Assembly: GCA_903926465.1 (NCBI GenBank)
Contig: CAIYJE010000036.1
Coordinates: 1 to 42,312 of the forward strand
Direction: 5' to 3'
Length of the DNA: 42,312 bases
Origin: an uncultured Planctomycetales bacterium
GTDB taxonomy: Bacteria > Planctomycetota > Planctomycetia > Isosphaerales > Isosphaeraceae
The notes below the pieces were generated by a model that worked only from the letters and a program-made list of their open reading frames with translations, had not been told where the DNA came from and made no database searches. The position numbers were made by a program, and so were the translations under genes. The first letter of the stretch is position 1. The number at the start of each line of letters is the position of its first letter. Shown here in pieces: positions 1 through 42,312 of this stretch.

Positions 1-207
1 CAACTTCGTCCCACGCTGTTTTACCAGTGGCAGAAATTGTTCTTCGAGAACGGTGCCGCTGCTCTGGAACGCAAGAACGCATCCACCGAGAGCCAGCATC
101 AGCGGACCATCGCAGCCTTGCGTGACAAGCTCCAGCGGAAGAACGAGGTAGTCGCTGAACTGATGGAAGAGCATCTCAAGCTAAAAAAAGAGCTTGGGGA
201 ACTCTGA
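1..207 (+). CDS. IS3-family transposase OrfA, C-terminal part (5' truncated by window)
   Basis: Frame 1 is open from the first base and ends at TGA 205-207, giving the last 68 residues of OrfA. OrfA of IS3 elements carries an N-terminal helix-turn-helix that binds the terminal repeats, followed by a leucine-zipper-like coiled coil for multimerisation. Only the end of the helix-turn-helix (LRPTLFYQWQKLFFENG) and the charged coiled coil (heptad-like L/I/V spacing through ALRDKLQRKNEVVAELMEE) are visible. The gene overlaps orfB in the -1 frame at the slippery site 183-190. The start and N-terminal domain lie outside the window; it could be intact there. Confidence 0.85.
   Translation, partial: QLRPTLFYQWQKLFFENGAAALERKNASTESQHQRTIAALRDKLQRKNEVVAELMEEHLKLKKELGEL
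183..190 (+). other. Programmed -1 frameshift site joining orfA and orfB
   Basis: The sequence is A7G, read in frame 0 as CTA AAA AAA GAG. The -1 frame is free of stops from here through the recognised orfB, and orfA ends only 17 bases later. This A AAA AAA G heptamer is the standard IS3-family slippery motif, used to make the OrfAB fusion transposase. Efficiency cannot be judged; no clear downstream stimulatory hairpin was sought in detail. Confidence 0.75.
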
Positions 208-254
208 GCAAATCCTGGGTTCCCCATGACATCCGTGATGCCATCGTCGACTAC

Positions 255-1241
255 GTGGATTACTGGTGTGAACGCACCGAGATCCCCCTTGGGCGATTCA
301 TCGGATGGCTTGATCTCGCCGCCAGCAAGTTCCACGACTGGCGTGCCCGGTACGGTCAGGCGAATGAGCATAATGCAAAAATCCCGCGTGACTCGTGGCT
401 TGATGACTGGGAGAAAAAGGCGATCATTGCTTTCCATGCCAAATATCCAATGGAAGGCTATCGGCGACTGGCTTTCATGATGCTTGATGCCGATGTTGTG
501 GCCGTCAGCCCATCCAGCGTGTACCGCGTCCTCCGTGAGGCGGGCTTGATGACCCGCCGCAACAACAAACCTTCACTGAAAGGAAAAGGCTTTGAGCAAC
601 CCATCTATCCGCACCAACACTGGCACGTTGATGTCTCGTACATCAACGTATCAGGCACATTTTTCTACCTCTGTAGCCTGCTCGACGGTTGCAGCCGGTT
701 CATCGTTCACTGGGAGATCCGCGAGAGCATGACAGAGGCCGAGATCGAAACGATTTTACTGCGGGCGAAAGAACACTACCCGAACGCCAAGCCCAGAATC
801 ATCTCGGACAACGGCCCTCAGTTTATTGCCAAAGACTTCAAGGAGTTCATCCGGCTTTGTGGGATGACCCATGTGAGGACATCGCCGTATTACCCACAAA
901 GCAATGGCAAAATTGAGCGTTGGCATCGGTCGCTGAAGAGCGAGTGCATTCGTCCGGGAACTCCTCTTTCGCTAGGCGATGCACGCCGATTGGTCGACGG
1001 CTACGTGGGGCATTACAACGAACTGCGGCTGCATAGTGCGATCGGTTACGTCACACCTGCCACCAAGTTGGGCGGTCGTGAGCAAGCGATCTTTGCCGAG
1101 CGTAATCGCAAACTGGAGGCCGCCCGTCAACGCCGCCAGCAATCCCGGAGAGCCAATGGGCCGACCGAATCAGCTCGAAGCACATCGTTGCCTACATCAG
1201 ACCACAGGGCTACGATAGTGAGTGGCCTGGGCGGAGGATAG
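255..1241 (+). CDS. IS3-family transposase OrfB (DDE integrase domain)
   Basis: Catalytic part of the IS3 transposase, which cuts and joins the element ends. An HTH_21-type region lies near YPMEGYRRLAFMM, followed by an rve-type DDE domain. The first Asp is in HWHVDVSYI, the second in IISDNGPQF and the Glu in NGKIERWHRSLKSE, so the catalytic triad is complete. The listed start is a GTG, but the same frame is open back to the A7G site at 183, with residues SKSWVPHDIRDAIVDY upstream of the GTG. The natural product is therefore probably the OrfAB fusion made by frameshifting rather than a protein started at 255. No internal stop or frameshift is seen, so the element may be active if its left end is intact. 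Confidence 0.92.
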   Translation: MDYWCERTEIPLGRFIGWLDLAASKFHDWRARYGQANEHNAKIPRDSWLDDWEKKAIIAFHAKYPMEGYRRLAFMMLDADVVAVSPSSVYRVLREAGLMTRRNNKPSLKGKGFEQPIYPHQHWHVDVSYINVSGTFFYLCSLLDGCSRFIVHWEIRESMTEAEIETILLRAKEHYPNAKPRIISDNGPQFIAKDFKEFIRLCGMTHVRTSPYYPQSNGKIERWHRSLKSECIRPGTPLSLGDARRLVDGYVGHYNELRLHSAIGYVTPATKLGGREQAIFAERNRKLEAARQRRQQSRRANGPTESARSTSLPTSDHRATIVSGLGGG

Positions 1242-1281
1242 GGCTCCGTGACAACACGCCCCGAGCGCCGATCCAGGGACC

Positions 1282-1325
1282 AAAGACCGAAGGAGGGCGG
1301 CACGATGCCGCCCTGTCTTTCCCTT
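1282..1325 (+). terminator. Hairpin terminator downstream of the IS3 orfB
   Basis: GGGCGGCA (1295-1302) pairs with TGCCGCCC (1306-1313) around a 3-base loop. An outer AAAGAC (1282-1287) can pair with GTCTTT (1315-1320), and TGTCTTTCCC follows. It lies 40 bases after the orfB stop and inside the proposed element end, so it likely stops transposase read-through. The T tract is broken by C, so rho-independent function is probable rather than certain. Confidence 0.6.
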
Positions 1326-1390
1326 CGGGATTGGTACGAATGCGGTAAAACACGACTGTGTGGTCGTGTGTTCAGTAGTCTTTATCTCAG

Positions 1391-1421
1391 AACCCCCGTT
1401 TGTCCATTTCACGCTGAACCA
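1391..1421 (+). repeat. Candidate right terminal inverted repeat of the IS3 element
   Basis: The end reads ...CCCCCGTTTGTCCATTTC and then ACGCTGAACCA, so its complement begins TGG and contains GTGAAATGGACAAACGG. IS3-family ends begin with TG and often carry an AAATGG-A-C block like this. The left copy needed for proof is outside the window. Confidence 0.4.
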
Positions 1422-2691
1422 TTACAGCTCGATGGCATAGTACTTTAACTCCAATAATGATCTCAATCGTTATAGAAACATCGCGAATGTGCAAATAGAG
1501 AAGAATTTCTTCCAAGCTTTCGTCCCAACTCCACTTATTCAGCATTGCAACGACCTTGAAAGCGGTCGCCGTTTACAACCACTCCGGTTAGACGCACGCT
1601 TCCTGATCTGAGTTTCCACTTGATTCTCAGCTCTTGCCTGGGTACGGCTTGGCTAAGTCTTATCGTAGAAGTGGTTTTCTTTTTCGAACGTTCTAACAAT
1701 GAATTGCGGTAGGCATACCGGGACCGCTCACTCCCGATATTTTATGGGTCGGGAGCTAACTAACGGAAGCTAAACCGTTTAACTAAGCAATGTTCGGTCA
1801 AACTCGCCACAGCGATAATGACCATCAATCTAGATAATCTGGACCCACAAGGGCCATTTCAACTCTTCGGGTGGCACAACAGACTTCGTTGGCTCCGTCT
1901 ACGGTACGATCTCTCCGGGACTTCCGAGTATCTTAGACTCCGCGAGTCGCGATTTGTTGGAGTATATTGTGAGAACTCAACAAAGTTTCTGTAAACGAGG
2001 TAACTTTCTATCCAATATACGCTTTGATTCAGCCAGGCGGATTCCATGACATCCTTGAAGTTCATGGAATCTCCGAAATGAACGGCGATTTGCAATGAGC
2101 GTGATATATTTCAAATTCAAGTCTGCATTGCTCCTATCTCATCCTTCCTACACGTCGATCTTAGTTCCTTGTCCCGATTGGGTTTGGTGATAGCTCGTTC
2201 ATTGGTTTCACTTCACATAAAGGTGAAACCTGGTTCACGGCAGGTGGAAGTTTTGTTCTTTTATCAAGCATTCAAAACGCAAAGTGGGTGATCGGTTCAA
2301 GGTACTTTTTGACAGGAATCCTTCAGCTATGTGTACGTCCGTGCTCTTGGTGCCGGTTTTTATCGGTTTGGTTCCGATTCTGAACACATAAAACCGGAAT
2401 ATGGACCGGTCGCGATGGTCCTGAGAGGATTCGTCGTTAAGATTCCTATGGAGTTGGTTCAAACTATCGGTTATTCATGATATACCGGTCGTGCCAATTA
2501 GGATGGTTGGGACGACTGGGTGATTGCTGAAGAGTGTTTTCATGATTGCTGATATTTCCGATTTCGTATTTTGGGTTGTGGAGCTTTCATCTCCATTGCG
2601 TTGAGTTCATGAGAAGTTGAGATTCGGTGCTGGCGCAACCATTTCCGATGTATCCCGTCCCTTGTATGACCCGACTGATGGAGCAGAAGGC
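1422..2691. other. Gene-free stretch between the IS element and the first PEP-CTERM gene
   Basis: About 1.27 kb without a convincing gene. Small open frames exist on both strands, but none has a recognisable domain, a good ribosome site or gene-like composition. One hairpin is seen: CTCCCGA (1732-1738) pairs with TCGGGAG (1750-1756), without a T tract. The region may be decayed sequence flanking the insertion; no transposase remnant could be read in it. Confidence 0.5.
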
Positions 2692-3597
2692 ATGTCACAA
2701 AATGGATCTATCGACTGCAAACGACTTGCCGCCACTCAAGTCATAGTCAATCCGCAGCCCCTTCATGGTTGCGGTGATTTCTCTCAGGCCGGCTCAGGAC
2801 ATCGTTGCTTGCCCATATTCACGATGCTTCTGCTTTTCTTGATACTCTTAGGTCATGGTTCGGCCCAAGCCGAGATTTTGCTTGGTCAAAATCTCAGCAC
2901 AGGCAAAGGCTTGGGAAATCTTCAGACCGACCCCGAATGGCGTGTTGCCTACAAGTTCCAAAATCAGAGAGATCTGGAAACTCGCGTCCTTAGCGCGCCT
3001 CATTTTCCATTCGGCAAGTACTGGCTACCGCCATCTCAAGGTTCAAACTGGCTCTCACCCAATTTGCCCGCTTTCACTCAGAAAAACGCGCCATCGGGTA
3101 CAACAGGGCTCTACCAAAACTATTATGTGAGATTCTTCCTGACTCCCCACGAAGCCAATACGGCATACATTGCTGGATTAAATGGGGAAACTGCTCGTTG
3201 GACCTCAGACAATAATGGATTGCGGATCGTCCTTAACAATCACATCGTCTGGAACGGAAACACCAGGCCCCAAGCCTATCGTAAATGGCATGCCGTGAAG
3301 CCGATCGCGACCGGTTTCCAGGTAGGTTGGAACACTCTTGAGTTTGTGATCCGCAATAACCCGGTTTTATCCCAAAATACAGCATTGGATTTGAAGCATT
3401 CCTGTCATAAAACCGTTTATGTCCAAAACCCAACGGCATTTCGGTTTGAAGCAGGTCTCTACTACGATCCAGGCCCACCCCCTCCTGCCGTGCCGGAACC
3501 CGCTAGCTTGATACTTTGTGCCTCTGGGGTGGGATTGCTTGCTTTATTTGGCTCGATCAGGCGATTCCAATCCAGTCGGCCTTCAAGCAGCAATTGA
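2692..3597 (+). CDS. PEP-CTERM sorting domain protein, secreted
   Basis: A 301-residue exported protein on this start. The C-terminus is a textbook PEP-CTERM signal: a proline-rich linker, VPEPASL, a hydrophobic helix and a basic end (SIRRFQSSR). Such proteins are delivered by the Sec system and cut or anchored by an exosortase, usually in bacteria making exopolysaccharide. A hydrophobic export segment (MLLLFLILLGHGSAQA) ends near residue 59, unusually far in. The body contains YYVRFFLTPHE, GLRIVLNN and GWNTLEFVIRN, a beta-rich pattern seen in lectin-like or jelly-roll PEP-CTERM proteins. The start is uncertain: an in-frame TTG at 2617 extends it by 25 residues, and an ATG at 2824 lies right at the hydrophobic core. 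None has a well-placed ribosome site. Specific function unknown. Confidence 0.8.
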   Translation: MSQNGSIDCKRLAATQVIVNPQPLHGCGDFSQAGSGHRCLPIFTMLLLFLILLGHGSAQAEILLGQNLSTGKGLGNLQTDPEWRVAYKFQNQRDLETRVLSAPHFPFGKYWLPPSQGSNWLSPNLPAFTQKNAPSGTTGLYQNYYVRFFLTPHEANTAYIAGLNGETARWTSDNNGLRIVLNNHIVWNGNTRPQAYRKWHAVKPIATGFQVGWNTLEFVIRNNPVLSQNTALDLKHSCHKTVYVQNPTAFRFEAGLYYDPGPPPPAVPEPASLILCASGVGLLALFGSIRRFQSSRPSSSN

Positions 3598-3607
3598 GGG
3601 CCTGAAA

Positions 3608-3627
3608 ATCGCAACCGACGTTGCGAT
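3608..3627 (+). terminator. Short hairpin after the PEP-CTERM gene
   Basis: ATCGCAAC (3608-3615) and GTTGCGAT (3620-3627) form a perfect 8-bp stem with a 4-base loop, starting 11 bases after the stop codon at 3597. No T tract follows, so it may be a weak terminator or a 3'-end stabiliser between two convergent genes. Confidence 0.4.
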
Positions 3628-3791
3628 GCATGCCAAAGGGAGCCTAGTGAGCGGCTTCCGCTCGTCAAGGCAATTTCTATCCCGTAGGCTCGGTGTGCCC
3701 TGGCTCTTAGCTGAGATTCGGTAAATCAAGGAAGTGCTGAAGTCGCTCTTGGTTGTTTATGAATTCTGTTACCAACCCGCCAAAGTCGGTA

Positions 3792-4448
3792 TCAGTCTTC
3801 AGCTCCAACCAGATTATTTCTGATAGCATACTTAACCAATCCGGTGATATCACGAATCTCAAGCCGTTGCATGAGCGCTGTTCTATGGGCTTCCACGGTT
3901 TTGACGCTGATCGCCAATTCTTTGGCAATCCCCTTGGTTGAAATTCCCCTCGCGATCATGATCAGGATTTGTTTCTGCCTGGGGGTGAGACGAGGAGAAT
4001 GGGGCTCTTCGATATCCGCAGACAGACGTTTATATTCTCCCACCAAGCACGCGGACACGGATGGGCAGATATAGGTTCCGCCCGCGGCCACCGCACGCAC
4101 TGCACGCGGTAATGATTCGGGGTCCTCTGACTTGAGTAGGTACCCATTAGTTCCATCAATCAAGGCTCGAGTGATCGATTCCCGTTCGGTTCGAGAAGTG
4201 ATGACCATGGAACGAGTCTCTGGGAATTCTTGAGTGACTCGTCTGATCAAGTTGTGGCCCTCGCCTGCTTCCATCGCGATATCCATCAAAAGAATTTCAG
4301 GCTGAAATTCTTGGACAAGCCTCAGGGCCTCAGGAGTAGTTCCTGCTTCCCCTACGATTTTAAGATCTTGAAATACTCCAAGAACTGTCCTGACCCCTGT
4401 CCTTATCAGAATCTGGTCATCGGCCAAAACTATTCGAATGAGTTTCAT
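3792..4448 (-). CDS. Two-component response regulator, NarL/LuxR family
   Basis: A 218-residue transcription factor. The receiver domain (about 1-120) keeps the acidic pair D10-D11, phospho-acceptor D56 (ILLMDIA), T84 and K106. A LuxR-type helix-turn-helix (about 154-216) contains LTPRQKQILIMIARG and SVKTVEAHRTALMQRL. This is the NarL/FixJ arrangement in which phosphorylation frees the DNA-binding domain. The ATG at 4448 was chosen because family members begin a few residues before the DD pair; an AGGAG lies 13 bases upstream, rather far. A GTG at 4484 would add 12 residues. No histidine kinase is adjacent, so it is an orphan here. It is convergent with the PEP-CTERM gene at 2692, and a cluster of repeated AYTACCCTGA motifs lies upstream (4743-4920), possibly its own binding sites. 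Confidence 0.93.
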   Translation of the reverse strand: MKLIRIVLADDQILIRTGVRTVLGVFQDLKIVGEAGTTPEALRLVQEFQPEILLMDIAMEAGEGHNLIRRVTQEFPETRSMVITSRTERESITRALIDGTNGYLLKSEDPESLPRAVRAVAAGGTYICPSVSACLVGEYKRLSADIEEPHSPRLTPRQKQILIMIARGISTKGIAKELAISVKTVEAHRTALMQRLEIRDITGLVKYAIRNNLVGAED

Positions 4449-4742
4449 CGACTCGATTCCGCTCCTGATTGCTGAAAACTCCACAGCAGCCCCATCAATC
4501 GCTTCCTCTGCCTGGACTCAGCCCAGGCGTTTCATGGGTCTGGATGGGTTTAACGTTGGCGGAGTGCTTTTGCTCTTCAATGGAAATGGTTAAGGACTCT
4601 CCGCGCACAGTACAACCAATCTGCCTCATCCACGCAGGACATCACAGCTTAGTTGAGGTCGCAAAGCCATCGGATCAGAATCAAAAACAGGGAAATCACT
4701 CGCAGGAACTCGGTTCCCAACCCGTTGGGCTCAGAGTTTCAG

Positions 4743-4920
4743 ATTACCCTGACAATCCAATCCACAGGTGGAAACAGATTCAGGTTCCCTGGTAACAACG
4801 CCAGATACCTCAAGGTCTTCGCAATTGCAAAGTTCCGTCCGAAAGCGGCTTCCGGGCCGACCATCGAACGCTGAGAATCAGGGTAGTGAGGAATTACCCT
4901 AGTAGTGAGTTCAGGGTAAT
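4743..4920. promoter_or_regulatory. Cluster of AYTACCCTGA motifs upstream of the response regulator
   Basis: ATTACCCTGA occurs at 4743-4752 and, on the other strand, at 4911-4920. The variant ACTACCCTGA occurs on the minus strand at 4878-4887. ATTACCCT also occurs at 4893-4900, facing the copy at 4913-4920 as an inverted pair. GTAGTGAG is repeated at 4883-4890 and 4902-4909. Repeated 10-mers in both orientations within 180 bases are typical of transcription factor sites. They sit about 300-470 bases upstream of the response regulator start. The regulator that binds them is unknown. Confidence 0.5.
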
Positions 4921-5062
4921 ACCTGAAGGTCACAGGGTCAATTGATCAAGCTGGATTGAGTTAAATATCAAACTATAAGGAAGTCTGTTGATGAATTTGA
5001 AGTCTGTGGTGTTCGATAAAAAGGAAACGTTTTATGTCGACTTGATCGGGTGTCATTCAAAA

Positions 5063-5105
5063 GGCTCGCAACAATCTCTCCACGAATTGGAGGATTGAGC
5101 GAGCC
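5063..5105 (-). terminator. Terminator of the 5142-5822 PEP-CTERM gene
   Basis: GGCTCGC (5063-5069) pairs with GCGAGCC (5099-5105). Inside this, AATC-T-CTCC pairs with GGAG-GATT around a short loop. Read on the minus strand, the stem is followed by TTTTGAATG. It lies about 40 bases past the stop codon at 5142. Confidence 0.65.
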
Positions 5106-5141
5106 GTAATTGCCGGGATGGTCGCAGTTCTGATACCGAAC

Positions 5142-5822
5142 TCAGGAAGCTCGCCGGTGTCGTATCGCTCGTCCAGCTCCTAGCCCCACTACACCAATTG
5201 CCGCAAGGACAATCGCTGAAGGCTCAGGGACAACCGGGGCAGCAGAGGTAAAAACTGCCATCTGGTAAGGGGTGTAATCTGGGTCGGAGATACTGTAAGA
5301 ACCGCCAGAATTCGCGAAATACTCACCCGTTATTCCTGTGCCAGAAGCGTTCGAGGAGTAGGACCATTCGGCCGAGGTATCTCCACCACTACCAGACGAG
5401 ATCTGAATCCAGTACCTGGTATTGGGAGAGAGTTGATAGGGAGTCGAGAGCGCAAAGTCATAATTCTGAAGGGAAGTGGACAGCTGGGAATCACTCATGG
5501 ATCCCAAAACAGTCAGGAATGACCCAGGCGAGGTGGCTCCACCCGCGTCTGAAAGCAGGCTAACGATAAAATTGCCACCACTGACCGGATGTGCAACGTT
5601 GCTTTGCAGGCTTAGAGTCACATGTGAGAGGAAGGCACCAGACGCGTCCGTTGAGAACGAATCCGCCAACGGACCATAACCGCTACCAATAGAACTCACG
5701 GTATCACTACCGCCAGAAGGCTGGGCTAAATTGTCGTACAAAACGCCAGCGTTAACCTGCTCAGCGCTCAACGCAGCTAAGGCAACCATCAAAAAAGCAC
5801 GGAAAAACCCTTTGAACAACAT
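5142..5822 (-). CDS. PEP-CTERM protein with choice-of-anchor-R-like body (paralogue A)
   Basis: A 226-residue secreted protein. Residues 1-25 are a signal peptide (MLFKGFFRAFLMVALAAL, cleavage near VNA-G). Residues 26-195 hold a beta-rich body with YGPLADSF, VTLSLQSN, GGNFIVSLLSD and TRYWIQI, resembling the choice-of-anchor R family found with several sorting signals. Residues 198-226 are a PEP-CTERM signal: VPEPSAI, a hydrophobic helix and RAIRHRR. An AGGAG seven bases before the ATG fixes the start. The gene is a close paralogue of 7241-7927: same length, same motif order and the same VPEPSAI signal. Its specific role is unknown; surface or extracellular-matrix location is inferred from the sorting signal. 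An imperfect inverted repeat (AAGGAATCA 5867-5875, TGATTCCCTT 5891-5900) lies in its upstream region. Confidence 0.9.
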   Translation of the reverse strand: MLFKGFFRAFLMVALAALSAEQVNAGVLYDNLAQPSGGSDTVSSIGSGYGPLADSFSTDASGAFLSHVTLSLQSNVAHPVSGGNFIVSLLSDAGGATSPGSFLTVLGSMSDSQLSTSLQNYDFALSTPYQLSPNTRYWIQISSGSGGDTSAEWSYSSNASGTGITGEYFANSGGSYSISDPDYTPYQMAVFTSAAPVVPEPSAIVLAAIGVVGLGAGRAIRHRRAS

Positions 5823-7159
5823 GCATCATCTCCTGGTGGTGTAAAAGCGGATACCAAAACGAGTTAAAGGAATCAAGGTTTCCAGCAAGGTGATTCCCTT
5901 GCCGCTCAAAAATCGAAATTTGGCTCGTTTCAGACCTGCCATCCATGACATGACACAATCGACAAATCACAGTAGTAACGAGACAACCAAGACTACCGAT
6001 CATCTGTGAGTCGAGTATTTGGCGAAGCGAGAAGTGATCCCGTTGCGCTTCAGGGACATATTCAAACTCCGCCATTTCTGACTGGGCCGTCGAAGTATCA
6101 ACTCCTTGGGAATTGGACAAGTAGCGTTTCCAGAAACAAACTACAGTCCAAGAATCTTTATAAAATTTACCACTGTCTGGTGTCTTATTTCAACACAAAG
6201 TTGGATTATGCAAAAAAAATCACCATCTACTGGCTCCAGACAGGAAAGCGATGGTTTTTCGTTCTAATTAGCCAGGGACGGAGCTGCGAGAAGCTGGATT
6301 TCTGAGTGGTTTCTGAAGTCTATTCCAATGAATGCTGCAAATGCTCAGGCTTTAGACTCGTTCAGGAATCTCTTTTAGACGCAGGCGATCGCGGTCCACC
6401 TTTGCCTTATGCACAACTTGGCCAGGTGGTTGTGCTGTAAGCGGTCAGGAGTGCGTCTTGCAGACCTGAACTATGATCACGGAACTTGCTGCTCAACGAG
6501 AATTCGGAATATTGGTATCTCGTGGTTTTCTAGCGTTTTTTTTTGACAGATAGAGTTACAAGGTCTAAGACCTTCATGTGCAGATCATGGAGAGCGGAGA
6601 ATTAGCGAGCCGAGAATTTGAGCGCACTCTCAAGACCAAGACCAAGACCAAGACCAAGACCAAGACCAAGACCAAGACCTGATCGTGGTTTTCAGGCCAG
6701 ATTGGCCAATTCTTGCAATTGTCACCGGATTATCCTCGTATCAACCTTGTCTCTCGATGATGCTTAGGCCGGGTTAGTGTCTCAGAAGTGCGCATCTTGG
6801 GGTGAATCCTATGGACGGTGTTCGGGACTCGATTTCGCATTCATCACTCCATGCTGACGATTGTTGATCGAGAACAACCGAGAGACAACGACTTGCTACG
6901 AGGTTGTACTTTTTGCATTAAGTGATCCCTAGGGGAGTCAGGGGAAAGCGATCTCAATTCGCCCAATCGGAAATGCACCAGCTCCTTGGACGACTGAGTA
7001 TTCACTCGTAAGGATCCGTTGTGAGTGGAGCAAGGCCATCTGGACTGGATCCGTTGTGGAATTGAACAAACCGTCTGCAGTTGCTCAGGCATGAAGGAAT
7101 CCGCAAAGCATGTGTTGAGGATTCGATCACAGCCTGCAAACATCGGTCACAAAACGAAG
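5823..7159. other. Gene-poor stretch between the two PEP-CTERM paralogues
   Basis: No convincing gene over about 1.3 kb. Visible structure includes a T9 tract (6536-6544) running into TTGACA (6543-6548), then a 15-base palindrome AAGGTCT-A-AGACCTT (6560-6574). ATG 6587 opens a 31-codon frame ending in a Lys-Thr repeat encoded by the hexanucleotide tract at 6631-6679. The frame has no clear ribosome site. The left edge (5823-5900) would hold the promoter of the 5142-5822 gene. Confidence 0.5.
6631..6679 (+). repeat. Hexanucleotide tandem repeat (CAAGAC)8
   Basis: Eight perfect head-to-tail copies of CAAGAC plus one base, ending at the TGA 6680-6682 of a 31-codon frame starting at ATG 6587. 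Within that frame it encodes (Lys-Thr)8. Perfect copies suggest recent expansion or ongoing slippage. As the unit is six bases, copy-number change would not shift a reading frame. Confidence 0.9.
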
Positions 7160-7203
7160 AAACCCGTCAGATTTATCCTGGTAAGGAAAAATCTGACGGG
7201 TTT
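7160..7203 (-). terminator. Strong terminator of the 7241-7927 PEP-CTERM gene
   Basis: AAACCCGTCAGATTT (7160-7174) and AAATCTGACGGGTTT (7189-7203) form a perfect 15-bp stem with a 14-base loop. On the minus strand it is followed by CTTCGTTTTG. It begins 37 bases after the stop codon. The A/T-flanked arms would also allow some termination in the other direction. Confidence 0.85.
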
Positions 7204-7240
7204 GTGTCGAGTCTGTGCTGATTTTAACCAGCAAGACACA

Positions 7241-7927
7241 TCAGACTGAGGTTGCCTTGCGACGACGTGCCAGGCGGCCTGCTCCAAGACCCAGAACGCC
7301 AAGGCCGGCCATGATGATGGCCGAAGGCTCAGGCACAACTGTGCTCGCAGCCATCATGTAAGGGCCATCTTGATTGGCGTAGGAGCCTGTGTTGTTGGCA
7401 AAGAATTCGTTGGCCACACCAATGCCGGAATTGTCGGTGCCGTAGGCCCACTGAGCGGATGTATCGCCAGCAGCACCTTTCTGAATTTGAACCCAGTACC
7501 GGGTATTTGCGTGGAGCCGCAGTGGTGTGCTGGTGTCCAGGTTGAAAGTGTAATCCTTCAAGGTCGCTGTCAGCTGACTGTCATTAAGCTGACCGATCAC
7601 ACCGATAAAGGCTCCAGGCTGGGTCGTACCACCAGCGTCGGCCATCAGCGTGATAATGATATTGCCGCCAGGCACAATGTGCGCCAGGTCGCTGCGGAGC
7701 TTGACCGTGACTTCATTGAAGAGATAGTCATCTGGGCCAGACCCAGTCGTGAACGAGTCGGCCAGTGGGCCGTAAAAGTTCGGATCGTTAGCAGCCGTTG
7801 CAACGTTGTCTTCGCCGGAAACTGTTTGGCCAAGACTGTTATAGATCACGCTAGCGTGACTCACACCTACACTCTTCGATCCGAGCACGAGTAGTAGTGC
7901 GAATGCCCCAAGCCCCTTCAAACGCAT
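7241..7927 (-). CDS. PEP-CTERM protein with choice-of-anchor-R-like body (paralogue B)
   Basis: A 228-residue secreted protein on the ATG at 7927, which has AGAGG six bases upstream. A frame open to 8032 would add 35 residues with no signal-like features. A signal peptide (MRLKGLGAFALLLVLGSK, cleavage near SHA-S) is followed by a beta-rich body with FYGPLADSF, VTVKLRSDLAH, GGNIIITLMADAGG and TRYWVQIQKG. The PEP-CTERM signal VPEPSAI, a hydrophobic helix and RLARRRK close the protein. It matches paralogue A nearly motif for motif, so the two arose by duplication, though they are separated by about 1.4 kb and each has its own terminator. Function unknown; likely exported and processed by an exosortase encoded elsewhere. 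Confidence 0.9.
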   Translation of the reverse strand: MRLKGLGAFALLLVLGSKSVGVSHASVIYNSLGQTVSGEDNVATAANDPNFYGPLADSFTTGSGPDDYLFNEVTVKLRSDLAHIVPGGNIIITLMADAGGTTQPGAFIGVIGQLNDSQLTATLKDYTFNLDTSTPLRLHANTRYWVQIQKGAAGDTSAQWAYGTDNSGIGVANEFFANNTGSYANQDGPYMMAASTVVPEPSAIIMAGLGVLGLGAGRLARRRKATSV

Positions 7928-8988
7928 GGAAAACCTCTTCTGTAGCGGAGACAAAGAACTCAGAAAAAATGGACCTTCAGCTTGGACCACTGAATCCGCA
8001 TTACAATTCCACGATGAAGGAGTGGGGGGCATCTGGAAGTGTAATGTGCGTAAAGTCGATCACCTTGACGATGAGAGTTCCAGAAGAATGGATCGCCTAG
8101 GATCGCAATTCCACTTCACAATACTGGTGAAAATTCCGATAACTGGGAACGTGGATTCGAAAGTTGACCTTTGTTGGGATTGGACACTCTAATTGGAACC
8201 TCATCGGTTGCGATTAGTGAAGTTAGCACTCATGAAACGATCCAGCAATAACGGCAAAAACCATTTCGCGAAGGCCGTTTAGAAAAAACACCATGGAGTT
8301 CAGGATGTGGAAAAAAAAACGCAAGAAGTGCTGGAGATGTGTCGTTGAGTGGCGTGTCTGTGCGTTGATGATGCTTCAATGCAATATGCCCTCTTCAATG
8401 GCGATGGAGAGGAGTGGTTGGACTCACGGGTTGGTTTCGAGTGTTCTATTGTCTGTTGCTCTGGCTCGGGATATTCCAAGTGGACTTGGCTGACTCAGGA
8501 AGAACGAACCTGATTGCTGGGATTTGATGGCTTTTGGAGTAGAGTCTGAGGTCAGGAAAACGGTGTAAGCCGAGAGGTGGTAAACGCGCGGGCAACTAGA
8601 CGTTCACCGTGGTTTCGGCATTGCATGGGGGCTGTCACTCCGAACGTTTGGCTTGCGCCTAAATGGAGCAACGCCAGCCGTCGGGAGTTCTGATTGAACT
8701 CCCGACGGCTGGCGTTGTTATGTTTAGACTCACGAGAAGTTTACGTCAGTCCAAAAGGTTGCAACCTTTCAGAGAAACTTGATCGAACCTATTCTATAAA
8801 CCAACCTTTCCGATTGGATCTAAAGCGTTTCTTGCGTAGATTGCCACGGTTTGGGTAGTTACCCATTCAGACTGATTAACGAGCCGTGCTTCGAGCAGTT
8901 TGGATCTCTCGGCAGATCCTACGTCCGGCTGTGGTGTTTATCGTCAATAGGCCGCCGTGGAACCTAAATGCCTGAGGCGCACAATGGG
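7928..8988. other. Gene-free stretch between PEP-CTERM paralogue B and hldE
   Basis: About 1.06 kb with no supported gene. A 66-codon frame at 8293-8493 passes through an A9 tract and has no recognisable product. The region contains a perfect 21-bp hairpin (8670-8716) and a 14-base inverted repeat TGGGTAGTTACCCA (8852-8865), whose half-site resembles the ACTACCC motifs at 4743-4920. Confidence 0.5.
8670..8716 (+). terminator. Very strong perfect hairpin (21-bp stem, 5-base loop)
   Basis: The arms 8670-8690 and 8696-8716 are exactly complementary, with a core of GCCAGCCGTCGGGAGTTC, around the loop TGATT. On the plus strand GTTATGTTTAG follows; on the minus strand GCTCCATTTAGG follows. It lies about 270 bases past the hldE stop and has no gene immediately before it on the plus strand. 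It may be a distant bidirectional terminator or a repeat palindrome; termination is the safer reading, but orientation is unclear. Confidence 0.55.
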
Positions 8989-10473
8989 TTATCGCGAAAC
9001 GGAATTGATTTTGTGCGCAATCTCCGTTGTGCTCAATCCTTCGAGTCTGGGGCAGATTGCAACCTTTCCGCCATAGGTTTCAACAATCTCCCGGCCCACC
9101 GTGGTATCTGGGGTATAGTCTCCCCCCTTCACCAGGATCTCAGGTTTGATAGCGGAGATCAGATTTACCGGAGTGTCTTCGTCAAAAATCACAACCATAT
9201 CAACAAAGGGGTAAAGAGAAAGCATGTAGGCTCGCTGATTCTCTTCAACGTATGGGCGTGTGGGGCCTTTAAGTCGTTGGACCGATGCATCGGAGTTGAT
9301 CCCCAGCACCAGGAAATCTCCCTGATTGCGAGCGAACTGCAAGAGATAGGCGTGACCATAGTGCAAAATGTCAAAACATCCGTTGGTAAATACGATCCTT
9401 CCTCCTGTGTTTCTCACTTCCTGAACGCGTTTTTGTGCCGACTGGAAATCCATGATCTTTTCCGGAAGCAGATCATGTTCGTTCTTCACTTCAGTTAAGA
9501 GGTGTGATATGGAGATGGTACCTACGCCTAGTTGTCGCACGATGGACCGGCCAGCAATATTGGCAAGTGAACAGGCGTCTGGCAGTGAAATTCCGGAAGC
9601 CAGAGCCAGAGCCAGGCTTGCAGCTACTGCGTCTCCTGCCCCGGTGACGTCGTAGACGGTGACCGGGACGGTTGGCAAGTGAGTATGGAGAACGTGTTCT
9701 GAGGCGGATTCTTGTTGGAAGAGTGAGATTCCCTCGGCTTCACGAGTGATGGCCAGCGCTGCCCCTGTCTGTTTCAGAAGCGTTTTTGCTGCGGCTTCGA
9801 GGGAGTTGAGATCCGAGATTGGTTGCTCGGAAGCGAGCGAAGCTTCTTTCAAGTTGGGTGTAAGGACCGTCGAACCGGCATACCGGCGGTAATCTCGACC
9901 ACAGGGATCGACCACCACCGGTATTCCTTTTTGCTTTGCAGCCGCTAAAGCGGCGGAGATGACTTCGGGTCCTAGAACACCCTTTCCGTAATCTTCCAGA
10001 ATCACAACATCTGCTTCGGCGACCGCCTTCTGAGCCGCTAGAATGAGCCTTTCCAAAGGTTCACCGCTCGGGGGCTCTCTGTGTTCACGGTCAACCCGTA
10101 GTAACTGCTGGTTATGCGCAATATAGCGAGTTTTGAGCGTTGTTGACCGGCCTGAATCGACAACCAAGGAATTGAGTAGTTCCGCATGGACTGCGAGTTG
10201 TCGTTGAAGATCTTCGGAGGCTTGGTCCTTACCAATGAGACCCACGATCTCAACTTTTGAGCCTAATTCGAGAGCCTTCATGGCCACATTGGCGGCACCA
10301 CCCGGAACTTGAAATTCATTCTTGACTTCAAGAACCTGAATTGGCGCCTCGGGACTCAATCGGTCTGCGTTACCGCTCACATAATGGTCGAGCATCACAT
10401 CGCCGATAACGGCTACCCGGCAAGCCTTAAGTCTCCGAATTAGAACTTCCTGATTGGATTTGACTTGTGTCAT
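8989..10473 (-). CDS. hldE: Bifunctional HldE-type heptose kinase / ADP-heptose synthase
   Basis: A 494-residue fusion. The first domain (about 15-320) is a PfkB/ribokinase-type D-glycero-beta-D-manno-heptose 7-phosphate kinase with GDVMLDHYV, GGAANVA, VDPCGRDY and the catalytic DVTGAGD (near 275-281). The second (about 350-485) is a nucleotidyltransferase with FTNGCFDILHYGH (362-374), KGGDY and GLSTTEI, which makes ADP-heptose from the 1-phosphate. Length and order match HldE (RfaE). It sits last in the polysaccharide cluster, suggesting heptose in the surface polymer or in lipopolysaccharide. ATG 10473 was chosen because GGAG lies six bases upstream; ATG 10491 or GTG 10509 would add 6 or 12 residues. 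The next gene upstream ends 263 bases away, so it may have its own promoter. Confidence 0.93.
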   Translation of the reverse strand: MTQVKSNQEVLIRRLKACRVAVIGDVMLDHYVSGNADRLSPEAPIQVLEVKNEFQVPGGAANVAMKALELGSKVEIVGLIGKDQASEDLQRQLAVHAELLNSLVVDSGRSTTLKTRYIAHNQQLLRVDREHREPPSGEPLERLILAAQKAVAEADVVILEDYGKGVLGPEVISAALAAAKQKGIPVVVDPCGRDYRRYAGSTVLTPNLKEASLASEQPISDLNSLEAAAKTLLKQTGAALAITREAEGISLFQQESASEHVLHTHLPTVPVTVYDVTGAGDAVAASLALALASGISLPDACSLANIAGRSIVRQLGVGTISISHLLTEVKNEHDLLPEKIMDFQSAQKRVQEVRNTGGRIVFTNGCFDILHYGHAYLLQFARNQGDFLVLGINSDASVQRLKGPTRPYVEENQRAYMLSLYPFVDMVVIFDEDTPVNLISAIKPEILVKGGDYTPDTTVGREIVETYGGKVAICPRLEGLSTTEIAHKINSVSR

Positions 10474-10772
10474 GAGGTTCTCCAGATCCATGCTTGTCCC
10501 GTGATCCACTTAGCTGCCCACTACCACGAAGTGATGTGGGATAATAACCTGAATAACAATGTCTAGAAATACCTGCTGGGCCAATTCATGCACCATCGCC
10601 GTCCTTGGTCTAGTTAGGGTTCGTGCAGCGTTCTTCGATCACTTTGCTGGATGTGGAATGTGAATGGGCGATGGCTCTTGCAGTTCATCATCGTAGGGGG
10701 CCGGAATGGCAATAACAGCCAAAAAAAATCGCCCAAGAACTTGTGGGTCGTCTTGGTTGACGAATCTAGCCC

Positions 10773-12005
10773 TTAACTCAGAAAAGCACGGTAAATATTG
10801 CCAACCTCAATTCCCAAACGATTTCGAGAAAAGCGGCTTTCGGCCGTCGTTCTTGCTGCTTGTGACAAGTCAGACCGCAGTTGGGAATCTGTGAGCAGCA
10901 TGCATATAGAATCCGCCAGGCTAGTCACATTACCTGGAAGAAAGCCTATTGCATCAAGGCCCGAAGTGAAAAGTTCACTGGCCCCTCCCGCGTTTGAAAC
11001 GATCACTGAGCGGGAGGAAGCCATGGCTTCAACGATTGTACGACCAAACGGTTCCGGTTTTGTACTAGACTGAACAACAATGTCTAATGCTTGATAAATA
11101 GGCGCCACGTCGGGTTGCAGTGGTACAAAGCCGACATTTTGAGAGATATCAAGATCGTTGGCGAGGTTTCTCAGTTCTTCCTTGGAGAACTGCGAGCCAG
11201 GCGTTGCGTAGATAGGGCCACCAATTATATAAAACCGAACAAGCGCATCTGGGAGTGTGCGAACGACTTTGGCGGCAGCTTCCAAAAACAGGTCTTGGCC
11301 CTTCCAGCGGGCGTAGGTCGCGACAAGTCCCACACGAAGAGTACCCAGGGGAGCGGTCGCCAATCCAGCAAGTTCGTCCAGATCTGTCTTTTTCCATGCA
11401 GATGTATCTGCAAAGTGTTGTGTGTTTATGGCATTGTAAACGGTCCAGATCGGTATATTGCCAAGCACTGCGCGTACATCTTCATGAATGGCCTTGCTAA
11501 TCGCAATGACACCCAAACTCCGTCTGAACTTGAGGCAAAGCTTCAAAGCGTGTTTAATGATTCTGCGGGAACTCACAAAATCGCGAACATGCCAGATCAG
11601 GGGAACCTGACTTGGAGCTGCAACAGCAGATAACAAATGGAATTTCATCCCATTTGAATGGATGATGTCTGGGTTGATTTGCCTGATCAAGGCCTTGAGC
11701 TTTTTCAGATAACTCCAGGTCGAAAAGAAGACAGGACCAGAACGAGCCAAGCCCACAAGCTTGAAACTTCTGCCTTGCTTCGCCGAAAGTCCACTATCGC
11801 CCAAGCCTGCCATAGCCGTTGGCATGAATAATGGGTGAACGGTCGCGCCAAGTGCGGTGCATTCCGCAATGAGAGGTCCATCCAGACCCACCACCACATG
11901 AAGTTCGATCTCTGGAAGGAAGCTTCTTAAGGCAGAAAGCAGATCGATAAGACTGCGTTCACCACCGCCAAGTTGGCCGACCGGATTGAGAAAGAGAACT
12001 CGCAT
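10773..12005 (-). CDS. Glycosyltransferase family 4 (GT-B fold)
   Basis: A 410-residue cytoplasmic GT-B enzyme. The N-terminal half opens with RVLFLNPVGQLGGGERSL, where the GGGERSL loop is typical of acceptor-binding domains. The C-terminal donor-binding half has VGLVATYARWKGQDLFLEA and the E-x7-E-type signature EPFGRTIVEAMA. Such enzymes transfer a sugar from a nucleotide donor with retention of configuration onto a lipid-linked chain. Donor and linkage cannot be read from sequence. It is the fourth GT4 in the minus-strand cluster, 223 bases after the previous gene, followed at 263 bases by hldE. The start ATG has only a weak GAG upstream. Confidence 0.92.
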   Translation of the reverse strand: MRVLFLNPVGQLGGGERSLIDLLSALRSFLPEIELHVVVGLDGPLIAECTALGATVHPLFMPTAMAGLGDSGLSAKQGRSFKLVGLARSGPVFFSTWSYLKKLKALIRQINPDIIHSNGMKFHLLSAVAAPSQVPLIWHVRDFVSSRRIIKHALKLCLKFRRSLGVIAISKAIHEDVRAVLGNIPIWTVYNAINTQHFADTSAWKKTDLDELAGLATAPLGTLRVGLVATYARWKGQDLFLEAAAKVVRTLPDALVRFYIIGGPIYATPGSQFSKEELRNLANDLDISQNVGFVPLQPDVAPIYQALDIVVQSSTKPEPFGRTIVEAMASSRSVIVSNAGGASELFTSGLDAIGFLPGNVTSLADSICMLLTDSQLRSDLSQAARTTAESRFSRNRLGIEVGNIYRAFLS

Positions 12006-12228
12006 TTGATCTCATCAAGTCCTTCGGAAATTTCTTGCAAACTGATAATCCAACAGAGTTGGCATGGTATTAAGTTTCAGAAGAACGCACCCTCATAGCG
12101 TGATATTTGTATTACAGGGTGTGCTTTCAAGGCGAGAGTAATTTGCTGTGGTTCCCTTGAGCCGAAGCCTTTCTGCGTCTCTGAAAGTACGTTCCCTTGG
12201 ATCCATCTGAACAGATCGGCAAGCTGGT

Positions 12229-13359
12229 CTAAATTGAATGGTATGCGTTGGCAATGGTTTCGGCATGGGCCTTCCAGGTGTAGCGTGACGACCAAGCTAA
12301 TCGCTCTACCTTTGTTGGCATAGCGGTGTGACCGCTGAGAATGCCGACCACGGCACCGGACCATTTTTCTACATCTCCAACTGGGGCATAGAGGACCGCA
12401 GAGCCGCCCACTTCTCGAAGTACAGGAAGATCGCTCGCAATCACTTTTCCACCACAGGAAAGGGCCTCGATGACTGGTAAGCCAAATCCTTCAGCTTCAC
12501 TCGGCATCAAGATTGCGCCAGCCTGTCGATACACTGAAGCTAATTCGCTGCGTGATACATCGGTTACATGAATGATCTGGTTGGCGATCCCGAGTTGTGA
12601 TATCTGTTGCAAGTTGGCGTCGGACCATTTGCCACCAACTTTCAAGAGTTTTAAATCAGGAATAACTGACCGCGCAGAGGCAAAAACCGACAGCAGAATA
12701 TCAATTCGCTTTCGAGGCACACAGGATCCAACATGCGCGATCCAAGGAGTAGAAGAAAGTGTACGCAGCCAATCTGGAGTCGGATCATCCGCTTCAGGAA
12801 CGAATTCGGCGGCAACACCCAGAGGGGCATGAATCAATTTAGACTCATCGATAAGGCCATGCTTGATGACCTCCACTCGAGTTTCGAGAGTACTCAGGAA
12901 AACAAGCGAAGCTTTCTGAAGGCCCGCCAATTGTCGCCTGACCAGAGCTCGGAACCAAGCAGGACGTGGAGCTCTCACAGGGTCAATCAAACACCTGTAA
13001 GCATCAAGGTCATGACAATAGATCCCAACTGATGCTGATGGGAAAGAAAGTGCGAGCTGCGAATAGCTATGATCGACGATGTGAAAAAAATCATAGTTCG
13101 ATGCAATGCGTTTGCAATGCCGTGGATAACTGAAGAAACGGTTCCTCAAGCGGTCTGCATTAAATGCAAATCGTTTGTTGCCTATCCCAGGAAGACGAGT
13201 GGCGATTCTACGAAAGCTTGGACATTCGATTTCCGGCGCAACCGCAGATACCCCTGATCGTGGTAAGTGTGAATAAAGCATTTCACAACAGTAGTCCATG
13301 CTTCTCCAGCCCTCCTCAGGGAAATCTGAAAGCATGGCTAATCTTGGTGGTTTACTCAC
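12229..13359 (-). CDS. Glycosyltransferase family 4, translationally coupled to the preceding gene
   Basis: A 376-residue GT-B enzyme starting with PPRLAMLSDFPEEGW. The C-terminal donor domain has IAHVGSCVPRKRIDILL, VTDVSRSELASVYRQ and MPSEAEGFGLPVIEALSCGG, the GT4 E-x7-E region. It likely adds one sugar in polysaccharide repeat-unit synthesis. The GTG start overlaps the stop of the 13356-14549 gene as GTGA, so the two are almost surely co-translated. Donor sugar unknown. The frame ends normally at a complete GT4 C-terminus. Confidence 0.92.
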   Translation of the reverse strand: MSKPPRLAMLSDFPEEGWRSMDYCCEMLYSHLPRSGVSAVAPEIECPSFRRIATRLPGIGNKRFAFNADRLRNRFFSYPRHCKRIASNYDFFHIVDHSYSQLALSFPSASVGIYCHDLDAYRCLIDPVRAPRPAWFRALVRRQLAGLQKASLVFLSTLETRVEVIKHGLIDESKLIHAPLGVAAEFVPEADDPTPDWLRTLSSTPWIAHVGSCVPRKRIDILLSVFASARSVIPDLKLLKVGGKWSDANLQQISQLGIANQIIHVTDVSRSELASVYRQAGAILMPSEAEGFGLPVIEALSCGGKVIASDLPVLREVGGSAVLYAPVGDVEKWSGAVVGILSGHTAMPTKVERLAWSSRYTWKAHAETIANAYHSI

Positions 13360-14549
13360 AACTCTGCTCGCTTCTGCTGCGAGGTCCAGATGTTAACGAT
13401 ATCCTCTGCCATGTCTCGCCAAGACCTACTCTTGAGTTCCATGGCAAATCTCTCAAGTGGAACCCGGTACAACGCTCCAGAGCTTGGATAATCAACGATT
13501 TTACTAATCGCCGATTCAAGTTCGATGGGATCATCTGGGTTTTCAAGGAGCCAACCTTGCAGTTCAGAGGGATAGCGTTCGCCCACACCGGTGGCGCGTG
13601 TTACTATCGCTGGTATTCCTCTGCAAAGTGCCTCGTGAACGTTCAAACCGTAAGGTTCATACCTCGTCGGGCTCACAAGTAGGTCGCTCGCGGCCAGAAG
13701 GTTCGCCACATCATTTCGATATCCCAGCAATCGAATGGAATTGTCGAGCCCTGAAGCCCTAATCTTTTGCTGCCAATACGGAAGATTACCGGGCCCTGCC
13801 GCAAGAATAATCCCAGGGTCCTGCCCCAGTCTTTCTCGGCGAATTGCCCATGCTTGAATCAGGGTGTCAAACCCCTTCCGGTGATCCGTACCTAACCCGG
13901 CAACAAAAGAAACAACAGGAAGATCGGGTTTCAGTTGTAAGGTGATGCGTGCCTGCTGCCGGTCAAGTGGTGTGATCGGCTCTGTTTCACTCTCATCCGA
14001 ACCATAGTAGACTACGTGTACCTTTGATGAATCGACTCCGATGTGACGGATAATCTCATCACGTGTATGATGAGAATTGGCAATAATTAAGTCTGCCGAC
14101 CGAAGGGCACGGCACTCCCGTGATACCTGATAGCGATTATTGAGCCGATGCTTGATACCGTGAAGCGTCCACCAAGGTCGGTAACCCGGAAACCAAGCAG
14201 AATGGAGGTAGTGAACCCAGTTCACGGAGCCAATCGCCGTACCGCCGCCCATTGCAACGATCGGGCTCTTTTTCTTATCCAAGGAAAGTAATCTGACCGT
14301 TTGTCTCGTTTTACGATCGAGGAATAGATCTCCGATCACGGTTGAACCGCGGGGACGTGAGTGGAGAACCACTTTTACGCCTGGCATCTGCCGAAGATCA
14401 TCGGCGATTTGATTTCCTACCAGATACGCAGTACATCCGGTTGAGGCTACCAAGCGAGCCAGTTCATAGCAGGGACGGCCTTGGCCAGAACCAGGCTTGA
14501 ATACTTGTGTAGCAATAACCCAAGGAGTTGAACTTCCCATCAATGGCAC
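13356..14549 (-). CDS. Glycosyltransferase family 4
   Basis: A 397-residue GT-B enzyme. The N-terminal half contains QVFKPGSGQGRPCYELARL and WVHYLHSAWFPGYRPWW. A membrane-proximal linker SADLIIANSHHTRDEII is typical of GT4 proteins, and the donor domain has FVAGLGTDHRKGFDTLIQAW and SPTRYEPYGLNVHEALCRG. Its role is inferred as one sugar transfer in the surface polysaccharide. The stop overlaps the next gene's start (GTGA). GTG 14549 is kept as the start; the ATG at 14540 is equally possible, as neither has a good ribosome site. It is 204 bases after the preceding gene. Confidence 0.92.
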   Translation of the reverse strand: MPLMGSSTPWVIATQVFKPGSGQGRPCYELARLVASTGCTAYLVGNQIADDLRQMPGVKVVLHSRPRGSTVIGDLFLDRKTRQTVRLLSLDKKKSPIVAMGGGTAIGSVNWVHYLHSAWFPGYRPWWTLHGIKHRLNNRYQVSRECRALRSADLIIANSHHTRDEIIRHIGVDSSKVHVVYYGSDESETEPITPLDRQQARITLQLKPDLPVVSFVAGLGTDHRKGFDTLIQAWAIRRERLGQDPGIILAAGPGNLPYWQQKIRASGLDNSIRLLGYRNDVANLLAASDLLVSPTRYEPYGLNVHEALCRGIPAIVTRATGVGERYPSELQGWLLENPDDPIELESAISKIVDYPSSGALYRVPLERFAMELKSRSWRDMAEDIVNIWTSQQKRAEL

Positions 14550-14753
14550 TCAAGGTCCGTCTTAGATGAAGATTGGTGGTAATCTGAATGTTGGGAAAAG
14601 TTCACGCAATGAATTGCTATCGGCGTGAAGATTATTGAACAATACGCCAGCTTTTCGACCTGAATAACAAAACATCATCCAGGCCTACGATCCTGTCTAT
14701 TCGGAAAATCTGGGGATATCAATAAAGCGTAGCCTGGATGTCAATATTCGAGG

Positions 14754-15887
14754 TTATTGAGAATTCTGTCGCGCCCGAGCCAAATAAAGCTCGCTTGTCT
14801 GTTTGATGATCGAATCCCAATTGAATTCAGTTGCTCTTGCTCTGGCCCAGGTGCGTGCTTCGTTGAGGTAGGAATGATCATTGAGTAGGCGAAGTAAATT
14901 GGTAGCGAGTGCTGCGCCATCCCCTTTGGCCGAGAGGAAATCGGATTTCAGCATCATCGGAGCGCCTGGGGTTCGATATGCGCAAACAGGTAGTCCTGCG
15001 GCTAACATCTCAAGCACACCAAATGGAAAGCCTTCAACGTGTGATGGGAAGACACCGAGAGAACATGGACGAAGTAGTTCTGGAAGTTCATCGGGGTCGA
15101 ATCGAGGCTTAACTTCGATGAATTTACGAAGGTGACCTGGAAAGTAGCTGAGAACGCCAGATTCATCAGGAACAAGACCCGCAGTACCAATCAGTCGAAA
15201 ACGGAGATCCGGTTTTTGTTGGACAATGCGTTGAACGATTTCCGGGAATTCGCGTAGCCCTTTACGTGGGTCGAACGAGCCCACAAACGCGATAATTGGA
15301 TTCAGACTGGACGGACATTCTGCCGGAGTAAACTGGGACAATCGGTGTTTTGTGAGTCCGAAAGGGATGACCGCAATCTTATCAGGACTGTGTCCGGCAT
15401 TGATGAGCACCTCTTTGTCATCAGTATTCGGAACGTTCACAAGGTCAGCGTAACGCAAGGTCTCATTCGCTTGGTTCAGCACGGTCAGCGACCTTCGTTC
15501 TCTTGAGTTTTTCTTGATGAGGTGGCTGAGTCGATTTTTCAATTTAGGGAGGGTCTGGATATTTGCATTTCTAACGCAGTGATGAAGCAATACGGATCTA
15601 GCTACAAAGAGTGGTCTATCATCGAAAAAAGAGCGGGCATAAGGAAGGTGAGTATGTTCATATTCGATAACATCGTATTTGGCAGCATTTGATCTAAGAT
15701 AATCTTTCAACAAGGGGGCATATTGATGGCTTGAATTCGGTTGACCTGTACTCCCAAGATCTTCCGGGCCTATGAGATCTACTTCCCAGTCAAGGTCACG
15801 GAAACCCTCTGCGATTTCTAAATAGACTTTAGACGCACCAAGTCTTTTTGTCTTGGCGTGCGGGCAGCAGAAAAGTATACGGGGCAT
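14754..15887 (-). CDS. Glycosyltransferase family 4
   Basis: A 377-residue GT-B enzyme starting PRILFCCPHAKTKRLGASKV. The acceptor half contains YDVIEYEHTHLPYARSFF. The linker has YADLVNVPNTDDKEVLINAG, and the donor half has IIAFVGSFDPRKGLREFP and FPSHVEGFPFGVLEMLAAG, the GT4 catalytic signature. It probably adds a sugar to the growing lipid-linked repeat unit. It is first of the four separate GT4 genes after the polymerase-like gene at 16136-17446, separated from it by about 250 bases without obvious features. Specificity cannot be inferred. Confidence 0.92.
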   Translation of the reverse strand: MPRILFCCPHAKTKRLGASKVYLEIAEGFRDLDWEVDLIGPEDLGSTGQPNSSHQYAPLLKDYLRSNAAKYDVIEYEHTHLPYARSFFDDRPLFVARSVLLHHCVRNANIQTLPKLKNRLSHLIKKNSRERRSLTVLNQANETLRYADLVNVPNTDDKEVLINAGHSPDKIAVIPFGLTKHRLSQFTPAECPSSLNPIIAFVGSFDPRKGLREFPEIVQRIVQQKPDLRFRLIGTAGLVPDESGVLSYFPGHLRKFIEVKPRFDPDELPELLRPCSLGVFPSHVEGFPFGVLEMLAAGLPVCAYRTPGAPMMLKSDFLSAKGDGAALATNLLRLLNDHSYLNEARTWARARATEFNWDSIIKQTSELYLARARQNSQ

Positions 15888-16135
15888 CTGGATGTTGTCC
15901 GGTCTGATGATTGTGGGTAGTCGTGTGAGTGAACCAGGTGCAACGGCTCACTGCAATTGCTCAATGGAACCCGTGATTCGTTTGTACTAAGTCGAGTTGC
16001 CGAGTTTTAATCGCCACTAGAGGCTCAAGCCACTTTGACCAAACTGATCTAGCAATGGATTCAAATACCAAGTTTCATGAAATCATACTTCTCAGAGGCT
16101 CGTTTGAAGCAGAAAAAGAGTGAGTCCGTGAAAGC

Positions 16136-17446
16136 TTATTGCACGGGCTCAAGAGGGGAATACTCGCGACCTTCTGAATGAGTTTCCGAATCAACAGTTG
16201 CCACAAAGCACGAAATGATGAACCAGAACTCAAGACCAGTCTGAGATAAAAATACCGAGTAACTAAAGGTATTGCTAATAATTGCGAAGGTCCATGCAAA
16301 TAGTACACTGGCGTAACCATTGAACTCGGGATGGTCTTTTGAAGTTGCAATCTTGTAACAATAGAAAAGTGTTCGGAGAATTAATCCAAAGTATAGAACC
16401 ATCAGTGGCAAGCCTCCGTCGTAGAGCCAGCTTTCCCACTGAAGCTCAGCCCAGAGCGAACCCGTATATTCGGAAGAATTATCACCGAAGTAAGCATTCA
16501 TCATGCCACTTCTTCCAAGGCCGGCACCTAATGGAAAATCCGCCAATCCTGTGAATGCGTGCTCAAGGAAGACGCCACGGGATTTGTAGTATAAATCTGA
16601 AGAATCACTTTCTACTAATGTACTGAAACGCCGACTCACAGCCTCAGAGGCCATTGAAGTGGCGGTGATGTAGCCCATGATCGCGGTGATCGTCATGGTC
16701 CCGAGCAGGATAATTGATCGCTTCCAGTCGCCCCGCATGCCATAAAAACTACTCAAAATCAATACGCCTACGGCAGTTACAATCAACGAGGATCGGATCT
16801 GACAAAGAAAGATACAACTGATTCCAGCCAAGATTGACATAACGGCGAGGATCTTACTGTAGTAACGAGAACGATCGCTCAGGAGTGCGTTGATCGAAAA
16901 CAAAACCGCAAGCACACCACTGGCCGCAGCTCCACCCGGAACATCGCTGAATCCGAATGGCCTCCATGTTTTTTCGCCTGTATCTAACTCAATCGAGTAT
17001 GTATCAACAGCGTGTTCTCTTTCGAGAATCAGGGTGCTGATCTTTGGCTCAAAACTTCCCGGGTAACGTGCTTGAAGAACACCTAGAATTGCAGCCGAAA
17101 AGTTGAAGAGCCAAAATATCGTAAAAATCCACCTGAAAATCTTGAGATTGAGAGTGAATCGATTCACCCAAAGGCAGGGACCAAGAATAGCTGCATTCAG
17201 TAAGATTTCAGCCGCAGCCGACCTCATAGAATTCCTATAAGGGTGGAAGAACTCTATGCAAAGCAGTCCAAGTATCGCTCGGGTCCATGAGGATAAAAAG
17301 TTTGGATGTCCCTTGCCATGCCTGATAAGCAACATCACACCGCTGCTCATGAATACTGCCATTCGAAAAATAGCACGACCGCCCGTATCCGGTCCAAATG
17401 ACTGGAAGACGATAATTCCAAGATATAGAAGAAGATAATTGATCAT
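16136..17446 (-). CDS. O-antigen ligase/polymerase-like membrane protein (Wzy type)
   Basis: A 436-residue multi-pass inner-membrane protein. About ten to twelve hydrophobic helices can be read, with a long loop between helices (roughly DTYSIELDTGEKTWRPFGF) and another before FPLGAGLGRSGMMNAYF. The latter motif is characteristic of the Wzy/WaaL superfamily, which joins lipid-linked repeat units or ligates chains outside the membrane. Its place among glycosyltransferases and a Wzc-like co-polymerase supports polymerase rather than ligase, but sequence alone cannot decide. It is followed by a 1-kb gap upstream that contains a paired palindromic element, so it probably starts its own transcript. 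Confidence 0.82.
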   Translation of the reverse strand: MINYLLLYLGIIVFQSFGPDTGGRAIFRMAVFMSSGVMLLIRHGKGHPNFLSSWTRAILGLLCIEFFHPYRNSMRSAAAEILLNAAILGPCLWVNRFTLNLKIFRWIFTIFWLFNFSAAILGVLQARYPGSFEPKISTLILEREHAVDTYSIELDTGEKTWRPFGFSDVPGGAAASGVLAVLFSINALLSDRSRYYSKILAVMSILAGISCIFLCQIRSSLIVTAVGVLILSSFYGMRGDWKRSIILLGTMTITAIMGYITATSMASEAVSRRFSTLVESDSSDLYYKSRGVFLEHAFTGLADFPLGAGLGRSGMMNAYFGDNSSEYTGSLWAELQWESWLYDGGLPLMVLYFGLILRTLFYCYKIATSKDHPEFNGYASVLFAWTFAIISNTFSYSVFLSQTGLEFWFIISCFVATVDSETHSEGREYSPLEPVQ

Positions 17447-18509
17447 GGGGAAAGTCTATTCTTTTAGGCAAGTTTGGTGCAATTGGTTTCGAAATCTAAT
17501 CTTATGGAAGTCGTCGGATTGTTGGTGTTGCAGTCAAGGCATCTTGGTCAGCGATCATGAGCGAGAGATGCCTTCTGAGAAAAAGGCATTAGATGCTTCT
17601 AAAAGCAATGCATGTTTATAAGTAAAAGATGGGAGTAAGTAATACTTAGAAACGGTTGCCAAATGAAAATACAATCGCGATCAGCCGAAGTTTTCACTGA
17701 ATCACCCTGAAGCCAGGTCTATTCACCGCGCGTGAGTGCAAGCAGATGTTGTGAGTTTGTCAACGCATTCCAGATCAGCCCGGTCCCCCTCATCCGGCCG
17801 TTCCGGCCAACTTCTTCCGCAGTGCGGGAGAAGCCAGGAGAGGCCAGCTCAGGGATTGTCTGGTACGTGTTCTGGCAAAGAATCTGGCAAATAGTCGCGT
17901 CACCAATCTACCAATGTCGAACCGGAGGTATTAGCTGCTTCTCCCACGTGCGGGAGAAGGTTACCGAAGGCCTGATGAGGGCGTTTTCTCTGAGAAACCA
18001 TGGCGACAAGAATCTATGCCATCCATCCTCCGAGACCCTGCTCCATTTCGCCACCAGTTCTTAGCCTCAATGCGATGGCCCGTGCATCAGGAGATTAATT
18101 TATAATGTGTACTATGTTTATATTGTTGACCTGTCATCGCACGTTTGTGTTCTGGATGTGCTGGCGTTCTTTCACTGAATGAGTGAGGTCCATAGAGGCA
18201 TACCGGTGATAGAGCTCAATACCTCTTGCCTCGATAAGCCGTTCTTCAAATTGCTTGGATGGCTTCTGATCCAAATGACGAAGAGACTCGAATCATGGTA
18301 TGCGACGTGTCAAATGATAAAAAGTTAGTCAGGGAGTCAGAAGACAAACTTGGGATCAAATTATCGCCACCAGAAAGGCTATCATGCTGGATTCAGCGTA
18401 GACTCCGTCCACGTGGGTTGCAAAACCCTTAACAACGGAGCAAATTCGAGCTCCTTATAAAGCAAAATCAAACAAAGAGTTGTGATGTGCGAAGCAAGAG
18501 TAGAGGCAT
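17447..18509. other. Gap inside the polysaccharide cluster
   Basis: About 1.06 kb that splits the cluster between the fused transferase and the polymerase-like gene. No supported gene. It contains a paired palindromic element (17787-17981). A TATAAT at 18101-18106 lacks a matching -35 box. The promoter of the polymerase-like gene should lie near the left end of the gap. Confidence 0.5.
17787..17981. repeat. Paired palindromic intergenic element (BIME/MITE-like)
   Basis: The left arm (17787-17833) and right arm (17938-17981) are imperfect inverted copies. Both begin at their outer edge with CCCTCATC then GGCC, and both end inward with a hairpin of the CTTCTCCCGCA / GCGGGAGAAG type. About 104 bases separate them. 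Each arm can thus fold alone, and the whole can fold into a larger structure. This layout is typical of repeated extragenic palindromes or small non-autonomous elements. No second copy is in this window, so repetition in the genome is inferred. Confidence 0.65.
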
Positions 18510-21395
18510 TCAGCTCGTTGAAGCAAGAGTTCGAGCAACGGTTGAATGAGAGTCCGATAGGTCCAGTGCATCGGTTTCCAATGGAATTTCATCTTGCGGC
18601 TCCTCGATGATCTGAGAATAAAACTCAAGAGAGCGTTGGGCCATCACGTACTGATCGAATTCCGTAACTGCTCGTGTACGGCCGGCTTTGACCAATCGCT
18701 CTCTCAGCCCGGACTCCTCAAGGATTCTCTTTGCAGCTGCAGCGAAGGCTAGTGAATCATTGCAAGGAACGGTTAATCCGGTTTCCTCATGTTTGCTGAC
18801 CCATGCTACGCCACTACCTGGTATCGAGGTATTGATGACAGGACACCCGCTCGCCATAGCTTCAACCTGAACCAGTCCAAATGCCTCACTGCGTTCATTT
18901 GATGGGAACCAAAGAGCATGCGCTGCTTTGTAGTAGGCGATTACATCAGATTGTTCAGGCAAGGCGCCCAGAAAATGAACCCGATCTTGCAATGTCAGAG
19001 ATCGAACGAGCTGGTTGAGTGGATCAAACTCCGGTCCAGTGCCAGCAATCAAGAGTGTTCCGGGTACGTGCTGTAGAGCTCTGATTGCAGTTTCAAACCC
19101 TTTGTAATAGACCAGTCGTCCAATCGCAAACCAGATCGGGCCGGAGTATTTCTGTTGAATCTCCAGAGCCTGTTTTTCAACTGCTTCGCTGGGTTTCAGA
19201 TAATCTTGGAGATCGATACCCAGTGGTAACGTTGAAACTCGGTCACCACACTGCTGCAATAGACTAGAACCACTAATGTAAGGGCTTGAAGTTGCGAGTA
19301 TCAACCGAGCTCGGGCGTAACATGCCTTCTCAAAAGGCCGAAATAGAAACTTTCGAACTCGTTGCTTGATCACATCACTGTGATGAGTGATGATCAATGG
19401 GCGAGAATCATTTGCAAGACTAAGAGCCAGAATCATTGACGGGTTTGGAGTATGGAGATGAATCAAATCTGCATTACAGTTGACAAGCGTGGGTGGTAGG
19501 TCAGTCAGAAGATCGAGCTTGGCAAAGCTTTTAATTCTTCGTAAACGAACCACTTCAATGGACCCGTCGGTAACGGTGTGTGTGGGTCGATTCTGCTCGT
19601 GATCCATACAGATAACTTTGACCGAACAGCCGAGTGCCGCCTGTGCCTGTGCCAGAGAACGAACCGACGTCTCAATTCCGCCTCGGGAGGGATAATAAAA
19701 CTTGCTTAAGTGAATGACGCTTCTGGGTAAAGTCGCCCTGGAAACTGGAGATCGGTGATCAGCGGGAGCCGTACCAGAAGAATATACTGAAGCGGAGATT
19801 TCTGAAAAAGAATGCGGGTGTTCAATGACCGAACCATTGGTACTTAAAAGTAAGTCTGGCTGAGTATCGACTTGATCTGCAGTACCTGGAATCGTTAGTA
19901 CAGCGTGACTATCCTGCCCCTGAGTTGCCTTGGCAATTGATAACTCTAGACGTTGTTCAATAAGTTGAATCATCTCCTGAATCGCGAGGAGATGGTTTTG
20001 CCGGTGATTTTGGTTGACCCCGGATACTCGTAAAACACCAGCTGGGCTATCTTCAAACTGCAAATTATGGATGACCGTCCATGACCGGCCTCGATGCATA
20101 CCGTTGGAACGAGTCCAAAGTGCATGAAAAACTTCACCTGCCCGGGGAACATTAATGGTGAGCTCGACACGATTAGCACCAATCTTGGCAAATTCCTCGA
20201 TCGTCGTTTGCCAAGGATCCGCCCAGTCTCGGAAACCCTGTAAATGACACTTGAAGCCCAGCGCTGTCTTTTCCCGCTGGGCTTTGGACCTGAAGGTACT
20301 AAATCGTGTTTTCAGTTGTGCATAGACCAATCGAAGCTCAGAAACACCAAATGTCCCAGACCCCACAAGGCTAACGATTGTTAATCCAAGAAAAAGTGCA
20401 CAGATGACGTCGCCATACCCTCCTCTTAAAGCCAGGCCAGCTCCGGTCGCTGCGATGGAAGATAAAGCGACACCAATCGCCAGTGCGGCACCCGTACTAC
20501 CAAATCTCTCGCGGAGTCGATGGTGAAGATGTCCTCGATCCGGCGAAAATAGTGATCGACCGGTGAGCCAGCGGCGCCCAATTGCGGCAGCCACGTCTAT
20601 GAGAGGTAAGGCGCTCAAGGAGAGGAGTGGAAGCAAGGAGAGCCTCGAATGAGTACCACCTCCACAGGCTCTCAACGAAAGAACCGCAACTACCAGTCCA
20701 ATCATCATGCTTCCAGCATCACCCATGTAGATCCTGGCTGGTGGTAGGTTGTCCGCAAGAAATCCGACCAAAGCTCCAACAAGTGCGACTTCTAATAGAC
20801 CCTCGCCATTTGAACCGGTCTGAAATGCTAGCCAGGCCAAAGTGGTACAGGCGATAAGACCCAGGCTACCACAGAAACCATCCATTCCATCAACAAGGTT
20901 GAATGCATTTATTACGAGAACGATCCACAGAAGCGCAGCTGGAGCCGCAAATCCCCCGAGCTCGAACTGGACCCCCAACAGTCCCGCGCTATCAATTCGA
21001 AGGCCAAGTGCTACTGGAATTGACGCAGCAAATATCTGACCAACGAGTTTGTATCCACCCCTGAGGCCATACAAGTCATCAAATATCCCAACGATCAGGA
21101 TCATGAAAGACCCGATTGCTAACCCGAGATAGAGATTCTTACCTGGCTCAACGTTGGCTACCGATGGTAGGAGCAGAGAAACTAAAGCCCATGAGGTCCA
21201 TGCTGCTAGCCAAACAGCAACTCCACCACCCAGTGGGATTGGAGAGATTTGCAATTTACGCGAACGGTCCGGACGATCAACAAATCCGATCGACGGCGCA
21301 ATATTTCGGAAACCCTTGATCACAATCTGTGCAAACAGAAAGGCAAGAATCGTTGCCGTAAAGTGATGGAGATTGTGCTGTAGAAACGCAAGCAT
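18510..21395 (-). CDS. Fusion: WecA/MraY-family lipid-carrier sugar-1-phosphate transferase + GT4 glycosyltransferase
   Basis: A 961-residue fusion. Residues 1-350 form a polytopic PNPT domain with KLQISPIPLGGG, the metal-binding DD106-107, NAFNLVDGMDG (163-173), MGDAGS (224-229) and HLHHRL (289-294). This is the WecA pattern for moving a sugar-1-phosphate onto polyprenyl phosphate, the first step of polymer assembly. Residues 380-485 are a soluble domain I do not recognise. Residues 558-930 are a complete GT4: YYPSRGGIETSVRSLA, LHTPNPSM, FAIGRLVYYKGF and SEAFGLVQVEAMASG with E837 and E845. The protein could start the repeat unit and add its second sugar. It begins two bases after the BY-kinase stop, with a good AAGG ribosome site, so both are one operon. 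Confidence 0.93.
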   Translation of the reverse strand: MLAFLQHNLHHFTATILAFLFAQIVIKGFRNIAPSIGFVDRPDRSRKLQISPIPLGGGVAVWLAAWTSWALVSLLLPSVANVEPGKNLYLGLAIGSFMILIVGIFDDLYGLRGGYKLVGQIFAASIPVALGLRIDSAGLLGVQFELGGFAAPAALLWIVLVINAFNLVDGMDGFCGSLGLIACTTLAWLAFQTGSNGEGLLEVALVGALVGFLADNLPPARIYMGDAGSMMIGLVVAVLSLRACGGGTHSRLSLLPLLSLSALPLIDVAAAIGRRWLTGRSLFSPDRGHLHHRLRERFGSTGAALAIGVALSSIAATGAGLALRGGYGDVICALFLGLTIVSLVGSGTFGVSELRLVYAQLKTRFSTFRSKAQREKTALGFKCHLQGFRDWADPWQTTIEEFAKIGANRVELTINVPRAGEVFHALWTRSNGMHRGRSWTVIHNLQFEDSPAGVLRVSGVNQNHRQNHLLAIQEMIQLIEQRLELSIAKATQGQDSHAVLTIPGTADQVDTQPDLLLSTNGSVIEHPHSFSEISASVYSSGTAPADHRSPVSRATLPRSVIHLSKFYYPSRGGIETSVRSLAQAQAALGCSVKVICMDHEQNRPTHTVTDGSIEVVRLRRIKSFAKLDLLTDLPPTLVNCNADLIHLHTPNPSMILALSLANDSRPLIITHHSDVIKQRVRKFLFRPFEKACYARARLILATSSPYISGSSLLQQCGDRVSTLPLGIDLQDYLKPSEAVEKQALEIQQKYSGPIWFAIGRLVYYKGFETAIRALQHVPGTLLIAGTGPEFDPLNQLVRSLTLQDRVHFLGALPEQSDVIAYYKAAHALWFPSNERSEAFGLVQVEAMASGCPVINTSIPGSGVAWVSKHEETGLTVPCNDSLAFAAAAKRILEESGLRERLVKAGRTRAVTEFDQYVMAQRSLEFYSQIIEEPQDEIPLETDALDLSDSHSTVARTLASTS

Positions 21396-21397
21396 CC

Positions 21398-24157
21398 TTA
21401 GGACTCCTGCGTGGAAGACGAGTTCATGTCTTGCTTAGGCTCAAGGATTGAATCCGAAGGAAGCTCAGCCGCTTCAATGACGGCTGGAGCTTTTTTGGTT
21501 TGATTTGTTGCGAGCTTTCCTCTTTGGCCATAGCCATAGCCGTAGCCATAGCCGTAACCGTAACCGTAACCATAGCCGTAACCATAGCCGTAAAGATTTC
21601 TTCGCGTACCACAGCCGTTGATGACGACACCCAGAAGTGGTACCCCGGCATTACCCAACAGTTCCACCGTTCGTTCAATATCCTGTCGTCGATCTTTTTC
21701 GAGTCGCACAACGAGGACCATTGCATCAACCGAAGATGACACAATTAGACAGTCTGAAACTGCAAGCAGCGGAGAAGAGTCAACAATGATCAAATCATAT
21801 TGATTTTTCAGGGAATCTAGTGTTGAGGTAAACAAATTAGACGCAAGCAATTCAGCAGGATTATTCACATCACGCCCAGCCGTCATGAGATCCAGATTCT
21901 CGATCAGTGTCGGACGAATTCCTGCATGAACCGGTTGTTCATTCTGCAGAATATCTGATAGACCTGGCCCTTGATCCATATCATAGACGTTGTGAAGTGA
22001 TGGTTTTCGCAAGTCCGCGTCCACCAGAAGGATTTTCCGCCCAGCATGCGCCAAGCTGATGGCCAGATTACTGGAGGTGGTTGTTTTCCCATCTCCAGAG
22101 ACCGGGCTGCTGACTAGAAGGATTTGCGCCTGTCGACTACGTCGGATCAGTTCCAGGTTCGTACGGGCAGATTTGTAGGATTCGGAAAGCATGGATCGGG
22201 GAAGGTTATGACTGAGCAACTCCACCTTGCCACCATCGAGCAAAATTTGCTGATTCGAAAGTTGTGGAATTGTGGCAAGAATCGGCTGATCAACTAATGC
22301 TTTAATTTCTGTCACAGACCGGACTCGTGGATCGAGCATGTCTGAGGCGTAAGCCATGCCACCGCCCAGAAAAAGTCCAAGCATGACAGCCGACAAAAGC
22401 ACCATGATTGGATTTGGCCGAATTGGTATGACGGATGTTGGGTTGATTACTTCGGCCGTGATACTTTCGTAGTTACTACCCAGTTGAGATTGTTTGAGCT
22501 GTGTGGCAACCGAATCAAACAGAGTTTGATGCCGCTCCAGATTATTATGAAGATGTTGTTCTTCAAGTTGTTCAATTTCATTCTCACGCGCTTCAGCAAG
22601 ATCCTTCTCGAATCGCTGTTCAACCTCTGTCTTCATGGTTTCAACCGCTTTCAGGCTCTGCTCTAGCGAGCTGATCAAGCGATCGTACTCGTTTTGGGAA
22701 GCAACTCCCTCTGGCGCCGTCATACGAGCGATTTCTTCATCAATTGAAACCACGGTCCTGTTATCTTCACCTTTGCTAGCCACCACCTCTTCTCTCTGCT
22801 TACGTAGGCGTTCGATGGCGTTTTTGCGCAGAACGGCAAGGTGTTCTGTCAGTGCTGCTTCTCTGGCTTCGAGTTGTACGAGGTCTAGTTCCGCTTTGGC
22901 GATCATCTCCTGCTGCTCAGCTGCCGAAGTTAGTGAATCGGCGATATGAGGCTGTCGAAGTTCCCAGTAGTTATCCAGTTTTTCTTCAAGATCGTGTTTC
23001 TCTGCTTCGAGCTTTTTATAGATCGGGTCAGATTTACCTTGAACCACACGGGAGTACTGTTCACGTTTGGTTTCGATGCCGGCAATTTGAGATTTTAGTT
23101 CACGCACGTCAGGATCGGCAAGAAAGCGAGAGTAAACAGCTTCCTGGGTTGCGGGCCGTCGGTCCTGAGCAGATCCTGCTTGACTACGCAGATGGACCAG
23201 CATGCGTTCCGCGAGTTGCCGTCTATTACGGACCAGTCCTAATTCGGCGGCAACTCGTTCTGGTGAAGTTCCCAGATCATCCGCGGATGAAATTATTAAG
23301 GGATCCTGATTCATCAATCCACGACCCCCGCCCATGCCACCAGGGACGTTTCCTCCCAGTTGCTCCAGGGCTGCCCGGATTGAGAACATGTCAACACCCT
23401 CTGCCGTCAGCTTGCGAGCAAGGTCCAATTCGGTTTTGAGTTTCATTGCACGATTGAGGGACTCATTAATGGCAACATCCCACTGGTCGAGTCTTCGTGC
23501 CAGAAAGTTTTTGGTGCCGTTGGCAAATCCAAGGGTGTTATTTTTCTCGTGAAACTCCAGATATTCTTTTTCTAATTTAACCAGCTCTAGTTGCAGTTCA
23601 TCTCGGGCATTCCCAATAAAACGAATGAGTTCATTCGAGTTTTGTTGGAACTTTTCCTTGAGATAAGTTTGATAACTTTTCGTCAGGCCGTCCATGATCG
23701 CTGTCGCTTCGGTCATGGTGTTGGCTTTGTAGGTCGCGTCGATGACGTTTGCCGAGGGGTCTGGCAGTTTGATTAATAATCCCTGGGTGACATCCGAAAG
23801 AGAAAGATCCTTGGTCTTAGCGTTCTCAATTGCCTCACTCACGATCGCCGGACTTCTCATGAGCAGCATATGGGTTGCGAGCAAACTCTTACTATTACCC
23901 GAAGAGAGTGGATCTCTGGCCGAAGCCCCACCGAGTGGTGGACGAGCGCCCTGCTGGAGAATCAGGAATCTTGCTTGCGATTGGTAAACCGTTTTTGCCT
24001 TAGCAAGATAAAGAACCGCACCTGCAAGGCAAACCAAGAGACTCAAAACGATGAATTTCCAACCACGAGTCAAAATATCGACAAAATTGCCGATGCTTTG
24101 AGTCGATGAAGTCGAAGCATTCCCTTTAGCTCGTGGGATATTTTCGAGTTTATTCAT
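21398..24157 (-). CDS. Polysaccharide co-polymerase / BY-type tyrosine autokinase (Wzc-like)
   Basis: A 919-residue inner-membrane protein. An N-terminal Wzz domain has one helix near 36-56, a long periplasmic coiled-coil region rich in Glu/Arg/Gln, and a second helix after SVIPIRPNPIMVLL. The cytoplasmic kinase has Walker A SGDGKTTTS (K691), Walker A' LLVDADLRKP (D713) and Walker B IIVDSSP (D793), the BY-kinase set. The C-terminal tyrosine cluster is eleven Tyr-Gly pairs (856-877) followed by a Ser/Thr-rich tail. Such proteins control chain length and export, cycling between phosphorylated and free forms. ATG 24157 is chosen; a TTG at 24319 would add 54 residues that lack domain features. 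It is the first gene of the polysaccharide operon. A TATAAT element plus palindrome lies about 560 bases upstream. Confidence 0.94.
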   Translation of the reverse strand: MNKLENIPRAKGNASTSSTQSIGNFVDILTRGWKFIVLSLLVCLAGAVLYLAKAKTVYQSQARFLILQQGARPPLGGASARDPLSSGNSKSLLATHMLLMRSPAIVSEAIENAKTKDLSLSDVTQGLLIKLPDPSANVIDATYKANTMTEATAIMDGLTKSYQTYLKEKFQQNSNELIRFIGNARDELQLELVKLEKEYLEFHEKNNTLGFANGTKNFLARRLDQWDVAINESLNRAMKLKTELDLARKLTAEGVDMFSIRAALEQLGGNVPGGMGGGRGLMNQDPLIISSADDLGTSPERVAAELGLVRNRRQLAERMLVHLRSQAGSAQDRRPATQEAVYSRFLADPDVRELKSQIAGIETKREQYSRVVQGKSDPIYKKLEAEKHDLEEKLDNYWELRQPHIADSLTSAAEQQEMIAKAELDLVQLEAREAALTEHLAVLRKNAIERLRKQREEVVASKGEDNRTVVSIDEEIARMTAPEGVASQNEYDRLISSLEQSLKAVETMKTEVEQRFEKDLAEARENEIEQLEEQHLHNNLERHQTLFDSVATQLKQSQLGSNYESITAEVINPTSVIPIRPNPIMVLLSAVMLGLFLGGGMAYASDMLDPRVRSVTEIKALVDQPILATIPQLSNQQILLDGGKVELLSHNLPRSMLSESYKSARTNLELIRRSRQAQILLVSSPVSGDGKTTTSSNLAISLAHAGRKILLVDADLRKPSLHNVYDMDQGPGLSDILQNEQPVHAGIRPTLIENLDLMTAGRDVNNPAELLASNLFTSTLDSLKNQYDLIIVDSSPLLAVSDCLIVSSSVDAMVLVVRLEKDRRQDIERTVELLGNAGVPLLGVVINGCGTRRNLYGYGYGYGYGYGYGYGYGYGYGQRGKLATNQTKKAPAVIEAAELPSDSILEPKQDMNSSSTQES
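21527..21592 (-). repeat. Tandem Tyr-Gly codon repeat, (YG)11
   Basis: Eleven in-frame Tyr-Gly codon pairs in the tail of the BY-kinase. Tyr is coded by both TAT and TAC and Gly by GGC and GGT in mixed order, so the tract is a degenerate hexanucleotide repeat rather than a recent perfect expansion. This suggests selection on the protein sequence. Confidence 0.95.
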
Positions 24158-24557
24158 CGTTCCTACATCCGGTGATTGAGACTGGTAGTCGATTGAGAAA
24201 GACAAAGGCTTGGGACTAGCAAGTATTCGGGGAAGTGACTGGTGAAATGCCTGAAAATCACTAATCTTCTCCCGGAAATATCCACAAAGAACACAGGCCC
24301 TCTCAGCGGGAAGGCTCAATGTATTGGTTGCGAATCAGATTGAGAGATTTACCCTCAGCGAGTAAAACACTAAAAGCACACAAGAAGATCTATCAGGATG
24401 ATCGAAAACCTTTCGGGGTACATGTCGTGCAAAGCAATCACTGCAACCATGCCACAAAACTGAATCCATTCACGTCACAAATGTCCAGCGTCGGCCGTAT
24501 CCTTCGAGAGCCTGAGATTCGTCAAGCTAGCTTCTGATTAGCAAACGCCCCCCATCA

Positions 24558-24610
24558 ATCTGGGAATTAACCTGTAAAATCGGAAAAACCCTCAGAAGCT
24601 AATCCCAGAT
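24558..24610 (-). other. Inverted repeat in the leader of the polysaccharide operon
   Basis: ATCTGGGAATTA (24558-24569) and TAATCCCAGAT (24600-24610) pair over 11 bp with one bulged A, leaving a loop of about 30 bases. It lies downstream of the candidate promoter at 24731-24736 and about 400 bases before the BY-kinase start. No T tract follows the stem directly. It could be a leader RNA structure or a protein-binding dyad. Confidence 0.4.
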
Positions 24611-24707
24611 GTTGTACTTCTTCATCAGAATGTTTCGACGAACAAAGCATACCGGACAAACTCATCCAGGAAAAATTATCCAAATCCTTGTAAGGGTGCA
24701 AGCAAAA

Positions 24708-24736
24708 TCCTTAGACGTCTAAGGAAAAATATTATA
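24708..24736 (-). promoter_or_regulatory. Candidate promoter with 18-bp palindromic operator for the polysaccharide operon
   Basis: On the minus strand a perfect TATAAT (complement of 24731-24736) is followed, five bases on, by the perfect palindrome TCCTTAGACGTCTAAGGA (24708-24725). A start about seven bases after the -10 would fall at the palindrome's edge, so a bound protein would block or gate initiation. No good -35 box is seen at 16-18 bases spacing, which suggests need for an activator or chance. The bound protein is unknown; the divergent NtrC-like protein is a candidate. Confidence 0.5.
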
Positions 24737-25654
24737 TCCTTGGTCTATCGATTTAATCCTATGAGGTTTCGTCAGACGCAAAAAGGTTTTTCTCTGATCT
24801 TTTTCGTTCTGCTTCGTAGCGTGCAGGCGGAGACCCGAGATTTAATGAACTAGTCGTCTGGACGTGGAAGTCTTTTGCCTAGATTTTGCTGGAAGGTGTC
24901 AAAAGCGGTCTTGTAAAGATCTGTCTGATAATCGAGTTCGATTGTTGATCGTTACGAGTCGAGTATTAAATCTTCCACGAGCGATCCTTCTCTGAATACG
25001 AGATGAAATCGCTAGCGAGTCGATCTTTTGGGAGATTGTCTTTGTTCGGGCCGCATCTGCGGTCAGACAGAGATTCACGAAGAATCCCTTGCTCATGCAT
25101 TGGACTATGAGGAGAATCGTGTCCGATGCGATACTGCGGTCTCCGATCCCACAATTATAACTACAAAGCTTACAGATGGGGATTGCCACCTTGGGTTGTT
25201 TCTAGTCAAGAATGGCGTTCCAGTTCATTCGTTCGAGGGTTGGATTCAGTTTACGAGGCTTACTGGTCGCTGGAATAAAATGTTCGACGAACGCTCAGGG
25301 TTTATAATTGAATTTCACTTCGATTGATGTCGATCTGCTCGAACGAATCCCTGATGGTCAAAACAGGAATTGTAGTTGCCTGAATCGAAAATAGCGGATT
25401 TGCGGGGATAGTAATGAGTGAGTTTCGGTAACGCTTGACTGTTCAACTGAAGCGTTGAGCTGTTTTGAAAGAATTGGTCTTGTGGAGAATGGTGGCAGAG
25501 TTTCCTTGAGTGTGATGGATATCCCCAACCTCACAAGCGGGTGTAAAGTCACTCTCATTTCGATGAAGTCTCAGGTTTCGGTCAGCTTTCGGAGCTCACA
25601 ATCTATTATTTCAAAAATACAGAACAAGCCTCGGCTCGCCATGAGTGAGATTCA

Positions 25655-27088
25655 ATGAAAAGGATACTTATCCTTCATCCGAGGGTTGATTTTCGATCAA
25701 TTCTTAGTTCGATGCTGGTCGACCCTGGGTATCAGTTGGATGAAGCGCAAAACGAGGTCTCTGGATTACAGATTCTGAAACAGCGTTGTTACGACCTCAT
25801 TATTGTTGGTTTTGATGACATTGTTTCTCGAGGAAGCCGATTCTTGGAGTTGCTTCGCTCAAAGTATTCCACAACTCCAATTCTGGTAGCTTGCAGGCAA
25901 GAAGATCGTGTGATTCTTGAGGCAGCGATTCGTGTGGGGGCTCACTCGGTTATTTTTCCTGCTCAGGCGGAGACGTTACGTAAGGCAGTTCTATTTGCGA
26001 TGGTACCGCGTTCGGTTGCGTTTGGGACTGAATCACCGTTTGTTGCTGATCGCCATCTTCCGGAACCGTCACGCATCCCCCGCTCTGGGCATACTCGGAA
26101 CGTTGAAAGTGGCTCCTTGTGTGCAGGTGAGTCCGATCCCCTCTTTGTGGGTCAGCACTACGCGATTCGTCATATTGTTGATTTTGTAAAGACTTTAGCA
26201 GGCTTACCACTTCCTTTTCTTGTCGTTGGAGAGTCAGGAACAGGCAAACGTCTTGTAACACAATTGCTGGCACGATCGATATCGGATGCTTGTCTTCCTG
26301 TAGTAGAGTACGACTGTGATCAGAGTCATGAGAAGTCTTTTGAAACAGATTTTTTAGGTTCGAGCCAGGATATGGTCGATCGAAATGGGCTACTTTCTCG
26401 TTCCGCTGGTGGCATTTTATGTTTGCGGAATATTTGGGCCCTCAGTAAAGCGGGTCAAGCGGTCTTGTTGGAACATGTCCAACGCTCGTTGTTAGCGAGG
26501 CACTGTGCCCATGATTCTGACCCCACAGCAGTTCGGTTGATCCTTGTCAGTAATCGAGAGCTTGCTCCACAGGTTGACTGCGGCCTTTTTAATCCTGAAT
26601 TATTTTACGCATTGGGAATCGTGGAGCTAAGATTGCCACCTCTTCGATATCGAGGGGAAGACATTCCACGACTAGCCGCACATTTTTTGCAGAAATACAC
26701 GAGATTACATCAGAAGGCGATTTTGGGCTTCTGTCCGAGCGCCTTGGAACGGCTTTCAAGTTATCAATGGCCTGGTAACGTTGCTGAACTAGAGCTCGTC
26801 GTGGAGCAAGCCGTGATTGCCTGTACCGGAATGATTATTCAGATCGCGGATATTGGTCTAAGTTCCAGTTCTTCCTGCGCGGGTGCTCTGCAAGCAAAGG
26901 TTGGCAACTCGCTCAACCTTTTGCCCCTCAAAACTGCGATTGCCGTTCCAGAGAAACGACTGATTCTGGAAGCGCTGCGAGCCATGAACTGGAACCGCCA
27001 AGAAGTTGCTCGTGCCTTGGAGTTGGATCGAACCACCCTTCACAAAAAAATGAAAAAGTATGGGATCGGATCCGACGAACTATCGTGA
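25655..27088 (+). CDS. Degenerate NtrC-like regulator: pseudo-receiver, pseudo-AAA+, intact Fis-type HTH
   Basis: A 477-residue protein with NtrC architecture. In the receiver-like region (1-115) the acidic pair is replaced by H8-P9 and the phospho-acceptor position is G52. The AAA+ region (160-400) keeps Walker A GESGTGK (192-198), but the GAFTGA loop is absent (region 235-246). Walker B reads GGILCLRN, with R258-N259 in place of Asp-Glu, the arginine-finger segment is FNPELFYAL with both Arg gone, and sensor II has A377 in WPGNVAEL. The C-terminal Fis-type helix-turn-helix (444-470, NRQEVARALELDRTTLHKK) is normal. It probably binds DNA without sigma-54 ATPase activity, like atypical family members that work with the housekeeping sigma factor. 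It is divergent from the polysaccharide operon. The ribosome site is weak. Confidence 0.88.
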   Translation: MKRILILHPRVDFRSILSSMLVDPGYQLDEAQNEVSGLQILKQRCYDLIIVGFDDIVSRGSRFLELLRSKYSTTPILVACRQEDRVILEAAIRVGAHSVIFPAQAETLRKAVLFAMVPRSVAFGTESPFVADRHLPEPSRIPRSGHTRNVESGSLCAGESDPLFVGQHYAIRHIVDFVKTLAGLPLPFLVVGESGTGKRLVTQLLARSISDACLPVVEYDCDQSHEKSFETDFLGSSQDMVDRNGLLSRSAGGILCLRNIWALSKAGQAVLLEHVQRSLLARHCAHDSDPTAVRLILVSNRELAPQVDCGLFNPELFYALGIVELRLPPLRYRGEDIPRLAAHFLQKYTRLHQKAILGFCPSALERLSSYQWPGNVAELELVVEQAVIACTGMIIQIADIGLSSSSSCAGALQAKVGNSLNLLPLKTAIAVPEKRLILEALRAMNWNRQEVARALELDRTTLHKKMKKYGIGSDELS

Positions 27089-27130
27089 AAGTGCTACATA
27101 GAGAGTTTCGTGCTGTTTGCATTTAAAAAT

Positions 27131-27168
27131 CTCAAGCCCGATTCGGACAGTTGGCATGAGGGCTTGAG
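27131..27168 (+). terminator. Terminator of the NtrC-like gene
   Basis: CTCAAGCCC (27131-27139) pairs with GGGCTTGAG (27160-27168) across a 20-base loop and is followed by TTTC. On the minus strand the stem is followed by ATTTTTAAAT, so it could also serve the convergent gene that ends at 27354. Confidence 0.65.
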
Positions 27169-27353
27169 TTTCAGCGATATCTTGGTTGTGCGATTCAGGC
27201 CTGCGTAAAGTTACGTTAAGGACGTGTCTGGCAGAGAACGCTCCAGAAACGGCATCCGAACTGGATTATGGGTCGTAATGCTGGGCTGAGATCCGAGGAT
27301 TCTGACACCAGTGCCTGGCGTTGTCCCGGGGGTATTGCCTTGTTTTGGGCGTA

Positions 27354-27785
27354 TCAACGCAGTTGAAACCAACGCATGACTCGTTCCAGCAGGGGCAATG
27401 GTTCGATTGGCTCGGGAATATTTGCACCAATCGGGTTAAACTTATTGAACGGTCTTGTCTTGACTTTGTAGCCAGTCACTTCGAGATGCAGGCTCATAAC
27501 ACCGGCCGCATTCTCATTATGGGTGTGAATAAAGAATTGGGTTGCCATCAAGTGCGGACGTGGTGAATCACAAATCCAGCGGATGACTTCCATGCCACAA
27601 TCTGGTCGATCAATGTCAACATGAACTTCTCCACCCAGGTCGTGGTCCAGGTGTACCTCATCCCAGGGTTCCGATAATTCCCGCAAGCATTCCTCAACCG
27701 TTTGCACCCAGACTGCTTCGGGTTGGGCTTCCAGGAAGGCGAAGCCACGCTCAGGATCATCATCCAGGAACAGGATCCTGCTCAT
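27354..27785 (-). CDS. Cyclic-phosphate-processing receiver (cREC) domain protein
   Basis: A 143-residue protein with a receiver-like fold lacking an output domain. It starts RILFLDDDPERGFAFL and has HLDHDLGGE, DCGMEVIRWI and FIHTHNENAAGVM. This matches the cyclic-phosphate-processing receiver family (cREC), predicted from comparative genomics to act on cyclic nucleotides or phosphate esters and often seen near conflict systems. ATG 27785 is chosen because GGAG lies eight bases upstream; an upstream in-frame start at 27881 would overlap the previous gene. It follows the polymerase-TPR gene by 67 bases on the same strand, so co-transcription is likely, but the functional link is unknown. No nucleotide cyclase or effector gene is nearby. 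Confidence 0.8.
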   Translation of the reverse strand: MSRILFLDDDPERGFAFLEAQPEAVWVQTVEECLRELSEPWDEVHLDHDLGGEVHVDIDRPDCGMEVIRWICDSPRPHLMATQFFIHTHNENAAGVMSLHLEVTGYKVKTRPFNKFNPIGANIPEPIEPLPLLERVMRWFQLR

Positions 27786-27852
27786 CAAAGGCTCTCCGCC
27801 ATGAGTATCACTGAAATTCCAGTTTGTAGATGTGGCCAATAGCCTCGAGCCC

Positions 27853-30558
27853 TCAACCTCCTCCAGCCACGGCTTCCTCAAGGATGTCTAAGAGGCTGCG
27901 AGCTTCAGGATGATCAGGGTATTGGGCCAGCACGACGAGAATCTGCTGGCGAGCTTCATCATACCGTTGGGATTTCCTGAGGAGATCTGCATATTCGAGG
28001 CGAAGATTTGTATCCGCGTCTGCCCCCGCCTTTTGCATGGCTTGCGTGCAGGTTACTAGCGCTTCTTCGACGAGTCCCAGTTCATCTTCGAGATTCGCGG
28101 TGAATTGGAGTTCTGGAACGGAGGAAGTTGCTGATTTTCGTTCTGCTAAGATTTGCAACGCACGTTCCAGCAGTGCACGCGCTTCACCTCCTCCTCGGGG
28201 ATCGAGGATTCGCGCGGCACTCACGAGTCGTTGTGGATTATCTGGGATCAGGGTATCGGCCCATTCACGGCCGGGGAAGACCTGTACACATCGTTGGATG
28301 ATTTGGGTCAAAAACTGATCAGAAAGTTGAAGTGAGCGATGGTAGCTCGCGAGTGCTTGATCGGTTCTCCCAAATCGTAGTTCGATTTCCCCTCGACGAT
28401 ACCAGGCCCATGAGTTTGCGGGAGACAGCCAGGTGGCTCGTTCAAGGTAAGTTTCAAGTGGGTCGGCCGTTGACAGATCTTTGACATGATCTGCGATCTC
28501 AAGATGAAAATTTGGTCGTGCGGGGCTCAGGTTTCTTGCAAGCAGCAGTTGCTCAAGCCCTTTCTGGACCTGTGATCTTTGTTTTGGACTCATGGGGATG
28601 GTCAGGGGGGCGAGTGGAGCAATAACACCTACCACTTGGTCTGGATCGTCCCGATAGACGACCTGGAGTTTGGGTGCCCCTGTTCCAGAAGCGCTGGCTG
28701 CATCCGTTACCTCTACGGTTTCGTTTTCCTGTAGAGTGGAGTCTGCCTCAGGCTCGCCGATGGCAGCCAGTGAAAAATAGGCGTATGCAAGTTCCTGGCG
28801 AAGGGAGGCATTCTCTGGAGTAAGTTGAGTGGCTTGCTCGAGAAATTGTGCAGTTCGACCAAATCTTGTGAGGTCTCTTGCTTTTTCCTCGGTCCAGGCC
28901 TCAGACTCCAGCACGGCTGTTGCTCTCAGGCGATTGGATTCCATGCGGATCCAGTCATCGTAGACAACCAAAAATCCAGTCGAGATGCCGGTGAGTCCAA
29001 TCAGGCCGGCTTTTGCCAAAGCCAGTGGATTTTGCCTGCGCACTGTTTGCGAATCATGGAGGTTTTTCAATGTGATTGTTGTCTTTTGCGGCTTGCCTTG
29101 AGCGCAGAGATGCGCTGAGATTACGGCAGACAGAGCTGCGATGGATGGTGCTTGCATCCCGAAGTCCGTTACCGAATGAAAAGCCACGCACAGAAAACTA
29201 ACAATGGCTCCCAGTACGATACCCCCATCCGAATCCAATCGTTGAGAACGGACGGTACCTAATCCAGCTCGAAAGATCAGAAAGACAAGAGCCAGGCCGA
29301 TGATACCACCGGGCAAACCGGCTTCGACGAGAAGTTGAAGATACTCATTGTGCGCGTGTTCATAGATCGTCGTATAACTAGTATCTTCAAGGCGTTTAAA
29401 GGTTTCCGCATACTCAAAGGTTCCGAAGCCTGTGCCCAGCACTGGAAAGTCGGCGAAGATACGAAGGCATCGGGCCCAGAGCGGTAATCGACCTTCACGT
29501 GATGCCACTTCATCGGGATCCATGGATTGGATCCGGGAGAGGACCTGCTCGTAACCGATCCAGCTAAGGATGAGCGCACCGACAAGTAATCCGAAGAAAA
29601 CCCCGAGGTACGCCGAAGCGCTTCCAGGTCTGGTGCGGAGAATTAACAGGCTGACGATCAAGCCCGCAGCCAGCGAGACCAGGCCACCGCGTGACAGGCT
29701 TAATAGTACGCTGATGGTCATGATCACGAGAGCAAAGATCAAGCCAATATTCTCTGCGTCCATCCAGGCAACCAGCATGCGTCTTACGGCTGCGATCCGT
29801 TGGGTTGAAGAGTAGTCTTGCCTCCTGACCGATCGCTTCTTGGTGGAGACTTGCGGTAGCCGCCCCTCAAGGCGTGAGATCAGTAGTCCAAATGTCAGCC
29901 CGAAGCAGAGGTTGGTATAGAGCGCAAAGTGGTTTCGGTTCCTGAAAGTCCCAAAACCCCCAGAACCATCATCGGATGACCAGTAGATCTGGCCTCTCAC
30001 AGAGGTGAAGAATTGAAAAATTGCAAATAGGCTAGTCAGGGTTCCGGTAATCAAGGCCGCAATGGCCAGGCGGCGAAGGGTGCCCTTAGCTGTCAGGTTT
30101 GACAAGGTAACGCAGAAAACAAGCAAAAGTGACAAAACTCGGAGTAAGAAGAGCCAGGTATCGTCTGAGTCCAAGCTGATTGTGTTACCGGAAGGAGCCA
30201 GTAGAGCCTGCTCCATTACCGGAGTTGAGACTGTTTCAAGATGCGTTGGGAGGGTTCGATTATAGATGAGATTGGTGGTGGGAGAGATGAGGGCGATCAA
30301 GTTTCTGGGTAGTGGAGTCATCTGTAAGCAGGCGAGGATTGCCAAGAATCCGAGCCCGTAAATCACAGGACTGGAGACCCAGATCACCCGTTTTTCGATT
30401 GCCATTCGAACCGCCCAGAGCAGCATCAGGCATGCCACTCCCACTTCCATGAGCAGGCGAACCTCGGGTAATGCTCCCCCGTAAGCCCATGGCGAGGCAA
30501 ACACCATGAGCAGAACGATCACTTCCATCAGGCTTGGGATGATTATGGGCAATGCCAT
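27853..30558 (-). CDS. O-antigen ligase/polymerase (Wzy_C type) with C-terminal TPR region
   Basis: A 901-residue protein. The first half (about 1-500) has around eleven membrane helices and the Wzy_C signatures GTFRNRNHFALY, GTGFGTFEYAETF and HAHNEYLQLLVEAGLPGG; the His/Arg-rich loop is the expected catalytic face outside the membrane. The C-terminal part (about 560-890) reads as helical repeats with TPR-like spacing, such as SWAWYRRGEIELRFGRTDQAL and YPDHPEARSLLDILEE. This domain order is known for ligases or polymerases that transfer glycans to proteins or lipids. The start was taken at ATG 30558; TTG 30573 would add five residues. It lies outside the main cluster, beyond the NtrC-like gene, and is the second polymerase-type protein in the window. 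Substrate unknown. Confidence 0.9.
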   Translation of the reverse strand: MALPIIIPSLMEVIVLLMVFASPWAYGGALPEVRLLMEVGVACLMLLWAVRMAIEKRVIWVSSPVIYGLGFLAILACLQMTPLPRNLIALISPTTNLIYNRTLPTHLETVSTPVMEQALLAPSGNTISLDSDDTWLFLLRVLSLLLVFCVTLSNLTAKGTLRRLAIAALITGTLTSLFAIFQFFTSVRGQIYWSSDDGSGGFGTFRNRNHFALYTNLCFGLTFGLLISRLEGRLPQVSTKKRSVRRQDYSSTQRIAAVRRMLVAWMDAENIGLIFALVIMTISVLLSLSRGGLVSLAAGLIVSLLILRTRPGSASAYLGVFFGLLVGALILSWIGYEQVLSRIQSMDPDEVASREGRLPLWARCLRIFADFPVLGTGFGTFEYAETFKRLEDTSYTTIYEHAHNEYLQLLVEAGLPGGIIGLALVFLIFRAGLGTVRSQRLDSDGGIVLGAIVSFLCVAFHSVTDFGMQAPSIAALSAVISAHLCAQGKPQKTTITLKNLHDSQTVRRQNPLALAKAGLIGLTGISTGFLVVYDDWIRMESNRLRATAVLESEAWTEEKARDLTRFGRTAQFLEQATQLTPENASLRQELAYAYFSLAAIGEPEADSTLQENETVEVTDAASASGTGAPKLQVVYRDDPDQVVGVIAPLAPLTIPMSPKQRSQVQKGLEQLLLARNLSPARPNFHLEIADHVKDLSTADPLETYLERATWLSPANSWAWYRRGEIELRFGRTDQALASYHRSLQLSDQFLTQIIQRCVQVFPGREWADTLIPDNPQRLVSAARILDPRGGGEARALLERALQILAERKSATSSVPELQFTANLEDELGLVEEALVTCTQAMQKAGADADTNLRLEYADLLRKSQRYDEARQQILVVLAQYPDHPEARSLLDILEEAVAGGG

Positions 30559-30791
30559 GTTGCGAGAACTCAAAGGCCGCGTGGCTCCACTGAGCGAGTC
30601 GGATGGAATGACGAAAATTAAACCAATAAATCAGCTTGAATCGGTAAGAAATCGAGAGCCTGATAAAGGTGCTTCTCTAGACACCGAAAACAGACTTTGC
30701 CGACAAATTTCAAATTAAGAAAGTCTTTGCTTAACGAGTTCGTGAACTCATATCAAGTGAGCGCACGGGATGCAGTGCGAAACTGAAAACC

Positions 30792-30827
30792 AAAGGCGAT
30801 TCCCGGTATTAACCGGCAATCGCCTTT
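30792..30827 (-). terminator. Terminator of the cysteine-rich / thioredoxin gene pair
   Basis: AAAGGCGATT (30792-30801) pairs with AATCGCCTTT (30818-30827), with an inner CCGG/CCGG dyad in the loop. On the minus strand GGTTTTCAGTTT follows. It is 34 bases after the stop at 30861. Confidence 0.75.
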
Positions 30828-30860
30828 TCATGATTTATCAACGTTTGATTAGACCCAAGC

Positions 30861-31226
30861 TTAGCGAGGCTGGTGTGGCTTCTGGTGAGGAGGCTTAGGA
30901 ACCGGTGGGTCTGAAGGGTTCACAACGCATGCACCATTTTTGCAAATGTAATGGAAAGCACAGCAAACTGTACCGCAAACATACTGTCCTGTTTGGCAGC
31001 AGAGATTGGCGGTGGCACAGTAGAAGCCTGGAGGGCAGCACTGGGTACCACAGGTAATGAAGTCGGTTGGGCAAGCGGCAGCAAAGCTGCGTCCGGCAAG
31101 GAAGGTGCTTGCCACAACACCTGCGGCCACTCGGGCCATGTTTTTGAACAGTTCACGTCGCGGGGTTGGCCGGGCGAGGGCACGCGACAGTTCATCAAAG
31201 GCATTGGATGATGTCAAACGACTCAC
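30861..31226 (-). CDS. Small Tat-exported cysteine-rich protein
   Basis: A 121-residue protein. A twin-arginine signal (PRRELFKNM, Arg 23-24, then a hydrophobic run to FAAAC) predicts export of a folded protein. The mature part, about 70 residues, holds twelve cysteines, three as CC pairs (CGTQCCPPGFYC, NLCCQTGQYVCG, TVCCAFHYIC), then a Pro/His-rich tail. The regular Cys spacing suggests six disulfides or a metal site. There is no tryptophan, which argues against a methylamine dehydrogenase light chain despite twelve cysteines. The GTG start has AGGAGG eight bases upstream, overlapping the end of the thioredoxin-like gene region 18 bases before it. Operon partner and disulfide-rich fold suggest it is a client of that oxidoreductase. 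Function unknown. Confidence 0.85.
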   Translation of the reverse strand: MSRLTSSNAFDELSRALARPTPRRELFKNMARVAAGVVASTFLAGRSFAAACPTDFITCGTQCCPPGFYCATANLCCQTGQYVCGTVCCAFHYICKNGACVVNPSDPPVPKPPHQKPHQPR

Positions 31227-31244
31227 TGCTTATTCCTCCTCTTG

Positions 31245-32309
31245 TCAGGTCTTTGTCACAGAAAAACTGGACTTGACCAATTCCAGAATCTGATCCGCAC
31301 CCCGGGCCACACTCCGGGATATGATACCTTGTTCATCTACCAAAAAAGCAACAGGAACCTCAAAAATTTGAAATTTTTTACTAACTTCAAATTGTGGTTG
31401 ATGGAGCACCCGTGCGGTTGGGCCGAAAAGGGGTGCTTTTGTACGGCATCCCGCTTCATCTCCTCTCATGACCACCATCAGGACTGGGAATTGGTCACCA
31501 TGTACTGCCTGTAGTTGGGCAAGACGAGGTGCAAGTTCCAGACAAGGTCCACACTTTAAATCGGTGAACAGAACTACCACCGGATGTCCGTGATAGTCAC
31601 TGAGGGTTACATTTTTTTCATGGAGCAATTCCGCTAATTCAAAATTAGGCGCAACGGTTCCAGCCGGAAGCCCTTCCCGAGCGAGGCGACTTTTCGCCAA
31701 TGGGAGTTCTCCGGGAAGCCTTTTCCGGCCTATCGGTTCGCTCAAAAGTTCTTCAAGCAATCCAATCACCAAATCCGCTCCAACCACCATATTTCGACTG
31801 ATGAATCCCTGCTCATCCAGAAGATATGCAGTGGGAGTTCCGGTTCCAGTGAAAGCATCAATTAAAGGAGGTAAATTATCATCACCCATCAAGATGGGGC
31901 AGGTCAACCCGTGATCGGCGGCGAATTTTCGATTCGTTTCCTGATCTTCTCTTGCAACTAGCAAAATCTGGACGTTTGCCGTCCGGAGAGGTTGCTGGAA
32001 TTCTTGAATTTTTTCGGCGAGAAGGCCGCAAAATCCACAGGAAGGGGACCAGTGGACCAGAATGATTTTCCACCCTCGATAGTTTTCGAGAGAGATTGAA
32101 CGTCCTTCCATGTCTTCAAGTTCGAATGCTGTCATGGCAGAACCAGGCGGCAGTCCCTGCGGCGCATCTGGGTTCTGGGTTTTATCGAGTTCGTCGAGCC
32201 GGAGCAGGATCCGGCCTTGCTGCCTGATCACTTGAATCATACAGGCCCACAACCCGAACAGACCAACCACCAGTAAAATTGCGACTATCCAGAGAAAAAT
32301 CGAATTCAT
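31245..32309 (-). CDS. Membrane-anchored protein with two thioredoxin-like (TlpA/redoxin) domains
   Basis: A 354-residue protein. Residues 4-26 form one membrane helix. Domain 1 (about 58-190) has W-S-P-S-CGFC (Cys 91 and 94) and the cis-Pro region GTPTAYLLDEQG. Domain 2 (about 215-345) has DLKCGPC (Cys 253 and 256) and VPVAFLVDEQG. Both look catalytically complete and face the outside of the membrane. Such redoxins reduce or shuffle disulfides in exported proteins; MauD-like proteins are the nearest described role. It is followed by the cysteine-rich Tat protein 18 bases later, so one operon is likely. The tandem arrangement probably arose by internal duplication, seen in the parallel D-E-Q-G motifs. 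Confidence 0.9.
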   Translation of the reverse strand: MNSIFLWIVAILLVVGLFGLWACMIQVIRQQGRILLRLDELDKTQNPDAPQGLPPGSAMTAFELEDMEGRSISLENYRGWKIILVHWSPSCGFCGLLAEKIQEFQQPLRTANVQILLVAREDQETNRKFAADHGLTCPILMGDDNLPPLIDAFTGTGTPTAYLLDEQGFISRNMVVGADLVIGLLEELLSEPIGRKRLPGELPLAKSRLAREGLPAGTVAPNFELAELLHEKNVTLSDYHGHPVVVLFTDLKCGPCLELAPRLAQLQAVHGDQFPVLMVVMRGDEAGCRTKAPLFGPTARVLHQPQFEVSKKFQIFEVPVAFLVDEQGIISRSVARGADQILELVKSSFSVTKT

Positions 32310-33024
32310 GTTGCTAATTCTCGGGCCGAATCATGAACCAAAGTCTGCCTTCTCTGATGCAGGGAACTTGAGCTGAAAACCGTCTGGCCATGGTGTTGAG
32401 TGTGGGTCATCCAACTTGGAAACCCGCGGGAAGGTCAGGGTTCAATCAGGTCATAGCCAAGTGAGTGTTCAAATGGCAAGGACCCTTCTCAACGGCCAAC
32501 ATTCAACGTTTTATAAACTACCGTCAGAGTCTTGAAAAACCTACAAAAATCGCCAAGAAGCTGGATCCGTCTCAGTTTGATCCTTGAAGAATGCAAAGCG
32601 GATGTTCTGCTATTTCGAGAGGAACCGCTACTTAGACGCTCGTATGAAGCGTGCCCCCCCCCTCTCATTATCGCCTGGAAAGTTGATTCAAAGCCGAATT
32701 CTCCAGACACTTTCAGGTTCCACGTGAGAGTGAGCGTCTGCAATCTAGCCCTGGATAGTATGTCAAGAATCGCCAATTTTTGAGCAGTGCCGAATGCAGA
32801 CGGAAGTCTGGTTTTGGTGTCTCGTCGGCTGTGGCAACGTTGTTTGGATTGAAAAACCAGGGGCCGCCGACCCCCGGTCTGGAAGTTTGCGGCCCACTGG
32901 TGCTTGGCCTGCTGATCGAGGGTTGGAGCGGCTTGCTGATCGTGCCTTCTCCCTCCACACCCCCTGCTCCGCGTCTCTTTGATCACGTAGTTCCTGAGCT
33001 TGCGTCAGGGACTATCCCGATCAA
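32310..33024. other. Gene-free stretch between the thioredoxin-like gene and the FG-GAP protein
   Basis: About 0.7 kb. A 165-codon frame at 32489-32986 has no domain, ribosome site or gene-like composition and is not called. A C9 tract lies at 32656-32664. The promoter of the thioredoxin-like gene should lie near its left edge. Confidence 0.5.
32989..33013 (-). terminator. Possible terminator of the FG-GAP surface protein
   Basis: AGTTCCTGA (32989-32997) pairs with TCAGGGACT (33005-33013), nine pairs with one G-T, around a 7-base loop. It lies 11 bases past the stop codon. No T tract follows on the minus strand, so it is a weak call. Confidence 0.4.
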
Positions 33025-36000
33025 TCAAACCGAGCCTTTGGAACTCGATGCATTAAAATTCGTATCACCCAGGTATTTCAGAGTGAACGGACGCATGGTT
33101 TTTCCAACCTTGGGAACCGAGACCGTGACGGTTCCGTTGACCAGTTGGTATTTCTTCGCTGGGGTGCCCCGAACGGTTAGGACCACCTGGCCAGTAGGCA
33201 CGCCCCCGAACGTTCCAGCAACCTTGATGGACGCCGCAGAAATACTGCTGGAACGGGAACCAGTGAGGGTGAGGGTTGCCTTTGAACCTACCTTGCTAAC
33301 TTTATGAGAGAGGCTTGTAGAGGTTACTCCGCTGAAATGGCTATCGCCTGAGTAAATGGCCCGAATTGAGTGCGTCGTGCTAGCTCCCCAGAGCGGAACG
33401 CTGAGGGTGGCCTGCTGGTTGGCTAGAGCCACGGTACCGAGCAGGACTTTGCCATCATAGAAGCTCACGGTACCGGTGGCGATAGCCTGGGCGGTTGCCG
33501 TTTTGACCGAGGCTACGAAGGCCACTGGCTGTCCGTGAGCCGAGTTGACGGACGCACCTACAAGTGTGATTGAGGTGCCGGCCAGAGAAACGGTTTGGGT
33601 AATACCCGGCGCTGTGGAAGCCAGGAAGGTGGAACTTCCTGAATAGCTGGCAGTGATGGTGTGGGCGCCAGCATTAATTTGAGACGTTGTGAAATGAGCG
33701 GCCCCAGCACTCAGGGTCGAGGTCCCTAGTGACTTGCCATTGTCAAAAAAGGTCACGCTACCATCGGGTGTTCCGTTGCTGGCGGTGACCAGGGCATCCA
33801 GGGTCACGTTATTACCAAATATGGTGGGGTTCTTGGTGGAACTCAGCGTTGTGGTGGTCTGAGCAAGGTTGGAGCTGACGTTCGTGAGGCTGAAGTTAAT
33901 CAGAGTGCCTAATCCGGCGGCCTGAGCCGATACCACGTAGGACCCACCCTGTGAGCCGGCAGAGAATGCAGGTGCAGTGGCAATTCCGTTGCTGTCCGTT
34001 TGGGCGGTTACGGTGGTCAGGTTTCCTGCGAAGGAGCCCGTGGCTCCCGAGCCTGGAGCGGTGAATGTGACGGTTGACCCCTGAAGAGGCAGGCCGGACG
34101 GGTCCTTGACAAGCACCGAAAGCGGGTTGGCAAAAATCGTCCCTGCGTCAGCCGATTGCGAATCCCCGGCATTCACGGCGATCGAGCCTGGGATCAGGCT
34201 GCTATCGAGGTTGGAGAGTGTGAAATTGACCGGCGTGGCGAAGCCTGTTGCTAGCGCCGACACGCTGTAAGTTCCGGTCGTGGTATTCGTGGTAACATAG
34301 GGGGCATTTGCTACACCGTTGACGTCGGTTAAAGCGGTTACTGTGGTCAAGTTTCCAGGGAAGGTTCCGCTGGCGCCAGAGGCTGGGGTTGTGAACGTCA
34401 CCGTTGCTCCCTGAACAGGATTACCGGCGGCGTTCTTGACGGCAACCGAGAGTTTCGTGGAGAAAGTAGAGCCGGGCGTTATCGCTTGATTGTTTCCGCC
34501 GGCAATCGTAATTGCGGCCGGCGTATCATCATCAATAATGGTGCCCGTACCAGTTGCTGTTGGCAAGGTGATGGTCGGTACCGTGGTATTGATCAGCACC
34601 GAGGCCGTATTCACGGTGATATCTGCGGTCACCAGGTCAGGTTTGCCGTCTCCGTTGATGTCTCCGGAGGTGATGGCATAGGGGTTTGTCATTGGGTAAT
34701 CGACACGTGGGGCGAAGCTTGGCGTGGCAGCACCTGGAGCCGAGGTATTTAGCATGATCGACGCCGACTGGGAGCCAAGATTGCTCACAGCGACATCGGG
34801 TTTTCCGTCACCATTGAAGTCTGCCACCGTGACTGAGTAGGGCCTCACAGCTGTGGGCAATGCGTAACGAGCCGAGAAGCTGGCCAGTGTGGAACCGGAA
34901 ACCGTGGTATTGGTCAGAATGGAGACCGAATCTCCGTTGGCATTGGTGCTGGTGAGTGCGAGATCGGCCTTACCGTCTCCGTTGAAATCACCGATAGCAA
35001 CTGAGACCGGTTTCGGGCCAGCGAGAAACTGGGCCTGGGGTGCAAAAGTTGTGGTTGTCGCTCCAGGCGCCATGGTGTTGAGCAGAACCGATGCCGAGTT
35101 TGAACTGCTATTTGAGGTGGCGATATCGGGCATTCCATCGCCATTAAGGTCGGCAATGGCAAGTGCTACTGGGTTCTGGCCAACGGCGAAGTTGGTCTTG
35201 GTTGCGAAGGTGGGGGTTGTCGCCCCAGTCGCTGTGGTGTTTCGCAGTATAGAAATGTTATTCGATTTTTCGTTGGCCACGGCGAGATCGGGTTTGCCAT
35301 CGCCATTGAGGTCGCCCAAAACAACAAAGAGCGGTTGAGACCCGACTGCGAAATCCGTCTTGGCCGCGAATTTCGGGATAGCTGCGCCTGCGACCGTATT
35401 GTTAAGGAGAACCGAAACCGTGTTCGAGGCGCTATTGGCAACGATCAGATCTGGCTTGCCGTCTCCGTTCACATCGCCGATTGCCACCGAAATCGGGTAC
35501 TTACCGGTTGTGAAATCCACGTGCGGAGCGAATGAGGGGACTGTTGATCCGGGTGCCGTGGTATTGAGCAGTACCGAAACCGTGTTGGATTTGTAGTTCG
35601 CCACAGCAACATCGGGCAGCCCATCACCATTGATGTCCTGCACTGCTACCGCAATTGCCCGGCTGCCGGTAGAGAAAGACTGGATGGGTGCAACGCTGGG
35701 CAAACTCGAACCTGGAGGGGTGGTATTGAGAAGAATCGAAACTGTCGACGAGAAATGGTTAGCCACGGCGATATCCGGTGCGCCATCCCCATTGAAATCG
35801 GCAACTGCAACGCCAATTGGCTGGGTAGCCGTACCGTCTACGATATTCAGAGCTGCCGCGAAGCTTGCACTGCTAGCACCGGGAGTGGTTGTGTTTTGGA
35901 GGATCGAGACACTACTGGAGTTATAATTGGATGTGACGATATCTGGCAGTCCATCACCGTTGATGTCTGCCACGCTGATTCCTGTTGGCCGCTGACCGGT

Positions 36001-37245
36001 TCTAAATTGATTCTGATTGGAGAATGCAGGAGTTGCTGATCCTGTTGTGGTATTGTTCGTAAAAACTGAGACAGAATCCCAATTCTTGTCGGCCACGACG
36101 ATATCGGGCTTGCCATCACCGTTGAAGTCAGCAATGGCGACCGCGCTGGGAGCTGCCTGCGCGAGCAGATCGACATGGGGGGCAAAAATCGGCTTGCTGG
36201 CACCGGGTGCCATCATGTTGAACAGAATTGAGACGTTGTTGCTGATTCCATTGGCAACAACCAGGTCAGGCTTACCGTCTCCGTTGAGGTCTGCAATCTT
36301 GGCGGAAGTGGGAAAGGTACCAACCGCGAAATTTGTGGTGCTGGGGAAATTTCCTGCCAGTGCGCCAGGAGTCGTTTGATTAAGCATTACTGAGACAGTA
36401 TTGTCACTCGAATTCGTGGCAATGAGGTCAGGTTTACCGTCTCCGTTGAGGTCACCGATGCTCACTGACGAAGGGTATTGCCCTGCATCCACCATGACCA
36501 TCGGAGCAAAGCTGGCAACGGTATCCGCAGGCGTGGTGTTATTGATCAGAACGGAAACGGAGTTAGAACCGCGGTTGGCAACGGCCAGATCGAGCTTGCC
36601 GTCACCATTAAGATCGGCTGCAGCGACCGAGACGGGGTTCAAGCTCACGGGGAAATCGAACTTGGACGAGAATGTTGGAGTGGCGGATCCCGGCGCGGTT
36701 GTATTCAGGAGAACCGAGATCGTGCCGGCCGAATAGTTATCTAGAATCAGGTCGGGCTTGCCATCGCCATTGATATCCGCCGCAGTCACCGAAAACGGTT
36801 GACTGGCGGTTTTCAAGCTAGTTGGAGTTGAAAACGATGGAATATTGGACGAGTCGATCACCGGAGTGATATTTACAGTGAAGGTGCGGTTAGCCTGAGT
36901 AATCAGGTTCCCACCTACGGGAACCGAAATCAGCGCGGTGGTTGCACCAGAGGGAATAATAAGCTTACCAGACTCGGCGGCGTAGTCGATGCCTGCGATG
37001 GCGGTCCCATCTGCAGTGGTGTAATTGACGGTGACCTGCGGGGTCAGGTCCCCCGACCTTACCACTGTGAAATTCATCACCGAGGAGCGGGAATCTCCCT
37101 CAGCAAGAACTGCGTCCGTAATTGCAACCTGGGTCGAAAGAACAATCCTTTGTTCGAGAAGGTCGAGCCTGGGCCGCATTCCCTGCGCCAGCTTGAATTG
37201 TCGTGAGGTCCTTGAGGAACGGCGGGGATTGATCGGTAGTCGCAT
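33025..37245 (-). CDS. Giant surface protein: LEPR-XLL-like N-terminus, Calx-beta, 14 FG-GAP repeats, Ig-like domains
   Basis: A 1406-residue exported protein. The basic N-terminus and LDLLEQRIVLS match the LEPR-XLL-type motif of planctomycete surface proteins. A Calx-beta domain starts at about residue 38 (VNYTTADGTAIAGIDY, TFTVNI). Fourteen FG-GAP/VCBS-like units of about 54 residues follow, each with a calcium-type loop such as DLNGDGKPDL. After them comes TGTIIDDDTP, which looks like the last strand of the same Calx-beta domain. Next are two invasin-like Ig domains (QGATVTFTTPASGASGTF, QGSTVTFTAPGSGATGSF), then two Big_3-type domains (GSVTFFDNGKSLG, GTVSFYDGKVLLG) and a final related piece. 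Role: probably adhesion or cell-wall structure, with calcium. ATG 37245 has GGAAGG nine bases upstream; an earlier in-frame start at 37317 is less likely. Confidence 0.93.
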   Translation of the reverse strand: MRLPINPRRSSRTSRQFKLAQGMRPRLDLLEQRIVLSTQVAITDAVLAEGDSRSSVMNFTVVRSGDLTPQVTVNYTTADGTAIAGIDYAAESGKLIIPSGATTALISVPVGGNLITQANRTFTVNITPVIDSSNIPSFSTPTSLKTASQPFSVTAADINGDGKPDLILDNYSAGTISVLLNTTAPGSATPTFSSKFDFPVSLNPVSVAAADLNGDGKLDLAVANRGSNSVSVLINNTTPADTVASFAPMVMVDAGQYPSSVSIGDLNGDGKPDLIATNSSDNTVSVMLNQTTPGALAGNFPSTTNFAVGTFPTSAKIADLNGDGKPDLVVANGISNNVSILFNMMAPGASKPIFAPHVDLLAQAAPSAVAIADFNGDGKPDIVVADKNWDSVSVFTNNTTTGSATPAFSNQNQFRTGQRPTGISVADINGDGLPDIVTSNYNSSSVSILQNTTTPGASSASFAAALNIVDGTATQPIGVAVADFNGDGAPDIAVANHFSSTVSILLNTTPPGSSLPSVAPIQSFSTGSRAIAVAVQDINGDGLPDVAVANYKSNTVSVLLNTTAPGSTVPSFAPHVDFTTGKYPISVAIGDVNGDGKPDLIVANSASNTVSVLLNNTVAGAAIPKFAAKTDFAVGSQPLFVVLGDLNGDGKPDLAVANEKSNNISILRNTTATGATTPTFATKTNFAVGQNPVALAIADLNGDGMPDIATSNSSSNSASVLLNTMAPGATTTTFAPQAQFLAGPKPVSVAIGDFNGDGKADLALTSTNANGDSVSILTNTTVSGSTLASFSARYALPTAVRPYSVTVADFNGDGKPDVAVSNLGSQSASIMLNTSAPGAATPSFAPRVDYPMTNPYAITSGDINGDGKPDLVTADITVNTASVLINTTVPTITLPTATGTGTIIDDDTPAAITIAGGNNQAITPGSTFSTKLSVAVKNAAGNPVQGATVTFTTPASGASGTFPGNLTTVTALTDVNGVANAPYVTTNTTTGTYSVSALATGFATPVNFTLSNLDSSLIPGSIAVNAGDSQSADAGTIFANPLSVLVKDPSGLPLQGSTVTFTAPGSGATGSFAGNLTTVTAQTDSNGIATAPAFSAGSQGGSYVVSAQAAGLGTLINFSLTNVSSNLAQTTTTLSSTKNPTIFGNNVTLDALVTASNGTPDGSVTFFDNGKSLGTSTLSAGAAHFTTSQINAGAHTITASYSGSSTFLASTAPGITQTVSLAGTSITLVGASVNSAHGQPVAFVASVKTATAQAIATGTVSFYDGKVLLGTVALANQQATLSVPLWGASTTHSIRAIYSGDSHFSGVTSTSLSHKVSKVGSKATLTLTGSRSSSISAASIKVAGTFGGVPTGQVVLTVRGTPAKKYQLVNGTVTVSVPKVGKTMRPFTLKYLGDTNFNASSSKGSV
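34570..36792 (-). repeat. Array of 14 FG-GAP-type repeats within the surface protein
   Basis: Fourteen units, mean period about 159 bases (53-54 residues), each carrying D-[IVLF]-N-G-D-G-x-[PA]-D. Units share NSVSVLxN-T and a TxxPxF segment, so internal duplication built the array. The count of fourteen fits two seven-bladed propellers. Confidence 0.85.
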
Positions 37246-37784
37246 GAGTGAAAACCTTCCACAGGGCAAGTGAATCTGGGTGGCTTGTGGGGATATTGCG
37301 AGGAATGATGATTGCAATCATCATCTTATTCGGGAGTTTGTCAAAAAAAAGTCTGAGCAAGTGATTTAATCGGCAAAATCAAAGTTCGTCACCGAACCGA
37401 TCTTGGACTTGGGTGAGTCACGGCATCGTGAGATTACCAATTTAACGGATGAGCGAACGGGATGGATTCTGAGGATTAATGAATTCAACATTGTGGCCGA
37501 TCAGGTTGATTTTAGGCAACATGGCACCACGCGTGACGTCATGCACTCATTGGTGTAAAAAAAGAGCTGACAGCTCAAATACTACGGAGGCATAACCTGG
37601 AATTCTCATTGCAATCCTAGGTCAGGAATATCCGTTCGCTTGGATCGGTTTTTTCGGAGGACGGATTTGGGTGTGGAAAGGAGTTCTCGACCTCGCCCAC
37701 ACTCGATCCGTTTCCAGAGAGAGAGTCTCTCAACCCGCCCAAATTTAGGACGGGTTGAGAGGTTTTGAACTGACCAGATTTCCC
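37246..37784. other. Gap between the two giant surface protein genes
   Basis: About 540 bases without a gene. The right edge holds the terminator of the multicopper oxidase gene. The rest should hold the promoter of the FG-GAP protein; no clear -10/-35 pair could be assigned. Confidence 0.5.
37727..37761 (-). terminator. Terminator downstream of the multicopper oxidase gene
   Basis: CTCTCAACCCG (37727-37737) and CGGGTTGAGAG (37751-37761) form a perfect 11-bp stem with a 13-base loop, 24 bases past the stop codon. On the minus strand ACTCTCTCTCTGG follows, not a pure T tract; on the plus strand GTTTTG follows. Confidence 0.65.
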
Positions 37785-40700
37785 TTACACCAGGTTAGTT
37801 CTGGTGTCGGTGCCTTTTGTGGTCGCTCGATCGGTGGACTTAACCACGAACCAGACCAGGCCACCCGTGCCCGTATCGGTCAGCACATTGACCGTGGCCG
37901 CAGGATCCTGGGTCACGGTACCGCCGGTGCCTCCGGTGAACTTGTATCCACCGGTGATACCTGCCGTGCTACTGAGTGCGGCAATCTTGGCGGCCACTGT
38001 GGCGGTTGATGCCCAGTAGGTCAGGATGGCCTGAAGGGCGACGGCGTTGGTGTCATACGCGGTGGTTCCAGAAATCATGATCGTCTGACCGGTTCCAGAG
38101 TTGCTCAGGGTATCGAGGCCGGCACCACCGATCATGACAACATTGCCACTGCCACTGGCGGTCATGGTGTCATTGCCCGCCCCGCCAGAGAGGATAGCGT
38201 TCTCTGTTCCACTCACGGCAAACGTGTTATTACCAGTTCCACCAATCAAGATGGCGTTAGCCACGCTGGCTAGTGTCATCACCATGGTACCCGCCGTCAG
38301 GCTGGTGTTGCTCACGGTGAAGTTGACGTTATTGGAGTCATAGACCGTATCAACACCACCTCCGCCGGTCAGGGTGCCCCTTCCTGTCCAACCACTGACC
38401 GTGAAGAGGTCGTTACCCGTGCCACCCGTAAGGTTGGCCGTGGTCACACCGCTCATGGTGATCGTGGTTAGTGAACCAGGACTGGTGAGGCTGGTGTTGG
38501 TCAGAGTGTAACCGGCGTTACCAACTTGCGTGACTGTATCCGCCCCAGATCCAATGATCTGAGCAACCACGGTCGGACTCGTTGTGGGATTAAACCCAGT
38601 GACGACGAAATTATTGGTACCCGTTCCACCGTCCAGGATCGCAGCGAAAGATCCCGTCACGGTGATGGTATCATTACCAGCCAGGCCTGAGACCCGAATG
38701 TCGGTAACCGTGTTGGGCAGGTTGAAGGGTGATCCCGCAACAGCAACACCATTCACCGTGACAGGCACAGACGCGGGGTTGGCTCCGTTGACCGTGATCG
38801 TATCGTTACCGGCAGTACCCACAACGACCAGTTCCGTGCCGATGATGCCGGCATAAGAAACGGTAACGGTGAACGTGGCCGTGGCGATATTGCCAGCCTT
38901 GTCGGTGGCCGAGTAGGTCACGGTGGTCACGCCGGCCGGGAAGACAGTACCCGATGCTGGCGTGAAGGTTGTCGTGGCGATACCGCTGAAAGCGTCGGTC
39001 GCCGTGCCTGCTCCGGTTCCCGTGGTCGGGATGGTGATCAGGGCGCCCGTCGTGGTGGTCAACGGCGAGGTGATGCTGGCAGGGGCTGTCACAACCGGTA
39101 CGACCGTGTCGATGCCAATGTTCGTGGTGTACAGAGCATCGGCGGTCGAGCCTACAGCCGGTAAAGTCAGCACTGCTGCCTTCCGGCTGGTTGTCCCCAC
39201 GATTGTTGCAGTACCGAGTGTAATACCCGTCGCCGTGTAATTAAGCCGGGCGATATCCTGACCGGCGGCGACCAGGTAATTGAAAGTTAGAACGGCGGTA
39301 CCGGACCCGCTGGCGTAGGTGGCAACCGCATTGTTGTTAAGCGTCAGGGTTGGCCGGCCTGTGACAGTGACCGCACTGCCGAACGTGAGTTGGATCGGGA
39401 TCGTCTTACCCGCGTTGTACCAGCCAGTAGCACTGGTGGTTGCAACACTCAGAACGGTGGCGGGCGGGATGAACAGAACCTGGTTGGAAGCCGGAGCATC
39501 ACCGGCCGCGTTGTATGTGACAACGCGGTAGTAATACGATATGCCAGCCGTCGCGGTCGTATCGGTAAACGTTGTGGTGTTTGCGGGTGCGTTCCCAACC
39601 GCCACGAAGGCACCAGTTACAGTGCCGGTGTAAGGAGCCCGCTCGATCCGGAAGCCCACCTCGTTGGAGGTGTTACCGCTGGAGGTTGCGGCGGGCGTTG
39701 GGTCGGTCCAGGTGAGGACCACTCCGCCCGTGGCGTTGTTGGTGATCGTAGTACTCAAGGCTGCGGCTGCAGGCAGCGTCTTGGTCTCAAGAACATTGAT
39801 GGGCCGCATCATCATCATTTCTTCGTGGCTGAGCACGTGGCAGTGCCACATGTACTCATCACCGAAGTTCACAACCTGGTTCATCACCGTGGTTGGAGTT
39901 CCGTCTGGAGCGATGTTGGTGAAGCCCATCATGCCGCCAACCGGTTGCGTGGGGTCGAGAGCGTGGATACTGTCTGGCACGCCGAAGTTGGTTTGCGGCA
40001 ACACCGCCCGCATCGCCACGAAGATGATGGAGAGAGGATCCATGCGGAGCGACTCTTTCCAGCCAACCTCATTCGCGTCTGGATTCCGCACCTGACCGTC
40101 CCAGCCGACATGGTTAATCACCTGCACGTTGAACAGGTGGAAGTGAACCACGTGGGTGTCTACCCCGTTGTGAACGATCTTCCAGAGCTGGGTTCCATCA
40201 TTCATGGTGACAGGCGAGATCGAGATGCCGTTCAGGATCTCGGTCGCGGGGTCCTGCATTACGTAAGAGATGGTGGTCTGCGTGGTGCCATTTGTACCGG
40301 GCAGTTCGACACCGAGGTTGGCCATCATCCGGCCATACGTCATCTCGAAGGTTTCCTGAATCGCCTTGGGCTGAATATTCAGGGTGACGGTACTAGCCGA
40401 ATTGAGGGCTGGCTGAGTCACGATAACTGAACCGGTGCTGGTGAGGCCGGTGGTTGCCACCGTCAATGCCGGAACGTTCAGCGATGCCAGTGTCCCACCG
40501 AAGGTAATGGCGAATGGAGCAGCACTGCCGGTTACTGAGACGTTACCTACACCAAACACAGCCGCGAGCGCGGTCTGGATATCCGTGGCGGACGCGGTAA
40601 TCGGTAACGCGGCGGTCCTCACGGCGAGTCTGGTGGCGGGGTTCGTCCCAGCGAGGGTGAATGTTCCACCCGCCGGCGCTCCCACGAAGTTCAGTGTCTG

Positions 40701-42312
40701 AGAGCCACCCGTCGTGGTATAGGTGACCGTGGGGGTGTAGGTCAAAGCATTCGTGGTCAGCGTCATCCTGGAAACGGCCGTGGCAGCAAGATTACCACCA
40801 AAAGTCACCAGGAAGGTCGGGGATGCACCCGTCACGGTCACATTACCACCACCGTAGATCCCGGCGATTGCGTTCTGAACGTCAGCGGCCAGAGCGTTAT
40901 AGGGAATCGCAACCGTGGCCACGGACAACCTGGTGGTCGGATCAACCCCGGTCAGGATAAAGGTTCCGCCGTTGGGGGTACCTGTCAGGGTAATGGTCTG
41001 GGTCGGCGGTACTGTTGTTCCCGCGGTAATCGTGACGGTGGGCCTGTAAGTCAGCCCGGCGGTATTCACGGCCAACTGCGGAACAACCGGTACACCTGCC
41101 AGTGTGCCGGTGTAGGTGATCACCCAGGTCGGGCTGGCACCGGTAACGGTGACGTTGCCGGCGCCGTAGATTGTGGCGAGGGCAGTCTGGACGGTTGCAG
41201 CGGTAGCGTTGAACGTGATATTACCTGTGGTCCTCAGTGTGGTAGGAGCCGCGGGGCTCACACCCGAGACCGTGAACGTGCCAGCCACAGCCGAAAGAGA
41301 CAAAGAGAGTGTCTGCGTGGGCGCAACGTTTGCCACGGTGATAGCAGCGGTCTTCGCCAGGGTGCTGGTACCCAAAGTCATGGCCTTGACAGCAGCAGCA
41401 GCCAAGGTGCCACCGAAGGCCACGGTGTAAGAGCCTGGAGTTCCAGACACCGTAACATTACCGGTACCGTAGATCGTGGCCAGCGCGGTTTGAACCTGCG
41501 CTGGAGTGGCATTGTAAGCCAACGCCGCGGTGGTGCGGGTCACCGTTGGAGTTAACGGGCTGGAACCTGTCAGGGTGAAGGTGCCGCTGCTGGGGCTTCC
41601 AAGTACGGTGACGGATTGAATAACCGGGAACGTGGCGGCTGCCGAGGTAATCGCAATGCTGACCGAGGGAGTATAGGTCAGCGTGCTGGTACCCAGCTTC
41701 ATCATTGGCACGATGTTGGTAACCAGGCTGCCAACGAACGATACCGTGTAGGAGCCATTCCCACCCGTTACGGTCACATTACCGGCCCCGTAGATCGGGG
41801 TCAGAGCCGCCTGAACCACCGCCGCTGTTGCGGTGGCCGGAATGGCAACCGTGGTCGTGGTGACCGTAGGAGTCAGCGGGCTGCTACCGGTGAGGGTGAA
41901 AGTACCACCCGTAGCAGCGCCGGTAAGGGTGATGATCTGAGAGCCGACCTGGGTCTGGGTAACCGCCACAGGGTTGAACGAAATGCTTGTTGCATTGATG
42001 TTCATGAACTGGGAGGCCGTGTTATTGAAGCTGGTGTTATAAGCCGCGCTATAGGCATCCTGGGGAACGATAGGTGGTGGCTGGTCGGCCGCGAACACGC
42101 TTTTGGTGGTGGCCGTGCCGGTAAAGGCTGCCTGAAGCGCTGCGAAGTTATAACTGACCGGAGTAGCGGTCGCACTGACGTGGAACACCATGAAGGTGCG
42201 GGTATCTGGCCCGTAACCCGGGATCGTCATCCCGGTTCCGCCGCTGGACTGCTGTGGCACGTCACCCGTGTAGTAATCGAGACGGCTATCCTGGGCCGGG
42301 AAGCCGGTGGGA
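37785..42312 (-). CDS. Giant modular multicopper oxidase with repeat insertion (5' truncated by window)
   Basis: The frame is open to the window edge, so the N-terminus is missing; at least 1508 residues are present. Numbering here is from codon 42260. Residues 20-100 are cupredoxin-like sequence (TRTFMVFHVSATATPVSYNF). Residues 101-620 hold five repeats of about 104 residues. Residues 625-825 return to oxidase sequence: PKAIQETFEMTYGRM, HVVHFHLFNVQVI and WHCHVLSHEEMMMM (806-818), the copper-binding end of a CotA-like multicopper oxidase. Then come a fibronectin type III domain (about 840-930), Ig-like beta-domains, a HYR-like domain (SATDKAGNIATATFTVTV) and calcium-binding-type repeats (AGNDTI, GGTGNDLF, GGAGNDT). 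It may oxidise metals or phenols outside the cell. Confidence 0.9.
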   Translation of the reverse strand, partial: PTGFPAQDSRLDYYTGDVPQQSSGGTGMTIPGYGPDTRTFMVFHVSATATPVSYNFAALQAAFTGTATTKSVFAADQPPPIVPQDAYSAAYNTSFNNTASQFMNINATSISFNPVAVTQTQVGSQIITLTGAATGGTFTLTGSSPLTPTVTTTTVAIPATATAAVVQAALTPIYGAGNVTVTGGNGSYTVSFVGSLVTNIVPMMKLGTSTLTYTPSVSIAITSAAATFPVIQSVTVLGSPSSGTFTLTGSSPLTPTVTRTTAALAYNATPAQVQTALATIYGTGNVTVSGTPGSYTVAFGGTLAAAAVKAMTLGTSTLAKTAAITVANVAPTQTLSLSLSAVAGTFTVSGVSPAAPTTLRTTGNITFNATAATVQTALATIYGAGNVTVTGASPTWVITYTGTLAGVPVVPQLAVNTAGLTYRPTVTITAGTTVPPTQTITLTGTPNGGTFILTGVDPTTRLSVATVAIPYNALAADVQNAIAGIYGGGNVTVTGASPTFLVTFGGNLAATAVSRMTLTTNALTYTPTVTYTTTGGSQTLNFVGAPAGGTFTLAGTNPATRLAVRTAALPITASATDIQTALAAVFGVGNVSVTGSAAPFAITFGGTLASLNVPALTVATTGLTSTGSVIVTQPALNSASTVTLNIQPKAIQETFEMTYGRMMANLGVELPGTNGTTQTTISYVMQDPATEILNGISISPVTMNDGTQLWKIVHNGVDTHVVHFHLFNVQVINHVGWDGQVRNPDANEVGWKESLRMDPLSIIFVAMRAVLPQTNFGVPDSIHALDPTQPVGGMMGFTNIAPDGTPTTVMNQVVNFGDEYMWHCHVLSHEEMMMMRPINVLETKTLPAAAALSTTITNNATGGVVLTWTDPTPAATSSGNTSNEVGFRIERAPYTGTVTGAFVAVGNAPANTTTFTDTTATAGISYYYRVVTYNAAGDAPASNQVLFIPPATVLSVATTSATGWYNAGKTIPIQLTFGSAVTVTGRPTLTLNNNAVATYASGSGTAVLTFNYLVAAGQDIARLNYTATGITLGTATIVGTTSRKAAVLTLPAVGSTADALYTTNIGIDTVVPVVTAPASITSPLTTTTGALITIPTTGTGAGTATDAFSGIATTTFTPASGTVFPAGVTTVTYSATDKAGNIATATFTVTVSYAGIIGTELVVVGTAGNDTITVNGANPASVPVTVNGVAVAGSPFNLPNTVTDIRVSGLAGNDTITVTGSFAAILDGGTGTNNFVVTGFNPTTSPTVVAQIIGSGADTVTQVGNAGYTLTNTSLTSPGSLTTITMSGVTTANLTGGTGNDLFTVSGWTGRGTLTGGGGVDTVYDSNNVNFTVSNTSLTAGTMVMTLASVANAILIGGTGNNTFAVSGTENAILSGGAGNDTMTASGSGNVVMIGGAGLDTLSNSGTGQTIMISGTTAYDTNAVALQAILTYWASTATVAAKIAALSSTAGITGGYKFTGGTGGTVTQDPAATVNVLTDTGTGGLVWFVVKSTDRATTKGTDTRTNLV
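40401..41960 (-). repeat. Five ~104-residue repeats inserted in the multicopper oxidase
   Basis: Five units with period near 310 bases. Each has GGTFTLTG, a VQTALATIYGAGNVTVTG-type block and a TFGGTLA-type block, then a TLTYTP-type link. Divergence between units indicates an old duplication. Similar repeats occur in planctomycete surface proteins; no named family is claimed. Confidence 0.9.

Follow-up and report, generated by a model that had tools for sequence, protein, structure and literature searches.

A displaced, fast-evolving duplicate of an NtrC-like protein in an Isosphaeraceae polysaccharide locus, predicted to be independent of phosphorylation, ATPase activity and sigma-54

Introduction

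Flanked by a Wzc-like gene and a Wzy-type gene, the window (i.e., the whole stretch of 42,312 nucleotides analysed here, from a genome of 6.9 Mb in 207 contigs) encodes a protein, hereafter the query, that has the outline of an NtrC-type sigma-54 activator and lacks most of the residues by which such an activator works. This raises the questions of when these residues were lost, whether the gene is still maintained, and what a protein of this kind could do for the polysaccharide genes around it.

Domain architecture and missing residues of the query

The query starts with an ATG at position 25655 and its stop codon ends at 27088. As the original prediction had it, the frame is intact, i.e., a 477-aa ORF with no internal stop. 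The gene and its features, all on the + strand, are as follows.

25655-27088, +: NtrC-like pseudo-activator (the query), 477 aa; ORF, Pfam, NCBIfam and PDB-chain alignments
25655-26008, +: pseudo-receiver domain, residues 1-118; Pfam Response_reg, residues checked in 35 rows
25676-25681, +: H8-P9 in place of the receiver acidic pair; alignment
25808-25810, +: G52 in place of the phospho-Asp; alignment
26228-26251, +: intact Walker A GESGTGKR, residues 192-199 (GESGTGK at 192-198); alignments
26357-26389, +: loop GSSQDMVDRNG in place of GAFTGA, residues 235-245; alignments
26414-26431, +: degenerate Walker B ILCLRN, residues 254-259, with R258 and N259 for D-E; alignments
26591-26611, +: lost arginine fingers, N313 (26591-26593) and A319 (26609-26611); alignments
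26783-26785, +: A377 in place of the sensor II Arg; alignments
26951-27061, +: Fis-type helix-turn-helix (HTH), residues 433-469; Pfam HTH_8

Profile searches of the individual domains found a weak receiver (Pfam Response_reg, 33.0 bits at a cut-off of 30.2), Sigma54_activat (70.6 bits, cut-off 20.2), AAA_lid_14 (72.5 bits) and HTH_8 (44.6 bits), and the best NCBIfam model was AtoC with 182 bits. An AlphaFold model, which was built from six sequences and serves for domain order and fold class only, places receiver, AAA+ domain and HTH in this order at modest confidence (mean pLDDT 68.3, pTM 0.50). A Foldseek search with this model returned Brucella NtrX (5m7p) as the top match, followed by other NtrC-family structures. 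Judging from Pfam, the structure model and the fold search, the AAA+ fold, the lid and the Fis-type HTH are all present.

Individual residues were placed by alignment of the query to the PDB chains 1ojl (ZraR), 4l4u and 1ny5 and to its relatives. These alignments bear out the losses that had been predicted: the receiver has neither its acidic pair nor its phospho-Asp, Walker A is kept and GAFTGA is absent against all three chains and the relatives, Walker B reads R-N, both arginine fingers are gone and an Ala occupies sensor II. They add one loss that had not been noted before, as F101 replaces the receiver Lys. No GAFTGA, Walker B or arginine finger was found shifted from these positions. D54, at +2 from the phospho-site, was considered as a shifted phospho-Asp and rejected, because strand and loop align ungapped to canonical receivers and because the Lys and the acidic pair are gone as well; an acid at this position (Asp or Glu) occurs in 31 of the 35 clade rows. 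In summary, the description of the query as an NtrC-family protein without the normal requirements of a sigma-54 activator is supported. Its characterisation as having a normal HTH holds in part. The fold is intact, and R459, T460 and K464, which we take to be the DNA-facing residues by correspondence to E. coli NtrC, match the family; N458D and Y463H adjoin them. However, of the 39 HTH columns with a conservation of 90% or more, 29 are retained in the query and 38 in L031, a paralogue in the same genome.

Layered losses across Isosphaeraceae

A search of 45 Isosphaeraceae genomes at E<=1e-40, among which the query's genus is represented by its own genome only, gave a match in 42; the other three genomes are 68-85% complete. 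We looked at a single orthologue per matching genome (34 plus 8 more, 42 in all), with L031 standing for the query's genome. All 42 lack the phospho-Asp, the receiver Lys and a GAFTGA-like loop, as does the query, and no acidic pair was seen in the orthologues examined, the corresponding columns of L026 being cut off by a contig end. A GAFTGA-like loop was looked for and found in 0 of the 35 clade rows and 0 of the 8 further orthologues.

As to the ATPase site, the Walker A Lys is kept in 33 of the 34 orthologues, the Walker B Asp in 23 (with Glu instead in 5 more), the Walker B Glu in 26 (with Asp instead in 6 more), the first arginine finger in 32, the second in 30 and the sensor II Arg in 20. 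Walker A Lys, both fingers and sensor II Arg are present in all 8 additional orthologues, whose Walker B pairs are DE, EE, DD or HD. In the subclade formed by L031, L004 and the query, Walker B has no Glu, the second arginine finger is gone and sensor II has no Arg (Ala in L031, Ser in L004). The query alone additionally lacks the Walker B Asp and the first arginine finger, and L004 has independently lost the Walker A Lys. Scores against the AtoC model fall stepwise, from 480 and 468 bits in canonical relatives over 280 in L006 and 204 in L031 to the 182 bits of the query. The notion that so many features were lost together therefore did not survive the comparison: the receiver and GAFTGA losses are common to all 42 orthologues, N259 and A319 recur in L031 and L004, and among the rows compared only R258 and N313 are specific to the query.

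Twenty relatives from outside Isosphaeraceae were chosen from a class search and then fetched. Each of them keeps a GAFTGA-type loop (GAFTGA, GSFTGA or, in one, GAFTSA), the Walker B DE, both arginine fingers and the sensor II Arg, and 17 keep the receiver acidic pair and phospho-Asp; the three exceptions are a degenerate receiver (L116), a sequence cut by a contig end (L122) and one with a different N-terminus (L120). These canonical NtrC/AtoC-type activators of other Planctomycetia families (e.g. L019, L028, L109-L128) have the domain order of the query, most of them have a very similar HTH (WNRQ-TA--LGINRTTLYKKMKK), and they are the nearest non-family group in our first tree. Unlike the query, which is without the loop, Walker B, fingers and sensor II residue, they retain the sigma-54 loop and the ATPase residues in 20 of 20 cases.

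Since all examined family orthologues lack both, the phospho-acceptor chemistry and the sigma-54 contact loop would most simply have been lost in the Isosphaeraceae ancestor. The losses can be put in order: the receiver and the sigma-54 loop went first, some of the ATPase residues followed, and the remainder was lost in the duplicate.

Degenerating receivers were also seen outside Isosphaeraceae, in family f15. There, L116 has lost one acidic-pair residue and the phospho-Asp, and L112, L116 and L125 lack the receiver Lys, in each case with an intact sigma-54 loop. Receiver decay can thus precede loss of the loop.

The query as a displaced copy of a xerC-linked gene

In the first tree the query groups with L031 at a support of 99/98 (92/96 in an enlarged tree), and the pair is joined to L004 at 100/100 in both. 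The query's branch is 6-7 times longer than that of L031 (1.91 vs 0.30 in the first tree, 2.57 vs 0.38 in the enlarged one) and was flagged as a long branch both times. The Isosphaeraceae clade as a whole has a support of 81/100 in the first tree. When the enlarged tree is rooted at its midpoint, the canonical rows fall within the clade, on a long branch, and this tree came with a warning of a long-branch join with L012; we therefore base a single origin of the loss on the first tree (81/100, drawn open) and on shared synteny.

In 32 of the 34 orthologues, L031 included, the gene immediately upstream is a xerC-type gene in the same orientation (the other two are cut by contig ends). The same is true of 6 of the 8 further ones (for the other two, too little upstream sequence was fetched), i.e., of 38 of 38 testable orthologues. 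There is no xerC-type gene upstream of the query; the xerC-type gene of its own genome was examined with Pfam. Among six canonical loci with long flanks, one (L061 in G029) has xerC adjacent but convergent. Judging from the trees and the xerC synteny, L031 is the true orthologue in this genome (G000) and the query is a displaced copy, which has diverged to 38% identity overall and shares 37 of 54 HTH residues with L031.

In 11 other family genomes the search also gave twelve weaker matches; every one of them carries GAFTGA or GAYTGA and is a canonical activator, so that a second pseudo-NtrC was seen only in G000. In the class search, which scored six candidates per genome, no other genome had two matches at E<=1e-44.

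Maintained regulator or redundant duplicate

On balance, we favor the reading of the query as a displaced and fast-evolving duplicate of the xerC-linked pseudo-NtrC, predicted to be a DNA-binding regulator independent of phosphorylation, ATPase activity and sigma-54, possibly of polysaccharide genes. The main rival is that it is a redundant duplicate under relaxed selection, heading to loss and with little or no present function. We regard this as unlikely, although several observations speak for it, beginning with the long branch of the query. Of the 119 columns with a conservation of 90% or more across 32 other members, 82 are kept in the query and 102 in L031. By domain, the query keeps 14/27 in the receiver (REC), 22/33 in the AAA+ domain, 17/19 in the lid, 29/39 in the HTH and 0/1 in the linker, and conserved columns are thus lost in every domain, fewest in the lid, with the HTH changed at 10 of 39. 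With L004 as reference, query-only differing sites exceed L031-only sites in REC (31:6), AAA (40:21), lid (20:2) and HTH (16:0). The promoter-like and leader elements of the family are at shuffle level upstream of the query (see below). Targeted loss of catalytic residues, considered as a test for adaptation, was not borne out, as the two arginine fingers make up just 2 of the 11 conserved AAA+ columns lost; a loss that is not targeted to catalysis is the pattern that general relaxation would predict.

Against relaxed selection stands, first of all, the frame of 477 codons, which is intact at 38% identity to L031. When L031 was randomly mutated to a difference of 37.5, 52.3 or 69.8%, 0 of 500 runs per level left an open frame, with a mean of 14 to 22 stops; the open frame of the query is therefore not a matter of chance, and a long-dead pseudogene is excluded. 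The differences between query and L031 at codon positions 1, 2 and 3 are 0.497, 0.375 and 0.698 over 461 codons, with second positions differing least and the third-position value being inflated by a gap in GC content at third positions (GC3). Walker A and the overall fold are retained as well. The original view of selected repurposing instead of decay fits the family, but for the query itself relaxed selection remains a competing account.

The polysaccharide locus and the region upstream of the query

The surroundings of the query comprise the following features.

18510-21395, -: WecA-like phosphoglycosyltransferase-GT4 glycosyltransferase fusion; profile matches
21398-24319, -: Wzc-like chain-length/tyrosine autokinase gene, the divergent neighbour; NCBIfam eps_fam, 174.6 bits (cut-off 108.05)
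24320-25654, no strand: intergenic region of 1.3 kb from wzc (-) to the query (+); sequence scan
24708-24725, no strand: perfect palindrome of 18 bp, TCCTTAGACGTCTAAGGA; exact copy once in the genome
27853-30573, -: Wzy/O-antigen-ligase with TPRs, on the query's other flank; Pfam

The locus also holds four glycosyltransferase genes and an HldE-like PfkB-cytidylyltransferase gene, and it encodes three proteins with a PEP-CTERM motif, of which two exceed the Pfam cut-off and one falls just short of it. With a GC3 of 0.44, the query resembles the surrounding polysaccharide genes (0.43-0.53; 0.43-0.55 for the listed genes of the whole stretch 8989-32309) and not the L031 region (0.60-0.73). In G004 (locus of L104), the wzc and wzy-type frames lie 182 bp apart with no regulator between them; this is the only one of six relative loci with both a long wzc match and a wzy-type match, the latter covering 152 residues.

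Several further details of the locus deserve mention. The Wzc-like protein carries a long GYGYGY repeat close to its C-terminus. The WecA-GT4 fusion is one frame of 961 aa, whose parts match adjacent separate places in G006, G004 and G010. A small cREC_REC (cyclic-phosphate processing receiver) gene at 27354-27881 (-) overlaps the end of the wzy-type gene. Among the PEP-CTERM genes, at 3792-4484 (-), lies a LuxR-type response regulator with a receiver well above the Pfam cut-off, which is another candidate regulator of the polysaccharide/PEP-CTERM locus.

Within the intergenic region, no sigma-54 consensus was found at up to 2 mismatches, and a sigma-54 promoter was thus rejected there; the whole window has 34 consensus matches against 24 expected. 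The missing consensus agrees, weakly, with a query that is independent of sigma-54. The palindrome had been put forward as an operator of the query. It has a single exact copy in the genome and, read on the minus strand, resembles a terminator hairpin, and for these two reasons it is no evidence for an operator. A genome scan found one other place at 3 mismatches, against 3 control matches per strand, so that the palindrome was discarded as a genome-wide operator too.

We also looked for elements shared by the family. Dyad enumeration over 20 upstream regions found no operator above shuffles. Some 9-mers did recur more often than in shuffled sequence, the best one in 6 of 20 regions where shuffling gave at most 4, and from these a promoter-like element was traced. 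In 18 of the 33 orthologues with enough upstream sequence (e.g. L006, L008, L003 and L014), an element that matches CTCARGGANGAYGNACCGGC at 14-20 of 20 letters precedes the start codon by 59-66 bases, and in many family orthologues a promoter-like TTTGACG...TGACATA stands upstream of it. L031 matches at just 12 of 20 letters, near shuffle level. A search of 8 genomes with a loose version of the element gave 27 places, the reversed control giving 1; as 6 of the 27 are at orthologues, the element is not unique to the orthologues, and it may in part be ordinary ribosome-site-plus-ATG sequence. A small ORF at this element was rejected from its frames and stops, which speak against a conserved peptide. 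Upstream of the query, the promoter-like and leader elements reach shuffle level only.

A model for the query and the remaining alternatives

How might a duplicate of this kind act? Having no phospho-site, the query would not be switched as a response regulator; having no GAFTGA, it would not remodel sigma-54 polymerase; and having neither Walker B acids nor arginine fingers, it would not hydrolyse ATP. Nucleotide may still occupy Walker A as a structural ligand. We envisage a DNA-bound dimer or oligomer that would be held together by the receiver-like and AAA+ domains and would act, as GAFTGA-less relatives are reported to do, at sigma-70-class promoters, by repression or by direct contact with RNA polymerase. 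Its likeliest targets would be the surrounding polysaccharide genes or its own promoter, which is the weakest step of the model; no operator or target turned up in the sequence scans, and control of the polysaccharide genes is plausible only from the position of the query.

A more far-reaching version, which we put forward tentatively and hold to be possible but doubtful, concerns the family as a whole. It may have turned a sigma-54 activator into a regulator independent of phosphorylation and sigma-54, with the recognition helix nearly unchanged and the operators passed to ordinary RNA polymerase. The ATPase-less duplicate would then have become a dedicated regulator of the polysaccharide locus, its AAA+ domain being only a scaffold for oligomerisation or nucleotide sensing.

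Three other explanations were weighed. The query could be a partner in mixed oligomers with L031, tuning or blocking it without targets of its own. Both proteins have the same architecture, reside in the same genome and have HTHs alike at 37 of 54 positions, and a subunit without both fingers would be expected to poison a ring. L031, however, is itself without three ATPase residues (Walker B Glu, second finger, sensor II Arg), so that little ATPase would remain to be poisoned, and we consider this explanation improbable. Marginally less probable still is a regulator of polysaccharide genes gated by a ligand such as c-di-GMP, in the manner of VpsR or FleQ. VpsR, which has a role in polysaccharide control, and FleQ both turn up in the sequence and fold searches, and the query sits in a polysaccharide locus. 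In the fold search, however, LuxO, VpsR and FleQ rank below NtrX and several NtrC-family structures, and the parent gene is linked to xerC and not to polysaccharide genes. Finally, a functional sigma-54 activator with misread motifs is refuted at the sequence level and has next to no probability: all 25 genomes searched for rpoN, the query's included, have it, but the clade rows hold no GAFTGA-like loop (0/35), and Walker B and both fingers are absent in alignments with solved structures.

Comparison with known NtrC-like proteins

The reading that we prefer, a duplicate acting without phosphorylation, ATPase and sigma-54, has partial parallels. Some of TyrR, DhaR, HupR and YplP have different N-terminal input domains, and the query stays far below the cut-offs of the TyrR model (97.1 bits vs 576) and the DhaR model (160.9 vs 551). 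GAFTGA is described as missing or defective in VpsR, TyrR, DhaR, HupR and YplP (available part of PMC3162934), and VpsR from Vibrio cholerae is, like the query, a GAFTGA-less NtrC-family protein according to the same text. It retains the conserved aspartate (available part of PMC10274813), whereas the query has G52 there. Caulobacter and Rhodobacter NtrC as well as NtrX have lost the sigma-54 loop, as has the query. According to the accessible text of PMC10274813, Caulobacter NtrC, in which GAFTGA is absent, regulates sigma-70-dependent promoters, R. capsulatus NtrC is reported to be active at sigma-70 promoters, and the Caulobacter and Rhodobacter proteins keep and use the phosphorylation site; the query, in contrast, is without all receiver chemistry and without the ATPase residues.

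The query had also been proposed to be a derived counterpart of PrsR (TIGR02915). According to the available part of PMC1569441, PrsR is NtrC-like in architecture, lies near exopolysaccharide genes, interacts with sigma-54 and usually forms a tandem with a kinase gene; the first two points are also true of the query. The query scores 138.9 bits against the PrsR model, whose cut-off is 502.6, none of the 30 genomes searched, its own included, has a match above this cut-off, and tree and synteny lead to the xerC-linked regulator instead. An origin from PrsR was therefore rejected on score and tree.

GAFTGA-less NtrC proteins are thus already known from several lineages. Among the open-access titles and abstract openings listed, none describes the pseudo-NtrC clade, and the available parts of PMC12316311 and PMC5352709 hold nothing on it. 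As far as open-access searches reach, two things are new: a family-wide protein that lacks phosphorylation chemistry and sigma-54 contact and has a near-canonical HTH, and a duplicate of such a protein without an ATPase site. The loss is common to every examined family member, sister families keep a working version and the steps can be ordered, which makes testable how a sigma-54 activator leaves sigma-54 and whether a dead AAA+ domain retains a regulatory role. In practical terms, the Pfam model for sigma-54 interaction scores such proteins above its cut-off despite the missing contact loop.

Other proteins of this kind were encountered along the way. The query's own genome encodes further NtrC-like proteins without a proper GAFTGA, i.e., L032 (C77), L033 (C160) and L048 (C67:236629). 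In Zixibacteria, L051 and L052 have a normal acidic pair and phospho-Asp and no GAFTGA, with Ala replacing both the second arginine finger and the sensor II residue; the set is convergent, though its sensor II residue is biased by retrieval with patterns that included this Ala.
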